The notes beneath the pieces are model-generated. The model did not search any database. It worked only from the letters and a program-made list of their open reading frames with translations, and was not told the DNA's origin. Source: Fusobacteriaceae bacterium (GTDB taxonomy: Bacteria > Fusobacteriota > Fusobacteriia > Fusobacteriales > Fusobacteriaceae). From it: a stretch of 64,000 bases of DNA. This document shows, piece by piece, positions 1 through 64,000 of the stretch (positions are counted from its first letter, which is position 1; every line of letters starts with the position of its first letter). A program made the translations under genes and the position numbers. The stretch lies in assembly GCA_031272775.1 (NCBI GenBank), contig JAISTB010000039.1, forward strand, positions 1-64,000, written 5' to 3'.

Positions 1-207
1 CTGGGTTACTTCGGAGGCGGCGATGTAAAAATCGCTCACCGTTACGCGATGCTGCGCTTCGTCAGCGAGGCGGTCCAATTCCCGCGCGGGGCTTCCCATC
101 GTGAATGTCCCGCCTTTGATGAGGACAAAACCGGCGGGGAAACGGCTTTGCGCGGTTGCGCTTGCAACCGCAATCAGCGCGGTTGAAAAAAGTAAAAGTG
201 TTTTCAT
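1..207 (-). CDS. Secreted formylglycine-generating-enzyme (SUMF1) family protein, N-terminal part only
   Basis: The first 69 codons are visible and the gene runs off the left edge. A signal peptide (MKTLLLFSTALIAVASATAQ) is followed by the typical start of an FGE-sulfatase/SUMF1 domain, with GGTFTMGSP and FYIAASEVTQ. The family includes true formylglycine-generating enzymes and many secreted C-type-lectin-like proteins of unknown role. The catalytic cysteines would lie outside the window, so activity cannot be judged. A ribosome site (CGGAGG) precedes the ATG. The ATG overlaps the stop of the upstream flavodoxin frame (ATGA), so the two were built to be translated together. It is the last visible gene of the minus-strand cluster behind the MerR regulator. 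Confidence 0.75.
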   Translation of the reverse strand, partial: MKTLLLFSTALIAVASATAQSRFPAGFVLIKGGTFTMGSPARELDRLADEAQHRVTVSDFYIAASEVTQ

Positions 208-737
208 TGCGATACCTCCGATGCACTGATCTTAATACCTATTTTACCAAGCCAATCACTGAGACTGTTTTTCGCGCTGCCGGCATTCGCGGCTCGTATG
301 TGCAAGGCTTCAGCAAAAACGCTGTCGGGACAAAGCCGTTTCGCGTCCGCGATAGTGCCCGATATGCCGCTGCTTGCGCTTGTACATATCAGCGCTATGG
401 TTTTTCAGGTCAAGTCCTGCTGGTTGTTGTGCAAAAAAGTCTGCATGGGCGCAGCCATCCTTGACCACCAAAGGGGATAAACGATAAAGACCGTATCATA
501 CTCTTTGAGAGAGACGGCGGTTTTTATCGCCGGGTATACGCCGGAACTGTCAATCCTTTGAAATTCGCTTTTGGCGACCTCAAGCATTTCGTTGTAGTTG
601 CTGGTATACGGCGTGACCAGCGTTATTTCAAGCGCATCACAGCCTGTCAGAGATTGTAACTCCCGGGCTATCTGGGCGCTGTTACCGCTCCAGGTGTAAT
701 ATACGATAAGCGCCGAGATTAGAAAAAATCTTTTCAC
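204..737 (-). pseudogene. Flavodoxin-family protein interrupted by an in-frame TGA
   Basis: A GTG start with a good ribosome site (AAGGAGG) opens a flavodoxin fold: ALIVYYTWSGNSAQIA is the FMN phosphate-binding loop and VFIVYPLWWSRMAAPM the second flavin loop. After 110 codons the frame hits TGA at 405-407. It then continues without further damage for 66 codons, reading KTIALICTSASSGISGTI, which is the normal C-terminal third of the family. Relatives usually have GKT here, so one GGA-to-TGA change would explain the stop. The N-terminus (MKRFFLIS fused directly to strand 1) also looks like a signal peptide that has lost its middle. A nonsense pseudogene is the simplest reading. Readthrough or recoding is possible because the frame ends exactly on the next gene's ATG. 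Confidence 0.65.
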
Positions 738-788
738 TTCGTTGCCTCCTTGTTTATTAAAACAGTGCCTGTGCCATAGTGTTCCCCC

Positions 789-1241
789 TCAATTCTTTAG
801 CGAGAGCGTCACGGTAACATCACCCTCCCCAAGCGCCGTCTTCAACTCCTCCGGGGTGACATCATCTATTTTCCCCAAGCGTGTGAAAGTCCAGGTGTTC
901 GGCGCGTAATAAATCACCAGCGCGTTGCCCTGATACAGTATCAAGTCGCCGCGTTTGGTGGTAATCCGCTCGTCATTGGTCGGCAATGTTTTACCCAAGC
1001 CGCCGACTTTTTCAAAGTTACCGTAGTCGTGCATTTGAATGGTGACGGGTCCTTCTTTGAGCAAAGCCAACAACGCCGCTGTTGACGAGTTTTTTACCAG
1101 CGTAGCGGTAAATGTTTTTCCGCCTTTGATTGTTATGGTCATTGCGCCTCCTTGCTCGTCAGTCTTTGCGCCGTTACCCTGTGCGCAAACAGCAAGCGTC
1201 AACGCACAAGTGAGCGCGAAAATACAAAATAGTCTTTTCAT
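789..1241 (-). CDS. Secreted cyclophilin-like fold protein
   Basis: A 150-residue protein with an N-terminal signal peptide (MKRLFCIFALTCALTLAVCA, possibly a lipoprotein signal). The rest matches the small bacterial cyclophilin-like domain that is often found beside flavodoxins: MHDYGNFEKVGGLG, GDLILYQGNALVIYY and a FTRLGKIDD motif near the end. The biochemical role of this family is not established to my knowledge. AAGGAGG lies before the ATG. It is the first gene of the minus-strand unit divergent from merR, 51 bp ahead of the broken flavodoxin, so a shared redox or stress response is a reasonable inference. Confidence 0.75.
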   Translation of the reverse strand: MKRLFCIFALTCALTLAVCAQGNGAKTDEQGGAMTITIKGGKTFTATLVKNSSTAALLALLKEGPVTIQMHDYGNFEKVGGLGKTLPTNDERITTKRGDLILYQGNALVIYYAPNTWTFTRLGKIDDVTPEELKTALGEGDVTVTLSLKN

Positions 1242-1264
1242 AAATCCTCCTTTGCATTATAGTC

Positions 1265-1316
1265 TTGACATAAAAAAAGATATGTTTTACAATAGTATAG
1301 AACCTGAAGTCAGGTT
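1265..1316 (+). promoter_or_regulatory. merR promoter and palindromic operator
   Basis: TTGACA (1265-1270), a 17-bp spacer and TACAAT (1288-1293) form a near-consensus promoter for the MerR gene. A perfect 7-bp inverted repeat, AACCTGA-AG-TCAGGTT (1301-1316), lies just after the predicted start site. That is a suitable place for autorepression by MerR. A TATAAT-like box on the other strand near 1260 probably serves the divergent cyclophilin-like gene. Confidence 0.6.
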
Positions 1317-1357
1317 CAGGTCAAGAGATTTTAAAAAAATTTCCGGAGGAGTCAGGT

Positions 1358-1813
1358 ATGTCTTATTCAATCGGTGAAGTGGCGGAAATGACCGGCATAA
1401 CAGTATCATCATTACGGTACTATGACCGCGAGGGATTGTTTCCGGCGATGAAACGAACAAGCGGCGGTATTCGAATGTTTTCGGAAACGGAGATCGACGC
1501 CCTTAAAATCATGGAGTGCCTGAAGGTCTCGGGGATGTCCATCAAAGATATCCGGCAGTTTCTGGTTTGGTGTCAGGAGGGAGACGGCTCTTTGCGAAAG
1601 CGGCGGGATCTGTTCTATGAGCGTCTTGAAGCCGTGAAAAGGCAGATGGAAGAATTGCAGAAGACAATGGATACGATAAAGTATAAATGCTGGTACTACG
1701 ATACCGCAGTAACCGCCGGCAGCGAAGAAGTTCCGAAAAAAATGCCGGAAGCAGAGATGCCTGAGGATATCCGGAAATACCGAAAAAGAATGGAAATCAA
1801 TTTGAAGGATTGA
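1358..1813 (+). CDS. MerR-family transcriptional regulator
   Basis: A 151-residue protein. Residues 3-70 form a MerR winged helix-turn-helix (YSIGEVAEMTGITVSSLRYY, then EGLFPAMKRTSGGIRMFSE), followed by a dimerising coiled coil at about 80-112. The short C-terminal segment KYKCWYYDTA has one cysteine, as in the subgroup that sits beside flavodoxin or aldo-keto reductase genes. It therefore lacks the cysteine set of the metal-sensing MerR proteins. GGAGG precedes the ATG. It is transcribed away from the cyclophilin-like/flavodoxin unit and probably controls that unit and itself through the palindrome at 1301-1316. Confidence 0.85.
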   Translation: MSYSIGEVAEMTGITVSSLRYYDREGLFPAMKRTSGGIRMFSETEIDALKIMECLKVSGMSIKDIRQFLVWCQEGDGSLRKRRDLFYERLEAVKRQMEELQKTMDTIKYKCWYYDTAVTAGSEEVPKKMPEAEMPEDIRKYRKRMEINLKD

Positions 1814-1869
1814 GGGGGGAGTGACATGAGGAGGAGGCTGGCGGAATATAAAGATTTATGAAGAATTTC

Positions 1870-2007
1870 GCCAAAGTACAAAGCAAAAATGTGCCAAAGC
1901 CGATAGTGAAATTCAGCCAAAGTATAAAGTAAAATCATGCCAAAGTCTATAGTTAAATACTGCCAAAGTATAAAGTAAAATGCTGCCAAATCATAAAGTT
2001 ATATCTT
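1870..2007 (+). repeat. Six degenerate 23-bp tandem repeats upstream of the DUF4143 ATPase
   Basis: Six back-to-back units start at 1870, 1893, 1916, 1939, 1962 and 1985. Each is exactly 23 bp and begins GCCAAA. The best-conserved unit is GCCAAAGTATAAAGTAAAAT plus three variable bases. A seventh degenerate unit (GACAAACGG) starts at 2008, and its first bases belong to the -35 box of the ATPase promoter. The period is close to two DNA helical turns, so a protein could bind every unit on the same face. There are no unique spacers and no dyad within a unit, so this is not a CRISPR array. Confidence 0.8.
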
Positions 2008-2034
2008 GACAAACGGCTAAATTTGGCGTATAGT
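2006..2034 (+). promoter_or_regulatory. Promoter of the first DUF4143 ATPase
   Basis: TTGACA (2006-2011), a 17-bp spacer and TATAGT (2029-2034). The -35 box sits at the junction of the sixth and seventh 23-bp units. Transcription would start near 2041, only a few bases before the first usable start codons (GTG 2044, ATG 2047, ATG 2053). The mRNA is therefore almost leaderless. Confidence 0.65.
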
Positions 2035-2046
2035 ATAAATTGGGTG

Positions 2047-3321
2047 ATGCTCATGAGCAATAAATATTTACCAAGAATATCCGACAAAAAATTGCGTCTA
2101 TTACTTGAGGCCAAGGGCGCGGTTTTGATCGAAGGACCAAAGTGGTGCGGGAAAACCCGATCTGCCGAAGAAATCGCCGGCAGCGTTTTGTATATGCAGG
2201 ATCCGGATACGTCAAAAGCGAACATTCTGACGGCGCAATCCAAACCGTCATTGCTCTTGGACGGGAAAACGCCGAGATTGCTTGATGAATGGCAGGTCGC
2301 CCCCGAGCTCTGGAACGCCGTACGCTTTGCGGTCGACAAACGCAGACAAAGCGGGCAATTCATATTGACCGGTTCCGTAAATCCCGTAAGGACTCCTGAT
2401 ATGCATTCCGGTACGGGGCGCATCGGGCGCATGAAAATGCGGACGATGTCACTATATGAATCGGGCGATTCCACTGGGGAGATCTCCCTAAAAAAGCTTT
2501 TCGACGGCGTATCGACTATGGAAGGAAAATCGCCGGTTTCAGTGGAACAGTATGCTTTCTTGATCAATCGCGGCGGATGGCCCGCCGTGGCGGGAAAGAC
2601 AAATGAAAAAATCGTTCTGACGGTTGCGTCCGATTATCTGGAAGCGGTGACAAATGAGGATATTTCGAAGGCAGACGGAATCGAAAGAAAACCTGAACGG
2701 GTCAAAGCGTTTATGCGGGCCATTGCGCGCAATATTTCCGCGGAGGCGAAACTTGTAACGATTGCCAATGATTTGGCCGCCAACGACGAGGCGCTGTCTC
2801 CGATCACCATCGGAGAATACATTGACGCGCTGAAGAAAATATTTGTCCTTGAAGATTTGCCCGCGTGGAGCGCGAAGCTTCGCTCCAAAACGGTGATCCG
2901 CACCACGGCGAAACGGCATTTTACCGATCCGTCCATTGCGGCCGCCGCGCTACGAGCTACGCCCAAAAGGCTGCTTTCGGATTTCAACACGTTCGGCTAC
3001 CTTTTTGAATCCCTTTGCGTAAGAGACCTGCGGGTCTATGCCGAGAGCCTTGACGGAAACGTCTATCATTACCGCGATAAGAGCGGGCTGGAAGTTGACG
3101 CCGTCATTCAGCTTGCCGACGGGCGTTGGGCCGCAGCCGAAGTGAAGATGGGGATGGGGGAAATAGAGAAGGCCTGTGAGAATCTGTTGAGACTGAAAGC
3201 TTCCGTAGATACGGAAAAGATGGAAGAACCCGCTGTTTTAATGGTTCTGACGGCCACAGAATACGCGTTTCAAATGAAAAACGGGATATGGCTTGTCCCG
3301 CTGGGGTGTTTGAAGGATTAG
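2047..3321 (+). CDS. ATPase with AAA and DUF4143 domains
   Basis: About 424 residues. The N-terminal P-loop domain has Walker A GPKWCGKT (about 30-37) and Walker B LLDEW (about 78-82), then a sensor-like strand FILTGS. The C-terminal DUF4143 region ends in a nuclease-like pattern, GLEVDAVIQL followed by AAAEVKMG (about 345-369), as in restriction-endonuclease-fold domains. Proteins of this type are very common in anaerobes. Their function is largely unknown, though regulation and mobile DNA have been suggested. The open frame extends to a TTG at 2023, but that lies inside the promoter, so ATG 2047 or 2053 is preferred. No strong ribosome site is present. A second family member is encoded at 18461-19636. 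Confidence 0.85.
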   Translation: MLMSNKYLPRISDKKLRLLLEAKGAVLIEGPKWCGKTRSAEEIAGSVLYMQDPDTSKANILTAQSKPSLLLDGKTPRLLDEWQVAPELWNAVRFAVDKRRQSGQFILTGSVNPVRTPDMHSGTGRIGRMKMRTMSLYESGDSTGEISLKKLFDGVSTMEGKSPVSVEQYAFLINRGGWPAVAGKTNEKIVLTVASDYLEAVTNEDISKADGIERKPERVKAFMRAIARNISAEAKLVTIANDLAANDEALSPITIGEYIDALKKIFVLEDLPAWSAKLRSKTVIRTTAKRHFTDPSIAAAALRATPKRLLSDFNTFGYLFESLCVRDLRVYAESLDGNVYHYRDKSGLEVDAVIQLADGRWAAAEVKMGMGEIEKACENLLRLKASVDTEKMEEPAVLMVLTATEYAFQMKNGIWLVPLGCLKD

Positions 3322-3353
3322 GAGGGGGGCCGCTTTGGCGTATCCGGCGACGC

Positions 3354-3644
3354 TTATGCCCCCGGCTCATTTTTAAGGAGTTTCTTATAAATTTTGCTTC
3401 GGTGATCGAAATCAACGGCAACGATAGTCAATTCATCATCATGAATTTTCACAAGCAGGCGATAATCCATAATTCTGTATCGCCAAAACCCTTTCAACGC
3501 CTTGTTAAGCGGTTTTCCATGAATCCTGGGATCGTCTGTTCCGAGCAGATTTTTCTTGATGTATTGACTCAAAAGCCTTCGGACGCTTTTATCGAAGGAG
3601 AGAATCTTTTTTTGTACTTTTTCATCAAGGTAGACAGTATACAT
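3354..3644 (-). CDS. RelE/ParE-family toxin
   Basis: A 96-residue basic protein. The pattern GFWRYRIMDYRLLVKI followed by VDFDHRSKIYKK is typical of RelE-type mRNA interferases that copy the core beta sheet and C-terminal basic patch. Such toxins cleave mRNA on the ribosome until neutralised by their antitoxin. Its ATG directly follows the antitoxin stop (TAA-ATG), so translation is coupled. The gene is convergent with the DUF4143 ATPase. Confidence 0.85.
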   Translation of the reverse strand: MYTVYLDEKVQKKILSFDKSVRRLLSQYIKKNLLGTDDPRIHGKPLNKALKGFWRYRIMDYRLLVKIHDDELTIVAVDFDHRSKIYKKLLKNEPGA

Positions 3645-3869
3645 TTAAAGGTCCCACTCTTTGACCGCTTCGTCAAAAGGGACCAATTTCACGGTTCCTT
3701 TCGCTTCCCGCTCGAGATAGTCCTGGAGAACTTCCCGATCATATTCGTCCTCAATCACTTCAAAAATCATCTCTTTGATGAATTGAGAAACATTTGTTCC
3801 TTTCGTTTCAACATATTTTTTCAACATAAGTTCTTCTTCTCCGCTCAGTCTCACAGAAATTGTTGCCAT
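3645..3869 (-). CDS. RelB-like ribbon-helix-helix antitoxin (DUF6290 type)
   Basis: 74 residues from ATG 3869, which has GAGGTG six bases upstream. The longer GTG start at 3878 falls inside that ribosome site and is rejected. ATISVRLSGEEELMLKKYV is a ribbon-helix-helix DNA-binding segment. The acidic C-terminal tail should wrap the toxin, as in other antitoxins of this class. The gene is upstream of and coupled to the RelE-like toxin, and the pair probably represses its own promoter at 3898-3926. Confidence 0.85.
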   Translation of the reverse strand: MATISVRLSGEEELMLKKYVETKGTNVSQFIKEMIFEVIEDEYDREVLQDYLEREAKGTVKLVPFDEAVKEWDL

Positions 3870-3897
3870 GGGAATCACCTCATTTTCTTTTGTTTAC

Positions 3898-3926
3898 ATT
3901 GTAATACAAAGAGAAAATAAAGTCAA
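3898..3926 (-). promoter_or_regulatory. Promoter of the RelE/RelB-type toxin-antitoxin operon
   Basis: On the minus strand TTGACT (3926-3921), a 17-bp spacer and TACAAT (3903-3898). An odd-centred inverted repeat, TTGTA-A-TACAA (plus strand, about 3899-3909), overlaps the -10 box and is a plausible operator for the ribbon-helix-helix antitoxin. Confidence 0.6.
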
Positions 3927-3964
3927 TCATTTTTTGTTGATGAATCTATTTTCTATATGACCGC

Positions 3965-4060
3965 CATATATATTATATATTTGACGATTTCCCGGAAAAA
4001 ATGCTAAAATAGCAGCAAACACAATTTCTTACTGGCATAGTAAACAATTGCGGAGAGCAT
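3965..4060 (+). promoter_or_regulatory. Promoter/leader module A (nitroreductase), duplicated at 4750-4845
   Basis: TTGACG (3981-3986), an 18-bp spacer and an extended -10 TGC-TAAAAT (4005-4010). The surrounding stretch aligns without gaps to the region 785 bp downstream. Shared blocks include TATATTTGACGA, ATGCTAAA, ATTTCTTAC and AGTAAA-AATT. This copy drives the nitroreductase gene after a leader of about 95 nt. Confidence 0.6.
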
Positions 4061-4112
4061 GGAAATTTAAAAACTCGGGAAGAAGACTCGACGAATTTTG
4101 GAGGAAAAAACG

Positions 4113-4691
4113 ATGGACTGTATGACAGCGATTTTTGAAAGGCGTAGTATTCGCCGATATCAGACGAAGCCTGTGCCCCGGGAAATTTTGGAGAAGATTC
4201 TCAACGCGGCAATCCAGGCCCCCTCGGCCATCAACGCCCAGCCCTGGCATTTTGTGGCGCTCGCGAGCCCCGAAGCCATGACGCGGCTCCGGGAGGTTAT
4301 GGGGCGGACAGCGGAGACGATTCACCCCCACCTGCGGGAAATTTTTCCCAACCATCCAGATGTGGTGGCGGAAACGCATCGTTTCATCGGGCAATTGGGA
4401 AACGCGCCGGTTTGCGTACTGGCATTTTTGCAAAAAGCCGACTACGATAACCGCTTTGAGGTCATGACGCTGAGCGTCGCGGCGGCCATTGAAAACCTGA
4501 TCCTCGCCGCATGGGATCAGGGCGTCGGCAGTTGCTGGCTCACCGCGCCTCTGGAAGCGGGCGTCGACGAAGAAATCCGGAAGACCTTCGCCGCCGACTA
4601 CGGGCCGCTGGTATCCATTGTGGCCCTGGGCTATCCCGAAAAAATCCCTGCCGCCCCCAAAAGGAAGGAAGACCGTTTTACGATTCTTTGA
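4113..4691 (+). CDS. Nitroreductase-family FMN oxidoreductase
   Basis: 192 residues from ATG 4113, which is preceded by GGAGG at 4100-4104. The upstream TTG is rejected because it overlaps that site. The N-terminal FMN-binding pattern FERRSIRRYQTKPVP is followed by AAIQAPSAINAQPWHF. The C-terminal half has the second flavin-contact region around DQGVGSCWL. Family members are homodimers that reduce nitro-aromatics, quinones or flavins with NAD(P)H; the substrate cannot be told here. It stands alone between two copies of a promoter/leader module. Confidence 0.85.
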   Translation: MDCMTAIFERRSIRRYQTKPVPREILEKILNAAIQAPSAINAQPWHFVALASPEAMTRLREVMGRTAETIHPHLREIFPNHPDVVAETHRFIGQLGNAPVCVLAFLQKADYDNRFEVMTLSVAAAIENLILAAWDQGVGSCWLTAPLEAGVDEEIRKTFAADYGPLVSIVALGYPEKIPAAPKRKEDRFTIL

Positions 4692-4749
4692 GGTTTCTTC
4701 ACGGAAGGAAACCAAAGTGACGAGTAAAATCTATTGTATTTATGATAAT

Positions 4750-4845
4750 CATATATAAAATATATTTGACGAAACTGTAACAAATATGCTAAAGTAGTTG
4801 CAAGTCTTATTTCTTACAAGCGGAGTAAATAATTATGAGGAAAAC
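4750..4845 (+). promoter_or_regulatory. Promoter/leader module B, second copy, driving a peptide and the aminotransferase operon
   Basis: TTGACG (4766-4771), an 18-bp spacer and an extended -10 TGC-TAAAGT (4790-4795), aligned gap-free with module A at 3965-4060. Similarity runs from the AT-rich block before the -35 through AGTAAATAATT and then stops. In this copy the aligned end becomes the ATG of a 44-codon reading frame with its own CGGAG ribosome site. Confidence 0.6.
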
Positions 4846-4969
4846 AATTTTGAATTTCACGATGAAGGAAATCATGCGTTCGATGTGTATATGTAACCCG
4901 CACATCCATTTTGATGTTCCAAAATCGGCGCAAATTGAAAAAGTGGTTTTCCGCAGAAACGAATCCTGA
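4835..4969 (+). CDS. Possible 44-residue leader or precursor peptide
   Basis: The ATG at 4835 has CGGAG nine bases upstream and lies about 33 nt after the predicted transcription start. The peptide starts MRKTILNFTMKEIMRSM and continues CICNPHIHF, then a charged tail ending FRRNES. It holds four internal methionines and a CIC pair, but no long run of one residue. A rho-independent terminator follows 50 bp after its stop, ahead of the aminotransferase gene. It could be an attenuation leader peptide sensing Met/Cys supply, a short free-standing peptide, or chance. I do not recognise a homologue. Confidence 0.35.
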   Translation: MRKTILNFTMKEIMRSMCICNPHIHFDVPKSAQIEKVVFRRNES

Positions 4970-5018
4970 CGGCAGGGAAAATTCCCGCTCAAACAGAATT
5001 CATCCATAGCAAGGAGAA

Positions 5019-5051
5019 AATACTTTGGAAATTTCCCAAAGTATTTTTTTT
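5019..5051 (+). terminator. Rho-independent terminator in the aminotransferase leader (attenuator candidate)
   Basis: A perfect 10-bp stem AATACTTTGG / CCAAAGTATT (5019-5028 and 5036-5045) with a 7-nt loop, followed by a run of T to 5051. It lies 62 bp before the aminotransferase start and after the module B promoter, so it can stop transcription before the operon. An upstream GGGAAAATT near 4976 can pair imperfectly with AATTTCCC in the loop and 3' arm, a possible antiterminator. No T-box or recognisable riboswitch core was seen. Confidence 0.75.
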
Positions 5052-5113
5052 GTAAAGATAATTATACTGACTAAGTGACTAAACAAGGCAAAAACTTATG
5101 AAAGGGGAAATAC

Positions 5114-6295
5114 ATGCTGAATCAAAAATTGATCCAAAAAGAATATGATTTTCTGGGAGACGCAGTATTTTTGAATGTATCATCGGTGGTCATGCCGCCG
5201 CGCCGTGTTCAAAAGGCCTATAACGGGTTTATGAGGGACTATATAAAAAACTTCGGGGCTGATGTCGTCACGAAGGCCTGGGAACTTGTCAACGCCACAA
5301 GGCCAAAAATAGCGCGGCTGATCAATGCGCGGGAATATCATGAGATTGCCTTTGTCAAAAATACCTGCGAGGGGGTCTCCATACTGGCAAACGGGTATCC
5401 GCTGAAACGGGGCGACAACATCATCGTGGCCGACCAAGAGCATCAATCCAATCTCTTTCCCTGGATCAACATCCATGAACGAAAGGGAATCCGGCTGAAG
5501 ATCGTGAAGAGCGCAAACGGGGAGATCTCGTGGCGGGATTTCGTAGACGCTATTGATGGCCGGACCAGAATTTTGGCGCTTTCTGCCGTACAGTTTTCAA
5601 CCGGTTTTTACGCGGATCTGAAAAAAATCGGCGAAGCCTGCCGACGGTCGGGGGTTGTCTTCGCGGTGGACGGGATCCAAGCCCTAGGAAGACTCCGGAT
5701 CAATGTGCAGGATATGAATATAGACTACCTTTCTTCCGGAACAAACAAAGGACTATTGGGGACATTGGGGGCCGGATTTGTATATTGTTCCGATCATATC
5801 GTCCGGGAGATTATTCCGCCATACGCTTCCTATCAGAGTACGATCAGTCATGTGGCGCCGCCAGCCATCACAACCAATTTTGAAAGTATCGAATGGTATC
5901 CCCACGCCCGGCGGTTTGAATCGGGCAATCTGAGTTATAACTGTATCAACGCCATCTCCCAGGGAATTGATCTCCTTCAGGAATTGGGAATCTCGAATAT
6001 TGAAACGCATATTTTGCACTTGGAACAGGAATTGCGGGATCGGATCCGGCATCTCCCGCTCCGTACGGTTCAACCCAAATACCGCAAAAACTGGAGCGGC
6101 ATCATCTGTGTATATTACCCGGAAAATAAAGACATGGAAGTGACCGGCATTCTCGCAAAATATAAAATCTACGCGACGGTCCGGGCTGGGTATATCCGTT
6201 TCGGGTTGAATTTTTACAACACCGTGGAACAAATGAGGATTGTGGCGAAAGCCTTGGAAGAAATCGCTTCACTGGTTGATTCAGTACAAATTTAA
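5114..6295 (+). CDS. Class V aminotransferase (cysteine-desulfurase fold, without the desulfurase cysteine loop)
   Basis: 393 residues of PLP-dependent fold type I. The PLP-binding aspartate is in VDGIQALG, the Schiff-base lysine in SSGTNKGLLG, and an SufS-like DQEHQSNLFPW segment contacts the cofactor. The loop that carries the catalytic cysteine of SufS/CsdA (RxGHHC) is replaced by RAGYIRFGLNFYNT, so cysteine desulfuration is unlikely. Epimerase, lyase or transaminase activity on an amino acid is more probable. It is the first gene after the attenuator and is followed 20 bp later by a DAACS symporter, suggesting import and use of one amino acid or dicarboxylate. Confidence 0.8.
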   Translation: MLNQKLIQKEYDFLGDAVFLNVSSVVMPPRRVQKAYNGFMRDYIKNFGADVVTKAWELVNATRPKIARLINAREYHEIAFVKNTCEGVSILANGYPLKRGDNIIVADQEHQSNLFPWINIHERKGIRLKIVKSANGEISWRDFVDAIDGRTRILALSAVQFSTGFYADLKKIGEACRRSGVVFAVDGIQALGRLRINVQDMNIDYLSSGTNKGLLGTLGAGFVYCSDHIVREIIPPYASYQSTISHVAPPAITTNFESIEWYPHARRFESGNLSYNCINAISQGIDLLQELGISNIETHILHLEQELRDRIRHLPLRTVQPKYRKNWSGIICVYYPENKDMEVTGILAKYKIYATVRAGYIRFGLNFYNTVEQMRIVAKALEEIASLVDSVQI

Positions 6296-6315
6296 AAATA
6301 AAAGGAGTGTAAAAA

Positions 6316-7557
6316 ATGAGCATTGGAACGATTTATCGAAAGAATACCCTGGTAATAAAACTTTTGGTGGCCCTTGTTCTGGGCGTTGTCGCAGGAGCGG
6401 CCTTCGGAGACAGAATTCTTGTAATCAAGCCATTGGGTTCCATATTTCTGAATTTGCTGAAATTGGTGGCGCTGCCGTTGATTATTGTGAACTTGATTTC
6501 CGGTATTTCAGCTTTGGGCGATCCCAAGGCCTTTGGCAGAATTGGAGTCAAAATCTTGCTGTATTACGCGGCCACCACGATTATCGCAATCATTCTCGGC
6601 TTTGTAACCGGGACATTGTTGAAACCCGGGATCGGTTTTACCCTGACCGGAAAATATGACGCAGCAATCGCGAAAGTGCCTTCTTTCCTCGATACCCTTG
6701 TGGGATTGTTGCCCGGCAATATCTTTCAGACTCTGACGGAGGGAAGACTTGACCAGATCGTTGTATTCAGCGCGATCGTTGGAATCGCCGTCTTGTTTCT
6801 AAAACCGGAACAAAAAGAAATTCTGACAAAATTCTTTGATTCCCTCGCGCAGGTTTTCAATAAAATTATTGCGGGAATTCTTGTCTATGCGCCGGTCGGG
6901 ATATTTTCCCTGGCGGCGGTAACCGTTGCCGTCTATGGAAAGATTTTGATCGGTTTCCTGGTAAAATATCTGGGCGCTTCCTATCTCGGCATCTTGTTGC
7001 AAATTGTGGTCTACGCGATCCTGCTTACGGTCTTTACAAAAGTCCCGCTGACCAAATTTTTTCAAAAAGCCGGCGTCCTAATCATTACAGCAATCAGCAC
7101 CAGTTCCAGTCTTGCGGTCGTGCCGGTCAATCTTTCCGTCGCGGATGAATTGGACGTACCGCGATCTATTTCCAGTTTTACGATCCCCTTGGGCGCTCAA
7201 GTCAATAAAGACGGGAATGGGTTGATGCTCGCGATCACATTTCTCTTTGCGGCCCAGGCCGTAGGCGCTCCTTTGCCGCTTCCTGTATTTATTAAAGCCA
7301 TTGTACTGGCGCTGATTCTCACAACCGGGGCGGGAGGCGTTCCGGGAGGCGGCATCGTTTCCATCGCGGTCATTATCGACGCCTTCGGCCTGCCGTTGGA
7401 AGTCGTCGGCATCGTCTCCGGAATCTTCGCCCTCATTGATATGGGCTACACGACGCTCAATGTGTTGGGAGATCTGGTGGGGACCGTTATCGTATCCCAA
7501 TCCGAGAACAGATCGGCGCCTTCCGTCGCGATTCCTGAAACCAAAGTGACAGCATAA
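6316..7557 (+). CDS. Dicarboxylate/amino acid:cation symporter (DAACS/GltP family)
   Basis: 413 residues with about eight membrane helices and two re-entrant loops. The serine-rich loop ISTSSSLAVVP and the later IPLGAQVNKDGNG (equivalent to the NMDGT motif of glutamate transporters) are both present. Family members take up glutamate, aspartate, serine/threonine or cystine with Na+ or H+. The usual NMDGT reads NKDGN here, so the substrate may differ from glutamate. An AAGGAG site precedes the ATG. Probably co-transcribed with the class V aminotransferase upstream. Confidence 0.85.
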   Translation: MSIGTIYRKNTLVIKLLVALVLGVVAGAAFGDRILVIKPLGSIFLNLLKLVALPLIIVNLISGISALGDPKAFGRIGVKILLYYAATTIIAIILGFVTGTLLKPGIGFTLTGKYDAAIAKVPSFLDTLVGLLPGNIFQTLTEGRLDQIVVFSAIVGIAVLFLKPEQKEILTKFFDSLAQVFNKIIAGILVYAPVGIFSLAAVTVAVYGKILIGFLVKYLGASYLGILLQIVVYAILLTVFTKVPLTKFFQKAGVLIITAISTSSSLAVVPVNLSVADELDVPRSISSFTIPLGAQVNKDGNGLMLAITFLFAAQAVGAPLPLPVFIKAIVLALILTTGAGGVPGGGIVSIAVIIDAFGLPLEVVGIVSGIFALIDMGYTTLNVLGDLVGTVIVSQSENRSAPSVAIPETKVTA

Positions 7558-7595
7558 CATCCTTCAAAATATACCTCCAAACAATCTGAAGTTCA

Positions 7596-7621
7596 GGGGC
7601 CGCCCGCCGCAGGGCGGTTCC
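7596..7621 (+). other. GC-rich hairpin between symporter and esterase genes
   Basis: GGGGCCGCCC pairs with GGGCGGTTCC (10 bp including two G-U pairs) around a 6-nt loop. No T run follows, so it is more likely an intercistronic stability or processing element than a terminator. Confidence 0.45.
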
Positions 7622-7701
7622 TTGGACGGAATGGTTGCATCATCCATCGGCAACAAAATTAAATCTCACCATACACCCATTATTCCTGAGGAGGAAAAAT
7701 A

Positions 7702-9435
7702 ATGAACGAAAAGACAAGCTACAAAAGTAAACTGCAAGCATTTCTTCTGATTCTGCTCCTGACCCTCGGCGTATTTTTACCGCAATCTACCGAGCTCAAA
7801 AGCGCCGGGATCGCGGCCCCATATCGGATCGGCGTCGTACAAAAGACCGCCTACGGCAGCGTACGCGGGTATAAGGAGGGGAAAGCCCTCGTGTGGAAGG
7901 GGATTCCCTACGCGAAGCCCTCCGTAGGCGAGTTGCGATGGAAAGCGCCGCAGAAGCCGGAATCCTGGACCGGCGTCAAAGACGCCACGAAAGACGCGCC
8001 GCAGAGCATTCAAGGCGTCGGCGCAGGCGCAGCGGGCGTGGAAGGCGGTCAATTTTTAAATATCTTCCGTCCCGACAACAACAAAAAAGGCCTTCCGGTA
8101 TTTGTTTACATCCACGGCGGCAACAATCAGTTCGGCTCGGCGGCCGAGTTACCGGGCGGAAAACTGGCTGTGGCGACGGACGCCGTAATTGTTCCGATAC
8201 AGGCGCGATTAGGCCTTTTAGGTTTTATCACATTACCGGCCTTGAAAACGGGCGATCCCCTCGAAGATTCCGGCAATTACGCGCTGCTCGATTTCGCGGC
8301 GGCCCTGGATTGGATCCGGGAAAATATCGAAGCCTTCGGCGGCGATCCCAATAATATCACGATTTCCGGTTTTTCCGCGGGCGGACGTGACGTGCTGGCG
8401 CTTCTGATTTCTCCCATTTTCAAGGGAAAAATCCACAAGGCCTATTCCTTCAGCGGCGGATTGACCCTTTCGGATGTGAAAGACAGCCAGAAAGTCATCG
8501 CGCGGCAATTGGCAAAGCTCGTGACGGAGGATCGTCCGGAATACAGCGAAGAAGAGGCGGCGAAATGGCTGCTCGGGAAGGGGGAAGATGTCCGGGAATA
8601 TCTGTATGGCCTTTCGGCGGAACGCCTCGAAGCCCTCGTGAAAAACGCGCAAATCCGTATGTCCGGCTTCCCGCATCTCTTTAAGGACGGCGCGGTACTG
8701 CCGAAAGAAGGTTTCGCGACCTCAAAATTCAATGCGATTCCCGCGATTCTTCTGGCCAGTAAAAGCGAATTTTCTCTCTTCGCCATCTCAGATCCCTATT
8801 TTGCTGATAATGTAAAAGAAAAAAAATTCCTGACGGATCCGACCGCCCGGAAGGAACTCGAATTCGCAATTAAACACGGAAGCCTTCTGTACGAATATTT
8901 CAACGCGGAAGAAGCCGTCAAGGCCGTCTTTAAAAAATACAAAGCCCCGCTCTATACGGTGGACATCCTCTGGGGAACGGATAAAAGCATTACGGGCGAT
9001 GAATTCGCGACGCTGTACGGCGCGGCCCACGGCATATTCCGTCCCTTCCTTTCCGGCGAAAACATCGGACTGGCGCAGCAATTCCCGGCAATATTCCAGA
9101 ACAAGGGCGCACAGGAGCTCACAAAGACATTCCAGGCTTATCTGAAAAATTTCCTCCATACGGGCGATCCCAACGGCAAAGGATTACCCCGCTGGAGCAA
9201 ATGGCGGGATTCCAAAGAGGGACCGACACAACTTCTGCTGGACGCCGACAGGGAAAAAGCCATCGTGCGTCAGAGAGGCAAGCGGATCACCTATGCTGAA
9301 ATCCTCAAAGGGATCCAGGCGGATAATTCCGTTTCCCCCGAAGCCAAAAAGAACATCGTGACCACTGTCCTCAACGGAAGATGGTTCAGCAAAGGACTTG
9401 ATAAAAAATACAAAAATAAAAATCTATGGAAATAA
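7702..9435 (+). CDS. Secreted type-B carboxylesterase
   Basis: 577 residues with an N-terminal membrane or signal segment (about 12-30). The fold is the carboxylesterase/cholinesterase alpha-beta hydrolase: WKGIPYAKPSVGELRW near the start, oxyanion-hole VYIHGGNNQFG, and nucleophile serine in ISGFSAGG. The likely acid is in SKSEFSLF and the histidine in GAAHGIFRPF. Such enzymes hydrolyse carboxylic esters; the substrate is unknown and the protein should work outside the inner membrane. It follows the symporter by 144 bp in the same direction and has a strong GAGGAGG site. Confidence 0.85.
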   Translation: MNEKTSYKSKLQAFLLILLLTLGVFLPQSTELKSAGIAAPYRIGVVQKTAYGSVRGYKEGKALVWKGIPYAKPSVGELRWKAPQKPESWTGVKDATKDAPQSIQGVGAGAAGVEGGQFLNIFRPDNNKKGLPVFVYIHGGNNQFGSAAELPGGKLAVATDAVIVPIQARLGLLGFITLPALKTGDPLEDSGNYALLDFAAALDWIRENIEAFGGDPNNITISGFSAGGRDVLALLISPIFKGKIHKAYSFSGGLTLSDVKDSQKVIARQLAKLVTEDRPEYSEEEAAKWLLGKGEDVREYLYGLSAERLEALVKNAQIRMSGFPHLFKDGAVLPKEGFATSKFNAIPAILLASKSEFSLFAISDPYFADNVKEKKFLTDPTARKELEFAIKHGSLLYEYFNAEEAVKAVFKKYKAPLYTVDILWGTDKSITGDEFATLYGAAHGIFRPFLSGENIGLAQQFPAIFQNKGAQELTKTFQAYLKNFLHTGDPNGKGLPRWSKWRDSKEGPTQLLLDADREKAIVRQRGKRITYAEILKGIQADNSVSPEAKKNIVTTVLNGRWFSKGLDKKYKNKNLWK

Positions 9436-9466
9436 TTCTGATCAGGCATTCCCATAAATCCCGTAC

Positions 9467-10813
9467 TTAGATCTCTTTTCCATACAAAGCTCCGACGGCC
9501 ATGACGATCGCAAATACCAGAAGAAACCACAGGACCGCTTTCCCATGTGCAAAAATCGCGGCAATAATCATAAATACGCAGGCGGCAATGGCCAGCGAAG
9601 GCATGACGACGCGCTTGAATACAGGAAGATCCCGCTCCTTTTTGATGAAAAGGAAGAAGATCGGAAGGTACATGGCGTAGAGGGCCACAATGGGCAGTTC
9701 TGAGGAGTCAAACTTGAACGGGCCGAACCATCCGGACGTAAGATTGGCGCCATAAAAGAAAAACAGCCAGATTCCACAGAGCAGCAAAGCCCAGTTGCCA
9801 GAATTGAGCGGCATGTTGGTCACGGGATCAACCTGGGCGAAGACGTACGGCGCGGGTCCGTTTCCGCGAATGGCCAGCGCGTACTGGTTACGAACGCAAC
9901 CCATCATCAGGCCGTTTAAAGTCCCGAGACAGGAAATGACCACAAGGACCATCAGAAGCACGCCGCCCCATTTGCCGAAAATGGTCATAAAGGCAATCCG
10001 CGCGCCCTGCTCGCCGCTTTCCATCAAAAGCGCGTTGGGCACGGCGCCGGCTAGGCCCACATAATACAAAATATAGACGGCCATGATGACAAGCGTCCCC
10101 ACCGTCAGCGCCCGGGGCAGATTTTTCTTCGCGTCCCGCAGTTCCGCGTTAATCGTCGTCGCGATGATCCAACCTTCATAGGCAAAGGCGGTCGCAACGA
10201 CGGCCGTAAAAAGCGGGCTTCCGTTCATCTCTTGAGCCGCTACGCTTGAAAAATTCCGGATGGTCATGCCGGAGCGAAGACCCGCGATTGTACCGATGAC
10301 AGCCATCAGGACAAGAGGGATCAGCTTGATGGCCGTCGTTCCGATTTGGAATTTCCCCGCCAAAAGGGGCGTCAGCATATTCATCACATAAATCGCGATC
10401 AAATACAGACAGGCCAAGGTCATGCAGGGCCCGCCCGTGATATCCCAGCCCAAAAGCACGCAGGTATAGCGGGCGGAGACCCACGCCAGAACCGAGGTCA
10501 ACGTCGGGGTATAGATGATTGCCATGAACCATCCGAGATAATAGGCGTATTTCTTCCCGATCACGACTTCGGCGTAGTCCACCAGGCCGCTTATTTTTTC
10601 ATATTTTGCCGCCATCGTCGCAAAGACGTAAGCACAGACGATCATAATGAGACCGCCGATGACCCAAGCGCCAATGCCGAGCGGCAAATCTCCGCCCGTT
10701 GCGGTCAGGACTTTTTCCGCTTTGAAAAAGACGCCGCTTCCGATGACAATGCCGATGACCATGGCAATTGCGGTCATCAGGCCGTATTTTTTCTTCAAAG
10801 TAATGTTTTCCAT
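9467..10813 (-). CDS. APC-family amino acid permease
   Basis: 448 residues with about twelve membrane helices. The first helix holds AMVIGIVIGSGVFFK, the substrate- and ion-binding unwound segment typical of the APC superfamily. ATAFAYEGWIIATTINAELRDAKKNLPRA around residue 215-245 (seen in part as AYEGW and NLPRA) is the conserved helix 6 region of the LAT-like subgroup. It likely exchanges or imports amino acids. It is convergent with the carboxylesterase and has its own promoter (10851-10879) 38 bp upstream of the start. Confidence 0.85.
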   Translation of the reverse strand: MENITLKKKYGLMTAIAMVIGIVIGSGVFFKAEKVLTATGGDLPLGIGAWVIGGLIMIVCAYVFATMAAKYEKISGLVDYAEVVIGKKYAYYLGWFMAIIYTPTLTSVLAWVSARYTCVLLGWDITGGPCMTLACLYLIAIYVMNMLTPLLAGKFQIGTTAIKLIPLVLMAVIGTIAGLRSGMTIRNFSSVAAQEMNGSPLFTAVVATAFAYEGWIIATTINAELRDAKKNLPRALTVGTLVIMAVYILYYVGLAGAVPNALLMESGEQGARIAFMTIFGKWGGVLLMVLVVISCLGTLNGLMMGCVRNQYALAIRGNGPAPYVFAQVDPVTNMPLNSGNWALLLCGIWLFFFYGANLTSGWFGPFKFDSSELPIVALYAMYLPIFFLFIKKERDLPVFKRVVMPSLAIAACVFMIIAAIFAHGKAVLWFLLVFAIVMAVGALYGKEI

Positions 10814-10850
10814 GTTACACCTCTAATTCTGATAAACAATCCATCATAAA

Positions 10851-10879
10851 ATTATACACCCAAACAGGCGTTTCGTCAA
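10851..10879 (-). promoter_or_regulatory. Promoter of the APC permease
   Basis: On the minus strand TTGACG (10879-10874), a 17-bp spacer and TATAAT (10856-10851). The leader is about 30 nt, with AGAGGTG before the ATG. Confidence 0.65.
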
Positions 10880-11013
10880 GGGAAAAGCTTATTTCAGCCA
10901 TTATTAAAAACTGGTTTTGTATAGTATGTTTTAATGAAATTTCCGGTGACAAAGGGCATAATTCAGTGACGATACATACGTAGAACACAACGCCATGATC
11001 TGATTTTTTTCGT

Positions 11014-11042
11014 AAAAAAACGCGCATTGCGCGTCTTTTTTT
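11014..11042. terminator. Bidirectional rho-independent terminator without an assigned gene
   Basis: A7, then ACGCGC-ATT-GCGCGT, one C, then T7. The stem and flanking A/T runs would terminate on either strand. It lies between two divergent genes that each have a promoter beyond it (permease at 10851-10879, Fic at 11175-11203), so neither gene explains it. The rest of 10880-11174 contains no convincing gene; a short untranslated transcript ending here is possible. Confidence 0.7.
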
Positions 11043-11174
11043 GTAGTATATCCGTCTCTTTTCATTCGCTTGATTAAATCGGCAGGGGAAATTACTTTTA
11101 CGATTGTTTGCAAGTTCAAAATATTTCAATGCTCAATTCTCCTCTCTTCATTTTCCATTTATCGTAAGCGTTCC

Positions 11175-11203
11175 TTGACAATCCGGCAGATAAACAGTAT
11201 AAT
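11175..11203 (+). promoter_or_regulatory. Consensus promoter of the BRO-N-Fic gene
   Basis: TTGACA (11175-11180), a 17-bp spacer and TATAAT (11198-11203): a perfect sigma-70 consensus in all twelve positions. The leader is about 68 nt and contains the short inverted pair CGCTG/CAGCG around 11224-11240. Confidence 0.75.
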
Positions 11204-11277
11204 GAAGTTAAAAAAAGCGCTTCGCTGCCAAAGTACAGCGGCTTGCAAAGAAAAAAACAGGGAGAGGACAAAAGACG

Positions 11278-12168
11278 ATGCACAAAATTTCCATCCGATT
11301 TTTTGACGATAAAGAAGTCCGTGCCATTTGGGATGATGAAGGCGCCCGGTGGTGGTTTTCTGTTATTGATATTGTGGGCGTATTGGGTCAAAGCGCAAAT
11401 CCGCAGAACTACTGGTATGTCCTTAAAAATCGCTTGAAAAAAGCCAGGAGTGAAGTCCTTACAAATTGTAAGGGATTCAAACTCACAGCTCATGACGGGA
11501 AACTGCGAATGACCGACTGTCTGACAAATGAAGGCGTTATTGCCCTGGCCAAAGAATTCCCAGGCAAAAAGGCAAATCGCTTTATTGATTGGTTCACGTA
11601 CAGTGACGATACAATAGACGGTCAGAGCAAGACAAAGGCCTACACGCTTTTCAACAGTTCCCTGCTCGATACCATTGAAATCGGTACTGTCAAAGGTTTG
11701 CAGCAGATTCACGGCTACCTGTTCGGGGGACTCTATGATTTCGCCGGACAAATCAGAACCCTCAATATCTCCAAAGGCGGCTTTCAATTCGCCATGGCGC
11801 GTTTTCTGCCGGAGACGCTGCGAACCATTGAACGGATGCCGGAAAACACTTTTGAGGAGATCGCCGACAAGTATGTCGAGATGAATGTCGCCCACCCGTT
11901 CATGGAGGGCAACGGCAGAAGCGCCCGCATTTGGCTTGACCTGATGCTGAAGAAAAACCTGAAGCTTTGCGTCGACTGGAGCCGGATCCATAAGAAAGAC
12001 TACCTTTCCGCCATGGAAAAAAGCGTCACAAATGCTTCCCGGATAAAAGCGTTGATGCGCGACGCCCTGACCGATAAGATTAACGACCGCGAGGTCTTCA
12101 TGAAAGGCGTAGATTATTCCTATTATTATGAGCAGGAAGATGAGATTACAGAGGATGACGGGGCGTGA
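11278..12168 (+). CDS. BRO-N / Fic domain fusion protein (putative AMP-transferase)
   Basis: 296 residues. Residues 1-105 form a BRO-N domain, known from phage antirepressors ([20 protein letters not shown], then SVIDIVGVL). Residues 125-260 form a Fic domain with the active-site motif [12 protein letters not shown] at 206-217, matching HxFx[D/E]GNGRxxR fully, so it should transfer AMP or another nucleotide group from NTP to a target hydroxyl. I see no clear inhibitory [S/T]xxxE[G/N] motif within the chain. The BRO-N part suggests DNA binding or a phage origin. It has its own consensus promoter, and its 3' end overlaps the convergent reverse transcriptase gene by 43 bp. Confidence 0.85.
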
Positions 12169-13382
12169 AGAAATTCTTCGATTCCCCCTTCCTTGAATCT
12201 GTGCCACTCATGCACCAGACTCCGGTATCCCAGTTCCTTCAGCGTTCCGTACCGGATCGCGTAATTCTTCTTGCAATGCCGCCCAGTCTCGAAATAACGC
12301 AGATATTGTTGCAAATATTGATCCATCTCCCGGAGGCCTTTGTCCGTGGTCAGAAGCGGAAAGAACCAGCGAGACCAGGTGAGCTCGTCGGGATCTCCTC
12401 CTTCGAAGAATTTTCGGTTGAAGGTCCGGATCATGACGGCAATGGCTTTTTCGGGCGGAAGGCTCTTTTTTTGTTGCCAGCGGACCAGGGCATGGGCTTT
12501 TCGCCTGATTTTTCCTTTGAGTTTTTCCCGGGTCGCGGCGGAAAGATCAATATTTTCGTGATCCCAGGAGACACCCAGGAATTCTCTTGACTCGCCGGGG
12601 CGATAAGTTTTTTCTTTTCGCGGGTTGACCCTAAGCCCGTGTCGGGTCAGAATTTCGTGGATGACATCCTTATGGTCGAGGAGTTCTTCCTCCGTCGGCG
12701 CGAAGAACATCAAATCATCGGAATATCGCGCGTAGAGTATCTTTCTTTCCGTAAAATACGCGTCCAGTTCCCGCAGATACAGATTGGCCAAAAAGGGGGC
12801 GACGGGAATTCCCGCCATGACGCCCCGTTGTTCCGCGACGGGCTTTCCTTTCCAGAGGACGTGGGCTTGCGTCAACAATCCCGCTATAAAGTTGTAAAGC
12901 TGCGGGTCGTCTCCGGTTACATCCCCTAAAATCGGGAGCAGCTGCGGGACCGGAATGCAGTTGAAATAATCGTGGATATCTGACTTGTAACACCAGAAAG
13001 CGCCGGGGTCATCCCGCCGGGTCAGCATATGGATCGCCCGATGCGCGCCGTATCCGGCCCGGAAGGAATAACAGCCCTCGGGTTGCCGGTGGTCATAGCG
13101 GTAGAGGAGCGTCGCAAGGAGCTTCAAAACCGGCGTTTCCGCATCCGAATAGCAGTAAACCACGCGTTTTTTGTCGGAGCCCAGCTTATTCAGGAGTTTT
13201 TTTTCGGCTAAGCCAAAAGAGCCCCCGTTCCGGATCGTTTCTACCACAGGGCCCCAGGTTTTTTCTTGGATATATTGTGCAAGCACGTCGAGCTCTTTTT
13301 CGGGCAGACGTCTTTTTTCCTTTTTGGCCGAAAGAAATTCCAGCCATCGGGTCTCGTCGGCCAGTTCGTCAAGGAGGCTCAT
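12126..13382 (-). CDS. Stand-alone reverse transcriptase of unassigned class
   Basis: 418 residues from ATG 13382, which has CCGGAG eight bases upstream. Palm motifs are complete: [25 protein letters not shown] (motif A aspartate), [17 protein letters not shown], the catalytic [11 protein letters not shown] (YSDD where most families have YADD), LRVNPRKEK and EFLGVSW. About 130 residues follow the palm as a thumb-like region ending [11 protein letters not shown]; there is no HNH endonuclease or maturase-specific motif, so this is not an ordinary group II intron protein. It lacks the [IVL]GxxxSQ signature of diversity-generating retroelements. The frame stays open upstream to ATG 13607, but that stretch codes for an unlikely arginine-rich sequence and folds as RNA. 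Retron or defence-type (unknown-group) reverse transcriptase is the best guess. Confidence 0.85.
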
Positions 13383-13600
13383 GATTTTCTCCGGGTGTGT
13401 TTTGTACCGTTCGGGGGAGCGTAGCCTCCCCGCTCCCGTAGAACGATACGAAACTTTTATCAAAAGGGAAATTGCTTTGAAGGCAGCAATGCTGACACAA
13501 GGCTGAACGCCCTCCGGTTGTCCGCAAAACCTTTGGAAAGAGAGCGCTTTGCCCCGTCGCGGACGCGCGCGTACCGCGCGCATTCCCTTTTTGCCTGATG
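13383..13600 (-). ncRNA. Structured RNA region directly upstream of the reverse transcriptase
   Basis: Read on the minus strand. A long-range stem joins CAAAAAGGGAA (13593-13583) to TTCCCTTTTG (13470-13461). Inside it lie CGCGCG-GTACG-CGCGCG (13580-13564) and GTCCGC/GCGGAC (13564-13559 with 13525-13520), which encloses a further GG-AAAG/CTTTCC stem. Nearer the gene, GTATCGTTC (13449-13441) pairs with GAACGGTAC (13412-13404), continuing into GGGAGCG/CGCTCCC (13437-13431 with 13421-13415). Retrons and several defence reverse transcriptases have a template RNA in this position. Whether it is transcribed separately and copied is not known; no promoter was found within it. Confidence 0.4.
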
Positions 13601-13607
13601 AATACAT

Positions 13608-14093
13608 TTAGCGCGAAAGCGCCAGAAAGGCTTGTATGCGTTTGATCACGTAATCGCGCTCATTGGGCATGTGCAGGTAAAAGTTGATGAAAGGGACGCC
13701 GGCGCTTTTGGCGGCGTTTTTCGCGCCCAGAAACGCGCGGTTTCTGTCCCGGTTGTGGGGCGTGAGCATGACGACTCCGGCTACGGATCCTCCCCGGTAG
13801 ATGCCGAAATCATAGCTTTTTCCGCTTCCGCCGAGGGATGCGACGGGCACGTTGGCCTGCACTTCATAGCCCGGAAAGGATTCGGCGATGACCCGGGAAA
13901 ACCAGGCCGCGTCTTTTCTTTCGGCAGCGGCGCCGCCATATACGGGGCTTCGTGTCGGTTGCGGCGTGTTTGCGGTCGGATTCTTCTTTTCGATTTCCTC
14001 TTTCATCTGCGTCGCCTTTTCGATGACTTTTCCCGCGGCGTCGCTCAATACCTCGCCTAATTTCTGTTTCAGGATCTTGTCAAACAATCCCAT
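13608..14093 (-). CDS. Hypothetical protein with MGLFDKILK N-terminus and a possible nuclease-like C-terminal domain
   Basis: 161 residues with an AGGAGG site before the ATG. Residues 1-35 form an amphipathic helix (MGLFDKILKQKLGEVLSDAA) that recurs almost word for word at the start of the zinc-ribbon protein at 16150-16734. A Pro/Thr linker follows. The C-terminal half, with SYDFGIYRGGSVAGVVML, AAKSAGVPFINFYLH and DYVIKRIQAFL, resembles the restriction-endonuclease-like fold of DUF2726-type proteins, but the catalytic acid/lysine pair is not clear. Its stop codon touches the ATG at 13607, and the reverse transcriptase lies downstream on the same strand. Function unknown. Confidence 0.6.
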   Translation of the reverse strand: MGLFDKILKQKLGEVLSDAAGKVIEKATQMKEEIEKKNPTANTPQPTRSPVYGGAAAERKDAAWFSRVIAESFPGYEVQANVPVASLGGSGKSYDFGIYRGGSVAGVVMLTPHNRDRNRAFLGAKNAAKSAGVPFINFYLHMPNERDYVIKRIQAFLALSR

Positions 14094-14121
14094 GGCTCTC
14101 CTCCTGTGTCTTCAGCTTGAC

Positions 14122-14760
14122 TTACTGGCGGGGCGGCAGGATTTCGATTTCCACTCTGCGGTTCCGCGCTTTTCCCCTGGCGGTGTTGTTGCTGGCAATG
14201 GGTTCCGATTCGCCGTAGCCGATGACGGAAATGCGCCGGGACTGAACACCCGCCTGACGAAGATAATTTTTCACGCTGGTCGCCCGTTTTTCCGACAAGT
14301 CCTGATTGTAGTCGGCCGCGCCGTCGCTGTCCGTATGGCCGGCCACGATGATTCTCGATTCGGGATACTGGATCAAAACGTCTGCGATGTCATCCAACAC
14401 GCCGTAAAATTGTGGCCGGATCTTGTACTGATCCGTGCCGAAGGTTACGCCGCTGGGCAGATAGAGCTGGAGATTCTCGCCGCGCCGGTTGACTTCCACG
14501 CCGCTCCCCCGCAGTCTTCGGTTGAATTCCTTTTCCTGGTTTTCCCGGTACTGTCCCCAGGTGGCGCCCACAAGGGTACCCGCGGCGGCTCCGATCAACG
14601 TGCCTTTCGTGTTCTTGCCGATGGCCTGGCCGATTCCCGCACCGAGGATTCCGCCTACGGCCGCGCCTTTACCGGCTTTGGTGACCTTGGCGTAAGTGTT
14701 CGCGGAAGCGAAAAGGGCGCCGGCCAAAACGATTGCGGTAATGAGTTTTCTTGTTTTCAT
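14122..14760 (-). CDS. OmpA-family outer-membrane protein with glycine-zipper segment
   Basis: 212 residues from ATG 14760 (GGAGG upstream; the longer start at 14775 lacks a site). A signal peptide (MKTRKLITAIVLAGALFASA) is followed by a glycine-zipper segment (GAAVGGILGAGIGQAIG and a second copy). The C-terminal OmpA domain binds peptidoglycan: VAGHTDSDGAADYNQDLSEK and ARNRRVEIEI are the diagnostic motifs. The layout is that of the YiaD class, which tethers the outer membrane to the wall. It supports a diderm host. Neighbours on this strand are also envelope proteins. Confidence 0.85.
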   Translation of the reverse strand: MKTRKLITAIVLAGALFASANTYAKVTKAGKGAAVGGILGAGIGQAIGKNTKGTLIGAAAGTLVGATWGQYRENQEKEFNRRLRGSGVEVNRRGENLQLYLPSGVTFGTDQYKIRPQFYGVLDDIADVLIQYPESRIIVAGHTDSDGAADYNQDLSEKRATSVKNYLRQAGVQSRRISVIGYGESEPIASNNTARGKARNRRVEIEILPPRQ

Positions 14761-14832
14761 GTGTTTTACCTCCAAAATAGATTTTATACGATGAAGTAAT
14801 TCAGTGGTTTGCGCTTGCGCGCGCTGCTTCTG

Positions 14833-15399
14833 TCAGAATCCGACTTTCTGATATCCCGCCGGGAAATCAAAGGCGCCTTTGGGGACGCCGGCTTTCAGAT
14901 TTTCGATGATCATAAGGCTTTTCGCGCCCTGTTCGACGCCTTCAATGGCATAAACCTTCCCATCGTTGATATAGATTTTCGATTTTTTCCCCTGTATCTC
15001 GTATTCTTCATAAGGAAGCGTCTTTCCGTTGACCTCGCCCTTTCCCTCGCCGGTCTTTTTCAGATCGGAAAAGTCCGTTTGCAGACCCTGGGTCGCGTCC
15101 TGCCCGGCAGGCATTTTCATAATCATCTTCTGCGCGTCGGTGATCATATAGGAAGCGCCGTCTTTGCTGATGACCTTCATTTTCATGCCGCCCAGATCCA
15201 TGGTGACGGCCACGTTTTTCCCCTCGACGGCGAGGGAGCCTTTCATGGTCATGTTGACGCCCGCGCCGCTTACCTGGGCCGTGAAATCGAAGCTGCCGGG
15301 TCCTTTCATAATGTTGGCGAAATCATCGACGACGCCCGCCAGGGCGGTCAGGGAAAAAGCCACGATCAATATCCATATTATAGCAAATTTTTTCCGCAT
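14833..15399 (-). CDS. Secreted protein of unknown function (LolA/DUF4412-like fold suspected)
   Basis: 188 residues from ATG 15399 with AAGGAGG upstream. The signal peptide is MRKKFAIIWILIVAFSLTALA. The mature part is a series of alternating strands (VNMTMKGSLAVEG, VAVTMDLGGMKMKVISK, KTLPYEEYEIQGKKSKIYI) ending with PKGAFDFPAGYQKV, as seen in periplasmic proteins with a half-barrel fold such as LolA or DUF4412. The fold suggestion rests on pattern only. It lies divergent to the DinJ-Doc pair and in line with the OmpA-type gene. Confidence 0.6.
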   Translation of the reverse strand: MRKKFAIIWILIVAFSLTALAGVVDDFANIMKGPGSFDFTAQVSGAGVNMTMKGSLAVEGKNVAVTMDLGGMKMKVISKDGASYMITDAQKMIMKMPAGQDATQGLQTDFSDLKKTGEGKGEVNGKTLPYEEYEIQGKKSKIYINDGKVYAIEGVEQGAKSLMIIENLKAGVPKGAFDFPAGYQKVGF

Positions 15400-15449
15400 T
15401 GGGAACCTCCTTAAATATATTGTGTATTCTCTCGATTTCGTTAAATTTG

Positions 15450-15478
15450 TTGACAAGTGCAGGCATTTGTGGTATTCT
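15450..15478 (+). promoter_or_regulatory. Promoter of the DinJ-Doc toxin-antitoxin operon
   Basis: TTGACA (15450-15455), a 17-bp spacer and TATTCT (15473-15478), giving a leader of about 20 nt with AAAGGAG before the antitoxin ATG. Confidence 0.6.
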
Positions 15479-15504
15479 TGGATTATAAAGGAGTGTGATT
15501 ATAA

Positions 15505-15783
15505 ATGAGCAGAACTACGGTACAAATCCGGACAGACAGCGAAATCAAGCAAGCTTCCGATGATATTTTCAGGAGCCTCGGCATCACCATATCCGACGCC
15601 ATCAATATTTTTCTTCGGCAGTCCATTTTGCACAGGGGATTTCCCTTTGAGGTAAAACTCCCGAGAACGGAAAACCACGCAATGACCAATCACGTCAATG
15701 TCGCCGCGGATACTGACGTAGACGCCGTGGCTGAGCGCTTGCTTGCCAAGCACATCGAGGCTTTTGAAGTGTTGGCCAAATGA
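15505..15783 (+). CDS. RelB/DinJ-family antitoxin
   Basis: 92 residues. The N-terminus TTVQIRTDSEIKQASDDIF and LGITISDAINIFLRQSI form the ribbon-helix-helix of the RelB/DinJ family, followed by the usual GFPFEVKLP. It should bind its own promoter and, through the C-terminal half, the toxin. It overlaps the next gene by four bases (ATGA), so the two are translated together. DinJ proteins normally pair with YafQ/RelE toxins; here the partner is a Doc-type Fic protein. Confidence 0.85.
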   Translation: MSRTTVQIRTDSEIKQASDDIFRSLGITISDAINIFLRQSILHRGFPFEVKLPRTENHAMTNHVNVAADTDVDAVAERLLAKHIEAFEVLAK

Positions 15784-16157
15784 AAACGTTGACCAAAGCG
15801 CAGCTCCTGCACTTGCATGAAAAACTTCTGGAAAAAACCGGCGGCTTACCGGGAATCAGAGACGAGTCCCTGTTGAATTCATCGCTTGCAGGCCCCTTTC
15901 AGACCTTTGACGGCGTTGAGTTTTATCCGACTGTCGTCGGGAAAATCGCGCGAACTTCATACAATCTTGTTTGCAATCATCCTTTTATTGACGGGAACAA
16001 ACGGATCGGAATGCTGGTGATGTTGGTTCTCTTGGAATTGAATGAGATCACAGTTGAATTCAGCGACGAAGAAATCATCAAGATCGGATTGGATCTCGCC
16101 AAAGGGACTGTAACCGATCGGCAACTGGCCGAAATGATCAATTCTCATATCAAGTAA
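15780..16157 (+). CDS. Doc-type (death-on-curing) Fic toxin
   Basis: 125 residues with the Doc active site NHPFIDGNKRIGML, matching HxFx[D/N]xNKRxx. Doc enzymes phosphorylate elongation factor EF-Tu and stop translation. The N-terminal part GGLPGIRDESLLNSSLAGPFQTF is typical of the short Doc family. It is coupled to a DinJ-like antitoxin rather than the usual Phd. Its 3' end overlaps the convergent zinc-ribbon gene by eight bases. Confidence 0.85.
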   Translation: MKTLTKAQLLHLHEKLLEKTGGLPGIRDESLLNSSLAGPFQTFDGVEFYPTVVGKIARTSYNLVCNHPFIDGNKRIGMLVMLVLLELNEITVEFSDEEIIKIGLDLAKGTVTDRQLAEMINSHIK

Positions 16158-16734
16158 AGGAATGTCCTTCTTCCGCAGGTTGCTCCTGCTCCGCCATGGG
16201 GAGCTTCGTCCCGCAATCGACGCAAAACTTCGTCCCGATGACATTTTGTTTGCCGCAGGCGGGGCATACGGCCCCTTGAGCTACGGTTTCCGCCGGGAGT
16301 TCCGCGCCGCAGTTGGGGCAGAATTTTTGATTGGCCGCGGCGGGCTTGCCACAGGCCTTGCAGATTTTCATATTTTTGGCCGCTTCCGTGGCGAAGGTCT
16401 GGGCCGATCCCATAAAAGCCGCGAAGGCGCCGCCGAGGGCAGCCGCCGTCTGCTGGGCGTTGGCGCTGTTGACGGGCGCTCCTGTCCCGTCGGAGCTGGT
16501 GACCGTCGTATTGGTCGGGCCGAATTTTTCGTCCAGTTTCTCGTCGACCTTGGCGCCTACGGTCTGCTGAATCTTCTGACCGGCAATGTCCGCCGCCTTC
16601 CCCACCGCTTTACCCACGGTATTGGCCACCGTATTGGCGACAGTCCGGGTCGCCGCGTCTTTCACGGCGTTTCCGACGGCATTTCCCACGGTCTTTTTGA
16701 CCGTATCCTTCAAAATCTTATCAAACAATCCCAT
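16150..16734 (-). CDS. Double zinc-ribbon protein with MGLFDKILK N-terminus
   Basis: 194 residues from ATG 16734, preceded by AGGAGG; the longer upstream start is rejected. The N-terminus MGLFDKILKDTVKK is followed by an Ala/Val/Gly/Thr-rich amphipathic stretch of near-repeats (VGNAVGNAVKDAATRTVANT). Two zinc ribbons lie near the C-terminus: CKACGK...FCPNCG and CPACGK...FCVDCG. No signal peptide, so it is probably cytoplasmic, possibly attached to the membrane or a partner through the N-terminal helix. Function unknown. The N-terminus is shared with the protein at 13608-14093. Confidence 0.65.
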   Translation of the reverse strand: MGLFDKILKDTVKKTVGNAVGNAVKDAATRTVANTVANTVGKAVGKAADIAGQKIQQTVGAKVDEKLDEKFGPTNTTVTSSDGTGAPVNSANAQQTAAALGGAFAAFMGSAQTFATEAAKNMKICKACGKPAAANQKFCPNCGAELPAETVAQGAVCPACGKQNVIGTKFCVDCGTKLPMAEQEQPAEEGHSFT

Positions 16735-16786
16735 AAAACAATGCCTCCTGATTTTAAATTTCAACAGTAAATTTTTACTCCCCCCG

Positions 16787-17266
16787 CTATTCTTTCAACT
16801 CATAATTCGCGATGGTCAGAGTGCTGAATTTGTGATCCCCTTTCCCGCTCACATAAAAATGAACTTCCACCCAGTACGCGCCGTTTGAGCCGATCCATTT
16901 GTAGATCGAGGGTCCGAACACCTCGCTGTTTCCTATTTTGATGGGTTTTTTCGTTCCGTCTTCCTCCTGGACGAACTCATTTTGCGTGTATCCCGCCGCC
17001 TTGACTTCTTGGGCATAGGTTTTCGCTTCATCGATGTTGTCCCATTTCATACTGATCAGGATCACGTCGGCCTTGCTTTCCTCCGTGGATTTCAAGCCCG
17101 CAGTCTCCTTGGGATACATCCTCATGGGTCCCACCTTGTCGGCGGGCGGCGCCGGGACCTGCTTCGTGAACTTGTTGTCCGGCCAGGCTTTTTTGGCGCC
17201 GCTGCCGTATACAGCAGCTGAAAGCAGAAGGATCGCGGTGAGAATAAACAGCAGAACTTTTTTCAT
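16787..17266 (-). CDS. Secreted protein of unknown function
   Basis: 159 residues with a signal peptide (MKKVLLFILTAILLLSAAVYG) and an AGGAGG site before the ATG. The mature protein has a WPDNKFTKQVPAPP segment, then a small alpha/beta domain with an AKTYAQEVKAAGYTQNEF helix and strands YWVEVHFYV and KFSTLTIANYELKE. A similar arrangement (a WP-containing start, a helix holding a lysine-rich repeat, a final strand) appears in the next upstream gene, so the two may share a fold. I do not recognise the family. Confidence 0.55.
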   Translation of the reverse strand: MKKVLLFILTAILLLSAAVYGSGAKKAWPDNKFTKQVPAPPADKVGPMRMYPKETAGLKSTEESKADVILISMKWDNIDEAKTYAQEVKAAGYTQNEFVQEEDGTKKPIKIGNSEVFGPSIYKWIGSNGAYWVEVHFYVSGKGDHKFSTLTIANYELKE

Positions 17267-17299
17267 TTTCGTAAACTCCTCCTTGTATAATTATGATCA

Positions 17300-17343
17300 G
17301 CCCCCTTCTTAGAAGGAGGACGTCGCCTCGAGGCGACAGGGGC
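17300..17343. other. Branched palindromic element between two secreted-protein genes
   Basis: GCCCC...GGGGC encloses two hairpins, CTTC-TTA-GAAG and GTCGCC-TCGA-GGCGAC, giving a compact three-way junction in 44 bp. No T run follows on either strand, so it is not a classical terminator. It could be a dispersed REP-like repeat or an mRNA stability element. Confidence 0.5.
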
Positions 17344-17347
17344 TTGC

Positions 17348-18241
17348 TCAATTCAAATCATTAAATGTAATTAAAAGCGCCCCTTCGATATAATCCACCA
17401 CGATCTCGACCAGGTACTTTGACCCGTCTTTCATGGCGTCGGCGGGCCAGAAGCTCACATCGGTATACTCAATGCCGCTTTCATGTCCGAAGGATATGGT
17501 ATAATAGGGTTCTCCCGGATCAAGGATGATATCCGGGACTTTGTTTTCCTTGAGCTTTTTAAACCAGACGTCATAGTCTTCTTTGGAGACGCCCTCAACC
17601 AGGAGGTCGATATGCCGTCCGTCGTTTTCAATGCGACCGTAGACTTTTCCGCCGGGACTGGGGAAATCGACGCCGATGAGTTTTTTAATCTCCGACTTCG
17701 GCCATTTCATCTCGGAATAGAATTTTGCTTGGGGATCGGCGGCGGGATCAAGGACGTTGACGGCGACCAGCTCATTCAGGGGATTCCAGCCGACCTCGAC
17801 GAAGGCAAGCTTTCCCTTGTACAGGTACGCCGCCGAGTAACGCCATCTGCCGTTGCCGTCTACTTGAGTCAGCTGCTCTTTGTTCCGCGCCGGGACAAAG
17901 CGTCCGCTCCCGTAGAGATGCAGTCCCCGGAAGCCCTTTTCCCAGAGCAGATCGACGAGTTTGTCAAAGGAAGCCTTATCCGATTTGGCCTCGGCGAAAA
18001 AGGTATTGGTATACCGTCCGAAATTCGTGTTATCGTTCCAGCTGATAGAGATTTCCCCGTTGTTCTTCTCCAAGGGCAGATCCGGCAGGCTCAGTTGTTC
18101 CCAGACCGCAGCCGGGGGCCATTGTCCGTTGACATAACCCTGAGGCTTGGGAATCAGGGGTTCCCCCTTCGGCGGAGCGGCGCACAGGGTCCAGCTCAGG
18201 AGTAAAAAGAAAGCGCTCAGGACGAAGATGATTTTTTTCAT
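17348..18241 (-). CDS. Secreted protein of unknown function
   Basis: 297 residues with signal peptide MKKIIFVLSAFFLLLSWTLC and GAGGAGG before the ATG. The mature chain has QGYVNGQWPPAAVWEQLSLP near its start, a repeated helix pattern (FDKLVDLLWEKGFRGLHL, then YDVWFKKLKENKVPDIIL) and strand-rich segments between, suggesting two related halves. No enzyme motif is visible. It is the first gene of a minus-strand series of envelope proteins running to the OmpA-type gene; an inverted repeat at 18268-18313 lies in its upstream region. Confidence 0.55.
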   Translation of the reverse strand: MKKIIFVLSAFFLLLSWTLCAAPPKGEPLIPKPQGYVNGQWPPAAVWEQLSLPDLPLEKNNGEISISWNDNTNFGRYTNTFFAEAKSDKASFDKLVDLLWEKGFRGLHLYGSGRFVPARNKEQLTQVDGNGRWRYSAAYLYKGKLAFVEVGWNPLNELVAVNVLDPAADPQAKFYSEMKWPKSEIKKLIGVDFPSPGGKVYGRIENDGRHIDLLVEGVSKEDYDVWFKKLKENKVPDIILDPGEPYYTISFGHESGIEYTDVSFWPADAMKDGSKYLVEIVVDYIEGALLITFNDLN

Positions 18242-18267
18242 AATTGCGTGTTTCCTCCTCTTTAAAA

Positions 18268-18313
18268 AAATCGTGTCAATTCTGCTTGAAGATTATCACA
18301 GAAAACACGATTT
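18268..18313. promoter_or_regulatory. Inverted repeat upstream of the secreted-protein series
   Basis: AAATCGTGT (18268-18276) and ACACGATTT (18305-18313) form a perfect 9-bp inverted repeat with 28 bp between. It lies 26 bp before the start codon at 18241 (minus strand), with a GATAAT-like -10 between the arms. Operator or 5' leader hairpin; no clear -35 was found. The remaining stretch to 18460 is AT-rich and shows no gene. Confidence 0.4.
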
Positions 18314-18460
18314 GTATATTAGAGAGGCTCTATTTTTTTCACGATCTTCATTTTTACAGAGCATTTTTTTACTTTACGATATCAGAGAGTCTATTATATC
18401 AGGCAGTTGTTTACTCCATATTGCTCGTGAAATCCACCGTTCCAGGATAAATTGGAAAGC

Positions 18461-19636
18461 TTATAAAAATATCGGTACTTTTCCCAGCAAAAATGAGTCG
18501 AGTTCCGTCTCTCTGCTTCCGACGATGAGCGCGTATGCTTGCGGATACATTTTTTTAAAGGTCAAACTACCGCCGACATTCTTCACCCGGCCGCTTTTGA
18601 CTTCAATCGCTGTGGTTTGTTCCCCTTTTCTGATCACAAAATCCACCTCGTGATTCCGTTCCCGCCACCAGTAAACATCAAAACCCTCCTCCTGTCCGCG
18701 AGCCAGAAGATATGCACCGACGGCGCTTTCCACAAGCCTGCCGCGTTCGGTGGGATTATCCAGCAGACGCCTTCTGCCGGCGCCGGCGGCAAATGTCATC
18801 AAGGCTGTATTATACACGAGAAGACGCGGGGCGCCTTTCCGGATCCGGATCCTGTCGCCGGAATAATTCGTGAGTCCGGTCAACATGCCGGCTTTTCCCA
18901 AAAGCTCAAGATAATGCGCCATTGTGACGGTGTTGCCCGCGTCCTGCAGCTGCCCGAGCATTTTGGTGAATGACAATTCCTGTGCGCTGTATCCCGCGCC
19001 GAGCATGAAAAGCGAGCGCAATAACGCCGGTTTTCTTACTTCTTCCAGCATCAGGATATCTTGGGAAATCGTCGGTTCCACAATAGATGCGCCCAAATAA
19101 CGCGCCCAGCGGTCTTCATCTTTGATGAGGGACGCCGCCCCCGGATAGCCGCCGAAAAACAAAAAATCCTCGAGCGTAAATCCGAAGGCTTCCTTGCACT
19201 CCGCGAAATTCCAGTGCGGAGAGTACAGCACTTCAAATCGTCCCATCAGGGATTCCGACAGACCTTTCTGCAGCAGCAAAGCGGAGGAACCGCTAAGAAG
19301 CACTTTCAGAGGAATATGAAGCCTCGTGTCTTCATCCCAGAGCAGCTTGACATGTGACGACCATTGGCTGATTTTTTGGATTTCATCTATAATGAGGATC
19401 GCCTCTCCCGATCCGGCAAGGCTCCTTGCTTTTTCCCATTCATTTCTGAGCCATTCGGGGGAAACAAGGTTGGGGTCGTCGGCTGCGATGTAATGATATG
19501 TGGCGCCCAGTTGTTCCAACGCTTGGACAACGGCGGTCGTTTTTCCGGTTTGTCGCGGGCCGACAACGATCTGTAGAAACCGGCGGGGTTCTGACAATCT
19601 CTGGACAAGTTGCAAAACCAGTTTTCTTGCGAACAT
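18461..19636 (-). CDS. Second ATPase with AAA and DUF4143 domains
   Basis: 391 residues. Walker A GPRQTGKT (26-33), Walker B LIIDEIQK (about 81-88), a sensor strand VLLSGSSALLL, then the DUF4143 half with the nuclease-like pair HEVDFVIRKG and TAIEVKSG near residue 345-365. It belongs to a different branch from the ATPase at 2047-3321 (the Walker B is DEIQ rather than DEWQ). The start at 19636 has AGGAGG upstream. Its promoter overlaps paired TTACTC repeats that resemble the repeats of the first ATPase. Function of the family is unclear. Confidence 0.85.
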   Translation of the reverse strand: MFARKLVLQLVQRLSEPRRFLQIVVGPRQTGKTTAVVQALEQLGATYHYIAADDPNLVSPEWLRNEWEKARSLAGSGEAILIIDEIQKISQWSSHVKLLWDEDTRLHIPLKVLLSGSSALLLQKGLSESLMGRFEVLYSPHWNFAECKEAFGFTLEDFLFFGGYPGAASLIKDEDRWARYLGASIVEPTISQDILMLEEVRKPALLRSLFMLGAGYSAQELSFTKMLGQLQDAGNTVTMAHYLELLGKAGMLTGLTNYSGDRIRIRKGAPRLLVYNTALMTFAAGAGRRRLLDNPTERGRLVESAVGAYLLARGQEEGFDVYWWRERNHEVDFVIRKGEQTTAIEVKSGRVKNVGGSLTFKKMYPQAYALIVGSRETELDSFLLGKVPIFL

Positions 19637-19649
19637 GAGGGGCCTCCTT

Positions 19650-19710
19650 ACAAATTACTCGATATACTTTACTATTTACTCATTATACTGAGTAATTTGT
19701 AAAATGTCAA
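19650..19710 (-). promoter_or_regulatory. Consensus promoter overlapped by operator repeats (second DUF4143 ATPase)
   Basis: On the minus strand TTGACA (19710-19705), a 17-bp spacer and TATAAT (19687-19682): a perfect consensus. A perfect 11-bp inverted repeat, ACAAATTACTC (19650-19660) and GAGTAATTTGT (19690-19700), brackets the -10. TTACTC also recurs directly at 19655 and 19676, 21 bp apart, each followed by a TATACT-like block. Read on the gene strand the unit is AGTATAnnGAGTAA, close to AGTATAAAGTAA in the 23-bp repeats at 1870-2007. Confidence 0.7.
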
Positions 19711-19781
19711 GAATTTTCTCTTTTTTTAACCTTTTGACTCAAAAAATTGTGGTTTGATGGATGGCTCAAACACATGCCGGA

Positions 19782-21395
19782 TCAGCTATCCGGGAAGATT
19801 TCCGCGTACTTCCCGCTCTTCTTGATCAGGTCCAGATAGACGAGCAGCTCGTTTTTATTGGCGACCTTCAGCTTTTGGTACAGATGCGTCGAATGGACCC
19901 GCAGCGTCCCTTCGGAAATAAACATGGCCTTCTTGATGTCCTCGCTGTTGCGACCTTCGGCGTAATACTGGAACAGCACCATTTCCGTAGGCGTCAGAGT
20001 TCTTGCCGCCGCGATAAAATCGTCGAGGATGTTGCGGACGATTTCGGCCTCTCCCCGGAGTTCCTGCCCCGCCTTGTGGGAAGCGAGCAGGCGCGTAATC
20101 AGCAGATCCACTTCGGGAATATTCGTGCGGATCTCCTGGGGGAGAATTTCCCCGCCAAGCCGCGCGGTTTGTTCGGTAATGGGCCGGACGATCCGCTTGC
20201 TGATGACGACCGCAAGGAGGATTCCGATTGCCAAAAATACCGTAAATATCGCGGTCAGGATCAGTCTTTGCCGGTTGACCATCTCGTCAAAGGCCCGCTT
20301 GGGAATCGCGGTCATGACGGAAAATTTCTGCGCCTCAAAGGGAGAACCTTTAGCGTAAAGGTCCATCGTGTCGTGCAGACCCAGCAGCGTTTCGGCGTTC
20401 TGTCCGCCGTAAATTTCAAGACCGCCCAGCGTCCCTTGATAGGTATATACCGTCTCCCGGGGCTCGGCGCCGCTTCGGGTCAATGTCCCCGAGATCAGGG
20501 CGTTTTCCGTGGAGACGCCGCCGCTGTCATAGAGCGAAAACAGGTGGATCGTCCCCGGGAGCGCCTCCTGCGGCGGATCAAACAGCGAACGGAAATGCAT
20601 TTCCCCGATTTCGAAACCGCAGACCCCGAGGATCCCCCCGTAGGAATCGGGTACGGGAATCGAGCAGATCAGGGCGTTTCGTTCGCCTACGTCGAGGGCG
20701 TCCTCGAAGGTCCAGAAATACTGTCTCGAAAGAACCAAATCGGGGTTTTCGCGGATTTCCGCGACCGGCCCCCGGTAAAATTCCCGTCCCGCCGTGTGGA
20801 ACTCGAGATCCCAACGGGCTTGAAGCGTCATGCCCGATTTGATGGCCAAAAGGGGAATCCCCCGGAGAAAAAGCTTGTTTTCCGGAATATCTGCCATTTC
20901 AGGTTCTGCGCTGCGGAGGAACAAGCCGGCCCTAGAATCTGCGGCGTCGGGGAGATCGGGATTGACCGTCGTTTCGAGGGCCATAAAGATCCCGTTGGCC
21001 GAAGAGACGTCCAGTCTGGCCGAAAGGACCGGAAGTTCTTTTTCTTCCAGCATCAGGATGAGATCGGGATGTCCCGAAAGCTCGGGAAAGGAAATTTCCG
21101 CCCGGGCGAGGAATTCTTCGATATCGCCCGAGAGCTGTCGCGAGAGCCGGACCGTCTCCACGGCCATGTCGCCAAAGATTTTTTCGGCGTTCTGGACGTA
21201 GCGGGAATGGGCCGTCGTGACTTCCCGCAAAATTTCCCGGGACGCCGTGGAAAAGCTTCCGGTAAAGGCGAGGACCGCCAGGATCCCCGAAATCAGCGCG
21301 ATGACTGAGACGGCAAAAAACCCCGCGATCCGCAGACGCAGGGAAATGTCAGCCTCGCGGGAGGCCCGGATCAATTCGCTCAGTTTTCCTTTCAT
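19782..21395 (-). CDS. Membrane-bound sensor with C-terminal LuxR-type DNA-binding domain
   Basis: 537 residues. A first membrane helix at about 22-45 is followed by a large extracytoplasmic sensor region of roughly 330 residues (Cache-like by layout), a second helix (LILTAIFTVFLAIGILLAVV, about 380-400) and a HAMP-like stretch. A LuxR/GerE helix-turn-helix follows near 467-525: LTPTEMVLFQYYAEGRNSED, then EGTLRVHSTHLYQKLKV. There is no receiver or kinase domain, so the protein would sense outside and bind DNA itself. It lies 40 bp downstream of a solute-binding lipoprotein gene on the same strand, which probably supplies or is the ligand partner. Confidence 0.8.
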   Translation of the reverse strand: MKGKLSELIRASREADISLRLRIAGFFAVSVIALISGILAVLAFTGSFSTASREILREVTTAHSRYVQNAEKIFGDMAVETVRLSRQLSGDIEEFLARAEISFPELSGHPDLILMLEEKELPVLSARLDVSSANGIFMALETTVNPDLPDAADSRAGLFLRSAEPEMADIPENKLFLRGIPLLAIKSGMTLQARWDLEFHTAGREFYRGPVAEIRENPDLVLSRQYFWTFEDALDVGERNALICSIPVPDSYGGILGVCGFEIGEMHFRSLFDPPQEALPGTIHLFSLYDSGGVSTENALISGTLTRSGAEPRETVYTYQGTLGGLEIYGGQNAETLLGLHDTMDLYAKGSPFEAQKFSVMTAIPKRAFDEMVNRQRLILTAIFTVFLAIGILLAVVISKRIVRPITEQTARLGGEILPQEIRTNIPEVDLLITRLLASHKAGQELRGEAEIVRNILDDFIAAARTLTPTEMVLFQYYAEGRNSEDIKKAMFISEGTLRVHSTHLYQKLKVANKNELLVYLDLIKKSGKYAEIFPDS

Positions 21396-21435
21396 AAGCT
21401 GCGCTCAACTCCCGCGCGAGAAATGGGACGCTTCG

Positions 21436-22821
21436 TCAAAATTCCCGCTTGAAGCGCTCAAGGGCTTCGGCGCTCTCAACGGGACCGCCTTTTTCTTTGG
21501 CTTCCAGCGCGGCCCGTTGCATGGCTTTGGAGAATTTCCCCTGCAACGCGTCAAAGCCTGAAAATATCGGCGGAAAATAGAAATGATAGGCGGATTGCAT
21601 GGCAATCCCTGTCAGCGTGGATTTTCTGACGTTTTTGTTTTCGATGAGGGCCAGCGTATCGCTTTTGCCGAAATCCCGGATCGCTTCCTTCGTCACCGGC
21701 AGATAGCCCGCTTTGATGGCAAAGGCCGTGTTCTGTTTCGGGGCCGTGAACCATTTGAGGAAAACGGCCGCCGCTTTTTCCCGTTCGGGCGTCGATTTCG
21801 CGATCAGCATGCCGCCGCCGCGCTGTACGGCGATCTTTTCCCCGCCTTTAAAAACCGGATAGGGCAGGATCTCAAATTCCACATCCTCTTTGGTATTATT
21901 GAGGTAGGTTACGGTATCGGGGTAAAACATGGCCCCGGCGGAGGTACTCGTCACGCAGACGATTTCTCCGTATTTGGCGAGATAATTGCCGTAGTTGTCA
22001 AAAATGGCGACGGATCCCCGAACGGCAGGCGTATAGTAGCTGTCCCAGATTTTGCGGAAGGCCCCGCCGGAAAAATCGAGGGCCTCGTCCCGGACCAGAT
22101 GCTCCCCCAACTGTTCCATACCGATCATGGCGTAGTTGAAGAGCTTGTCGGGATAGTAAAAATTTTTTCCGTCGCCGGGAATGTCGGGCGTCTTTGCGTC
22201 TGTCCAGGCGTAATATTTTTCGCCCGCCGCGAGAATCCCCTCAAAGGTCTCAAAGCAGGACCAGTCTACGCCGGTTTCCGCCGCAAAGCGCTCAAAGAAG
22301 GTCTTATTGACATAGAGGACCTCCGTCGATTTGGCGATGGGCAAAAGATAAAGGGTCTCCCCGCCCAGTTTTCCCTCTTCTAGGAATTCGGGCACGTAGC
22401 GCGAGAGCTCTTCCGGGGAGAATTGCGTCCCGAAGTCCATCAGGGCTCCGGTCCTGGCCAGGATGACGGCGATATCGGGATAGGCCACGGCCATATCCGG
22501 TAAACCCGGCGCACCGGGATCTTTATTGGCCGCCGCGATCAATTTTTCGTTGATGACCGAAGCGTTGGCGACGCCGGTCACTTTGACGATAATCCCCTGT
22601 TCCGCTCCCGTCGTGGCGTTGAATTCGGCCACAAGGTCGTCCATAGCGGCGCGCATCTGCTCCACGTAGGTGTGCCAGAGCGTGATTGTGATTTCTTTGT
22701 TTTTCTTCCGTCCGGGCAGACAGCCCGAAAGGAGGAGAAGGAGAGCGCACAGGCAGAAGGCGGAAAAAGCACTTCTGATCCAATAATTGGTGAAATGAGT
22801 ACAATACTGTTTTTTGTTCAA
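21436..22821 (-). CDS. Extracellular solute-binding lipoprotein (ABC-type SBP, no transporter genes nearby)
   Basis: 461 residues from TTG 22821, which has AGGGGG just upstream. The lipobox is LLLSGC with the lipid cysteine at 34. The mature protein is a family 1 extracellular solute-binding protein: ITITLWHTYVEQMRAAMDDL at the start, YLLPIAKSTEVLYVNKTFF, and FLKWFTAPKQNTAFAIKAGY near the end. Such proteins usually deliver sugars or polyols to an ABC importer, but no permease or ATPase gene is next to it. The following gene is the membrane-bound LuxR-type sensor, so it may serve in signalling. Confidence 0.85.
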   Translation of the reverse strand: MNKKQYCTHFTNYWIRSAFSAFCLCALLLLLSGCLPGRKKNKEITITLWHTYVEQMRAAMDDLVAEFNATTGAEQGIIVKVTGVANASVINEKLIAAANKDPGAPGLPDMAVAYPDIAVILARTGALMDFGTQFSPEELSRYVPEFLEEGKLGGETLYLLPIAKSTEVLYVNKTFFERFAAETGVDWSCFETFEGILAAGEKYYAWTDAKTPDIPGDGKNFYYPDKLFNYAMIGMEQLGEHLVRDEALDFSGGAFRKIWDSYYTPAVRGSVAIFDNYGNYLAKYGEIVCVTSTSAGAMFYPDTVTYLNNTKEDVEFEILPYPVFKGGEKIAVQRGGGMLIAKSTPEREKAAAVFLKWFTAPKQNTAFAIKAGYLPVTKEAIRDFGKSDTLALIENKNVRKSTLTGIAMQSAYHFYFPPIFSGFDALQGKFSKAMQRAALEAKEKGGPVESAEALERFKREF

Positions 22822-22864
22822 TTTTCCCCCTGCATGACGTAAAATACGAATTCTCTACCCTATT

Positions 22865-22893
22865 TTTATACCACAGCTTTGGGTTTTTGTAAA
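22865..22893 (-). promoter_or_regulatory. Promoter of the solute-binding protein / LuxR pair
   Basis: On the minus strand TTTACA (22893-22888), a 17-bp spacer and TATAAA (22870-22865). Confidence 0.55.
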
Positions 22894-22942
22894 CAAGGAA
22901 TTCAGATTTTCCCGAAGAAAATGCAATTTTTCAAAAAAGTTG

Positions 22943-22971
22943 TTTACTTTTTCACAAGACAATGCTACAAT
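22943..22971 (+). promoter_or_regulatory. Promoter of the thioesterase pair
   Basis: TTTACT (22943-22948), a 17-bp spacer and TACAAT (22966-22971) with an extended TGC before the -10. Confidence 0.55.
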
Positions 22972-23013
22972 AAATCAGGTTTCAGGAATCGGATTCAGGA
23001 ATGAAAAGCACAG

Positions 23014-23418
23014 GTGAGCGCATTGAATTACAAAGAAGTGATGGACCTGGCCAACTCGCATATCATATTCGCGAAATTGATCGGGATCGTGATCACGGAG
23101 CTGGACGCGGAGCACTGCGTCGGGGTACTGGACGTAAGGGAAGAACTATTGAACCCCCACGGATTTCTCCATGGCGGGATTTACTATACGCTGGCCGACT
23201 CGGTGGCCGGAATTTTAACATTTACGGAAAGGCGAAACGTAACGGTGGAAGGAAAGATGAACTTTGTGAAGGGCGCCCCTGTGGGGACCCGGATCAAAGC
23301 CGTGGCGAAGAAAATCCACCAGGGCGGAAAGACCGCCGTCGTTGAGGTTTATATCTACGATGAGAGCGGCGACATCCTGACCGTCAGCATCTTTACGATG
23401 TTTTACATCGACGGCTGA
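23014..23418 (+). CDS. PaaI-type hotdog thioesterase, first copy
   Basis: 134 residues with the PaaI hotdog pattern: LLNPHGFLHGGIYYTLADSV on the central helix (HGG plus the later acidic residue) and VTVEGKMNFVKGAPVGTRIK on the following strands. These enzymes hydrolyse acyl-CoA thioesters, often aromatic or stalled intermediates. The start is GTG 23014 or TTG 23023; AGGTGA fits the latter better. A paralogue follows 38 bp downstream. Confidence 0.8.
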   Translation: MSALNYKEVMDLANSHIIFAKLIGIVITELDAEHCVGVLDVREELLNPHGFLHGGIYYTLADSVAGILTFTERRNVTVEGKMNFVKGAPVGTRIKAVAKKIHQGGKTAVVEVYIYDESGDILTVSIFTMFYIDG

Positions 23419-23456
23419 GGGCGGGGAATCACAGAAATACGGGAGAACACAGGCAA

Positions 23457-23852
23457 ATGGACTTCGAAAAAATCAAATACAGCGCCAACGAGGGCAACCC
23501 GGTCAGCAGGCTTTTGGGGATGCGGATCGTGGAGCTCGACGAGGAACATTCCCTCGGGGTGCTGACGGCGACCGAAAAGCTGCTCAATCCCTACGGCTGT
23601 CTGCACGGAGGCGCGCTCTATACGCTGGCCGATACAACGGCGGGCGTGCTGTCAAGGGCCTCGGGCAGGAAAAACGTAACCCTTGAGGGGCAGCTGAACT
23701 TTGTCAAGGCGGTGCCGGGCGGGACAAAAATCAAGGCCCTGGCGAAAAAAATTCACAAAGGAAACAAGACGAGCGTCTATACGGTTCGGATCAGTAACGA
23801 AAATGACGAAATCGTCGCGGCGGGCATCTATACCATGTTTTATGTGGAGTAA
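23457..23852 (+). CDS. PaaI-type hotdog thioesterase, second copy
   Basis: 131 residues, clearly a paralogue of the preceding gene: LLNPYGCLHGGALYTLADTT aligns with its active-site helix and VTLEGQLNFVKAVPGGTKIK with its strands. The catalytic HGG and acidic residues are kept, so both copies are probably active, perhaps as a heteromer or with different acyl preferences. It is co-transcribed with the first copy. The 211 bp after it contain only the promoter of the next gene. Confidence 0.8.
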   Translation: MDFEKIKYSANEGNPVSRLLGMRIVELDEEHSLGVLTATEKLLNPYGCLHGGALYTLADTTAGVLSRASGRKNVTLEGQLNFVKAVPGGTKIKALAKKIHKGNKTSVYTVRISNENDEIVAAGIYTMFYVE

Positions 23853-23960
23853 GCTTGTAAAATAGCGGTAAATTGGACGTTTGTAAACCCAAAAGGCCGG
23901 AGGTTTCCGAAAGAAACGGGACGGCGGGACAAAAAAATTTAAAAAATTTTCAATTTTTGC

Positions 23961-23989
23961 TGTAAATTTTCCCTTTCATGTATTATAAT
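23961..23989 (+). promoter_or_regulatory. Promoter of the FadA-like gene
   Basis: TGTAAA (23961-23966), a 17-bp spacer and TATAAT (23984-23989). The leader is about 68 nt and ends with AAGGAGATGG before the ATG. Confidence 0.5.
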
Positions 23990-24063
23990 ATTGCTAAGAT
24001 AGTTTTTTGGTTCCCCTGGAATCAAAAAGCACTAAAAAAATAAATTTATAAGGAGATGGATCG

Positions 24064-24420
24064 ATGAAAAAATTATTGTTAGTAGGTTGCATTTTACTGG
24101 CGGGCGTAGCGGCTTACGGAAGCGACATTGAAGCGAGCTATGCGGATCTTGAAGACAGACTGGCTGCGTTGCAGGCTGAGGAAAAAGCGTTGTATGAAGC
24201 GAGAAAATCCGAAGCTCTGGCCGCTCAGGACGAACTGAACAAAGCGAAGAAGATGTACGCCGAAGTCAGCGCGAAAGAAAAAGCCCTGGCCGGCGCCAAG
24301 AAAGGAAATTCCCAGTACGGCGAAATCCTGACCGGCTACAAGGAAATCAAGAAAGAACTTGAAGCCACGATCAAAGAAAAAGAAAAAGTTATTGCTGATT
24401 TCAACGCCCTGAGCAAATAA
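24064..24420 (+). CDS. FadA-like secreted coiled-coil protein
   Basis: 118 residues. Signal peptide MKKLLLVGCILLAGVAAYG is followed by about 98 residues of almost uninterrupted charged helix (ASYADLEDRLAALQAEEKAL, then ALAAQDELNKAKKMYAEVSA and KEKEKVIADFNALSK). Length, signal peptide, two-helix hairpin layout and the closing VIADF resemble the Fusobacterium adhesin FadA, which forms filaments on the cell surface and binds cadherins. The cysteine in the signal region is not a good lipobox. A general periplasmic coiled-coil protein is the alternative. The next gene follows in the same direction and may be co-transcribed. Confidence 0.55.
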   Translation: MKKLLLVGCILLAGVAAYGSDIEASYADLEDRLAALQAEEKALYEARKSEALAAQDELNKAKKMYAEVSAKEKALAGAKKGNSQYGEILTGYKEIKKELEATIKEKEKVIADFNALSK

Positions 24421-24495
24421 GGACCGAGAGAAAACGCAATGAGCGGAGCAGCATTTGGCAGGTAGAGTTGTAAGCGTTGTAGGAGGATTGCCACG

Positions 24496-25776
24496 ATGAT
24501 CAAGCTAAATGACCCTGAGCTCGCCCAAACCGGTAAAAACCCCGATTTGGTGGCACAGCTTCTTGTGCGGAAAGCCATAGAAGAGGAAATGGTCCTGAAG
24601 CCTTTTTCCGAGGAAGAGCGAAAGCAGCTGGAGAACATCAAAAAGAACGTGGAGATCGAATATTTCCTGAACCTTCGGGCGGAGGGAAAAATTACGGTCA
24701 ACGATCTTGAGATTCTCGAGCTGTACCGTAACAATCTCGCGGTTCTCAAGGACAAAAAGGTCGAGGAGATCTTTCCCCAGCTGAAACAGGCGGTCTTTAA
24801 CCAGAAGCTGGGCGCTGAAAAAGCGGCCATAGTCAATGAACTTGTCGAAAAATATGGTCTGAACGCACTTTTGAAGGAATATGTCCCCGAACTGGACATC
24901 AATACGGAAACCGACAGCAAGATTCAGCGTGTTCCCGTTCCGGAAGAACCCGAGATCACGGCAGGACAGGCGGAAGAAAGCGTGCAGGACGTTTCAGCGG
25001 AAAAGCGGGCGGAAGTCATAGACGTTCCCCGGCCATCCCTGTCGGCAACTCCTGCGGAGACCGTTCCCGATGGAACAGTCCCGACTGAAGCTCAAAATGA
25101 ACCCGGGCCTGCGGCAACGCAGCCTGCGGAGCCTGTTATGGCGCCTGTGGCGGCACAAGCCGAGGTAACGCAGGAAGAACCCGTCGAACCGACAAAGGAT
25201 ATCGCGGCCATCATCGCGGCCATCACGGCGCAGGCGAAGGCGGCGGTCACTCCCGAACCCGAGGCGGCGGCCCCTGTTGACACCCCGGCGGAGTCCGCGT
25301 CACCCATATTTGATGACAAAGCGCTCTTTGAACGAACCTTTTCGACTCCCGTGGAGAGCACCGTACCGGGGAAACCCGTTGTGGAACCCCTGCCCGAGAT
25401 AGCGGAGGCCCCTGTGGAGGCAGTTGTTGCCGAAGCGGAACCCGAAGCGCTCCCGGCGGAGGAAATGCTTCCGCCCATGGAAGACGAGAAATTTGGCGGC
25501 GGGGAGGCTGTTTCCCGGGAAGAACTGGCCGAGATCCTGAAGGATCCGCCCGGTGAACCGGCGCCTGAGGCCCCGTCCGGACAGGCAAAGGAAACGTTTG
25601 ACGTACCCAAGGTGGTTTTCGACGACAGCATTTTGAAGGCCCCCACCGTGGAGTTTACTCCCGTGGCGCCTGACGTTGAAGAACAGAAGATCGCGCTCAG
25701 CGAAGCCCCCGACGAGGAGGGCGAATCGCCGAACATGCCCTTCAGCTTTGGAAATTTCAACTTTAAGTTTGATTGA
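24496..25776 (+). CDS. Uncharacterised protein: helical SurA-N-like domain plus long acidic Pro/Ala/Glu-rich tail
   Basis: 426 residues without signal peptide. Residues 1-140 are helical (MIKLNDPELAQTGKNPDLVA, IEYFLNLRAEGKITVNDLEI, PQLKQAVFNQKLGAEKAAIV) and resemble the N-terminal peptide-binding domain of SurA/PpiC-type chaperones without the isomerase domain. Residues 145-400 are low in complexity and rich in Pro, Ala, Glu and Val. The end is a short conserved-looking NMPFSFGNFNFKF. The charge and composition of the tail suggest disorder. It sits between the FadA-like gene and a terminator, so a role with that protein is conceivable but unproved. Confidence 0.55.
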   Translation: MIKLNDPELAQTGKNPDLVAQLLVRKAIEEEMVLKPFSEEERKQLENIKKNVEIEYFLNLRAEGKITVNDLEILELYRNNLAVLKDKKVEEIFPQLKQAVFNQKLGAEKAAIVNELVEKYGLNALLKEYVPELDINTETDSKIQRVPVPEEPEITAGQAEESVQDVSAEKRAEVIDVPRPSLSATPAETVPDGTVPTEAQNEPGPAATQPAEPVMAPVAAQAEVTQEEPVEPTKDIAAIIAAITAQAKAAVTPEPEAAAPVDTPAESASPIFDDKALFERTFSTPVESTVPGKPVVEPLPEIAEAPVEAVVAEAEPEALPAEEMLPPMEDEKFGGGEAVSREELAEILKDPPGEPAPEAPSGQAKETFDVPKVVFDDSILKAPTVEFTPVAPDVEEQKIALSEAPDEEGESPNMPFSFGNFNFKFD

Positions 25777-25789
25777 GAGTATTTTTCAT

Positions 25790-25825
25790 AAAAAAAGAAA
25801 CGCCCGTCGGGGCGTCTCTTTTTGT
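25790..25825 (+). terminator. Rho-independent terminator after the 24496-25776 gene
   Basis: ACGCCC-GTCG-GGGCGT (25800-25815) flanked by an A-rich 5' side and TCTCTTTTTG. The stem extends into the A/T flanks. Confidence 0.8.
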
Positions 25826-25854
25826 TTTACTTTTTTTTCGTAAGGTGCTACAAT
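25826..25854 (+). promoter_or_regulatory. Promoter of the coaE operon
   Basis: TTTACT (25826-25831), a 17-bp spacer and TACAAT (25849-25854) with an extended TGC. It begins immediately after the terminator of the previous unit. Confidence 0.6.
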
Positions 25855-25883
25855 ATGGAGAGAACTTTTTCGGGAGGAGCACG

Positions 25884-26474
25884 ATGATATTGGGCCTGAC
25901 CGGAGGAATCGCCTCCGGAAAATCCACGGTGAGCGGGATCTTCAGGGAAGCGGGGCTGGCGGTTTATGACGCCGACGCCATCGCGAGGGAGGTCTCGGAA
26001 ACGCCGGCGGTCATCGAAGAATTGACGGCGACCTTTGGCGCGGGGATCCTTTCCCCGGCGGGGGATCTCGACCGGGCGGCCCTGAAAACGCTCGTTTTTT
26101 CGGATAAGGCCCGGCTCGCCCGGCTCAACGCCGTCATCCACCCCCGGGTCATCGCCCGATTTGAGGCAATCAAGGCGGCAGCGTCCCCGGAGGATTGGAC
26201 GGTATTTGATATCCCGCTTCTTTTTGAGGCGGGGCTGGAACGGCTCTGCGACAAGGTCCTTGTCGTCTGGAGCGGAAAAGAAACCCAAATGGCGCGCCTT
26301 ATGGCAAGGGACGGCATAGACGCCGGGCTGGCTGAGGCCATTATCGACGCCCAGGCGCCGCTTTCGGAAAAACTGGCCCGGGCCGATCTGGCCGTCAACA
26401 ACGACGGGACGCCGGAAGCGCTCCGGACGAAGATCCTTGATCTTTTGAGGGCGCTCAAAGGAGGAAACCCATGA
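25884..26474 (+). CDS. coaE: Dephospho-CoA kinase
   Basis: 196 residues from ATG 25884 with GGGAGGAG upstream; the longer frame from 25773 would run through the terminator. P-loop GLTGGIASGKST at the start, then VYDADAIAR (substrate-binding aspartates) and FDIPLLFEAG, which together identify dephospho-CoA kinase, the last step of coenzyme A synthesis. It overlaps the next gene by four bases (ATGA). Confidence 0.95.
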   Translation: MILGLTGGIASGKSTVSGIFREAGLAVYDADAIAREVSETPAVIEELTATFGAGILSPAGDLDRAALKTLVFSDKARLARLNAVIHPRVIARFEAIKAAASPEDWTVFDIPLLFEAGLERLCDKVLVVWSGKETQMARLMARDGIDAGLAEAIIDAQAPLSEKLARADLAVNNDGTPEALRTKILDLLRALKGGNP

Positions 26475-28600
26475 AAATCGTCGCGCCGGCGGGAAATCCC
26501 GAGCGCTTTATCGCGGCTCTCAAAGGGGGCGCCGATGAGATCTATATGGGTCTCGCGGGCTTCGGCGCGAGACGGAGCGCCGACAACTTTACGATCGCGC
26601 AGTTTTTGGAAGCCCTTGATTATGCTCATATTCGCGGCGTTTCTGTCAACCTGACGCTCAACACGCTGATGACGGAAAACGAGATGGATTTTCTTTACCC
26701 GAATCTGAAGGCCCTCTACGAAAGGGGGCTTGACGCCGTCATCATTCAGGATACGGGCCTTTTCCGCTTTCTCAGAGAAAATTTTCCGGATCTCCCGATT
26801 CACGCCAGCACCCAAATGGCTGTGGGAAACCATACGGAAATCAATTTTCTGCGCAAAATGGGGATAGCGCGCTTTATTCTCCCCAGAGAGCTGTCTTTTG
26901 AGGAAATTCGCGGGATCAGGGAACGGACGATGGCGGAGCTTGAAGTCTTCGTTTCGGGGGCGCTCTGCATCTGCCACTCGGGGAAATGCTATCTCTCGTC
27001 TTTTGTGGGCGGCCGCTCAGGCAATCGCGGCCTTTGCGCCCAGCCCTGCCGGAAGCGCTACCGGGCGGAACAGGCGGGCGAAGGCTTTCTCTTGAGCCCC
27101 AAAGATCAGCTGTTGGGCCCCGCCGAAATCGAAAAATTGGCGGCTGCGGGCGTCGAAAGCATCAAAATCGAGGGCCGGATGAAGGATCCCCACTATGTCT
27201 ACGAGACGGTCCGCTATTATCGGGAGGTGCTCCATGGCGGCGCGCCGACGTCGCGAACGGCGGCCCTTTTCAATCGGGGCTACGATACGCCGTATTTTTA
27301 CGGCGTGTCAAAAACGCTGATCAACACAAAGTATTCGGCCAACATGGGCGTCGAGATCGGCGCCGTGGCGGGCGGAAAGATCGAGCTCAAAAAGCCCGTT
27401 TCCATGGGAGACGGCGTCATCTGGCTCGACGGAAAGCACAGGATTCTGGGCGGACATTTCATCAACAGCAAAAATCTGCGCAAGCAAATGCCCGAAGGGG
27501 CAAGCTATCTGCGGCGCACCTATGACAAGACGCTCAATGACGCCATCGCGGCGGAACTGGCGGGGGAAAGAAAGGCCCCCCTTTCGATTACGGGCCGCGT
27601 AAAGGCGGGCGAAAATCCCTCGTTTACGTTTGCGGCCCCGGGCAAAGGAGGCGTAAGCGTCAGCTGCGCGGCGACGGTTCCGGATATTCCGGGCGCGGCG
27701 CGGAGCAATCCCCTCGGGGCGGAGGACCTCCGGGCAAAATTCGCGGAGCTGGGCGCGACGGAATTTGCTCTCGCGGAATTTTTCTGCGACGTGGATCCCG
27801 GTCTCTTTCTGCCGCTCTCGCTGATCAAAGATATCAAACGGCGGGGCGTCGCGGAAATCCGGGAAAAACTCCTTCAAAGTTACCGGCGGGAAACCGTGAA
27901 TCCGGAAAAAAAGCCCGCGGAACCCAAGGGCCCCCGCAAAACAAACGAAAATCCGGTGATCTCCGTCATTGTCCGGACCAACGCTCAGTTGAAGGCGGCC
28001 GTAGAAAATCATATCCAAAAAATTTACCGCGTGAAGAAATCCCCTTTGGGGATGGTTTCCGAAAATAACGCGGCTCAAATTGATGAAAATTGCAAAATGA
28101 TCTGGAATTTGTATGAACTGATCCGACATCCCGGAAAGGATTTGACGCTCCACTGGATGTGGAATATCACGAACAGGCTCGCCGTGGAGACCTGGCATGA
28201 GGCCTTCCCCAAGGTCGGAACCGTGATGATTTCTCCCGAACTCTCTTACGATAAGATCCGGGAAATCGGATCGGGCAGCCTCAAAAAGGCCCTTCTGATT
28301 TACGGCAGGTTGCGGGCCATGACGATTACGGCCGATCTTTTCCGGGGACGGGATACGGAGATGAAAAATGAACAAGGGGACGCCTTCAGGCTCGGGCGAA
28401 ACGAGTACCGGAATACGGAAATCCATTTCGCGAAGCCCCTTGACGTCATCGGCGACGACAGGATCAAGACCCTTGGGGTTGACGAATTCGTGCTGGAATT
28501 TACCGACGAGAGCTATGAGGAAACCGGGGCGGTATTGTCCCGCCTGGATCATCCGGGCGGAGAGATCACGCCGTATAACTATCTGCGGGGGGTGTATTGA
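26471..28600 (+). CDS. Peptidase U32 family protein (RNA hydroxylation family)
   Basis: 709 residues. The N-terminal TIM-barrel-like half carries the U32 signature: SGALCICHSGKCYLSS and GGRSGNRGLCAQPCRKRY, which hold the four conserved cysteines for an iron-sulfur cluster. Characterised relatives (RlhA, TrhP/YegQ) hydroxylate cytidine or uridine in rRNA or tRNA; others were called collagenases. The C-terminal half (from about 400) includes a second barrel-like part of the large DUF3656-type members. Which RNA is modified cannot be said. It is translationally coupled to coaE and followed by pgpA. Confidence 0.85.
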   Translation: MKIVAPAGNPERFIAALKGGADEIYMGLAGFGARRSADNFTIAQFLEALDYAHIRGVSVNLTLNTLMTENEMDFLYPNLKALYERGLDAVIIQDTGLFRFLRENFPDLPIHASTQMAVGNHTEINFLRKMGIARFILPRELSFEEIRGIRERTMAELEVFVSGALCICHSGKCYLSSFVGGRSGNRGLCAQPCRKRYRAEQAGEGFLLSPKDQLLGPAEIEKLAAAGVESIKIEGRMKDPHYVYETVRYYREVLHGGAPTSRTAALFNRGYDTPYFYGVSKTLINTKYSANMGVEIGAVAGGKIELKKPVSMGDGVIWLDGKHRILGGHFINSKNLRKQMPEGASYLRRTYDKTLNDAIAAELAGERKAPLSITGRVKAGENPSFTFAAPGKGGVSVSCAATVPDIPGAARSNPLGAEDLRAKFAELGATEFALAEFFCDVDPGLFLPLSLIKDIKRRGVAEIREKLLQSYRRETVNPEKKPAEPKGPRKTNENPVISVIVRTNAQLKAAVENHIQKIYRVKKSPLGMVSENNAAQIDENCKMIWNLYELIRHPGKDLTLHWMWNITNRLAVETWHEAFPKVGTVMISPELSYDKIREIGSGSLKKALLIYGRLRAMTITADLFRGRDTEMKNEQGDAFRLGRNEYRNTEIHFAKPLDVIGDDRIKTLGVDEFVLEFTDESYEETGAVLSRLDHPGGEITPYNYLRGVY

Positions 28601-28602
28601 CC

Positions 28603-29121
28603 ATGGACGACAACAATAAGCATTTGAGACTCATGAAGCTTCTGGGAACCTGCTTCGGCCTCGGGGATTTTCCCTACGCGCCGGGGACCGTGGGGACCCT
28701 GGGCGGCATCCCGATTTTTCTTCTGCTCAACTGGCTCAGGCGTTTTTTTCCCAATATGCTCGTCTACTATTCCTTTTATTTCGTCTTTCTGATGACCTTT
28801 TTTATGGTGGCCGTCTACGTCAGCGGCTATTGCGAAGAAATCATCTACAAGACCGAAGACCCGGGCTGCGTCGTGATCGACGAAGTGTTGGGCTACCTGA
28901 CGACGCTCTTTTTCATTACGCCCGTGGGGGGGCGGGAACTTCTCATGGCCCTGGCAGCGGCCTTCGTAATCTTCCGTATCCTCGACATCACCAAACCGGG
29001 ACCCGTCAACAAATCCCAGGCTTTTCCCAACGGGATCGGCATCGTACTGGACGATTTTCTCGCGGGGATCATCGGCAATTTTATCCTGGTCTGTGCCTGG
29101 ACGCTGCTCAAATTGATCTGA
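28603..29121 (+). CDS. pgpA: Phosphatidylglycerophosphatase A
   Basis: 172 residues from ATG 28603 with GGGGGTG upstream. The membrane protein has the PgpA motifs GLGDFPYAPGTVGTL at the N-terminus, DPGCVVIDEVLG in the middle and the closing FRILDITKPGP and LDDFLAGI. It removes phosphate from phosphatidylglycerophosphate to make phosphatidylglycerol in the inner membrane. It follows the U32 gene directly and precedes cinA. Confidence 0.9.
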   Translation: MDDNNKHLRLMKLLGTCFGLGDFPYAPGTVGTLGGIPIFLLLNWLRRFFPNMLVYYSFYFVFLMTFFMVAVYVSGYCEEIIYKTEDPGCVVIDEVLGYLTTLFFITPVGGRELLMALAAAFVIFRILDITKPGPVNKSQAFPNGIGIVLDDFLAGIIGNFILVCAWTLLKLI

Positions 29122-29175
29122 GGAAACAAAGTTTACGAAAATTCACATAAAATTTCAAGAGGATGGAAAAAACAC

Positions 29176-30387
29176 ATGAAAGCGGGGATTATTCTTGTCG
29201 GAACGGAACTTTTGAACGGGGGAACCGTCGACACAAACAGCATTTACATCGGAGAGGAGCTCAACAAATACGGCATTGAAATGGAATTCAAGATGGCTGT
29301 ACGGGACGTTCGGGAAGAGATCGTCAAGGCCATCGGCTGGGCGAAGCAAAACGTGGATCTTGTGATCATGTCCGGGGGGCTGGGACCCACGATCGACGAC
29401 ATCACCAAGGAGTGCATCGCGGCATATCTGGGGCTGCCCCTGATCGTAGACCCGGAGGACGTGAGGATACTGGAGCGGAAATTTGACGCGATCCACATCC
29501 CGATGATTCCTTCCAACATCAAGCAGATTGAAAAACCCCAAGGGGCGATTTCCTTTCCCAACGGCGAAGGCATGGCGCCCGGCGTCTACATCGACGGAAT
29601 CGCGGCCTTTCCGGGGATTCCCCGGGAGCTCTATGACCTGCTTCCGAAATTCCTCGCCTGGTACAGCCGGGAAAAGAAGCTTGCGGCCGATGACATCTAC
29701 ATCCGGGACATTCTCACTTACGGCCTCGGGGAATCCATCCTCGACGACAAGGTCAAGGGGCTTTTCACGGAACCGGGGATTTATTACGAATTTCTCGTCA
29801 AAGCCCACGGAACCATTGTCCGCCTGCAAAGTTACCGGCATGACAAAAAAAATGTGGAAAAAATCGTCAAAAACATATACAATGAAATAGGAGAATATAT
29901 TTTCGGCGAAGGGAACGACACGCTGGAAAGCGTCCTGGTCCGTGAGCTGAAAGCCCGGGGGATGACCTTTTCGACGGGAGAATCCTGCACGGGCGGACTG
30001 ATCGCGGGGACCGTCGTCAATGTCCCGGGGGCTTCCGACGTCTTCCGGGAAGGCTTTGTGACCTACAGCAACGAAGCCAAGATCAAATACCTCGGCGTAT
30101 CGTCCGAAACTCTCGCCCGCCACGGGGCGGTCAGCGCGGAAACGGCATGGGAAATGGTCAAAGGACTTGCGACAACGGCCGGAATCGCCTCCACGGGGAT
30201 TGCGGGACCGGCGTCGGACGATACGGAAAAACCCGTGGGCCTTGTCTACATAGCGGTCCGCGTCGGGGAAAGCATTTCGGTCAAAGAATACAAACTCGGG
30301 GGAGGACGCAACAGGATCCGGCACAGAGCCGCCTTGCACGGGCTCTTTGACCTGATCCGGCTGCTGCGGCGGGAAAGCGCCGTTTGA
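29176..30387 (+). CDS. cinA: CinA-like nicotinamide-nucleotide amidohydrolase
   Basis: 403 residues with both CinA parts. The N-terminal molybdopterin-binding-like domain shows GTELLNGGTVDTNS and SGGLGPTIDD. The C-terminal PncC amidase shows STGESCTGGLIAGTV and the catalytic-region IASTGIAGP. The enzyme deamidates nicotinamide mononucleotide in NAD recycling, and the full-length form also hydrolyses ADP-ribose. AAGAGGATGG lies upstream. The gene is in line with pgpA and the FakA-FakB fusion. Confidence 0.92.
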   Translation: MKAGIILVGTELLNGGTVDTNSIYIGEELNKYGIEMEFKMAVRDVREEIVKAIGWAKQNVDLVIMSGGLGPTIDDITKECIAAYLGLPLIVDPEDVRILERKFDAIHIPMIPSNIKQIEKPQGAISFPNGEGMAPGVYIDGIAAFPGIPRELYDLLPKFLAWYSREKKLAADDIYIRDILTYGLGESILDDKVKGLFTEPGIYYEFLVKAHGTIVRLQSYRHDKKNVEKIVKNIYNEIGEYIFGEGNDTLESVLVRELKARGMTFSTGESCTGGLIAGTVVNVPGASDVFREGFVTYSNEAKIKYLGVSSETLARHGAVSAETAWEMVKGLATTAGIASTGIAGPASDDTEKPVGLVYIAVRVGESISVKEYKLGGGRNRIRHRAALHGLFDLIRLLRRESAV

Positions 30388-30443
30388 GGGGAAAAGCCGG
30401 TCGCTTCATCTGAGGTCTGACGGGAATATCCGGAGGAGGAGCT

Positions 30444-32327
30444 ATGAAAATCGAGATTAAAGTCCTGAATGCCATGCGGTTCACAAAATTGTTCATCGCG
30501 GCGAGCCGCTGGGTTTCCAAATACGCCGACGTTTTGAACGACATCAATGTGTTCCCCGCGCCCGACGGCGATACGGGGACGAATATTTCCATGACGCTGC
30601 AGGCCGTGGAAAACGAGCTGGTCAAGCTTGACCATGAGCCCGATATGAGGGAATTTGTGGACGTGGTGTCCGAAGCCGCGCTGATGGGTGCGAAAGGGAC
30701 GTCGGGAATCATTTTTGCCAATCTTTTGGCGGGATTTCTCTCGACCATCGCCGACAAGGAAGACGTGACGATAAGGGATGTGGCGGCGGCCTTTGTGGAG
30801 GCCCGAGAGCGGGTCTACGCGGCGGTTGCGGCCCCCGTTGAGGGGACAATTCTGACCGTCCTTTCCGAGGTGGCTAATTCAGCCGTCGCCTACGAGGGCG
30901 ATCCCGAAGATTTTATCCTCTTCCTCGTTTACCTCAAAAATGTGGCCTGGGAAGCCTTGCAGAAGACCCCCGAACAGTTTCCGCTGCTCAGGGAAAACGG
31001 CGTCGTGGATGCCGGAGGAATGGGCTTTTTCTACCTTCTCGAAAGTTTCGAAAAATCCGTTTCCGACCCCGAGATGCTCAAAGACCTGGAGCGTATCATC
31101 AAGTCCCAGGCCATTCGCAGCGAGCGTCTGAAGCAAATCGCTTCCGGGAAGCAGACGTCAAAATACAAGTACAATCTGGAATTTTTGCTGGAAAGCGACG
31201 AATTTGACGTCGGGGCCTACAAAAAGAAAATCGCCCGTTACGGCGATATTCTGTACTGCGTGCAGATCGGGCGGAAAACGAAGACCCAGATCCACACCGA
31301 CGCCCCCTGGGAGCTCCTCAAGATCGGGGACAAGAGCGGGCGGATCTACAACATCAACCTCGAAAACCTCCAGCCCGAAGGGGAAGCGCCGACGGCTTCC
31401 GCGGTTTTTCAGCCCGACGGGGAAAGCGGGGAGAGTCAGGCCGAGGAGGCCGACGCGACCCGGCTGATCGATACGGCCGTCGTGACGGATTCGGGCTCGG
31501 ATTTGACCGAAGACGTCGTAAAAGACCTGCGGGTCAGCATTATTCCGCTCAAATTAAAAGTTCGAGACAATTATTACAGCGACGGGACCGAGTTTACGAA
31601 AAAGGAAATCTGGACGCTCTACCGCAAGGAATTGATTTTCCCCAAGGTGACGCCGCCCTCGCCGACGGAGTTCAAGAACCTCTACGACGAGCTCTTTCAG
31701 AAAGGATACAAAAAGATCATTTCGATCCATATCGCCAACAGCCTGAGCGGTACCCAGCAGGCGGCCAAAGTCGCAAGGGGGATGTTTGAAAACAAGGGGG
31801 ACATCGCGATTATCGATTCCCGCTCCCTTTCGTTACCCCTCGGCCATCTTGTCTTAAAAGCGGCCAAAATGATTGAAAACGGTGCAAATTTCGATGACGT
31901 CGTGAAGAAAATTAATGACAATATCGGAAAAATGGATGTTTATTTGTTCTCCGAGGATCTGTCCTATTTGCAGAAAAACAAGCGGGTCTCGGCTTTCGCG
32001 GGCTCCTGGGGACGGCTGGCCCAGTATCGGATCCGGCTGAAACTCAAGGACGAGACCATCAATTACGACGGCGCCCATTTCGGCTATCGCTCGATTTTCA
32101 AATATGTCCGGAACCTGCTGCGGGATCAGTACGCCAAAAATCGGTATATCGTCTATTCGCTCTGGGGCGGCGGCGCCGACGAGCTCCTCAAGACCAACGA
32201 AATCAAAGAAATCGTACTTTCCCTGAGCGGGAACCTCACCTACGCGGGCAATTTCCAGATCGGGAGTTCCATCGCCAACGCGTCGGGGCCGGTCTTCGGC
32301 TTCGGGATCATTCAGACGTCGCTTTGA
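30444..32327 (+). CDS. Fatty-acid kinase fusion: FakA-like (DhaL) plus FakB-like (DegV)
   Basis: 627 residues. Residues 1-200 form a DhaL kinase domain with the Mg-ATP motif NVFPAPDGDTGTNISMT. Residues 230-310 match the FakA middle domain (DILYCVQIGRKTKTQIHTDA). Residues 340-627 form a DegV/FakB fatty-acid-binding domain with AVVTDSGSDLT, SIHIANSLSGTQQAA and IIDSRSLSLPLGH. In Firmicutes FakA and FakB are separate proteins; FakB carries the acyl chain that FakA phosphorylates for phospholipid synthesis. Here both are one chain, so acyl delivery would be in cis. The 3' end overlaps the convergent YkvI-like gene by 20 bp. Confidence 0.85.
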   Translation: MKIEIKVLNAMRFTKLFIAASRWVSKYADVLNDINVFPAPDGDTGTNISMTLQAVENELVKLDHEPDMREFVDVVSEAALMGAKGTSGIIFANLLAGFLSTIADKEDVTIRDVAAAFVEARERVYAAVAAPVEGTILTVLSEVANSAVAYEGDPEDFILFLVYLKNVAWEALQKTPEQFPLLRENGVVDAGGMGFFYLLESFEKSVSDPEMLKDLERIIKSQAIRSERLKQIASGKQTSKYKYNLEFLLESDEFDVGAYKKKIARYGDILYCVQIGRKTKTQIHTDAPWELLKIGDKSGRIYNINLENLQPEGEAPTASAVFQPDGESGESQAEEADATRLIDTAVVTDSGSDLTEDVVKDLRVSIIPLKLKVRDNYYSDGTEFTKKEIWTLYRKELIFPKVTPPSPTEFKNLYDELFQKGYKKIISIHIANSLSGTQQAAKVARGMFENKGDIAIIDSRSLSLPLGHLVLKAAKMIENGANFDDVVKKINDNIGKMDVYLFSEDLSYLQKNKRVSAFAGSWGRLAQYRIRLKLKDETINYDGAHFGYRSIFKYVRNLLRDQYAKNRYIVYSLWGGGADELLKTNEIKEIVLSLSGNLTYAGNFQIGSSIANASGPVFGFGIIQTSL

Positions 32328-33507
32328 GGTTTTCGTATACGGCGACTTTTCTCCGGAGCAGGGCCGAGAGGACAAAGGGTATGGCCACAACGATTAACGA
32401 TCCGTACCCCAGATAGGAGTAACCGATTTTTACAAGCCCCAGCAGACCGAACTGCGCGATGGCAAAAGCCAGGATCGTAAAGCCGAGAGAGGCCCACACA
32501 TAGCGAATCCGTCTTTTTTTAAGGGCGGTTTCCACGCTTTCCCGGCGCTCGAAGGCGTTCACAACTCGGGCGACGATTCCCGCGATCATATTGACGCCGG
32601 TGGAAACGGCGCCCAGCAAGATCAGAAGGGAAATGATCGGCTTGAAGACCGTGGCGCCGACGCCCTTTGAAACAAGGGTCATCATGGGTACGGAGACCTG
32701 TCTGCCCGTCTGGGCGTTGATCAGTGACGGAGAGAAGGCTACAGCCAGCATCCCCAGGATGGATACCATGATGATGACCGCGTTCACCGTAAACATGTAG
32801 ATCATGCTTTTCTTCACTTCCGACTCGTCTTTCAGCGATTCCACGTGCTGATACATCAGGCCGATGGACGCCAGCTGGAACGCGAAATAAATTACAGCGC
32901 TCTTCAGAGCGGGCCAGAGCGTAGAGGGTTCTGTGGAGCCCAAAGGAACCGCGCCTGCCGATAATTCTCCGAGGGCCCGCACAATCTCTTTCCACTGTAC
33001 GATAATGTTCGGAATCACCACGACAAGCACGCCCGCGATAATGAAAACGGAAAGGGTCGCCGCGGCTTTTCTGACGATATGCGTGCCGTAGAGCGCGATG
33101 AGGAAAATGAATACGCCGATGATGACGGTATTCAACCAGTAAGGCGTTCCGAAGAGGGAACCCATGACTTCTCCGCCGGTGGCGAAGGCCACTGCGGGCG
33201 CGAGGCAAATCAGCATAATGTAGACGATTTCATAGAGATTGGAAAAGAGGACGTTGGTTTTTCCATAGAATACGTCGCAGAAGCTGCGGTAATCATAGGT
33301 TTTCTGCCGGAAAGCGTTCAGCATGCCGTACCAGAAAAAGATACTCAGCAACGCCTGCGCCAAAACGGGCATGATCAAGGTCCAAATTCCGTAATTTATA
33401 AAATACTGGTACAACTGTACTCCGGAAGCGAAACCGCCTCCAAACTGCGTGGTAAAACCGACAAAGGCGACTCCGACCGCCAAAGGCATCTTGTTTTTAT
33501 CAATCAT
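32308..33507 (-). CDS. YkvI-family membrane transporter-like protein
   Basis: 399 residues from ATG 33507, which has GAGGAG nine bases upstream; the ATG at 33516 abuts that site. About ten membrane helices. The N-terminus with AFVGFTTQFGGGFASGVQLYQ and the overall pattern match the YkvI family, whose fold is related to APC/LeuT transporters; the substrate is not known. It is the last gene of the etfB-etfA-dehydrogenase series, 81 bp downstream, so it may carry the hydroxy acid oxidised by that complex. Confidence 0.8.
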   Translation of the reverse strand: MIDKNKMPLAVGVAFVGFTTQFGGGFASGVQLYQYFINYGIWTLIMPVLAQALLSIFFWYGMLNAFRQKTYDYRSFCDVFYGKTNVLFSNLYEIVYIMLICLAPAVAFATGGEVMGSLFGTPYWLNTVIIGVFIFLIALYGTHIVRKAAATLSVFIIAGVLVVVIPNIIVQWKEIVRALGELSAGAVPLGSTEPSTLWPALKSAVIYFAFQLASIGLMYQHVESLKDESEVKKSMIYMFTVNAVIIMVSILGMLAVAFSPSLINAQTGRQVSVPMMTLVSKGVGATVFKPIISLLILLGAVSTGVNMIAGIVARVVNAFERRESVETALKKRRIRYVWASLGFTILAFAIAQFGLLGLVKIGYSYLGYGSLIVVAIPFVLSALLRRKVAVYENLKATSE

Positions 33508-33588
33508 CTTATTCATCTCCTCATGAAATTCGGTATCGTTTTATTTTTGTATTTCATTTCAAATGGGTCAATCTACTATTCCTATCGT

Positions 33589-35007
33589 TCAGTTTTCGGG
33601 AAAATGGATCACTTTCCCGGGATTCAGCAGGTTCTTTTCGTCAAAGATTTTTTTCACGCCCTGAAACAATTTATAGAGGGAACGACCTACGAAATCTTCG
33701 AGGTAGTCTATTCTTCCGATTCCTATTCCATGCTCTCCGGATAATTGCCCGCCCAATTCCTTGGACTTGGCGTAAAGTTCTTTGAGGCAGTTTTTCGTAT
33801 TGTAATGCCATTCCTCATCCGTTTGGTTTTTCCGCAGCATTTCCGTATGGATATTGCCGTCTCCCGCGTGACCTACCGTAACAATGCGGATATTGTAGCG
33901 CCGCCCGATTTCCTTGGCCGCCCGGATATAGTTGGCAATTTCAGCCCGCGGCACGACCACGTCGCATTCTTCCTGGGAATCGCTTTCGGCTTTCAAGCCT
34001 TCCAGCACCGCCGCCCGTACGGACCAGACCGATTGAATCCGCTCCGGCGTATCGGCGATTTTCACATCCAGCGCGCCGTTTTGCAGGCAGGTATCCGCGC
34101 ACTGGTTGCAGGCGTTTTCCAATTCTTCCCTGCTCGCCGCGTCATACATGAGAATGAGGTAAGCGTTTCCGCTGTTGTCGGGAAAGGGTTTGTTGAGGTG
34201 GGTCCCGATCATATCCAGCACTTCCTGCTCAATGAATTCCACGGCCGTCGGCATGAAATTCAGCTGCAAGATCTTCGGTACGGACTCGATACAGGTAATC
34301 AAGTCCGCGTAAGGAACCACGAGGGTTCGTGTGAAGGCGGGCAAGGGCAGCAGGCGCAACGTGACTTTCGTACAGATGCACAACGTTCCTTCGGAGCCGA
34401 TGATCAGATCTTTCAGATCATATCCCGTCGTATTTTTTACGACATTGGAAGAAAACTGGACGATTTCGCCGTCAGGCAACACGCCTTCAATGCTTCGTAC
34501 ATAATCCCGGGTAACGCCGTAACGCACGGCGCGCATTCCGCCTGCGTTGGTAATCACCGTACCGCCGATGGAGGCTGTCCGCTCCCCGGGATCGGGCGGA
34601 TAAAACAATCCGACTGCCGAGGCTTCCTTGGAAATGTCGCAGAGCAGCGCCCCCGCTTCGGCTGAGATCGTCATATTGGCCCGGTCAACCGGATCAATCC
34701 GGTTCATCCGGAGCATGGAAATCATGATGCCGCCGCTGCTGCAGATGGCCCCGCCGGCGAGACCGGTGCCGCCGCCTCTCACCACGACCGGGATGTTTTC
34801 TTTCCAGGCGTATTTCATGATGGCGGATACTTCTTCTTTGGTCAGAACTTCCACGAGGGCTTCCGGCTGAAAACTGCCGTATTCCGGCATTTCATCATGC
34901 CAGTAATCCTTCTTTATGGTCTCTCCGACGTAAACCCGTCCGGGATCCGTGATTTTTCTGAGATGCTCGACTCCCGCGGGCGTCAACTTTTTATACCGGT
35001 TTTCCAT
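33589..35007 (-). CDS. FAD-linked 2-hydroxyacid dehydrogenase (GlcD/LctD family)
   Basis: 472 residues. FAD-binding type 4 (PCMH) domain with VVVRGGGTGLAGGA, TNAGGMRAVRYG and KNTTGYDLKDLI, then the FAD-oxidase C domain with VTVGHAGDGNIH and SGEHGIGIGR. The family oxidises lactate, glycolate or 2-hydroxyglutarate. Its ATG overlaps the stop of etfA (TGATG), so this is the dehydrogenase of an EtfAB-linked complex, as in the lactate dehydrogenase LctBCD of acetogens. The substrate cannot be fixed from sequence alone; lactate is my first choice. Confidence 0.88.
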   Translation of the reverse strand: MENRYKKLTPAGVEHLRKITDPGRVYVGETIKKDYWHDEMPEYGSFQPEALVEVLTKEEVSAIMKYAWKENIPVVVRGGGTGLAGGAICSSGGIMISMLRMNRIDPVDRANMTISAEAGALLCDISKEASAVGLFYPPDPGERTASIGGTVITNAGGMRAVRYGVTRDYVRSIEGVLPDGEIVQFSSNVVKNTTGYDLKDLIIGSEGTLCICTKVTLRLLPLPAFTRTLVVPYADLITCIESVPKILQLNFMPTAVEFIEQEVLDMIGTHLNKPFPDNSGNAYLILMYDAASREELENACNQCADTCLQNGALDVKIADTPERIQSVWSVRAAVLEGLKAESDSQEECDVVVPRAEIANYIRAAKEIGRRYNIRIVTVGHAGDGNIHTEMLRKNQTDEEWHYNTKNCLKELYAKSKELGGQLSGEHGIGIGRIDYLEDFVGRSLYKLFQGVKKIFDEKNLLNPGKVIHFPEN

Positions 35008-36026
35008 CAGATGACCGCCTCCTGTTTTTCTTCCATGATCTGCAGCATTGCGGGAATTACTTTATACAAATCGTCGACGATATAATAATGGGCGATATTG
35101 AAGATCAGCGCGTCGGGATCGGAATTGATGGCGACGATGCACTCGGCGTCCCGCATGCAGGATGTGAACTGGATGGCGCCCGAGACGCCGCAGGTAATGA
35201 TCAAGCGCGGTTTCACCGTTCTCCCCGACAGACCGATCTGGCAGTCGGCGGAGCCTATGCCCTCTTCGACCATGGGGCGCGTATAGGCAATCCTTCCGCC
35301 CAATTTTTCCGCCAATTCCCGGACCAGGCGCAAACCTTTCTCATCTTTTACTCCCCGTCCCGCAACCACAAGAATTTCCTCTTCCTCGATGGATTTGGCG
35401 GGCGGGATCGGCGCCGTATGGAGGATTTCTATCCGGGACCGAAGCGCTTCCGCGGGAAGCTCACAGCGGATGAGGCGCCCACGGACGGAGCCTTCCATTT
35501 TCGCGCGATCCATCACCTTGTACCGGATCGTCGCAAACTGGGGACGACATTGGGAAATCAGGATTTTTGCCATGATGTTTCCCCCAAACGCCGGGCGGAT
35601 CTGGACAAGTTCTCCGTTTTCCTTGATATCCAGCGCCGTACAATCGGCGGTTAATCCGGTACGGAATCTCGTGGCCAGACGCGGCGCCAGCGAACGTCCC
35701 AGGGAGGTCGCTCCGATCAAAACGACAGAGGGTCTCGTTTTCGCGATGCAATCGCAGATCGCGTTGGCATAGATATCCGCGCGAAAATCCCCGAGGGCTT
35801 CCTCTTCGTAGATATAGACGTTCTTTACGCCGTAAGCGAGTAGTTTTTCCGCCTTTCTCGCGGTCCCGGGTCCTCCCGCCGCCACGACGTGCACCCGGTA
35901 GGAGGCTTTGGCGCCCAGCTTTTTCGCTTCGCCGATGAGTTCCAGCGTGACCGGGTGAAGGCACTCTTTTCCACATTGGGCAACGATCAGAATATCCTGC
36001 CATCCGGTCGTTTTTTTAATTTCCAT
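35007..36026 (-). CDS. etfA: Electron transfer flavoprotein alpha subunit
   Basis: 339 residues from ATG 36026 (GGGGGAG upstream). N-terminal ETF domain with ILIVAQCGKECLHPVTLELI; C-terminal FAD domain with VVAGRGVKDEKGLRLV, YTRPMVEEG and the signature YIVDDLYKVIP at the end. It lacks the N-terminal ferredoxin domain found in the LctC subunit of electron-bifurcating lactate dehydrogenase. It overlaps etfB by 11 bp and glcD by three. Confidence 0.92.
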   Translation of the reverse strand: MEIKKTTGWQDILIVAQCGKECLHPVTLELIGEAKKLGAKASYRVHVVAAGGPGTARKAEKLLAYGVKNVYIYEEEALGDFRADIYANAICDCIAKTRPSVVLIGATSLGRSLAPRLATRFRTGLTADCTALDIKENGELVQIRPAFGGNIMAKILISQCRPQFATIRYKVMDRAKMEGSVRGRLIRCELPAEALRSRIEILHTAPIPPAKSIEEEEILVVAGRGVKDEKGLRLVRELAEKLGGRIAYTRPMVEEGIGSADCQIGLSGRTVKPRLIITCGVSGAIQFTSCMRDAECIVAINSDPDALIFNIAHYYIVDDLYKVIPAMLQIMEEKQEAVI

Positions 36027-36834
36027 TTTTTTCTCCCCCTTCTCTGATATACTTTTCCTGCGTGAGTATCTGTAACAACGTCGCGGCTTTTTCCTCGGCG
36101 CTTGCCCCTCCAATGCGGATTTTTGTCGCCCGGCCCGTCGGCGGAAACATCTTGATCACTTTTGTTGGCGATCCTTTGGCGCCGTAATGGCTAGGGTCCT
36201 TGTCGGGCAGTTCTTTGCAGGAAATCTTCCGGACATTCTTTTCCCCGGCTTCTTTCACTTTTTTATAGGAAGGCAGACGGGGGACGTTGATATCCTTCTC
36301 TACGGTAATGAGGCAGGGATATTCCATCCTGGCGATCTGGGAGACTCCGCCGACGTCCTGCCGCGTCTCGATGCCCTTTTCATCGACTTTTTGGATTTCT
36401 TTGATCCAAGCCACATGGGGCAAACCCATTTGCTCGGCTATGGCCGGTCCGATTTGAGCCGTGTCCCCGTCTGTGGTTTGTTTGCCGCAAATGATAAGCG
36501 AGACGTCGCCCAAAAGGGTGATGCCTTGAGCCAGAGTATGGCTTGTGGCAAGTACGTCAGAACCTGAGAATTTGGGATCCGTCATGATGACGGCCTCGTC
36601 CGCCCCCATCAGGAAAGCGTCCCGCATGGCTTCTTCCGCCTGAGGCGGTCCCATGGTCAATACGGTGACGGTCGCCCCCAGCGTTTCCTTTATTTTCAAA
36701 GCGGCTTCCAGAGCGAACAAATCATAGGGGTTCGTCTTGTTATCCCCGCCGCCGCGGATCAGGGTCCCCTTCTTTTCGTCAATTTTGATCTGACTGCCGG
36801 CGGGCACCTGTTTGATACAAACTACGATTTTCAT
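36016..36834 (-). CDS. etfB: Electron transfer flavoprotein beta subunit
   Basis: 272 residues from ATG 36834 with GGGAGGAAG upstream; the long frame to 37077 is non-coding by composition. MKIVVCIKQVPAGSQIKID at the start, NPYDLFALEAALKIKE, and the ETF-beta signature region CGKQTTDGDTAQIGPAIAEQ. It forms the FAD/AMP-binding half of ETF and passes electrons from the dehydrogenase. The upstream 36835-37080 holds no gene; a weak -10-like box near 36865 is the only promoter hint. Confidence 0.92.
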   Translation of the reverse strand: MKIVVCIKQVPAGSQIKIDEKKGTLIRGGGDNKTNPYDLFALEAALKIKETLGATVTVLTMGPPQAEEAMRDAFLMGADEAVIMTDPKFSGSDVLATSHTLAQGITLLGDVSLIICGKQTTDGDTAQIGPAIAEQMGLPHVAWIKEIQKVDEKGIETRQDVGGVSQIARMEYPCLITVEKDINVPRLPSYKKVKEAGEKNVRKISCKELPDKDPSHYGAKGSPTKVIKMFPPTGRATKIRIGGASAEEKAATLLQILTQEKYIREGGEKNGN

Positions 36835-37075
36835 GCTTCCTCCCGTGTCTTTGTAAAATGTTGCGATTATCTTATCATGTTTCGAAAATTCTGGGAAGAT
36901 AACAATTTTCTGCAGTCTTTGTTCCCTTTGGCGCTCTATGACCGACCGTTTGGCGGGAATCTCAACAGTTTTACGCGATAATTTTTGTTCGCACCCCGCT
37001 GAGGAATTCGTCTGGAGTTTTGTTAGAAAAGCCGTCAACTGCTTGCGTGCGCCAAGCAATAAGAACGGTTTTTTC

Positions 37076-37128
37076 AAATAAAAACCTCGTATCCCTTGGC
37101 GATGATGACATAACCAAAAGATACGAGG
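37076..37128 (-). terminator. Rho-independent terminator downstream of rseC
   Basis: CCTCGTATC and GATACGAGG (37085-37093 and 37120-37128) enclose an inner TTGG/CCAA stem. On the minus strand the stem is followed by GGTTTTTATTTG, which makes it the terminator of the RseC-like gene. Confidence 0.7.
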
Positions 37129-37165
37129 AAAATTATTCCAGCGATCCGGCAGGCTTTTTTCCCCC

Positions 37166-37573
37166 TTAAAACCGCTCGATATGCGTGATCCGGATATCGT
37201 CCAACTCGTTTTTGCGAGTGGCTTTGTCGTAGAAGAAAATCCCCAAAAACGAGGCGAGGAGAAACGCGAAGCTCACGGCGACGGATTTTCCCTCGGAATA
37301 GCCGAGGAGCTGGCTCCCCACATAATAGCCCAGAAAGAGGAACAGTACCGGCAGCGCGTAGAGGATCAAACTGGCCTTGATGACCCGCTCTCCGGAAATT
37401 TCCATGGTGATCGTATCCCCTACGGCCACGTCCTCGTCGGTAAAAAGCGTATATACCCGCGTGAATTTCCGTTCCGGCGAACAGGATTCGCAGTGGTCGC
37501 ACGCGGTCTCCTTGTAGAGTTTGATTTTGACTTTTCTGCCGTCATGTTCGGTGACGACGCCCTTGCTTTCCAT
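37166..37573 (-). CDS. rseC: RseC/MucC-family membrane protein
   Basis: 135 residues from ATG 37573 with GGGAGGAG upstream. N-terminal cytoplasmic part with the cysteine cluster CDHCESC and the small-barrel pattern ESKGVVTEHDGRKVKIKL, two membrane helices (ASLILYALPVLFLFLGYYVG and SVAVSFAFLLASFLGIFF) and a short tail. RseC proteins modulate envelope-stress control or accompany Rnf-type electron transfer and SoxR reduction. It stands alone, divergent from the 37759 gene, with a CCGCC/GGCGG hairpin just before its ribosome site. Confidence 0.85.
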   Translation of the reverse strand: MESKGVVTEHDGRKVKIKLYKETACDHCESCSPERKFTRVYTLFTDEDVAVGDTITMEISGERVIKASLILYALPVLFLFLGYYVGSQLLGYSEGKSVAVSFAFLLASFLGIFFYDKATRKNELDDIRITHIERF

Positions 37574-37758
37574 AGTCTCACTCCTCCCGCCTTTGGGGCG
37601 GTATTTTTTATTATATCCAAGCATATTTTACCACGGAACTCAGAAAAAAGAAAACCCTTTTGCGTGAAATTCAAAAAAACTTTAAATTTCCCTTTTAAAA
37701 GGTACGCGACCTATGGTATAATTTGAAAAACCGGCGCGGTTGAACGAGCGGAGACCCG

Positions 37759-38595
37759 ATGAATAAACTCATGGCGTTTTTCAAGTCCAGATACCTGTAC
37801 ATCACCCTTTTTTTCGGGATTCTGATTGACGTCGGCCTGCAGGGGCCGCTGGAGAAAAAGGGCTTTTTTCTGGTTTTGTACCAATACCTCGGGCAGTTCG
37901 TCTATGTGATCGCCTTTTTGCTGTTTATCCATATCCTGCTGAGTTTTTTGCGCCGGAAGACGGAGAAGCCCCTTTTCCCCCTGAGCATCGAATTTACCGT
38001 AATCGGGCTGCTGTGCTGCTACTACCTCTATGGTATGTTGCGCCTGCGGATCCCCTTTGAGGCCGCCAGGGCCGACGAGACCCTGCTCAGGGACGCCATG
38101 GACTTCGTGCTCTTCCGGAATCAGGGGAATCTCGTCCTCAAAGATATGGGCCTCATTCCGGCTTATCTCTTTTATCTGCTGCTGTCGAAGCTGAATTTCC
38201 TCGTGATCTACGGAGGGCTTCTGGGCCTGGCGCTGCTCTCCTGGACCGTCGTGCTCTTCTGGCCCATCGGCAGAGAAATTTTGGGGATTTACCGCGATTA
38301 CGTCGAAAAAGAGGCTCTGGAAGCGAAAAAAAGAGCCTTGCTGCGGGAACAGATCGAACGGGAGCGGGCCAAAGAGGCCAAGCGCCTCAAGGAACTCCGG
38401 GAAATCAAAGGACTCAGCGAGCATATCCGGATAAAAGCGCCGGCGCCGGATAAACCGGCTTCCGAAAATGAAAAAATTCCGCCGCCGAAAAAAACGGCGG
38501 TCAGACCGTCTAATCCTTTGGGGAACCTTGAGGGGCTCTCCGATCCCTTTACGCTTTTCGCGGGGGAAAAACCGAAGAAAAAGAGGAAAAAATGA
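37759..38595 (+). CDS. Uncharacterised membrane protein with basic C-terminal coiled coil
   Basis: 278 residues. Four or so membrane helices in residues 12-185 (YLYITLFFGILIDVGL, FVYVIAFLLFIHILLSFL, FTVIGLLCCYYLYGML, LNFLVIYGGLLGLALLSW), then an Arg/Lys/Glu-rich coiled coil (about 195-240) and a Pro/Lys-rich tail. I do not recognise the family. Its ATG overlap with maf and position ahead of mreB suggest a cell-envelope role. A TATAAT at 37717-37722 is its likely -10. Confidence 0.6.
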   Translation: MNKLMAFFKSRYLYITLFFGILIDVGLQGPLEKKGFFLVLYQYLGQFVYVIAFLLFIHILLSFLRRKTEKPLFPLSIEFTVIGLLCCYYLYGMLRLRIPFEAARADETLLRDAMDFVLFRNQGNLVLKDMGLIPAYLFYLLLSKLNFLVIYGGLLGLALLSWTVVLFWPIGREILGIYRDYVEKEALEAKKRALLREQIERERAKEAKRLKELREIKGLSEHIRIKAPAPDKPASENEKIPPPKKTAVRPSNPLGNLEGLSDPFTLFAGEKPKKKRKK

Positions 38596-39170
38596 TTTTG
38601 GCTTCAAAATCGCCCAGAAGAAAGGAAATTCTCGAGCGTCTGGGCTTTCATCTGAGGATCATTGTCCCCGAAACCGAAGAAAACAGCGAAAGGAGCGATA
38701 TCTCCGGCGCCATCCTCGATATCGCGGCGCAAAAGACGCTGACGGCGGCGAAAATTCACCGGGACAGCTATGTGGTGGGGGCCGATACCGTCGTGATCCT
38801 GGACGGCGAAGTCATCGGAAAACCCCGCGACGCAAAAGACGCCGCCAGGACGCTGGCGAAGCTTTCGGGACGTGAGCACAAGGTCTTGACGGGCTTTTCG
38901 TTCCGGCACTGGGAGAAAAACCTCCATATCAGCGATTTCGCGGTCACAAGCGTTCGCTTCCGGGAACTGGGCAAAGCCCTGATCCGCTGGTATGTGGAAA
39001 GCGGGGAACCGCTGGATAAAGCCGGATCCTACGGGATCCAGGGCAGAGGAGCGGTCCTCGTGGAGGAAATCCGCGGCGACTACCTCAACGTGGTGGGCTT
39101 CCCGCTGGCGCTCTTTGCGCAAAGACTGGCCGAAGCGGGGATCACGCCTGATCAATATCCGCTTTTGTAG
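38592..39170 (+). CDS. maf: Maf-family nucleoside triphosphate pyrophosphatase
   Basis: 192 residues. MILASKSPRRKEILERLG is the family signature, followed by VVGADTVVILDGEVIGKP and SYGIQGRGAVLVEEIRGDY. Maf proteins hydrolyse modified or non-canonical nucleotides (dTTP/UTP/m7GTP) and are linked to septum control. The start overlaps the previous stop (ATGA). mreB follows 88 bp downstream. Confidence 0.93.
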   Translation: MILASKSPRRKEILERLGFHLRIIVPETEENSERSDISGAILDIAAQKTLTAAKIHRDSYVVGADTVVILDGEVIGKPRDAKDAARTLAKLSGREHKVLTGFSFRHWEKNLHISDFAVTSVRFRELGKALIRWYVESGEPLDKAGSYGIQGRGAVLVEEIRGDYLNVVGFPLALFAQRLAEAGITPDQYPLL

Positions 39171-39258
39171 CGGAATATGCCGGAAAAATGACATTTGACG
39201 ATACTGTTTCCATAAGACGCGCAAGTCGATTGGGACATCAAACTTATAGAGGTGAAGA

Positions 39259-40308
39259 ATGAAAAAATTTGTCGGGAGACTGTTCGGGGTATTGTCCGAA
39301 GATATGGGGATTGATCTGGGAACCTCGAATACGCTGATTTGCGTAAAAAACAAAGGGATCATCCTGACGGAGCCCTCGGTCGTGACCATCAATTCCAAGA
39401 CAAAAGATATTGTGGAGATCGGGGAAAAGGCCAAGCAGCAGATGGGTCGGCTCCCGATCGGTTTTGAGACGAAAAAGCCCCTGCAAAACGGGGTGATTTC
39501 CGAATATGAGATCACGGAAAAGATGCTGAGGCTCTTTTTGAAGCGCGTAAAACGGGGCAGTTTTTCAAGCCCCCGGATTGTCCTCTGCGTGCCCGCGGGC
39601 GTGACCCCCGTGGAAAAAAGGGCCGTGACCGAAGTCGCCATTGAGGCCGGGGCCCGGGAGGCCTACCTCGTCGAGGAGCCCATGGCGGCGGGGATCGGCA
39701 TCGGTCTTGACATCTTTGAACCCGAGGGGCATATGATCGTCGACATCGGCGGCGGGACCGCTGAGATCGCGGTGCTGGCTCTCGGCGGCATCGTGGAAAA
39801 ATCCTCTTTCCGGGTGGCCGGCGACAAATTTGACGCGGCCATTGTCGATTATATCCGCTCCAAGGACAATCTCCTGATCGGGATCAAGAGCGCCGAAGAG
39901 ATCAAAAAGCAGATCGGCGCGGTCGTCGAGCAGGACGAGAAGGACGACGTCTATGTGGAAATCAGCGGAAAGAATATTATGACAGGCCTTCCGAAAAATA
40001 TCCCGGTCTATTCCTCCGAGATCGTCGAGGCCCTCGGCGAAATCGTCCAGCAGATCGTCGAGGAGATCAAGGTCATTCTCGAACGCACGCCCCCGGAACT
40101 GGCATCGGACATCAAGAAAAAGGGCATTTACGTTACCGGCGGCGGGGCGCTCCTGAAGGGCATCGACAAAAAGATCTCCGACAGCCTTGAAATCAAAGTC
40201 ACGATCCCCGATGACCCCCTGGACGCCGTGATCAACGGGATCCACACGATACTCAAAGATTTCGGCAAATACAAGCGCGTGCTGGTTTCTCCGGAAACCG
40301 ATTATTGA
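39259..40308 (+). CDS. mreB: Rod-shape actin homologue MreB
   Basis: 349 residues with the actin-fold phosphate loops: MGIDLGTSNTLICVKNKGI at the start, LVEEPMAAGIGIGLD, VDIGGGTAEIAVLALGG in the middle and VTGGGALLKGIDK near the end. It polymerises on the inner membrane and guides side-wall synthesis. A TTGACG at about 39195 with no clear -10 may be part of its promoter. mreC and mreD are not next to it; scpB follows. Confidence 0.95.
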   Translation: MKKFVGRLFGVLSEDMGIDLGTSNTLICVKNKGIILTEPSVVTINSKTKDIVEIGEKAKQQMGRLPIGFETKKPLQNGVISEYEITEKMLRLFLKRVKRGSFSSPRIVLCVPAGVTPVEKRAVTEVAIEAGAREAYLVEEPMAAGIGIGLDIFEPEGHMIVDIGGGTAEIAVLALGGIVEKSSFRVAGDKFDAAIVDYIRSKDNLLIGIKSAEEIKKQIGAVVEQDEKDDVYVEISGKNIMTGLPKNIPVYSSEIVEALGEIVQQIVEEIKVILERTPPELASDIKKKGIYVTGGGALLKGIDKKISDSLEIKVTIPDDPLDAVINGIHTILKDFGKYKRVLVSPETDY

Positions 40309-40342
40309 GGAAATCACAAAATAGATAAAAAAGGTGAACGAT

Positions 40343-41017
40343 ATGGACGATCTCAAAAACAAAATCGAGGCTATCCTGCTCTTGGGCGGCGATGAAATCC
40401 GGATCAGCGATCTCGCCAAATACTTCGCCCTGACGGAAAAAGAAGTTACGGACCTCCTGCGGGACTTGAAATTCGAGCGCAGGCACACGGGAATATCACT
40501 TGAAATCGCCGGTGACAACGTGTATCTGACGACAAACCCCGTCTACGGCGAGGACGTCACGAAATTCTTCGAGCGCGAATATGTGCCCCGGCGGCTTTCG
40601 GCGGCGGCCTTGGAGACCCTTTCGATCATCGCTTACAAGCAGCCGATCACCAAGGGCGAAATTTCCGATATCCGGCGCGGCATGGGCGTCGACGGCGTCA
40701 TGTACAGCTTACTGGAAAAGGGCTTCGTTCGGATCTGCGGACGGAAAAACGCTCCCGGCCGACCCAACCTCTATGAGATCACCGACAAATTCCTGGGCTA
40801 TATCGGCGTCGGGGCCGTGGCGGAATTGCCGAACTATGAAGAAGTCAAGAACGGCACCTACAGCATAGCCGATCTTTCGAAATTTATGCGGGAAAATCCG
40901 CCCGCGGCGGAAAGCGCCCCCACGGGAGATACCGACGGGCAGGCGGGGTTCCCTGCCGGCATGGACGAATCGGAGGAAAATATCCCCGAAGAAATCGAAG
41001 AAGAAAGTGTAGAGTAA
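40343..41017 (+). CDS. scpB: Segregation and condensation protein B
   Basis: 224 residues from ATG 40343 with AAGGTGA upstream. Two winged-helix parts typical of ScpB: IEAILLLGGDEIRISDLAKY, then ALETLSIIAYKQPITKGEIS and VDGVMYSLLEKGFVRICGRK. It works with ScpA and SMC in chromosome condensation; scpA is not in the window. The acidic 45-residue tail is longer than usual. rluB starts two bases after the stop. Confidence 0.92.
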   Translation: MDDLKNKIEAILLLGGDEIRISDLAKYFALTEKEVTDLLRDLKFERRHTGISLEIAGDNVYLTTNPVYGEDVTKFFEREYVPRRLSAAALETLSIIAYKQPITKGEISDIRRGMGVDGVMYSLLEKGFVRICGRKNAPGRPNLYEITDKFLGYIGVGAVAELPNYEEVKNGTYSIADLSKFMRENPPAAESAPTGDTDGQAGFPAGMDESEENIPEEIEEESVE

Positions 41018-41018
41018 A

Positions 41019-41732
41019 ATGGGGGAGAAGACAAGGCTCAACAAATACCTGGCGGCCCTCGGGATCGCTTCCCGGCGGGAGATCGACCGGCTCGCGGAAG
41101 CGGGCGGAATTACCGTAAACGGCCTCAAAGCTACGCCCGGGATCCTTGTGGGGAGCGACGACGCGATTCTTGTAAAGGACGTCGCCGTGGACCACGGACC
41201 CCACCGGAAAGTCTACTATATGTTGAACAAACCGCCCTTTGTGATCTCCAGCGCGGCGGACCTGCGGGGACGAACCATCGTCACGGATCTCGCGCCCAAG
41301 GAAGAGCGGATCTTCCCGGTGGGGCGGCTCGACTACGAGACGACAGGCTTGCTGCTTTTGACCAATGACGGCGCCCTCTCCCAGAAACTGCTGCACCCGA
41401 AAAACGAAATTTACAAGGAATATATCGCCCGTATTCCCGGTCGCCTGACCCGGGACGATATTTTTTTATTAGAGCAGGGAATGGTTTTGGATGACGGCAT
41501 GACGCTACCCGCGAGGGTGCGGGTTCTCTTGGAGGACGAAGGGACGAGCCTTGTGTCGGTATCGATCCGGGAAGGCCGGAAACGGCAGGTGCGGCGAATG
41601 TTCCGGCAGCTGAAAAAACCGCTCATGTCTCTCAAACGGGAACGGATCGGCGAGCTTTCGCTGGGGGATTTGCCCGAAGGCGCTTGCCGGCCGTTGACTC
41701 AGGAGGAAGTTAACTATCTGTATTCTCTATAA
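41019..41732 (+). CDS. RluB/RsuA-family pseudouridine synthase
   Basis: 237 residues. An S4 RNA-binding domain (RLNKYLAALGIASRREIDRL) is followed by the catalytic domain with GRLDYETTGLLLLTNDG, where the aspartate is the nucleophile, and EGRKRQVRRMF. The enzyme makes pseudouridine in 23S (RluB) or 16S (RsuA) rRNA. Proximity to scpB, as in many bacteria, favours RluB. In line with gatCAB. Confidence 0.9.
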   Translation: MGEKTRLNKYLAALGIASRREIDRLAEAGGITVNGLKATPGILVGSDDAILVKDVAVDHGPHRKVYYMLNKPPFVISSAADLRGRTIVTDLAPKEERIFPVGRLDYETTGLLLLTNDGALSQKLLHPKNEIYKEYIARIPGRLTRDDIFLLEQGMVLDDGMTLPARVRVLLEDEGTSLVSVSIREGRKRQVRRMFRQLKKPLMSLKRERIGELSLGDLPEGACRPLTQEEVNYLYSL

Positions 41733-41752
41733 ATGACAGAAAAGGGGGAATT

Positions 41753-42043
41753 ATGGCTTTAACGAAAGAGGAAGTGTTGAAGGTGGCCAAACTGGCCAGA
41801 CTGACATTTCCGGAGGAGCGAATCGAGAAATTCCGGGAGGAACTGAACGGCATCCTCGATTATATTGACATGCTGAATGAAGTGGATACCGAGGGGGTCG
41901 AAGCCCTCGTCAACGTCAGCGACGAAGTCAACAACCTGCGTGAGGATGAGGTCCGGCCGTCGGTATCGGCGGCGGAGGCGTTGATGAACGCGCCCGTATC
42001 GGCCGAGGGGACCGTGGTCGTCCCCAAGGTGGTGGGCGAATGA
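41753..42043 (+). CDS. gatC: Aspartyl/glutamyl-tRNA amidotransferase subunit C
   Basis: 96 residues with the GatC pattern VLKVAKLARLTFPEERIEKF and LNGILDYIDMLNEVDTEGV. The small subunit holds GatA and GatB together in the complex that converts Glu-tRNA(Gln) and Asp-tRNA(Asn) to the amidated forms. Its stop overlaps gatA (ATGA). Confidence 0.95.
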   Translation: MALTKEEVLKVAKLARLTFPEERIEKFREELNGILDYIDMLNEVDTEGVEALVNVSDEVNNLREDEVRPSVSAAEALMNAPVSAEGTVVVPKVVGE

Positions 42044-43497
42044 GCGGCCAATGGTACACGCTGACGGCCCGGGAACTGGCCGCCAAAATCAAAAACAAAG
42101 AACTTTCGGCCCTTGAGATCGCGGAAAAAACCCTTGCGCGGATCGAGGCCGTCGACGGAAAAGTGGACGCCTTCGTGTCCCTCAGGCGGGAAAAGGCCCT
42201 GAAGGAAGCGGCCGCCGTCGATGAAAAAATCGCCAAAGGCGAGAAAACAGGCGTATTGGCCGGAGTACCCGTGGCGGTCAAGGATCTTCTCGTCAGCGAA
42301 GGGGATCTGACGACGGGCTGTTCCCGAATCCTCGAAGGCTACCGGGGCATTTACGACTGCACGGCCGTACAAAAACTCAAAGCGGCGGACGCCGTCATCG
42401 TCGGAAAGACAAACGCCGACGAATTTGCCATGGGCAGCACGACCATGACGTCCTGCTACAAAATGACAAAAAACCCCTGGGATCTCGAAAGGGTGCCTGG
42501 CGGAAGCTCAGGCGGATCGGCCGCCGCCGTGGCCGCCCGGGAAGTTCCGCTGACGCTGGGAACCGATACGGGCGGCAGTATCCGGCAACCCGCGTCGTTT
42601 TGCGGCGTAACGGGCTTGAAGCCCACCTACGGCAGAGTATCCCGCTACGGGGTCATGGCCTACGGCTCGTCTCTGGACCAGATCGGCCCCTTCGGGAAGA
42701 CCGTGGAGGATGTGGCTCTGACGCTTTCGGTTATCGCCGGCCCCGACGGCTACGACGCCACGGCGGCCAACCGGCCCGTCCCCGACTATACGGCCATGCT
42801 GGGCCAATCGATCAAAGGGCTCAAAATTGGCGTACCCAAAGAATATTTTGTGGAGGGGATCAAGGAGAACGTCGAGACCGTGATCCGGGCCGCCATCGAG
42901 ACCTTCCGGGCTCTTGGGGCCGAGATCGTCGACATCAGTCTCCCCCATACAAAATACGCCATACCGGCCTATTACGTGATCGCCCCGGCCGAGGCCAGCG
43001 CCAATCTTGCCCGCTATGACGGGATCCGCTACGGGCACAAGAGCAAAAACGCCGAAAACATCCTCGACCTCTATGTGAATTCGCGTTCCGAAGGCTTCGG
43101 CGACGAAGTCAAGCGCCGGATCATGATCGGAACCTATGTGTTGAGCGCGGGATTTTACGACGCTTACTTCAAAAAAGCGCAAAAAGTCAGACGCCTGATC
43201 AAACAGGACTATGACAGGGCCTTTGAGGCGGTGGACGTGATCTTGACGCCTACGGCCCCCAGCGTGGCCTTCAAGCTGACGGACGAAAAGACGCCGATTG
43301 AAATGTATCTTGAGGATATTTTCACGATTTCCTGCAACCTTGCGGGCATCCCCGGACTCGTGGTTCCCGCGGGCATTACGGGCGGGCTCCCGGTGGGCGT
43401 ACAGCTCTTTGCCCGGGCTTTTGCGGAAGAGACGCTGATCCGGGCCGGTTCGGCTTTTGAACAGGCCAGAGGCCCCTGGTCGCTGCCGGAACTTTGA
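42040..43497 (+). CDS. gatA: Aspartyl/glutamyl-tRNA amidotransferase subunit A
   Basis: 485 residues of the amidase signature family. The catalytic Lys lies in VPVAVKDLLVSEG and the two serines in GGSSGGSAAAVAAREVPLTL followed by TDTGGSIRQPASF. It releases ammonia from glutamine for the GatB active site. Translationally coupled to gatC; gatB follows after 73 bp. Confidence 0.97.
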   Translation: MSGQWYTLTARELAAKIKNKELSALEIAEKTLARIEAVDGKVDAFVSLRREKALKEAAAVDEKIAKGEKTGVLAGVPVAVKDLLVSEGDLTTGCSRILEGYRGIYDCTAVQKLKAADAVIVGKTNADEFAMGSTTMTSCYKMTKNPWDLERVPGGSSGGSAAAVAAREVPLTLGTDTGGSIRQPASFCGVTGLKPTYGRVSRYGVMAYGSSLDQIGPFGKTVEDVALTLSVIAGPDGYDATAANRPVPDYTAMLGQSIKGLKIGVPKEYFVEGIKENVETVIRAAIETFRALGAEIVDISLPHTKYAIPAYYVIAPAEASANLARYDGIRYGHKSKNAENILDLYVNSRSEGFGDEVKRRIMIGTYVLSAGFYDAYFKKAQKVRRLIKQDYDRAFEAVDVILTPTAPSVAFKLTDEKTPIEMYLEDIFTISCNLAGIPGLVVPAGITGGLPVGVQLFARAFAEETLIRAGSAFEQARGPWSLPEL

Positions 43498-43570
43498 GGC
43501 CGCGTTTTCCCCGAAAAAGAAAGCAAAATCAGGGAAAATCAAAAGAAGAAGAGGAACAGAGGAGGTTACG

Positions 43571-45025
43571 ATGCAAAAACAATGGGAATCGGTCATCGGT
43601 CTCGAGGTCCATTTGCAACTGAAGACCAAAACCAAGGTCTGGTGCGGATGCAGCGCGGACTATGACAAGGATCCGCCCAATACCCATACCTGCCCTATTT
43701 GCCTGGGGCATCCGGGGGCGCTGCCGCGGCTCAACAAAAAAGTCGTGGAGTACGCCCTCAAGGGGGCGCTTGCCCTAAATTGCCGCATAAACCGCGAAAG
43801 CGGCTTCGACCGGAAGAATTATTTTTATCCCGATATGCCGAAAAATTATCAAATTACACAATTTGACAGAGCTTACGCCGAAAAGGGGCGTCTCGAAGTT
43901 CGGCTCAAAAACGGCCGGGAAATTTCCGTCGGCATCACCAAGGTCCAGATCGAAGAGGATACGGGAAAATCCATCCACGTGGCCCACGAATCCCTGATGA
44001 ATTACAACCGCTCGGGGATCCCCCTGATCGAGATCATCTCGGACCCCGACATGCGCTCGTCGGAAGAGGCCTACGAATACCTCAATACGCTCAAATCCGT
44101 GATCAAATACACGGGGATCAGCGACGTGTCCATGGAACTGGGATCGCTGCGCTGCGACGCCAACGTGTCGGTCATGGAAAAGGGCAGTCCAGTCTTCGGG
44201 ACCCGGGTCGAAATCAAGAACATGAATTCCTTCAAGGCCGTAGCCCGGGCCATCGACTACGAGATCGGCCGGCAGATCACGACGCTGGAGGAAGGCGGCG
44301 AAATCTACCAGGAAACGCGGCTCTGGGACGAGGACCAGCAGATCACCTCCGTCATGCGGAGTAAGGAAGAAGCCATGGATTACCGGTATTTTCCGGAACC
44401 GGATCTCCTGAAGCTTGTCATCAGCGACGAAGAGATCGAGGCCATCCGCAAGACCCTTCCTGAGACCAAGGCTCACAAGACGGAACGCTTCCTCTCGGAC
44501 TACGGCATTTCCTCCTACGACGCGAATCTGATCAGCGCCGATATCGAACTTTCGGACTATTACGAGGCCGTCGTCAAAGCCTCGGGCAATCCAAAGGCGG
44601 CCGCCAACTGGATTCTGGGCGACGTGTTCCGGGTCATGAAGGAAAGAGAAATCGGGATCGAAGCCTTCCCCATGCTCCCCGCGGATCTCGGGGCCATTAT
44701 CCGGCTTATTGACGGCGGGACCATTTCCGGAAAATTGGGCAAGGAACTCTTTGAGAAAAAACTCTTTGACCCGCGCTCGCCGGAGACCATCGTCCGGGAG
44801 GACGGCATGTCGCAAGTCTCCGACAAATCGGCCATCGAGGCCCTCGTGAACGAAGTCCTCGGACGTTCGGGGAAAATGATCGACGACTACCACGCCGCCG
44901 ACGAAGGCCGCAAGCCCCGGGTGCTGAAAGGACTCGTGGGTCAGGTCATGAAGGCCTCCCAGGGGAAGGCGAACCCCGCTCTGGTGACGGCCCTGATTGA
45001 GGAGCGTTTGCGCGGAAACGAATAA
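43571..45025 (+). CDS. gatB: Aspartyl/glutamyl-tRNA amidotransferase subunit B
   Basis: 484 residues from ATG 43571 (GGAGG upstream); the frame before it is non-coding. VIGLEVHLQLKTKTKVWCGC and CPICLGHPGALPRLNK include the four zinc-binding cysteines; FDRKNYFYPDMPKNYQITQ follows. The C-terminal YqeY-like tail domain is complete. GatB phosphorylates the tRNA-bound Glu/Asp and uses ammonia from GatA. Confidence 0.97.
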   Translation: MQKQWESVIGLEVHLQLKTKTKVWCGCSADYDKDPPNTHTCPICLGHPGALPRLNKKVVEYALKGALALNCRINRESGFDRKNYFYPDMPKNYQITQFDRAYAEKGRLEVRLKNGREISVGITKVQIEEDTGKSIHVAHESLMNYNRSGIPLIEIISDPDMRSSEEAYEYLNTLKSVIKYTGISDVSMELGSLRCDANVSVMEKGSPVFGTRVEIKNMNSFKAVARAIDYEIGRQITTLEEGGEIYQETRLWDEDQQITSVMRSKEEAMDYRYFPEPDLLKLVISDEEIEAIRKTLPETKAHKTERFLSDYGISSYDANLISADIELSDYYEAVVKASGNPKAAANWILGDVFRVMKEREIGIEAFPMLPADLGAIIRLIDGGTISGKLGKELFEKKLFDPRSPETIVREDGMSQVSDKSAIEALVNEVLGRSGKMIDDYHAADEGRKPRVLKGLVGQVMKASQGKANPALVTALIEERLRGNE

Positions 45026-45054
45026 AACTTGCCCGGACATCTTGTATTTTTCCA

Positions 45055-45083
45055 TGGACAAACGGGAAAAAAAACGCTATAAT
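45055..45083 (+). promoter_or_regulatory. Promoter of the AbgT transporter gene
   Basis: TGGACA (45055-45060), a 17-bp spacer and TATAAT (45078-45083). The leader is about 75 nt. Confidence 0.65.
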
Positions 45084-45164
45084 ATAAGATATTTTTCTGC
45101 ATGAAAAATAGTTATCACGCTTAAGAGGGTCATATTTTGATTAACATGAGGAGGTTATCGTTTT

Positions 45165-46709
45165 ATGAGTGAAGCTGCTGTAAAAAAGAGTTTTACGGAT
45201 CGCTTTCTGGACGTCGTGGAGGGGATTTGCAGCAAATTGCCGCCTCCGGCCATCTTGTTCTGCTGGCTGTTCCTGATCACGGCCATCCTGGGCGCGGTCT
45301 TTACGGCCACAGGGGTCAAGATGTTGAATCCGGCCACGGGCAAGGACGTCGTATCCCAGAATGTCTTTACCGCCGCCGGCGTAAAGTGGTTCCTGGAGAA
45401 CATGGTCAAGAATTTTACGGGATTCGCGCCTCTGGGACTCGTGCTGACCATGACGCTGGCCATCGGTTTCTGTGAAGAATCGGGCATGCTGGTGGCTATG
45501 CTGCGCGGGATCCTGAAGAACGTCCCCCCGGCCATCGTGCCCTATGTGATCGCCTTTTTGGGCACCATGGGCAATCTGGCCTCCGATACGGCCATGGTTG
45601 TTATTCCGCCATTGGCGGCCGTCGTCTATATCGGGGTCAAGAAAAATCCAATCGCGGGCATGCTTGTGGGCTACGCGGGCGCCCAGGCGGGATTTTCGGC
45701 CAACCTGATGATCGCCGGAACGGACTCGCTGCTGCAGGGCCTTTCCAATAAAGCCATCGAGGCCTTTTTGGGGAACAACAATTTTACGATTGAGATCACC
45801 TGCAACTGGTACTTCATGATGGCGTCGACCTTCCTTTGCGCCTTCGTGATCGGCCTTGTGTCCATCGTGGTCATCGAACCGAGACTGGGGGTCTACACGC
45901 CGCCGGCCGATGTGGAGCCCGTCAAATTTGACGAGCTTATGCCCATCGAACGCAAGGGCCTGCGGATTTCCGGGATTACCGTAGCGATCTATATCGCGAT
46001 TGTGGTCATCGGATATTTCGGCGGTCTCTTATCGAACAAAGGAAAACTGGTGGGTTCGCTGCTCCTGAGCGGTCTGATCCCGATTCTCTTTATTTTCTTC
46101 AGTTCGGCCGGTATCTCCTACGGAATCGCCACGAAGAAATTCAAAAACACCATTGACGTCAACAAAGCCATGGTAAAACAAATGAGCGGTATGGGCGCCT
46201 ATGTGATCTTCTGCTTCTTCTGCGGCCAGTTCCAGTCGCTGTTCAACTGGACCCAACTGGGGACCATGCTCGCCATCAAGGGAGCGGACTTTTTGAAGAG
46301 CATCAAGTTTACGGGACGGCCCATGTGGGTGGCGTTTATCATCATCTGCGCCCTCGTCAACATCATCGTATCCTCGGGTTCGGCCAAATGGGCGATTTTG
46401 GCGCCGGTATTCGTCCCCATGTTCATGCTTCTGGGCTATCACCCCGGCTTTACCCAGCTGCTCTACAGATTGGGCGATTCCCCGGGCAACTGCTTTACGC
46501 CCATGTCGCCTTACATCTGGATGATTCTCTCGGTGGCCCAGCAAAAGTACAACAAGGACGTCAACATCGGGACGCTGATCTCCAACATGATCCCGGTGGC
46601 CATTGTGCTCCAGATCGCGTGGATCCTCTTCCTGCTCCTGTGGTCCATCGGCTACAGCCTGCCCATCGGACCCGGTGTCGGATATTTTATGCCCGCCGGA
46701 ATCCTTTAA
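45165..46709 (+). CDS. AbgT-family transporter
   Basis: 514 residues and about eleven membrane helices. FLDVVEGICSKLPPPAILFC at the start, GTMGNLASDTAMVVIPPLAA, and the C-terminal half-repeat with SGSAKWAILAPVFVPMFMLL and GDSPGNCFTPMSPYIWMIL are typical of AbgT. Characterised members import p-aminobenzoyl-glutamate or export sulfonamides using the ion gradient. GAGGAGGT lies before the ATG. It is a single-gene unit followed by a candidate small RNA. Confidence 0.9.
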   Translation: MSEAAVKKSFTDRFLDVVEGICSKLPPPAILFCWLFLITAILGAVFTATGVKMLNPATGKDVVSQNVFTAAGVKWFLENMVKNFTGFAPLGLVLTMTLAIGFCEESGMLVAMLRGILKNVPPAIVPYVIAFLGTMGNLASDTAMVVIPPLAAVVYIGVKKNPIAGMLVGYAGAQAGFSANLMIAGTDSLLQGLSNKAIEAFLGNNNFTIEITCNWYFMMASTFLCAFVIGLVSIVVIEPRLGVYTPPADVEPVKFDELMPIERKGLRISGITVAIYIAIVVIGYFGGLLSNKGKLVGSLLLSGLIPILFIFFSSAGISYGIATKKFKNTIDVNKAMVKQMSGMGAYVIFCFFCGQFQSLFNWTQLGTMLAIKGADFLKSIKFTGRPMWVAFIIICALVNIIVSSGSAKWAILAPVFVPMFMLLGYHPGFTQLLYRLGDSPGNCFTPMSPYIWMILSVAQQKYNKDVNIGTLISNMIPVAIVLQIAWILFLLLWSIGYSLPIGPGVGYFMPAGIL

Positions 46710-46787
46710 TTCGCCCGAAAAACAATCTAAATGAGCGGAAAGGAAACAAAAAAAACGAAAATTTTTATAAAATTTTCAAAAAAACTA

Positions 46788-46816
46788 TTGACTTTATAAC
46801 ACTTATGGGGTAAAAT
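46788..46816 (+). promoter_or_regulatory. Promoter of a candidate small RNA
   Basis: TTGACT (46788-46793), a 17-bp spacer and TAAAAT (46811-46816). No open reading frame with a ribosome site follows before the terminator at 46927-46956. Confidence 0.65.
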
Positions 46817-46822
46817 GCTATT

Positions 46823-46956
46823 GAGACTAAAAGTAATATAGATTTCTGTAACCCCCAGAATCTATGTAAGTCTTCGTTTTTTAACACTCCCCCGTGTTAT
46901 AAAAAGTTGATCTAGGATTAGATCATAAAAGAGGATGCGCAAGCGTCCTCTTTTCT
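46823..46956 (+). ncRNA. Candidate trans-acting small RNA with two C-rich loops
   Basis: About 134 nt from the predicted start site to the terminator T run. Stem 1 joins AGACT/AGTCT and ATAGATTtCTG/CAGAATCTAT (46838-46848 with 46856-46865) and presents the loop TAACCCC. Stem 2, AACAC/GTGTT (46883-46887 with 46894-46898), presents TCCCCC. The 3' end is a terminator, GAGGATGC-GCAA-GCGTCCTC (46931-46950), flanked by A4 and T4. Unpaired C-rich loops are the hallmark of RNAs that block Shine-Dalgarno sites (for example RsaE and RNAIII of staphylococci). No known RNA family is recognised. The 6S RNA layout (one long closed rod) does not fit. Confidence 0.6.
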
Positions 46957-47039
46957 TTGGGAAATTTTCCCAAAAACCCCTTTTTATTGCCGGAAAAATG
47001 TGCTATAATGAATCAGTAAAAGATATTTGACGGAGGACT

Positions 47040-47534
47040 TTGAGGAAAGTGAAACGGACGGACTACATCAAATGGGACGAATATTTTATGGGCGTCGCCA
47101 TCCTTTCAGGGAAACGGAGCAAGGACCCCAACACCCAGGTCGGGGCCTGTATCGTGTCGCCGGACAACAAAATCATCGGCGTCGGCTATAACGGTCTGCC
47201 GCTGGGCTGCAGCGACGACGACTTCCCCTGGGAGCGGGACGGGGATTTTCTCGAGACAAAATATCCCTTTGTGGTCCACGCGGAATTGAACGCGATCTTG
47301 AACAGCACCCGGGAACTTGCGGGCTGCCGGATTTACGTGGGGCTTTTCCCCTGCCACGAATGCTCCAAGGCCATTATCCAGAGCGGGATCCGTGAGATCA
47401 TTTACCTTTCGGATAAGTACGCGGGTTCGGAATCGGACATCGCTTCCCGGAAAATGCTCGATATCGCCGGCGTCACCTACCGTCGCCTCGAAACCGGGCT
47501 TTCAAAACTGGAGCTTTCCTATGGCCGGGACTGA
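47040..47534 (+). CDS. Deoxycytidylate deaminase (ComEB-like)
   Basis: About 164 residues with the zinc deaminase motifs HAELNAIL and PCHECSKAI. RSKDPNTQVGACIVSPDNKI and YNGLPLGCSDDDFPWERD are typical of dCMP deaminase, which makes dUMP for thymidylate synthesis. The start is TTG 47040 or GTG 47049; the GGAGG at 47032-47036 is close to the TTG. An extended -10 TGCTATAAT (to 47009) with a weak TTTTTA -35 probably drives it. It overlaps gmhB by 14 bp. Confidence 0.9.
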   Translation: MRKVKRTDYIKWDEYFMGVAILSGKRSKDPNTQVGACIVSPDNKIIGVGYNGLPLGCSDDDFPWERDGDFLETKYPFVVHAELNAILNSTRELAGCRIYVGLFPCHECSKAIIQSGIREIIYLSDKYAGSESDIASRKMLDIAGVTYRRLETGLSKLELSYGRD

Positions 47535-48150
47535 GAAAAAAGCCGTTTTTCTAGACCGCGACGGGACCGTCAACATCGAAAAGGCCTATTTATACAAGGC
47601 GGAGGATTTTGTTTTCGAAAGAGGCGCGATTGACGGTCTGCGGCGAATCAAGGCCCTCGGGTATCTCCTGATCGTCGTGACGAACCAGTCCGGCATCGCC
47701 CGGGGTTTTTACACGGAAGAGGACCTGGCCTTGCTTAACGCCTGGCTTATGGCAGAAACGAAGGCACTCGGCTGTGGGTTGGACGCGCTTTACTACTGCC
47801 CCCATCATCCGGACGAAGGAATCCCCCCCTACAGGAGGGAATGTGACTGCCGGAAGCCCAAAACGGGCATGATCGACCGGGCCGTAGCGGCCTTCGGCAT
47901 AGACCGCGCCGCCTCTTACCTTGTCGGAGACAAGCGCTCTGATCTCCAAACGGCGCTTAACGCGGACCTGGCGCCTATTCTCGTGAGGACGGGCTACGGG
48001 CGGGAGACCGAAGCGGGGCTCGCGATTGCGGGCGACGCGCCGCGGGAGGTATCCGTATTCGATACGCTGCGGGATTTCGCGGACTGGCTCGAAAAGCGGC
48101 GGGCGTCGGCTCCGGCGGAGATTTTTCCGGAAAAAGCGAAAAAGGGTTGA
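47521..48150 (+). CDS. gmhB: D-glycero-D-manno-heptose-1,7-bisphosphate 7-phosphatase
   Basis: 209 residues of the HAD superfamily: AVFLDRDGTVNIEKAYLYK (nucleophile and acid aspartates), LIVVTNQSGIARG and YLVGDKRSDLQTALNA. The zinc-binding loop YYCPHHPDEG with ECDCRKPKTGM is specific for GmhB. The enzyme works in ADP-heptose synthesis for LPS inner core, supporting an outer membrane. The start ATG 47521 lies inside the end of the deaminase gene. Confidence 0.88.
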   Translation: MAGTEKKAVFLDRDGTVNIEKAYLYKAEDFVFERGAIDGLRRIKALGYLLIVVTNQSGIARGFYTEEDLALLNAWLMAETKALGCGLDALYYCPHHPDEGIPPYRRECDCRKPKTGMIDRAVAAFGIDRAASYLVGDKRSDLQTALNADLAPILVRTGYGRETEAGLAIAGDAPREVSVFDTLRDFADWLEKRRASAPAEIFPEKAKKG

Positions 48151-48175
48151 GAATCTTTTCAAATCATGCTAAAAT
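48147..48175 (+). promoter_or_regulatory. Promoter of the cell-wall/division cluster
   Basis: TTGAGA (48147-48152, overlapping the gmhB stop), a 17-bp spacer and TAAAAT (48170-48175) with an extended TGC. It lies 31 bp before the murF start and can drive the whole murF-ftsZ series. Confidence 0.6.
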
Positions 48176-48205
48176 AGTTTATCTGCCCGAAGGATGTTAA
48201 AGATC

Positions 48206-49516
48206 ATGAAATTATTGGAAGAACTCCTGAAAAATATGCGGATCGGCGTTCCCTCCGCCCTGCGCGTCGCCAAAGTCGTGATGGACAGCAGGAAAATCGA
48301 ACAGGACGCGTTGTTTCTGGCGATCAACAACGGCAATAACTATGTGAAGGAAGCCCTGCAAAAAGGCGCTTCTCTTGTTGTGTGCGACAGAAATCAGGGT
48401 TTCACGGACCCGAGGGTTTACGAGTGCCCCGACACCGTGGCCTTTATGCAGGAACTGGCCCGGGAATACCGGAAGGCCATCGGCCTCAACGTCGTCGCCA
48501 TTACCGGAAGCAACGGCAAAACGACGACCAAGGACATCCTGTACGGGATCCTCTCGACAAAATACAAAGTCAAAAAAACCGAGGGCAACCACAACAACGC
48601 CATCGGTCTCCCCTATACGCTGTTGCAGCTGGCCGAAGACGATGAAATCGTCGTCCTCGAAATGGGCATGAGCGCCCCGGGCGAGATTGACGCCCTTTGC
48701 GGCGTGGCCCTCCCCGACTGCGGCATCATCACCAATATCGGCGACTCCCATTTGGAGTTTTTGAAGACGCGGGAGAATGTTTTCCGGGCGAAAAAAGAAA
48801 TGACAAACTATGTAGGACCCGGGGACCTCTATATCTGCGGCGACGACATGTTTCTCGCGACGCTGGACGGCATAAAGACCGGATTTTCAGAGACAAACGA
48901 CGTTGTCATCAAGGAATACGCCGAAGGGGACGAGGGCGTCGAATTCAGCTTGAGTCAAAAAGGCCGGGAGACGAAGTACCGGCTGCCGCTGAACGGCAGA
49001 CACAACGCCCTCAACGCGGCCCTTGCCGTAACGGTCGCCAAACGCTTCAAAATCACCCGGAAGCAGATCGAAAAGGCCCTGAAGGAGCTTTCGATCACGC
49101 CCATGCGCTTTGAGAAAATCGAAATCGACGGCGTCCGCTACATCAACGACGCCTATAACGCCAGCCCCGTATCCATGCGCTGCGCCCTCGAGACCTTCCG
49201 GGGAATTTACGCGGACTGTCATAAAATAGCGGTTTTGGGCGATATGCTGGAGCTCGGCCCCAACGAGGTCAATTTTCACAAGGATCTCCTGCGCGAAGGC
49301 GTCGGGCAGGGCATAGACGAGTTTTTCCTCTTCGGGCCCCGGATGCGCAAGGCCCTCGATCTTTTGGAGGAAAGCGACCGGGAGGGAATCCGCTATTTTT
49401 CCTCCAAGGACGACATCCGCAAAGCCATCGCGAAAAAGAAGGCGGCGACGCCGCGATTGGCGGTCCTTGTCAAGGGATCCCGGGGCATGGCCATGGAGGA
49501 AATCCTCGATCGCTGA
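48206..49516 (+). CDS. murF: UDP-MurNAc-tripeptide:D-Ala-D-Ala ligase
   Basis: 436 residues from ATG 48206; AAGGA lies 11 bases upstream, while it abuts the ATG at 48194. ATP loop AITGSNGKTTTKDILYGIL, EGNHNNAIGLPYTLLQL, DDALN-type region FINDAYNASPVSMRCAL and the central ligase residues of the Mur family. It adds D-Ala-D-Ala to the muropeptide in the cytoplasm. First gene of the cluster. murE is absent from this locus. Confidence 0.95.
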   Translation: MKLLEELLKNMRIGVPSALRVAKVVMDSRKIEQDALFLAINNGNNYVKEALQKGASLVVCDRNQGFTDPRVYECPDTVAFMQELAREYRKAIGLNVVAITGSNGKTTTKDILYGILSTKYKVKKTEGNHNNAIGLPYTLLQLAEDDEIVVLEMGMSAPGEIDALCGVALPDCGIITNIGDSHLEFLKTRENVFRAKKEMTNYVGPGDLYICGDDMFLATLDGIKTGFSETNDVVIKEYAEGDEGVEFSLSQKGRETKYRLPLNGRHNALNAALAVTVAKRFKITRKQIEKALKELSITPMRFEKIEIDGVRYINDAYNASPVSMRCALETFRGIYADCHKIAVLGDMLELGPNEVNFHKDLLREGVGQGIDEFFLFGPRMRKALDLLEESDREGIRYFSSKDDIRKAIAKKKAATPRLAVLVKGSRGMAMEEILDR

Positions 49517-49581
49517 ATTTTTGGGGAGTGTGATTCCCGCAACAATGAAAACGAAAAAGAAAAGCTATAGAAGGAGAACGC

Positions 49582-50670
49582 ATGTTATATCTCTTGGGCA
49601 TCATTTCTGAGAAACTGAGCTTTTTAAAATCCATTTACCTCAGGAGCTTCATTTGCTTTACGCTGGCTTTTACGCTGGTCGTGGTCCTCGGCGGGCCCTT
49701 CATCGAGTTTTTGCACAGGCGCAAATTTGACGAAAAGATCCGCGACGACGGTCCCAGCGTGCACCAGAACAAAAAAGGGACGCCCACCATGGGCGGCGTG
49801 CTCATTATCGCCGTGCTCTTTTTCTCAAACTTCATTTCGGCCAATCTGATCAATCCGCAAATCCTGTTGCTGTTCCTCGTCACCGTCGCTTTCGCGGTCA
49901 TCGGCTTCATCGACGACTACAAAAAATTCACCGAGAGCAAAAAAGGCCTCTCCGGCAGGAAAAAGCTGCTGGGGCAGGGTATTATCGCCATTATTGTGTG
50001 GCTTTACGTGACGCAACACGGGATCACCGGAGACGGGGCGCTGGATCTCACGCTGATCTGCCCGATTAACGTCCGCTGGTCCATTTATATCGGCGGTCTC
50101 GGAATGTTGATATTTATTATAGTTATTCTCATGGGCTCCTCCAACGCCGTCAACATCACCGACGGCCTCGATGGGCTGGCCATTATGCCCATGATCATCT
50201 GCTGCGCCATGCTGGCTACCATCGCCTATTTTTCGAGCCATATGGAGCTGACTCAGCATCTGAAGCTCTATTATATCAACGGCGCGGGGGAGATCACGGT
50301 CTATCTCGCGGGAGTCTGCGGCGCGGGTCTGGGCTTTCTCTGGTACAATTTTTATCCGGCCCAGGTCTTTATGGGCGATACGGGTTCCCTGACCCTCGGG
50401 GGGATTTTGGGAGTCGTCGCGATATTGTTGAAACAGGAACTGATTCTGCCTGTCGTCGGCGGAATCTATGTATTGGAGGCGCTTTCCGTGATCCTTCAGG
50501 TGGCCTCCTTCAAGCTCAGGGGCGTCAGGATCTTTAAAATGGCGCCGTTGCATCATCATTTTGAACTGATGGGTCTCGCGGAGACCAAGGTCACCATGCG
50601 CTTCTGGATTGCCTCCTTCATGTTCGGCATCCTGGCGCTGGGCGTGATCCGTCTGCGCGGGCTTTTTTAA
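49582..50670 (+). CDS. mraY: Phospho-MurNAc-pentapeptide translocase
   Basis: 362 residues with ten membrane helices. GTPTMGGVLIIAVLFF, IDDYKKFTESKKGLSGRKKL and SNAVNITDGLDGLAIMP are the MraY active-site motifs, with HHHFELMG near the end. It makes lipid I at the inner membrane. GAAGGAG precedes the ATG; murD follows 15 bp later. Confidence 0.97.
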   Translation: MLYLLGIISEKLSFLKSIYLRSFICFTLAFTLVVVLGGPFIEFLHRRKFDEKIRDDGPSVHQNKKGTPTMGGVLIIAVLFFSNFISANLINPQILLLFLVTVAFAVIGFIDDYKKFTESKKGLSGRKKLLGQGIIAIIVWLYVTQHGITGDGALDLTLICPINVRWSIYIGGLGMLIFIIVILMGSSNAVNITDGLDGLAIMPMIICCAMLATIAYFSSHMELTQHLKLYYINGAGEITVYLAGVCGAGLGFLWYNFYPAQVFMGDTGSLTLGGILGVVAILLKQELILPVVGGIYVLEALSVILQVASFKLRGVRIFKMAPLHHHFELMGLAETKVTMRFWIASFMFGILALGVIRLRGLF

Positions 50671-50685
50671 GGAGAAAAACATCCT

Positions 50686-52005
50686 ATGGCGGCACAATCG
50701 GTGATGGTCTTCGGGGCCGGCGTCAGCGGCAGGGGGGCGGCCGGGCTTTTGGCAAACGAAGGGAAAAAGATTGTCCTTGTGGACGACAAGGTTCCGGGCT
50801 GTGTGTCTTCGGCCGAGGCCGAAGGCTATCTGGACGATACGGCGCTTTTCGTGAAAAGCCCCGGAATCCCCTATACACCCCTCGTTCGGCGCGCCATGGC
50901 AAAAAATATAAAAATAGTAAACGATATCGAGATCGCCTACCGCTACCTCAAGGAAAAAGGCTACGGGGGCAAGCTGATCGCGGTTACGGGGACAAACGGC
51001 AAGACGACCGTAACGACAAAAATTACGGAACTTTTGCGCTCTGCGGGGAGAAAAGCCGCCAGCTCGGGGAATATCGGCGCGTCCTTTGCCGAACTGGCCG
51101 CGGAGGAGAACGGGCTTTCCGAAATCGTTCTCGAGATGAGCTCCTTTCAACTGGAAAACATCGATACGTTCCGGGCGGACATCGCCATGATCATCAACCT
51201 GACGCCCGACCATCTGGAACGCTACCGGGATTTGGACGACTATTACGAAACCAAATTCCGGATCGCCGATACCCAAGGTCCCGAAGGCATGTTTCTCCTG
51301 AATTTGGACAGCCCGGAAATCATGGCCCGCTATGCGCGGAAAAAACCGCTTCGGGCCCGGGTCGCAACACTTTCCCGCAGCGATCCCGGCGCCGATTATA
51401 CGGCCATAAACGGGGTTCTCAGAGCCCGAGGGCGGGATATCCTCGACTGCGACAAACTCTCCCTCAAAGGGGAGCACAACCTTGAAAACACGCTTTTTAT
51501 CGTGGCGACGGCGGATATCCTCGGCCTTCCCGGCGAGCGGATACGGGAATTCCTCTACCATACGGAGACCGTGGAGCACCGGATGGAGCGCTTTCACAGC
51601 TGGAATCAACTGACGTTTGTCAACGACTCCAAGGGGACGAATATCGAATCGACCCGTTACGCGCTGAGCGCCTGTCCGGGTTGCGTCCTGATTTTGGGGG
51701 GGCACGACAAAAAATTTGACTGGACGCCGCTGGCGGGTCTCGTGAAAACCTACGCGTCCCGGGTCTATCTGATCGGAGAGACGACGCCTGTGTTGGAATC
51801 GGTCCTCCGGGAGGCGGGCTGCGATCCGGCGGTCTTATTTCCCTCGGGAACGCTGGAAAAGGCCCTGCGGCATATGCGGGAAACCCTCGATCCCGGGACC
51901 CCGCGAACGATTCTGCTGTCTCCGGCGACATCGAGCTATGATCAATTCAAGAATTTTGAGGAACGGGGCAGGATATTCAAGGCCTTGACGCGGAAAATCT
52001 TCTGA
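50686..52005 (+). CDS. murD: UDP-MurNAc-L-alanine:D-glutamate ligase
   Basis: 439 residues. N-terminal UDP-binding domain VMVFGAGVSGRGAAGLLANE, ATP loop VTGTNGKTTVTTKITELL, then LEMSSFQLENID and NDSKGTNIESTRYAL, all diagnostic of MurD. It adds D-glutamate to UDP-MurNAc-L-Ala. A long antisense open frame across this gene is a composition effect and not a gene. Confidence 0.96.
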   Translation: MAAQSVMVFGAGVSGRGAAGLLANEGKKIVLVDDKVPGCVSSAEAEGYLDDTALFVKSPGIPYTPLVRRAMAKNIKIVNDIEIAYRYLKEKGYGGKLIAVTGTNGKTTVTTKITELLRSAGRKAASSGNIGASFAELAAEENGLSEIVLEMSSFQLENIDTFRADIAMIINLTPDHLERYRDLDDYYETKFRIADTQGPEGMFLLNLDSPEIMARYARKKPLRARVATLSRSDPGADYTAINGVLRARGRDILDCDKLSLKGEHNLENTLFIVATADILGLPGERIREFLYHTETVEHRMERFHSWNQLTFVNDSKGTNIESTRYALSACPGCVLILGGHDKKFDWTPLAGLVKTYASRVYLIGETTPVLESVLREAGCDPAVLFPSGTLEKALRHMRETLDPGTPRTILLSPATSSYDQFKNFEERGRIFKALTRKIF

Positions 52006-52021
52006 AGGGAAAGGGAAACTC

Positions 52022-53095
52022 ATGGAAAAGAAAGTCATCATCACCACAGGTGGCACGGGCGGGCATATTTACCCGGCGTTGGCGGTCGCCCGGGAATTGA
52101 GAAAAAAAGGGGCTTCGATCGTTTTCGTGGGCAGTTCCTTCCGGATGGAAAAAGAGCTCGTGCCCGAAAACGGCTTTCGCTTTGTGGGCCTCGACATCAA
52201 GCCGCCGAGGACCGTCAAAAATATTCTGAGATTCTGCTGGGGCCTGATCCGGGGCATTTTCCTCGTGCTCAAGGAAAAGCCCGCCGCCGTCATCGGCTTC
52301 GGCAACTATATTTCGGTTCCCGCCGTCCTCGGAGGACTCCTCACCGGAAAAAAAGTCTATCTGCAGGAGCAGAACGCCAGCATCGGCGGCGCCAACAAGT
52401 TTTTCTATCGCTTTTGCGCGAAGACCTTTCTCGCCTTTGACAAGACCTATGACGCGATACCCTACAAGTACCAGAAGAAGATGATGATCACGGGAAATCC
52501 CCTCAGGGAGGAGATTTACGAGATCCGGAGCGACGAGGAAAAGGATAAGCTCAAAATCGAAACCGACGAAAAAGTCCTTGTGGTCACCGGCGGCTCCCTC
52601 GGGGCTCAGGCCATCAACAACGGCGTATTAGACAACTGGGACAGCATTGTGGAAAATAAAAAGCTCCGGCTCTACTGGGCCACGGGCGAGGACAACTACG
52701 AAGAAATCAGCAACAAACTGACGAAAGTCAAGATCAGCGATACGGTAAAGCCTTATTTCAACAACCTGATTCACATCATGTCGGCGGCGGATCTCGTGGT
52801 GTGCCGGGCGGGGGCATTGACGATCTCCGAGATCATCGAGCTCGAAAAACCCGCGATCATTATCCCCTACAGCTCCAAAAAAGTCGGTCAGGCCAATAAT
52901 GCCGAAATCCTTCAAGAAAAGGGCGCGGGCGTCGTCTTCAACAATTTCGAGACCGACAAGGCCATCGAATTCGCGCTGGAGCTGATCCAGGACAGGGAGC
53001 GGCTCATTTCCATGCGCGCGCGGATCAAGGACCTCAAAGGGGACAATGCCGCCCGCAAAATCGCTGAAAATATAGACATTTGGAGGAAGGGATGA
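52022..53095 (+). CDS. murG: UDP-GlcNAc:lipid I N-acetylglucosaminyltransferase
   Basis: 357 residues of the GT-B fold. Glycine loops TTGGTGGHIYPALAVARELR and VTGGSLGAQAINNG, donor-binding VVCRAGALTISEIIELEKP. It makes lipid II on the inner face of the membrane. In many bacteria ftsW lies between murD and murG; here they are adjacent. The stop overlaps the murC start (ATGA). Confidence 0.97.
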   Translation: MEKKVIITTGGTGGHIYPALAVARELRKKGASIVFVGSSFRMEKELVPENGFRFVGLDIKPPRTVKNILRFCWGLIRGIFLVLKEKPAAVIGFGNYISVPAVLGGLLTGKKVYLQEQNASIGGANKFFYRFCAKTFLAFDKTYDAIPYKYQKKMMITGNPLREEIYEIRSDEEKDKLKIETDEKVLVVTGGSLGAQAINNGVLDNWDSIVENKKLRLYWATGEDNYEEISNKLTKVKISDTVKPYFNNLIHIMSAADLVVCRAGALTISEIIELEKPAIIIPYSSKKVGQANNAEILQEKGAGVVFNNFETDKAIEFALELIQDRERLISMRARIKDLKGDNAARKIAENIDIWRKG

Positions 53096-54468
53096 AGAAA
53101 ATTTATTTCATCGGCATAAACGGCATCGGGATGAGCGGTCTCGCCAAGATCATGAAGACGAAGCGCTACAGCGTCAAGGGCTCAGACCTCACCCGCAGCT
53201 ACGTGACCGATGAGATGGAGTCTATGGGAATACGGATCTACGGCGCCCATGTGGGGAGCCAGGTCAAAGGATCCGATATGGTCATCGCCTCCAGCGCCAT
53301 CAAATATGACAATCCGGAGTACGCCTACGCCCGGGAACAGGGGATCCGCATTATGAAGCGGGGCGAGCTCCTGGCCATGCTGCTCAATGATGAGACCGGC
53401 GTCGCCATCGCGGGCACCCACGGCAAGACCACGACGACGTCCATGATGTCCTCGGTTATGCTGAATCTGGATCCCACGATCGTCGTGGGCGGCATCCTGC
53501 CCGAGATCGGCAGCAACGCCAAGACCGGCGCTTCCGAGTATTTCGTGGCCGAAGCCGACGAGAGCGACAACTCCTTTTTATACATGTATCCGAAATATTC
53601 CGTGATCACGAACATCGAAGAAGACCACATGGAAAACCACGGGAGTTTAAGCAACATCATCAAGTCCTTTTCGGTCTTTCTGGACCAGACGAAGATCGAG
53701 GCCGTCGTCTGCGCCGACAATCCCAACGTCAGGGAAATCGTCGCCATGAAAAAGCGGATCAGTCAGCGTTCGCCCGTCCTCGTCACCTACGGGATCGGAG
53801 ACCGGGATTACGATATCTTTGCCTCCGACATCCGCGTGGAGGGCCGCAGTACCACTTACGAAGTCTTCTTGCGCGGCGGGAGCCTCGGGCGCTTTGCCCT
53901 TTCCATACCGGGCGCGCACAATGTGTCAAATTCGCTCCCCGTGATCTATCTTGCGGGGAAATTCGGCGTTCCTATGGAGGAGATCCGGGAAAAATTGCGG
54001 GCCTTCAAGGGCTCCCGGCGGCGTTATGATGTGGTCTATGAAAATGAAAACAGCGGGATACGGATTATCGACGATTACGCCCATCACCCGACGGAAATCC
54101 GGGCGACGCTGGACGGCGCGAGATCCGTTGAAAAGGGCGATATTACAGTGATTTTCCAGCCTCACCGCTACAGTCGGGTCAAGTTTTTGCTGCGTCAGTT
54201 CAAGGATGTCTTCGACAAGGCCGGCGAAGTGATCCTGCTTCCGATCTACAGCGCCGGCGAGCGGGATGAATTCGGCGTGACGCTGGAGGACCTCCGGGAC
54301 GCCATCGGGCATCCCAATGTCCGGATAGAAAAAGACAGCGCCCGGATCAAGGACATGATCCTCAATTCCGGCGGAAAACGCGTCTGGCTTTTTATGGGCG
54401 CCGGCGATATTTCCAAGATCGCCCGGGACGCCGGCGACGCGCTTCGGGCGCGGGAAGGCGGGGTTTGA
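53092..54468 (+). CDS. murC: UDP-MurNAc:L-alanine ligase
   Basis: 458 residues from ATG 53092 with GGAGGAAGG upstream. KIYFIGINGIGMSGLAKIM, ATP loop AIAGTHGKTTTTSMMSSVM, ADESDNSFLYMYPKYSVITN and DDYAHHPTEI are MurC signatures. It commits UDP-MurNAc to wall synthesis. murB follows after four bases. Confidence 0.97.
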   Translation: MKKIYFIGINGIGMSGLAKIMKTKRYSVKGSDLTRSYVTDEMESMGIRIYGAHVGSQVKGSDMVIASSAIKYDNPEYAYAREQGIRIMKRGELLAMLLNDETGVAIAGTHGKTTTTSMMSSVMLNLDPTIVVGGILPEIGSNAKTGASEYFVAEADESDNSFLYMYPKYSVITNIEEDHMENHGSLSNIIKSFSVFLDQTKIEAVVCADNPNVREIVAMKKRISQRSPVLVTYGIGDRDYDIFASDIRVEGRSTTYEVFLRGGSLGRFALSIPGAHNVSNSLPVIYLAGKFGVPMEEIREKLRAFKGSRRRYDVVYENENSGIRIIDDYAHHPTEIRATLDGARSVEKGDITVIFQPHRYSRVKFLLRQFKDVFDKAGEVILLPIYSAGERDEFGVTLEDLRDAIGHPNVRIEKDSARIKDMILNSGGKRVWLFMGAGDISKIARDAGDALRAREGGV

Positions 54469-54472
54469 TACG

Positions 54473-55312
54473 ATGATTGTCCACGAGCAATTTCCCATGC
54501 GGGAAAAATCCAATATGCGGATCGGCGGGATTGCCGATCGATATATCGAGATCGAGGCCCGGGAAGAACTCCCCGCCGTTTATGAGAAATACGACAGGAT
54601 CTTTCTCCTTGGCAACGGCACCAACACGCTCTTCTACGACGGACCGCTGCGGTATACCTTCGTGTCGGTGAAAAAAACCGGCGGTATCGTGGATTTGGGC
54701 AAGGGTCTCGTCCGGGTCGGCGCGGGCGCCGATTTCAAAGACGTGATCCGCTTTATGCGGGAAAAGGACTATTCGGGCCTGGAAAATCTGGCGGGCATCC
54801 CCGGCTCCGTGGGCGGGCTCACCTGGATGAACGGCGGGGCTTACGGCAGCTGGATCTTCGACTGCGTCGACGAGGTGGAAATCTTCGACGAAAACCACGC
54901 CTTCAGGAAGCTTAAGGGGCATGAGATCAAGTCCTCTTACCGGCATACGGAGATTCAGGAAAAGAACTGGGTGATTCTCTCGGTGACGTTTCGCTTCCGG
55001 CGGGGCTTCGACCTCGCCCGGGTAAGGGAAATCCAGGCGACCCGGGAGGAAAAGCAGCCCCTCAATTACCCCAGCCTCGGCAGCACGTTCAAGAATCCGG
55101 AAAACGACTTCGCGGCGCGGCTCGTGGCCGAAGCGGGCCTCAAGGGGACCGTCCGGGGGGGCGCGCAGATCTCGGAAAAGCACCCCAATTTTATCATCAA
55201 CCTCGGAAACGCCACATTTTCAGACGTCACGGGCCTCATGGCCCTCATGCGGGACGGCGTCCGGGAAAAATTCGGGATTACGCTCAAAGAGGAAATTATT
55301 GTCCTGACCTGA
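54473..55312 (+). CDS. murB: UDP-N-acetylenolpyruvoylglucosamine reductase
   Basis: 279 residues. FAD-binding region SNMRIGGIADRYIEI, LGNGTNTLFYDG and GIPGSVGGLTWMNGGAYG; the proton-donor serine lies in YPSLGSTFKNPEN and the family ends with HPNFIINLGNA. The short form lacks the extra loops of type I MurB. The reaction makes UDP-MurNAc. It is encoded between murC and ddl, as in many clusters. Confidence 0.95.
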   Translation: MIVHEQFPMREKSNMRIGGIADRYIEIEAREELPAVYEKYDRIFLLGNGTNTLFYDGPLRYTFVSVKKTGGIVDLGKGLVRVGAGADFKDVIRFMREKDYSGLENLAGIPGSVGGLTWMNGGAYGSWIFDCVDEVEIFDENHAFRKLKGHEIKSSYRHTEIQEKNWVILSVTFRFRRGFDLARVREIQATREEKQPLNYPSLGSTFKNPENDFAARLVAEAGLKGTVRGGAQISEKHPNFIINLGNATFSDVTGLMALMRDGVREKFGITLKEEIIVLT

Positions 55313-55375
55313 AAAAATTTTTCATAACGACAGTTTTTGTCGTAGTCTGTATGCTATGCTGTAAAGGAGGAAAGA

Positions 55376-56248
55376 ATGAAAATTGCCGTATTTATGGGAG
55401 GCGTCTCGTCGGAACGGGAAGTGTCCCTCTGGACGGGGCAGGCGATTCTGGAGAGCCTGCAAAGACAGGGCTATGACGCCTACGGCGTCGATGTGACGGC
55501 GGAAAACCGGCTGAGCGCCTATACCGACAACGTCTATGACCTCGCCTATCTGGCCTTTCACGGGGAAGAAGGGGAAGGGGGGAGGGTCCAGAGCGTCCTG
55601 GACATGCTCGGCAAGCCCTATACAGGTTCGGGCGTGATTCCCAGCGCCGTGGCCATGGACAAGGCCCTGACCAAGCGGATTGCCCGCGACTGCGGGATTC
55701 GCGTCGCCAAGTCCTGGGAGCGCCTCGAGGATGTGGACAGCTGGCCCGTGGTCGTTAAACCCGCCCGGGAAGGCTCTTCCGTCGGGGTCTACATCTGCGC
55801 CGACAAAGGCGAGGCCGAAAAGGCCGTGGCGCTGTCGGGCGGGAAAAAGCTTGTGATTGAGGAATTCATCAAGGGGGAGGAGCTGACCGTAGGCGTTTTG
55901 AACGGGGAAGCTCTGGGTGTGCTGCGGATATTCCCCAAGGCCGCCGAGACCTACGACTATCAATCCAAATACGCCGTGGGCGGTTCCGTCCACGAATTTC
56001 CCGCCAAAATCAAAAAACAGGCCTACGACGAAGCCATGGCGGCGTCGGAGCTGATCCATCGGGAATTGGGCCTTTCGGGCATTTCCCGCAGCGATTTTCT
56101 CCTGAAAGGAGACGAGCTTTATTTCCTTGAAGTCAACACCTGCCCCGGCATGACCAAGACGAGTCTCGTGCCCGATCTGGGGACGCTGAAGGGCTATTCC
56201 TACGACGATCTGGTCCGGATTACCGTGGAGACCTTCGGGCCCAGATAG
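55376..56248 (+). CDS. ddl: D-alanine-D-alanine ligase
   Basis: 290 residues of ATP-grasp fold. KIAVFMGGVSSEREVSLWTG, VVVKPAREGSSVGVYICA, SRSDFLLKG-type strand (seen as ISRSDFLLKGDELYFLEVNT) and CPGMTKTSLVPDLG are the DdlB motifs. It supplies D-Ala-D-Ala for MurF. AAGGAGG lies upstream, after a small ACGACA/TGTCGT hairpin at about 55326-55342. ftsQ follows 27 bp later. Confidence 0.95.
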   Translation: MKIAVFMGGVSSEREVSLWTGQAILESLQRQGYDAYGVDVTAENRLSAYTDNVYDLAYLAFHGEEGEGGRVQSVLDMLGKPYTGSGVIPSAVAMDKALTKRIARDCGIRVAKSWERLEDVDSWPVVVKPAREGSSVGVYICADKGEAEKAVALSGGKKLVIEEFIKGEELTVGVLNGEALGVLRIFPKAAETYDYQSKYAVGGSVHEFPAKIKKQAYDEAMAASELIHRELGLSGISRSDFLLKGDELYFLEVNTCPGMTKTSLVPDLGTLKGYSYDDLVRITVETFGPR

Positions 56249-56275
56249 ATTTTATGACATGGGGGATGTGACGCC

Positions 56276-57025
56276 ATGTTCCGGTTTTTCTTCCGAATAT
56301 CGCTTCTGACCGCCGTGAGTTTCCTGTTCTGGTATATTCCCGGCCGCTTTCTCAACGCGCCGCTGTTTCGGGTGAAGACCCCGAAAATCGTCTTCAGGGA
56401 CAGGGGCGGCGGAGAGGGCGATGTAAAAATATCGGAAAACGAATTGACAGAAATAGGGGAAATAACTTATAATAGTAGTATATGGGAGATCGACTGCAAG
56501 TCCATAGAAGAACTGTTGAAGAAGGACGTCAGGATCAAAGACGCCCGGGTGTATCCGAGCGCCCCCGATGAGCTCACTTTCGAGATCACGGAACGGGAGC
56601 CCTTTTCCTATATCCAGCAGGACAGCAGGATCTATCTCCTCGATGAAGAGGGAGTCCTCTTCGGGTTTTTGAATGAAAAGGAAAAGCGGGATCTGCCGCT
56701 CTTTGTGATTCGGGACAACGATCCCGAAAAAGCCAGGAAGACAAAGACCTTCATTGAGATCATCAAAAATATGGATGAAACGCTCCTGAAAGACATTTCG
56801 CAGATCCAGGAGAGCGACAAATATTGCGTCAACCTGATCCTTTCGGACGGGACCATTGTCCGGACCAACCACGAAGTGGAACGGGGGAAATACAAGATTG
56901 CCGGAAATTTATATTACGAGTTGAAGAGCGACGGCAAGCGAATAGAGTATATCGATTTGCGCTTTGAAAACTTTGTGGTGAAGGAAAGCGACGGCGAAAA
57001 AAAAGGCGGAACAGTAGGACAGTAG
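56276..57025 (+). CDS. ftsQ: Cell-division protein FtsQ
   Basis: 249 residues with one N-terminal membrane helix (FFRISLLTAVSFLFWYIPG) and a periplasmic POTRA-plus-beta layout: IWEIDCKSIEELLKKDVRIK, then AREVYPSAP-like KDARVYPSAPDELTFEITER and LDEEGVLFGFL. FtsQ links early and late division proteins. Sequence identity in this family is low, so the call rests on layout and position before ftsA. A consensus promoter lies inside the gene at 56444-56473. Confidence 0.85.
   Translation: MFRFFFRISLLTAVSFLFWYIPGRFLNAPLFRVKTPKIVFRDRGGGEGDVKISENELTEIGEITYNSSIWEIDCKSIEELLKKDVRIKDARVYPSAPDELTFEITEREPFSYIQQDSRIYLLDEEGVLFGFLNEKEKRDLPLFVIRDNDPEKARKTKTFIEIIKNMDETLLKDISQIQESDKYCVNLILSDGTIVRTNHEVERGKYKIAGNLYYELKSDGKRIEYIDLRFENFVVKESDGEKKGGTVGQ
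56444..56473 (+). promoter_or_regulatory. Promoter inside ftsQ, facing ftsA-ftsZ
   Basis: TTGACA (56444-56449), an 18-bp spacer and TATAAT (56468-56473): both hexamers are perfect. It lies in an unusually AT-rich patch of the GC-rich cluster, 570 bp before ftsA. Confidence 0.6.
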
Positions 57026-57041
57026 TGTTCTGGAGGAAATA

Positions 57042-58649
57042 ATGACAAGGGAAAACGGGCCTGACAGGCCGGGGTTTCATACGGTAAAGACCGTCATTGA
57101 CATCGGAAACGACAAAATCAAGGGAATCATCGGAGAAATGACCTACGCGGGGGCCGACAGCCTGCCCGGGGTTTCCATTCTCAAGTACGTGGAAATTCCC
57201 GGCAGCGGCATGGAAAAATCGGAGATCACCGACGAGTTGAGCCTGAGCGCCGTTATTGCCCGGACCCTTGAAAATCTCAAAATCAACGACGGGCCCGTCG
57301 AAAAAGTCACGCTGGGGCTGGGCGGGACGGCTTTCCGGACCGCGAGAAAAAACGGCCTCACGATCGCCTTTGACGAAAGAGAGATCACGGAAAAGGAAAT
57401 CGAAGACTTCTACGAGGCCGCAGAACGCGAACTCCTGAAGCCCGGGGACAGGGTCGTCCACCGGGAAATGTACAACATCAAAGTCAGCGACGACAACAAG
57501 ACCATTCCGTCGCCCCTTGGCAGGAAATCCAGCCAATTGCGGGCCGACGTCTATTTCGTCTATATGGAGGAGGCCCTCTGCCGCCGCTACGAGCGGCTGA
57601 TGAAGAAAATTCCCGACGGGCCGGAAATCGAAGACGTCATGGCCAACGGCTATGCGGCCGCCATGGCCACCCTACGCAACGAGGACAAGACAAACGGCGT
57701 CGTCCTCGTCGACATCGGCGAGGGCTCCACGGACATCGTGATGTTCAAATACAACCGTCTGTTGTTCTTTGACAGCTTCAAGCTGGGAACCATGCACTTT
57801 GTCATGGATCTCTGCAGCTTGCCGGAATACATCAATTACATTGAGCAGGAAAAGCGCTGTACCCAGAGCGTCATCAACAAAAAATACGCCCGGGAATTCT
57901 ACGACATGTACCTGCGGGGCGAAATCGGCGACAACAAGATGTACGCCAGAGACGGCGTCGCCTGCCGGGGGGAATATGTCCGGAATATCATTGAGTTGCG
58001 CTGTGAGCAGCTGGCCCGGGAGATCAAAGACAGAGTGCCCGAGCTCAAGGGAGGCTTCCGGGGAATCGTGCTGACCGGCGGCGGCGCGCGAGTGCCGGGC
58101 GTCGCGGAGAAGATCCGGACGATCACGAAATATCCGGTCAAGGCCTCACTACCCGTACGGATCAACGGCCTGACGGAAGTCAACGAGCGTATGAGCGCCG
58201 TTATCGGGCTTTTCGGCGAGGCCATCGAAAAAGCCTTCGAAACAATCCGGCGGACGGAAGCGCCCAAGGTTGCGGAAACGCCGGAAACAACGGGAGACGT
58301 CAAGCCCGAAGCCGCTTCCGCGGCGTCGGCTGATTATCCGGAAAAAGCGCCGGAACCGGCGGCGGATGCACAGGCGGTCCGGGAGACGACGGAAACGCCG
58401 ACAAAAGAAGTCTTTCTCCCGCCTGATCCGATCCCGCCCGTGACGGAACCTCCGGCGGGTTCCGGGGAAACGGCTGCCGATCCGGCCAAAGTCTCCGACG
58501 AAGAGGACGAAAAATTCCGAACATTGCTCAGCGGCGAAGCTGTAGCGGAGAAAAAAACGGAAAAAGATACCGGAGGAGACGGAAAGGAAAAGATCGGGCA
58601 AAAATTAAAAGACTGGTGGAAAAGATTTGCCGAAAATTATAAAGCATAA
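57042..58649 (+). CDS. ftsA: Cell-division protein FtsA with a long C-terminal linker
   Basis: 535 residues, about 110 more than usual. The actin-like core (10-400) shows VIDIGNDKIKGIIGEMTYA, VLVDIGEGSTDIVMFKYNRL and IVLTGGGARVPGVAE. Residues 400-510 are a Pro/Glu/Ala/Thr-rich linker. The end, KIGQKLKDWWKRFAENYKA, is the amphipathic membrane-targeting helix that anchors FtsA and hence FtsZ to the inner membrane. The long spacer between core and anchor is unusual. ftsZ follows after 53 bp. Confidence 0.95.
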   Translation: MTRENGPDRPGFHTVKTVIDIGNDKIKGIIGEMTYAGADSLPGVSILKYVEIPGSGMEKSEITDELSLSAVIARTLENLKINDGPVEKVTLGLGGTAFRTARKNGLTIAFDEREITEKEIEDFYEAAERELLKPGDRVVHREMYNIKVSDDNKTIPSPLGRKSSQLRADVYFVYMEEALCRRYERLMKKIPDGPEIEDVMANGYAAAMATLRNEDKTNGVVLVDIGEGSTDIVMFKYNRLLFFDSFKLGTMHFVMDLCSLPEYINYIEQEKRCTQSVINKKYAREFYDMYLRGEIGDNKMYARDGVACRGEYVRNIIELRCEQLAREIKDRVPELKGGFRGIVLTGGGARVPGVAEKIRTITKYPVKASLPVRINGLTEVNERMSAVIGLFGEAIEKAFETIRRTEAPKVAETPETTGDVKPEAASAASADYPEKAPEPAADAQAVRETTETPTKEVFLPPDPIPPVTEPPAGSGETAADPAKVSDEEDEKFRTLLSGEAVAEKKTEKDTGGDGKEKIGQKLKDWWKRFAENYKA

Positions 58650-58702
58650 ATCGGTTCAAAGGACTCACGCGAATGAAAACCAAGCGCTAAAGGGGGAAAG
58701 GC

Positions 58703-59797
58703 ATGTTACAGGAAAGCAAACCGGTAAAAATCATGGTAATCGGCGTCGGCGGAGGCGGCGGTAACGCCATCAACGATATGACAGAGTCGGGCGTCACGGG
58801 CGTCGAATTTGTCGCCGCCAATACGGATGTCCAGGATTTGAACAAATCCCTTGCCAATACGCGGCTGCAATTGGGTGAGAAGCTCACCAAGGGAAAGGGG
58901 GCCGGCGCTGATCCTGATATCGGGCGGCAGGCCGCCGAAGAGGACAAGGAAAAGATCGCGAAGCTCCTTGAGGGAGTCGATATGGTCTTTATTACGGCCG
59001 GCATGGGCGGCGGGACCGGCACGGGCGCTTCGCCCATTATCGCGGAGATTTCCCGGGAAATGGGGATCCTGACCGTGGCCGTCGTGACGAAACCGTTCAA
59101 TTTCGAAGGAAAAAAGCGGGCCAACAACGCGGAAATGGGGATCGGCAATCTTGAAAAAGTCGTGGATTCCATCGTGATCATTCCCAATGACAAGCTCTTT
59201 GAGCTGCCCGAAAAGAAAATTACGCTGAAAAACGCCTTCCATGAGGCCAATAAAGTCCTGAAGATCGGTATTCAAGGGATTTCTGACCTTATGCTGAAGC
59301 AGGGACTCATCAACCTCGACTTTGCCGACGTCAAGAGCATCCTGAAAAATTCGGGCATCACCATGTTCGGTTTCGGCGAAAGCGATTCCAAGGAAAACCG
59401 GGCCGTTGAAGCGGCCACCAAGGCGCTGGAATCCCCGCTTCTGGAAAAGCAGATTTTGGGCGCCGAAAAGATTTTGATCAACATCACGGCCGACGAGTCC
59501 CTGGGGCTCGATGAGGCCCAGCTGATCACGAATATCATCAAAGACGCCACGGGACGCGATGTTGAAGACGGCCAGTGGGGCGTCATTTACGACGACGGTA
59601 TGGGCGGAAGACTGCAGGTGATCCTCGTGGCCACCAACTTTACCGAAGAGGCCGCCATAAACGCGCAAAAAGAAAAAGAGAAGAAAACGGCCGGCGACGG
59701 CAAGGGCGGAAGCGGGCCGGTCTCCGGGAAAGGCGGCGCCGCCAATGACTTAGATAAAAGACCCTGGCCGGATAACTGGGGTTGGGGAAAAAATTAG
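58703..59797 (+). CDS. ftsZ: Cell-division tubulin FtsZ
   Basis: 364 residues. GVGGGGGNAINDMTESGVTG at the start, the tubulin signature GMGGGTGTGASPIIAE and NTDVQDLNKS are present; the GTPase core is complete to about 315. A short Gly-rich linker leads to the end DKRPWPDNWGWGKN. This departs from the common D-[IV]-P-x-[FY]-L core of the C-terminal peptide that binds FtsA and ZipA. AGGGGG precedes the ATG; a terminator follows 16 bp after the stop. Confidence 0.97.
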   Translation: MLQESKPVKIMVIGVGGGGGNAINDMTESGVTGVEFVAANTDVQDLNKSLANTRLQLGEKLTKGKGAGADPDIGRQAAEEDKEKIAKLLEGVDMVFITAGMGGGTGTGASPIIAEISREMGILTVAVVTKPFNFEGKKRANNAEMGIGNLEKVVDSIVIIPNDKLFELPEKKITLKNAFHEANKVLKIGIQGISDLMLKQGLINLDFADVKSILKNSGITMFGFGESDSKENRAVEAATKALESPLLEKQILGAEKILINITADESLGLDEAQLITNIIKDATGRDVEDGQWGVIYDDGMGGRLQVILVATNFTEEAAINAQKEKEKKTAGDGKGGSGPVSGKGGAANDLDKRPWPDNWGWGKN

Positions 59798-59813
59798 GGA
59801 TTACGAAAAAATG

Positions 59814-59838
59814 CCCTCCGGCGAGCCGGAGGGTTTTT
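59814..59838 (+). terminator. Rho-independent terminator of the division cluster
   Basis: CCCTCCGG-CGAG-CCGGAGGG (59814-59833) followed by T5. The A run before the stem also allows some termination of the convergent M32 gene. Confidence 0.92.
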
Positions 59839-59851
59839 ATTTTGGCGGTTT

Positions 59852-61372
59852 TCAGAGATTCAGGAATTTTTCCCGCAGGTAGGCGACGTAGTAGTCGGGA
59901 TTGAGCGTCTCGCCGCAGACTTTTTTCACGATGTCCCGGCTGTCCTTGAAATGGCCGTAGCGATGGATTTTCTCCCGGAGCCAGCCCTTGATCGTCTGGA
60001 GATCTCCCTTTTCGAGGAGCTTTTCCACGGGCAGGTCCTTTTTCATGGCGGCGTAAATCTGGGCCGCGTAGGCCGAGCCGATGGCGTAGCTGGGGAAATA
60101 GCCGATTAGTCCGTCGGCCCAGTGGACGTCCTGCAAGACGCCCGCGCCGTCGTCTTTGGGGGCGACGCCGAGGTATTCGCGCATTTTCTCCCGCCATACG
60201 TCGGCGAGGTCCTTGACCTTGATCGTGTCGTTGAAAACGCCCTTTTCGATCTCGTAGCGGACCATGATGTGGAGCGGATAAGTCAGCTCGTCGGCTTCGA
60301 TGCGGATCAGGGATGGCTCGACTTTATTGATCAGAAAATGAAAATCGGCGAGGCTCATTTGCGAAAATACCGGGGCGAGGGCTTTGTTTTTCTCGAGCCC
60401 TTTCCAGAAATGCCGGTCGCGGCCGATGATGTTTTCGTAAAAGCGCGACTGGGACTCGTGGAGGCCGTTGCTGGCCCCGTGGCCGAGGATGGTCCCGTTG
60501 TATTTGTCGTCGATCTGCTGTTCATAGATCGCGTGGCCCGTTTCGTGCATGGTACTGAGCAGGGCAAATGTGGCGGGATCCTTCATGTAGCGGGTCGTAA
60601 AGCGGACGTCGTATTTGTCAAAATGCGTCGTGAAGGGGTGCTCGCTTTCGGCCATGGCGCCCCGCGTGAAGTCAAAGCCCAGCCAGCCGCTCACGAAGCG
60701 GCAGAGTTCCTTCTGGACTTCCTTGGTCAGCGGCGGATCCTTGACCTTCCTCCCCTTCTGTTTTTTGAGGACTTCCTTCAAGAGCGGCACGACCTCTTTT
60801 TTCAGCGCGCCGAAGAAAATGTCCAGTTGCTTTGTGTCCATGCCCTTTTCATATTGCTCGAGGTTGATGTCGTAGAGGGTCTTTTCCTTTTTGAAGGCCG
60901 CGTCCTTGGTCTCGTACTCATAGCGGGCGAATTTCTTGCTGTAGTCGAAGATCTTTTGCAGCGTCTTGGCAAACATGCCGAAATCCCCCTTGGCCTTGGC
61001 TTTCTGCCACAGGGGCTGGGCTTCGGTCAGGAGCTCTTTGTAAGCCTTGTATTCGGCGGGGGGAATGAGGCTTATGCGCGTCATGTCCTCGGTCAGGACT
61101 TCCGTTTCCCGCCGCAGGACGGGACTCAGGTCAGCCTTGTTTTTATTGAAAAAGGCGAGGATTTTTTTCAGTTTGTCGGAAGTCAGGATGTCGTAGCTCT
61201 TCATGGCGTAATAGCCCATGAGCTTTGAAAGCAGAGCCACGCCGCCTTCAGGGGCGATGGTTTCCAGCTCCCATTGCAGCATGGTGGTCGTCGCCTCGAT
61301 CAGGTTGTATTCCGTCATCAGGTCCTTGTATTGCTTTGTGTATTCCGTCAGGGTCAGTTCTTTTTTTGCCAT
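59852..61372 (-). CDS. M32-family metallocarboxypeptidase
   Basis: 506 residues. The zinc motif is MHETGHAIYEQQ (HEXXH), with the third ligand in GLHESQSRFYENIIGRD, as in thermostable carboxypeptidase Taq. It removes C-terminal residues from peptides in the cytoplasm; no signal peptide. The remaining M32 patterns, such as the C-terminal GYFPSYAIGSAYAAQIY, are complete. Convergent with ftsZ; a signal-bearing nuclease gene lies upstream on the same strand. Confidence 0.93.
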   Translation of the reverse strand: MAKKELTLTEYTKQYKDLMTEYNLIEATTTMLQWELETIAPEGGVALLSKLMGYYAMKSYDILTSDKLKKILAFFNKNKADLSPVLRRETEVLTEDMTRISLIPPAEYKAYKELLTEAQPLWQKAKAKGDFGMFAKTLQKIFDYSKKFARYEYETKDAAFKKEKTLYDINLEQYEKGMDTKQLDIFFGALKKEVVPLLKEVLKKQKGRKVKDPPLTKEVQKELCRFVSGWLGFDFTRGAMAESEHPFTTHFDKYDVRFTTRYMKDPATFALLSTMHETGHAIYEQQIDDKYNGTILGHGASNGLHESQSRFYENIIGRDRHFWKGLEKNKALAPVFSQMSLADFHFLINKVEPSLIRIEADELTYPLHIMVRYEIEKGVFNDTIKVKDLADVWREKMREYLGVAPKDDGAGVLQDVHWADGLIGYFPSYAIGSAYAAQIYAAMKKDLPVEKLLEKGDLQTIKGWLREKIHRYGHFKDSRDIVKKVCGETLNPDYYVAYLREKFLNL

Positions 61373-61413
61373 GGGTCACCTCTTGTGTGGGATTTTTTGC
61401 TTTGCGAATTTGG

Positions 61414-61899
61414 CTAGTTGTTTTTCTTCTTCCATTCGAGGGGGTAAACGGGGTTCCGCTCCCGCCAGAAGCCCTTGCGGGCGTTTTTGGCCTCGGTCTC
61501 GGTCTTCCGGTACACATCTTCCTTCGTGGGCTTGTAACCCCGATAAAACCAGGCGTTTCCCTCGCGGATCATCTCGAGGTTGATGTCGTCGCCCTTGAAA
61601 TAGACCCGTCCGAGGATCCGGTTGTACTGGTCAATGTCGATTTTTTCAATATCCACGGTCTCGCCCTCGATCCGCTGCGCCAGATAGCGCTGGGACTGCC
61701 TGCCGTAGGATTGGTTGAGTTCCGGGGCCTCGATGGCGTACATGCGGATCCGTTGCCGCTTGCCGCCCACGTCCACCGTGAAGGTGTCGCCGTCATGGAC
61801 GTTGATGACCCGGGCGCGGATGTCGTATTTTTGGGGTTGACCGCAGGCGGCGGTTACGAGAAACAAGGCGCAGAGGAGAGCGCCGAAGAATTTTTTCAT
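61414..61899 (-). CDS. Secreted thermonuclease-family (SNase) lipoprotein
   Basis: 161 residues from ATG 61899 with GGAGGAAAG upstream. The N-terminus MKKFFGALLCALFLVTAACG ends in a lipobox (cysteine 19). The staphylococcal-nuclease fold follows: ARVINVHDGDTFTVDVGG, RIRMYAIEAPELNQSYG and the catalytic-arginine region NRILGRVYFKG. It degrades DNA or RNA outside the inner membrane, using calcium in known members. Confidence 0.88.
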   Translation of the reverse strand: MKKFFGALLCALFLVTAACGQPQKYDIRARVINVHDGDTFTVDVGGKRQRIRMYAIEAPELNQSYGRQSQRYLAQRIEGETVDIEKIDIDQYNRILGRVYFKGDDINLEMIREGNAWFYRGYKPTKEDVYRKTETEAKNARKGFWRERNPVYPLEWKKKNN

Positions 61900-61968
61900 C
61901 TTTCCTCCCGAATAGGTTTTTTTGGTTCCATGCCTAATCATAGCATATCCGCGGGGATTTTGCAAATT

Positions 61969-62421
61969 TTATAGGGAAATTTCCGGCTGAGTTCCCACTT
62001 CCGGATGCTCTTTCTCCCACTTGGCGCGTTGGGCGAGAATCAAGGCAAGGATTTCGTCGTAGCTTTCCTTGGACATCATTGTCCCGAAAGAATAATCGGT
62101 GTTCTTTGTGGAAAGCCACATTCCACGCACTTTTTCCGGTTTTTTAAGTATTGTATTGTTGCTTATGTTTAATAGAACGATCGGGGAAAATTTCCTGAAA
62201 TATTTTGGGCAAATATGATGAAACAAGCTGGAAAATTCTATATTTGCTGTGCTGTTGTATTTCAAGAGCAGACTGCTGTCATTGGCAAAGACGACTTCTT
62301 TGAAGGGTGTGACAAACGGGCGAAAATAGTTGCGAATCGTTATAAAATTATCAGCAATCACCATTTCTTCAAATGAATTGTAAGAGTATTGCTTAAAAAA
62401 GCTATCTAATATTGCAATCAT
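61969..62421 (-). CDS. Orphan AT-rich hypothetical protein next to a hemagglutinin remnant
   Basis: 150 residues from ATG 62421 (or 12 bases longer from TTG). No clear ribosome site. The chain alternates strands (MVIADNFITIRNYFRPF, SSLLLKYNSTANIEFSSLF) and ends in a helix (SKESYDEILALILAQRAKWE), a PH-like layout reminiscent of YcxB-type or immunity proteins. Its base composition is clearly lower in GC than the neighbours. Lying just after a hemagglutinin-repeat fragment, it could be an orphan contact-inhibition immunity gene. No family recognised. Confidence 0.45.
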   Translation of the reverse strand: MIAILDSFFKQYSYNSFEEMVIADNFITIRNYFRPFVTPFKEVVFANDSSLLLKYNSTANIEFSSLFHHICPKYFRKFSPIVLLNISNNTILKKPEKVRGMWLSTKNTDYSFGTMMSKESYDEILALILAQRAKWEKEHPEVGTQPEISL

Positions 62422-62517
62422 GCTGTAGAACAAAGTAAAATATACAAAAATTAAGAAATTCTCATTAGATGTAAGCTTACAAAGAACGAAAAAAAACTGC
62501 CGAAATAACTATAAAAA

Positions 62518-62722
62518 TTATAGGTTTTCAATGCCGTTATAGCTGTAGTGCTTGAGGATGATTTTTTCTTTTTCAGTCACGAAGCGAAAATTTCTCTCCA
62601 TCAACGTCCTTCTCTTCCCTGTTATATTGCAATAAAACTCCGCCGATGTCAAGTTTTAATTCATCCGCCTCGACTTTGGCGCCGCTGAACGTGGCGTTTC
62701 CGCTGGTATTTACAATAAATCC
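62518..62722 (-). pseudogene. Remnant of a filamentous-hemagglutinin-type gene
   Basis: A 49-codon frame without a start (62722-62573) translates to NTSGNATFSGAKVEADELKL and DIGG, the classic hemagglutinin repeat of two-partner-secretion exoproteins (FHA/CdiA type). It stops at TGA 62573-62575. A shifted frame (62601-62518) reads on as VTEKEKIILKHYSYNGIENL and stops. Stops and a frame break with no start mark it as a decayed fragment. The rest of 62434-62787 shows nothing else. Confidence 0.55.
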
Positions 62723-62787
62723 TCACCTGCTTTTGTCCGGTGATATCTTCCGGGTGAATTTGATGTTTACTTGTGACTCAAAAAAGT

Positions 62788-63828
62788 TCAATTAATGAAG
62801 AAGTATTCGGGTATAAAATCAGTCAACATATTGGGTAGCTCCAACTCGGTTCCGTTCTTCCAGAATTTGATCTTGTATTTGTTGTCGTCAACTTGAAATC
62901 CTGCGATATAAATATTGCCGCCGATTACTTTTATTGCAGCCGCTTCTCCCGAGGACAATACATGCTCAATTCCATTGATCCAGAGAAGGGCCGTCGGGTT
63001 TTTGGGGTGGTCGTCCCGATAACCCGAGCCTGCAATGTATACGGTATTATCTTCTACCGCCAATGCTGTGGCTTTCGCGCTTTTGAATTTTGAAGTCAAA
63101 ACTGATTTTTTCCCGTTTTTCCAAAAAACCGGCGTATAAATATAGCGCCCGCGTAAAGTATGTCGTGAATTTGTGCCTGCAAGGTAGGAATCATCACCAA
63201 GAAAAAGCATTCCACTGCTTTTTATCCAAGCTGATCCGGGCTCTTCAAGCGGAAACTCATCCCCATTTTTCAGGAGAACGGTATATTCAGCATTTTTATA
63301 TGTAGCAGGAGAGAATTTTGGCATATTCGGATCAAGCCAAGCAGTAATAAAGACATCATCTTCGGAAACATGTATTCCTTGCGCATGAAACATTTTTCCA
63401 TGGCCGGTATCCGTCACCACAGTCTTTTTTCCATTTCTGTAATAATACAGTTTATGCAGCGCGCTCTTTAAAACGTAAACTCCGGATTCATTTGCAAAAA
63501 TATCCACGAGCTGACCGGTATCTGGCGTATCTTCCGTTATTTTTTCCGGAATCCCATTAATCCAGACTGTTTCAATTCCGTCCTTCAATCCGATCAAATA
63601 GACATTTTTTTTATAAACGGTTATACCTCTGATCCATACGTTTTTTGCATCTTCTGAAATAGATTCTACATGTCCGCTTTTCCATAGATAACTATAATCA
63701 TGGTCTCGGCCATAGATGTATTTTCTTCCAACGACAAAGAGGTCCGGTTCTTTGCTACTGGAAAATGTATGGGTAAAAGCGCAACACACAAATAGAATGT
63801 GCAAGCAAAAGGCTTTGACTACTCTCAT
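62788..63828 (-). CDS. Secreted protein with WxNG repeats, probable beta-propeller
   Basis: 346 residues with a signal peptide (MRVVKAFCLHILFVCCAFTH). Blocks of about 40-50 residues recur: YLWKSGHVESI, VWINGIPEKIT, YYRNGKKTVV, FWKNGKKSVLT, LLWINGIEHVL and KFWKNGTELEL, each preceded by a strand such as NVYLIGL, TVYIAGSG or NIYIAGF. Six or seven blades fit a beta-propeller. Similar YIAG/WKNG proteins are common as surface or periplasmic proteins in Bacteroidota and other gut bacteria; the role is unknown. The gene is AT-richer than the housekeeping genes. Confidence 0.7.
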   Translation of the reverse strand: MRVVKAFCLHILFVCCAFTHTFSSSKEPDLFVVGRKYIYGRDHDYSYLWKSGHVESISEDAKNVWIRGITVYKKNVYLIGLKDGIETVWINGIPEKITEDTPDTGQLVDIFANESGVYVLKSALHKLYYYRNGKKTVVTDTGHGKMFHAQGIHVSEDDVFITAWLDPNMPKFSPATYKNAEYTVLLKNGDEFPLEEPGSAWIKSSGMLFLGDDSYLAGTNSRHTLRGRYIYTPVFWKNGKKSVLTSKFKSAKATALAVEDNTVYIAGSGYRDDHPKNPTALLWINGIEHVLSSGEAAAIKVIGGNIYIAGFQVDDNKYKIKFWKNGTELELPNMLTDFIPEYFFIN

Positions 63829-63864
63829 TTTTGTCTCCGGGAAGAAAAACTCAGATAGCTTTTC

Positions 63865-63984
63865 CTAGTAACTCCTAGTTTGACAATATATAACAACTAC
63901 AAAAACTAAGAATTCAGTGATAAGAATTTTCCAATCGAATATTTTGTATTCTTCGTTTAGCAATTTCTTTTCTTCACTGTTCAT
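63865..63984 (-). CDS. Possible 39-residue single-span membrane peptide
   Basis: ATG 63984 has AGAGG seven bases upstream. The peptide begins MNSEEKKLLNEEYKIFDWK and has one hydrophobic helix, ILITEFLVFVVVIYC, ending QTRSY. Charge layout places the N-terminus in the cytoplasm. It precedes the beta-propeller gene by 36 bp on the same strand. Could be a true small membrane protein or a truncated gene end. Confidence 0.4.
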   Translation of the reverse strand: MNSEEKKLLNEEYKIFDWKILITEFLVFVVVIYCQTRSY

Positions 63985-64000
63985 CAGAATCCTCTGATCG

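Follow-up and report, generated by a model that had tools for sequence, protein, structure and literature searches.

What is the function of a tandem-repeat array that runs directly into the promoter of an ATPase gene? We addressed this question for a gene of the DUF4143 family located on a 64,000-nucleotide stretch of contig JAISTB010000039.1 from a Fusobacteriaceae bacterium, which is referred to here as the window. A preliminary description of this locus had proposed that the array is the binding site of a protein, perhaps the ATPase itself, which either controls the gene or uses the array for recognition or insertion.

Inspection of the locus confirmed six direct repeat units of 23 bp at the positions proposed before, followed by a TTGACA-17-TATAGT promoter (Table 1). 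The range 1870-2034 is exact for array and promoter together, and the probable start codon follows 19 bp downstream. The seventh unit (GACAAACGG...) shares only 8-10 of its 23 bases with the other units and is therefore degenerate, as had been described, but it contains the -35 box only in part: the GACA that opens the unit is the last part of the hexamer. As this unit starts inside the -35 box, a protein bound to it would cover the -35 position. A feature absent from the preliminary description is the alternation of two unit types (units 1/3/5 versus units 2/4), which is the reason why a period of 46 bp (x 2.8) outscored the period of 23 bp (x 5.7) in the TRF analysis. TRF scores above 50 were obtained in the window only for the array (1863-1999) and for the repeat at the promoter of a second DUF4143-family gene, L009.

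Table 1. Position of the array, the promoter and the DUF4143-family genes in the window.
Feature	Position	Strand	Basis
Six 23-bp direct repeat units, all starting with GCCAAA (1870-1892, 1893-1915, 1916-1938, 1939-1961, 1962-1984, 1985-2007)	1870..2007	+	printed units; TRF
Seventh, degenerate unit (GACAAACGGCTAAATTTGGCGTA)	2008..2030	+	printed units
-35 hexamer TTGACA	2006..2011	+	consensus match, putative promoter
-10 hexamer TATAGT, spacer 17 bp	2029..2034	+	consensus match
DUF4143-family ATPase gene, clade I, PADLOC PDC-S01	2053..3321	+	profile matches
AAA_14 domain, Walker A GPKWCGKT, Walker B LLDEW	2116..2460	+	
Predicted winged-helix region, model residues about 185-300	2608..2955	+	modest fold scores
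PD-(D/E)XK-like nuclease domain, model residues 271-421	2866..3318	+	
Second DUF4143-family gene (L009), between clades II and III in the tree	18461..19636	-	
21-bp repeat / inverted ATTACTC elements over the L009 promoter	19648..19689	-	TRF

Allowing up to three mismatches, GCCAAAGTATAAAGTA was found five times in the window (0.22 expected), every time within the array, and this count was reached in 0/100 shuffles of the window. Across the 2.09-Mb genome, the pattern yielded 11 matches, five of them in the array, and the reversed control pattern 29. The window array is far beyond chance, and its unit is not scattered through the genome. Among the matches listed (L037-L150), several Pontibacter genomes contained GCCAAAGTATAAAGTA at numerous sites, perhaps as a dispersed repeat; these apparently unrelated 16-mer matches were kept out of the evidence.

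The likeliest start of the ATPase gene is the ATG at 2053 (in-frame alternatives: ATG 2047 and TTG 2023), and the stop is at 3321. The encoded protein scored 114.3 bits against PF13635 and 43.9 bits against PF13173 (cut-offs 28.1 and 27), a combination that we take to be of the COG1373 type. The PADLOC profile PDLC04790 matched residues 8-430 with an E-value of 2.6e-70 and assigns the protein to the phage-defence candidate PDC-S01. In an AlphaFold model (pLDDT 75, pTM 0.75), the winged-helix region, recognised with modest scores, is placed between the AAA+ part and the PD-(D/E)XK-like domain, whose nuclease residues D-(13)-E-x-K are encoded at about 3097-3147. Fold matches were modest overall (Z 6-7, Foldseek E about 0.001-0.01): the structure 2qen matched residues 159-300 with Z 6.4, Fur/MarR-type folds matched the winged-helix region with Z 4-5, and the C-terminal domain resembled Card1, Can2 and McrC with Z about 6. 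Based on this model, the predicted winged-helix region is likely the array-binding part of the protein. Directly after the gene, on the opposite strand (3354-3878), we observed a pair of genes for a ParE-type toxin and an antitoxin-like DUF6290 protein.

The same 2.09-Mb genome contains 17 PF13635 hits (L002-L018) on 12 contigs, an unusually high number of paralogues for its size; L010 is broken by a stop and some others are fragments. Most of these hits are adjoined by arrays or inverted repeats, with units and periods that differ between the loci. In L008, a TTGACA is present inside every repeat unit.

For a broader view, we surveyed 166 loci with DUF4143-type ATPases, spread over many bacterial families. 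They were drawn from the same genome and its family, from wider genome samples and plasmids, and from contigs of phage-like or viral type. ORFs were detected by profile and gene starts were picked by a heuristic. The array score counts ungapped self-matches at lags of 15-60 in the 200 bp upstream of the predicted start, and scores of 13 or more were classified as strong arrays. Among 273 genes of the own genome, including that of the window, the 95% and 99% quantiles of this score were 11.2 and 14.5, and the two strongest signals came from in-frame coding repeats and from the window gene itself. The former, L210 (33 bp, score 57.5), was rejected as the top control, as its repeats lie in frame within the upstream coding gene. 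A FastTree phylogeny resolved clades I, II, III and IV with a support of 1.0 each and clade I' with 0.58, and left L005 and L009 unplaced. Windows elsewhere in the same loci and dinucleotide shuffles of the same upstream regions served as controls for the lag.

As proposed in the preliminary description, related genomes were searched, and arrays were found to precede DUF4143 homologues across many phyla as well as on plasmids and phage-like contigs. The top lag was 23 or 46 bp in 41/43 loci of clade I (control windows 32/797, shuffles 36/860) and 22-23, 44 or 46 bp in 11/14 loci of clade I' (17/244 and 25/280), whereas it was 31-34 bp in 19/28 loci of clade II (35/369 and 34/560) and 39-42 bp in 35/49 loci of clade III (45/667 and 88/980); the surveyed loci are related to each other, so that these counts are not independent, and the period sets were partly chosen after the data had been seen. 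An absence of arrays in front of close homologues had been named as counter-evidence, and the 41 of 43 clade I loci speak for their presence. The expected lag was not the best one in 14/49 loci of clade III and 9/28 of clade II. Since the lag sets had been named after a first look, the periods were also learnt on the own-genome loci alone; with a tolerance of 2 bp, they predicted 39/40 of the other loci in clade I, 17/25 in clade II and 33/46 in clade III.

Strong arrays were present at 82 of the 166 loci, and 84 were without one; by period, 39 arrays belong to the 23 class, 16 to the 33 class and 25 to the 40 class, with 2 outside these classes. Mapped on the tree, the period class required 4 changes, whereas 500 shuffles of the labels required 36.2 on average and never fewer than 29. 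Judged from these sequence comparisons, the repeat period goes with the protein clade and is inherited together with the protein. A period set by the branch of the protein family suggests that each protein would bind and control its own gene.

The sequences of the units differ from gene to gene. Comparison of 47 loci of clades I and I' revealed that the similarity of the units grows with protein identity, and this link also holds among pairs with less than 55% identity (Mantel r 0.475, 0/2000 permutations). Proteins of about 50% identity are preceded by similar GCCAA-type units; these occur in the window genome and another bacterial family as well as on viral contigs and a Bacteroides plasmid. 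With a private unit sequence for each gene, paralogues of one genome would therefore not cross-regulate each other.

Clade IV had neither arrays nor a lag signal in the upstream regions of its 30 loci. Instead, a long inverted repeat was detected within the last 100 bp in 20/30 of these loci (controls 22/400), and it overlapped a sigma-70-like promoter in 14 of the 15 loci with both features called (6.9 expected). Inverted repeats were also enriched in clade III (27/49 vs 14/400 controls) and clade II (12/28 vs 24/400), but were at background in clade I (2/43 vs 10/400). Most branches thus appear to have a marked promoter, and the architecture of arrays or inverted repeats is particular to the branch. 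Based on consensus calls of the promoters, the array adjoins or overlaps the core promoter of its own gene, as expected for an operator. The -10 element was located at or past the array end in 26/31 promoter calls of clade I, but only in 6/13 calls of clade II and 10/23 of clade III, so that the array may extend over the promoter in these two clades.

Arrays at random sites unrelated to DUF4143 genes would speak against such a role, and we also searched for arrays in the reverse direction. Three GCCAA motifs at 23-bp spacing were found in 15 of 386 genomes. One genus carries such arrays before DUF4143 genes (for example L394, L398, L399, L403 and L408). Arrays without the gene were found as well (L392/L395, L393, L396, L397 and L400). 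Of these, L400 retains a C-terminal DUF4143 remnant, L396 matches L248 on both flanks, and L397 and L392 have flanks in common with L020, so that these solitary arrays look like loci that have lost the gene. At L393 (1501-1600), a window-type array precedes a hexapeptide-transferase gene, and the vicinity contains no DUF4143 gene. The remaining genomes showed single chance-like matches or the repeat of G288; in this genome, the 23-bp GCCAA pattern occurs at 56 places (reversed control 52) as a dispersed repeat unrelated to DUF4143. Four GCCAA motifs at 23-bp spacing were also searched in viral contigs, where 26/27 loci had no DUF4143 gene beside the array. Among 12 loci inspected, five viral ones (L418, L422, L431, L435 and L440) have the array within an apparent phage replication ORF, and these were therefore counted as unrelated; a Pfam scan of two such ORFs gave no match. 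The viral 23-bp GCCAA arrays resemble a convergent iteron-like pattern. Altogether, where a window-type array lacks a DUF4143 gene, it mostly appears to be what is left of such a locus.

The arrays, their position at the promoter, the clade-dependent period and the co-variation of unit and protein can be read directly from the sequences. Together with the winged-helix model, they argue for the proposal that the ATPase binds the array and controls the gene; the binding itself, as well as repression and any inducing signal, is what we infer from them. We consider it probable that each ATPase binds its own operator, with a pitch fixed within the clade, and represses the gene that encodes it. The array would be the operator of the gene that follows. 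The gene product, for which a winged-helix DNA-binding region and a PD-(D/E)XK-like nuclease domain are predicted besides the ATPase part, would occupy neighbouring repeat units in its own promoter. The spacing of 23, 31-34 or 39-42 bp, or the long inverted repeat, would be set by the packing of the protein on DNA. Bound ATPase would block RNA polymerase, with the last unit overlapping the -35 box, and the gene would be derepressed when the ATPase is diluted, sequestered or consumed, for example by foreign DNA during a defence response. The overlap between array and -35 box, the TTGACA-containing units of L008 and the -10 positions in clade I are most simply read as repression by the product.

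A different role would be that of a loading or recognition platform, on which the ATPase polymerises in order to cut, bridge or mark self, with promoter control as a by-product. The regular pitch fits an oligomer, an array of 7 or more units as in L219 exceeds the need of a simple repressor, and clade I has retained the nuclease residues (D 43/43, E 41/43 and K 42/43, next to intact Walker residues in 43/43). We nevertheless regard this role as unlikely, as the arrays remain at the promoter and overlap it and the units were not found elsewhere in the own genome. In addition, the arrays persist in clade III, where 49/49 proteins have other residues in place of the nuclease E and K (Q and mostly A/C/S), and the nuclease is thus not needed for their upkeep. 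Clade III is, judged from these replacements, probably without classical PD-(D/E)XK cutting, so the array would serve DNA binding or regulation independent of cutting. It is still less probable that another regulator binds the array, such as the MerR-type protein encoded upstream (1358-1813). The end of this gene is only 57 bp away from the array, but in the annotated examples the upstream neighbours vary (hypothetical, HTH, PTS, polymerase, Cas3, cold-shock and IS transposase genes), the period tracks the DUF4143 clade, and the spacer of 17 bp is unlike the long spacer of MerR promoters.

The proposed use of the array as an insertion site, or more generally as the end or target site of a mobile element carrying the ATPase gene, seems improbable to us. 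In its favour, members are present in 276 plasmid records, 17 hits occur in a single 2.09-Mb genome, and some arrays stand without the gene (L392, L396, L397 and L400). At the expected insertion end, however, an array at the clade period was found in only 2/41 clade I loci with enough downstream sequence, both from one genus (L240 and L260, where this second array follows the DUF4143 gene); a transposase is not linked as a rule, and the solitary arrays resemble decayed loci, with the remnant in L400 and the flanks of L396 matching L248. The least probable reading is an array of replication iterons or of a type III toxin-antitoxin RNA. The pitch of 22-23 bp is similar to that of plasmid iterons, and the viral search retrieved iteron-like arrays inside apparent replication-initiator genes of phages; direct repeats before the gene are likewise similar to toxI. 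On the other hand, many such loci exist per genome, with 17 hits on 12 contigs in the present case, and the array lies upstream of the called -35/-10 elements, whereas toxI repeats are transcribed. A CRISPR array was ruled out, as there are no spacers.

Promoter arrays are not confined to the DUF4143 family. PF01637, intended as a negative control, turned out positive: 17/26 genes had strong arrays, 15 of them with a lag of 15 bp (controls 9/395), and inverted repeats were present in 21/26 (controls 49/800). In these genes (L328-L353), a TATAAT is often located inside the 15-bp promoter repeat. PF04326 was therefore taken as a second, unrelated control family, and 6/29 of its genes had arrays (controls 18/394), which is above background but with mixed lags and without a common period; this indicates that promoter arrays are not unique to DUF4143.

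Returning to self-binding and autoregulation by the ATPase, this reading may, more tentatively, be extended to the whole AAA+/winged-helix/nuclease superfamily (DUF4143 and PF01637) as self-addressed gene-operator pairs. Oligomers with a pitch of 15, 23, 31-34 or 39-42 bp would sit in their own promoter, each gene with a private address, and the array would act as a sensor by which free protein and competing DNA set the expression of a defence nuclease. If this idea holds, the candidate DNA ligand of each PDC-S01 protein, unit as well as pitch, would be readable from the genome. The binding substrate would be known beforehand, the oligomer geometry could be predicted per clade, induction could be followed by promoter reporters, and the family would offer a natural set of protein-DNA specificity pairs. 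The window array itself is one instance of a widespread pattern, in which members of a very common, unexplained ATPase family have repeats at their promoters.

By profile, the window protein is a clear member of the PDC-S01/COG1373-type DUF4143 ATPases. PDC-S01 is reported to rank fourth in frequency among prokaryotic defence annotations, with 29,494 bacterial and 9,986 archaeal systems (PMC12988326). The open-access PMC texts consulted establish no mode of action for it, and we found no report of promoter arrays for the PDC-S01/DUF4143 family in open-access PMC articles. In Thermus thermophilus HB27, a DUF4143 gene (AAA 14) was 6.6-fold up-regulated with plasmid, but only with Argonaute (PMC4406477), which may bear on the inducibility of DUF4143 genes. 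A locus from strain HB8 (L232) showed no array.

A close parallel is offered by the archaeal-type ATPases of PF01637 (ATPase_2), which combine an AAA+ part with a winged helix, as predicted for the window protein, and carry promoter repeats, but belong to another Pfam family and have a shorter period; the structures 2qen and 2fna are presumably members of this family. ToxIN systems resemble the window locus in the tandem toxI repeats directly before the gene. These repeats are necessarily transcribed, in contrast to the DUF4143 arrays upstream of the promoter. Iterons of plasmid replication initiators, with a pitch of 22-23 bp, are similar direct repeats of about two helical turns, located upstream of an autoregulated gene for a winged-helix DNA-binding protein. 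DUF4143 loci differ from them in consisting of a solitary AAA+/nuclease gene, in being present many times per genome and in a pitch that varies by clade.

What the first reader, a model, noticed from the sequence alone, without database searches (positions are those of the whole stretch)
46788..46956. Orphan small RNA with two C-rich hairpin loops, a likely ribosome-site blocker
Seen: promoter TTGACT-17-TAAAAT, no reading frame, two hairpins with loops TAACCCC and TCCCCC, and a GCAA-loop terminator. Genes in this window use GGAGG or GGGGG ribosome sites, which such loops can pair with. Known: staphylococcal RNAs with UCCCC loops repress many mRNAs this way. Inference: this is a global post-transcriptional regulator.
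Basis: partly seen in the sequence, partly recalled or inferred. Interest (0 to 1): 0.65.

Follow-up and report, generated by a model that had tools for sequence, protein, structure and literature searches.

The report
Conserved C-loop small RNA of Fusobacteriaceae
This stretch encodes a real, apparently uncatalogued small RNA family found across several relatives of Fusobacterium; its C-rich loops look suited to stick to the ribosome-landing sites of messenger RNAs, as known small RNAs of other bacteria do, but no transcript or target has been shown.

Summary
TTGACT-17-TAAAAT, two hairpins with loops UAACCCC and UCCCCC, and a GCAA-loop terminator lie at the stated place; the transcript would be about 135 nt (46823 to about 46957). 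A third hairpin (46909-46924) was missed. It is not an orphan: the same RNA occurs at 39 places in 19 of 98 Fusobacteriota genomes, all in four genera of Fusobacteriaceae, including Cetobacterium with up to five copies per genome. Copies keep the start GA(G/A)AC(C/T) and a promoter with 17-nt spacing. Hairpin 1 shows compensatory pair changes. Hairpin 2 is letter-for-letter invariant, except in one species that has lost it. No reading frame is conserved and no Rfam family matches. Hosts lack Hfq; those tested lack ProQ and CsrA.

Most likely it is an Hfq-independent trans-acting sRNA whose C-rich loops pair with G-rich ribosome-binding sites. It works like LhrC, UCCC-motif staphylococcal RNAs and fusobacterial FoxI/FoxJ, without shown homology to any. 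The target side is inferred: GGGGGA start sites are common and somewhat more enriched in carrier genomes, but a reversed-loop control pairs equally well, and no target is shown. "Global regulator" is plausible, not demonstrated.

The parts
46788..46816 (+). Sigma-70-type promoter TTGACT-17-TAAAAT
   Evidence: Sequence; same layout in the other copies
46823..46957 (+). Predicted sRNA transcript, about 135 nt, starting at or near GAGACU
   Evidence: Conserved start GA(G/A)AC(C/T) 5-7 nt after the -10 box; fold z -5.75; transcript itself not shown
46823..46874 (+). Hairpin 1 with outer helix GAGACU/AGUCUU; loop UAACCCC at 46849-46855
   Evidence: Folds; compensatory changes in three pairs
46875..46881 (+). 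U-rich spacer between hairpins 1 and 2
   Evidence: U-rich in all copies that keep hairpin 2
46882..46899 (+). Hairpin 2 UAACAC-UCCCCC-GUGUUA, loop at 46888-46893
   Evidence: Invariant in 28 of 29 distinct rows, deleted in L062
46909..46924 (+). Hairpin 3 GAUCUA-GGAU-UAGAUC, seen only in the window's genus
   Evidence: Present in the three genomes of the genus, with a U-A to C-G pair change in G001; absent from other copies
46927..46958 (+). Intrinsic terminator, GCAA loop, U-rich tail
   Evidence: Fold; a terminator-like hairpin with T-run follows the core in the other copies, with different sequence

Best explanation
A free-standing, trans-acting small regulatory RNA of about 135 nt, made from its own sigma-70-type promoter and ended by an intrinsic terminator, that works without Hfq. 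Two hairpins present C-runs in their loops; these make first contact with G-rich ribosome-binding sites (GGGGGA, GGGG, GGAG) of several mRNAs and block translation. Shown here: gene layout, structure, selection on the RNA, its family and distribution, and absence of the known chaperones in hosts. Inferred: transcription, contact through the loops, repression, several targets. In Cetobacterium the copies, with the same seeds under different promoter spacers and upstream sequences, would act as sibling sRNAs.
For: Conserved unit in four genera; promoter, start and terminator kept while flanks diverge; compensatory changes in hairpin 1 (10 cells against 1.7 in shuffles); C-run of at least five kept in loop 1 of every copy and in loop 2 of every copy that has hairpin 2; no shared frame; no Hfq above cut-off in 61 family genomes, no ProQ or CsrA in eight carriers; G-rich start sites are common in the hosts and somewhat more enriched in carriers (medians 4.3 against 3.4 over the reversed-pattern control, p 0.0009, not corrected for relatedness); F. 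nucleatum FoxI and FoxJ use cytosine stretches as seeds (PMC11005410) and Listeria LhrC uses CUCCC/UCCC motifs against Shine-Dalgarno sites (PMC4132741).
Against: No transcript data. Reversed loops pair equally well with start regions. No target conserved between genera. GGGGGA start sites also occur in genomes without the RNA. The invariance of the hairpin 2 stem is more than loop pairing alone needs.
Confidence: 0.7

Rival explanations
1. Protein-binding RNA: the invariant hairpin 2 and the U-rich spacer are the site of an unknown RNA-binding protein, which the RNA titrates (as CsrB-type RNAs titrate CsrA) or needs as a matchmaker.
For: Hairpin 2 keeps stem letters as well as loop letters in 28 of 29 distinct rows while hairpin 1 varies; hosts lack Hfq and, where tested, ProQ and CsrA, so an unknown partner is conceivable.
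Against: One species lost hairpin 2 and kept hairpin 1 (L062); there is only one copy of the element per RNA, unlike typical titrating RNAs; no candidate protein. The matchmaker version is compatible with the best explanation.
Confidence: 0.15
2. A narrow regulator with one or a few targets (for example a neighbouring or amino-acid/peptide transport gene) rather than a global one.
For: In the three genomes of the window's genus the gene follows an AbgT-family transporter gene; two Cetobacterium plasmid copies follow gltS and precede an ABC substrate-binding protein, another lies near an aminopeptidase P gene.
Against: Neighbours differ between copies (LrgB, OmpK, hypothetical proteins); trans-acting sRNAs need not act on neighbours; AbgT start region AGGAGGUUAUC has no GGGGG run.
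Confidence: 0.1
3. Not a regulatory RNA: a small peptide gene, cis-acting leader or dispersed repeat element.
For: Some copies have chance frames of 25-43 codons; several copies per Cetobacterium genome, two on plasmids near transposase genes.
Against: No frame shared by the copies, 1-2 nt indels in loop and spacer; no conserved gene downstream at a fixed distance and a terminator closes the unit; no Rfam family; no exact match to the hairpin 2 pattern in viral contigs, none similar in phages; copies differ in promoter spacer and terminator rather than being copied units.
Confidence: 0.05

Closest known systems
FoxJ and FoxI sRNAs of Fusobacterium nucleatum (PMC11005410)
   Same: Same bacterial family or order, Hfq/ProQ-free host, cytosine stretch as seed; in FoxJ it lies in a hairpin loop
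   Different: FoxI/FoxJ are sigma-E dependent, FoxJ sits upstream of ylmH; here sigma-70-type promoters and other neighbours, two C-loops, several copies in Cetobacterium.
LhrC1-5 of Listeria monocytogenes (PMC4132741)
   Same: About 111-114 nt, multi-copy, several redundant CUCCC/UCCC motifs in loops and a single-stranded stretch, blocks a Shine-Dalgarno site, Hfq dispensable for lapB
   Different: No Rfam match to any family here; different phylum, LhrC is LisR dependent, U-rich spacer here carries no C motif
csRNAs of Streptococcus (PMC3091779)
   Same: Several similar copies, two stem-loops typical, complementary to Shine-Dalgarno sequences, hosts without Hfq
   Different: In csRNAs the complementary stretch lies in the unpaired region between stem-loops, and CiaR controls them; here the C-runs are in loops
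Staphylococcal UCCC-motif RNAs (RNAIII, RsaE, SprD, as cited in PMC4132741)
   Same: C-rich motif pairing with ribosome sites
   Different: No Rfam match; other architecture and phylum

Membership tests
C-rich-seed trans-acting sRNAs (functional class, not a homology family) | Free-standing gene with own promoter and terminator, no conserved frame | tested here: met
C-rich-seed trans-acting sRNAs (functional class, not a homology family) | C-run exposed in loop or single strand and conserved | tested here: met
C-rich-seed trans-acting sRNAs (functional class, not a homology family) | Specific complementarity to start regions of target mRNAs | tested here: inconclusive
   Complementary sites abound but reversed loops pair equally well; no conserved target; weak enrichment in carriers
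C-rich-seed trans-acting sRNAs (functional class, not a homology family) | Transcript exists and represses a target through the C-run | not testable with these tools
   Needs RNA and mutants
LhrC, RsaE and other Rfam families | Match to the Rfam covariance model at gathering score | tested here: not met
   Only RT-5, elsewhere in the window; local search to E 10 gives nothing near a cut-off
FoxI/FoxJ | Sigma-E-dependent promoter | tested here: inconclusive
   Promoter boxes here fit sigma-70 consensus; sigma-E motif not available for comparison
FoxI/FoxJ | Sequence homology; location of foxJ between der and ylmH | not tested
   FoxI/FoxJ sequences not in the held text; neighbours seen in the window and in the copies listed are other genes

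The most novel reading that the evidence does not exclude
Hairpin 2, invariant in loop and stem over four genera while the rest changes, is the recognition element of an unknown RNA-binding protein that serves sRNAs in bacteria without Hfq, ProQ and CsrA, and the C-loop of hairpin 1 is the mRNA seed. The family would then be a handle to find a fusobacterial sRNA chaperone.
Probability: 0.15. Interest if true: 0.72.

Novelty: new member of a known kind. Interest (0 to 1): 0.46.

Why it matters
sRNA work in Fusobacteriota rests on F. nucleatum, which lacks Hfq and ProQ. This family extends it to Cetobacterium (multi-copy, culturable) and to uncultured relatives, with the same kind of C-rich seed. 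It would be a candidate new Rfam family, a test case for sRNA action without known chaperones, and its one-species loss of hairpin 2 is a natural experiment on which half matters.

Tried and rejected
Reading frame on either strand: chance frames only, not shared. Rfam: no match. Plasmid control RNA: in two C. somerae strains three large plasmids each carry one copy, but beside unrelated genes, and other copies lie on the main contig or in genomes of other genera. Phage or mobile origin: no exact pattern match in viral contigs, nothing similar in phages. Weak Spiroplasma plasmid matches (E 0.06) taken as chance. A common operator: none seen by eye beyond the promoter boxes. Targets: 49 GGGGGAGU start sites in five genomes gave no orthologous target between genera. 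etfA in the window has the strongest loop 2 pairing (AAGGGGGAG, -14.9 kcal/mol); two more etfA paralogues of this genome carry GGGGGAG, the near relative G001 keeps the site, but etfA relatives in Cetobacterium and in genus g13 have GGAG without the G-run; found after the fact, kept as a lead only.

Full report
What is there. Window 46788-46816 holds TTGACT-17-TAAAAT, and 46823 to about 46957 a highly structured stretch that ends in an intrinsic terminator with a GCAA loop. It folds at -42.5 kcal/mol against a shuffled mean of -22.4 (z -5.75), and without its terminator at -18.3 against -7.2 (z -4.11). The 5' end GAGACU closes hairpin 1 by pairing with AGUCUU, and a third hairpin lies at 46909-46924.

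It is a family. A DNA search in 100 relatives found nearly the whole unit in the two other genomes of the genus (88% and 86% identity) and the core in other genera. A covariance model from 18 copies found 39 places in 19 of 61 Fusobacteriaceae genomes and none in the other Fusobacteriota searched, 98 genomes in all. Carriers are genus g1 (the window's; public records of the two others are titled Fusobacteriaceae bacterium, isolates Pq454_bin26 and Md513_bin107; that these are termite-gut metagenomes is my own recollection), g4 and g11, whose matching public records are named Cetobacterium, and three large genomes of g13, by size perhaps the F. varium/ulcerans group (a guess, not tested). Cetobacterium carries up to five copies per genome; in two C. 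somerae strains three large plasmids each have one.

Why it is an RNA under selection. In the 33 collected copies a promoter with 17-nt spacing stands 5-7 nt before GA(G/A)AC(C/T), while spacer letters diverge (the script misplaced L003 and L004, which I read by eye). In hairpin 1, ten cells have changes on both sides that keep the pair, against 1.7 in shuffles. Of all cells 98.5% are paired, against 32-49% in slid structures, but that structure came from the same alignment, so this percentage leans its way; the double changes are the better evidence, and they come from few independent events. Hairpin 2 never varies and so says nothing by covariation, but AACACUCCCCCGUGUU is kept in 28 of 29 distinct rows. 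In G042 (L062) hairpin 2 is gone and a terminator follows hairpin 1 directly. In the window's genus hairpin 3 and the terminator also change in pairs. No frame is shared, and no Rfam family matches.

How it likely works. None of 61 family genomes has Hfq above the curated cut-off, and eight carriers lack CsrA and ProQ, so the known chaperones are not available. C-rich motifs are proven seeds for blocking a ribosome site in Listeria LhrC, which also has redundant motifs and several copies and does not need Hfq on lapB (PMC4132741). Cytosine stretches are the seeds, likely or shown, of FoxJ and FoxI in F. nucleatum (PMC11005410). The streptococcal csRNAs are a further parallel (PMC3091779). I take the same mode here: loop contact with G-rich start regions, translation blocked. 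These steps are inferred.

What limits it. In the window 7 of 64 start regions have GGGGG and 20 have GGAGG, but reversed loops pair as well as the true ones, so composition alone explains the pairing. GGGGGA before ATG is 4.5-fold over the reversed-pattern control in pooled carriers and 2.9-fold in non-carriers (medians 4.3 and 3.4, p 0.0009, not corrected for relatedness): a general habit of the family, perhaps stronger in carriers. GGGGGAGU makes up 7.3% of such sites in carriers, 6.0% in non-carriers and 9.8% in g4, suggestive only. No orthologous target came out of 49 such sites in five genomes. Three etfA paralogues of this genome have GGGGGAG sites, a lead found after the fact.

Verdict. 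A genuine, apparently uncatalogued sRNA family; the class of mechanism is known, the targets are not. The paper search found no report of it in Cetobacterium, in a library that lacks many subscription papers, among them, as far as I could find, the primary F. nucleatum sRNA catalogue.

Noticed in passing
12126-13607 (-), with 13468-13568 (-): A reverse transcriptase close to the defence-associated family RT_UG26 (PADLOC, E 3e-152) with an RT-5 RNA (Rfam RF03026, 60.8 bits) at its 5' side, overlapping the longest open frame; the true start is probably downstream of the RNA.
   Followed up: partly
35007-36113 (-), G000:C14 (L174) and G000:C9 (L189): Three etfA paralogues of this genome have GGGGGAG ribosome sites, whereas etfA relatives in Cetobacterium and g13 carriers have GGAG without the G-run; a possible genus-specific target set.
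   Followed up: partly
L062 (G042:C4:92737-92810): Natural deletion of hairpin 2 in one Cetobacterium-group genome; promoter, hairpin 1 and a terminator remain.
   Followed up: partly
L050, L018, L016, L005-L007: In Cetobacterium-group genomes and in g13 the copy near LrgB (or, in g13, a DJ-1-like and a dehydrogenase-like gene) shares an upstream small protein without Pfam match (motif EEQQQ, VDAHQ), which points to one ancestral locus; a STAS-like DUF4325 gene precedes it in Cetobacterium.
   Followed up: partly
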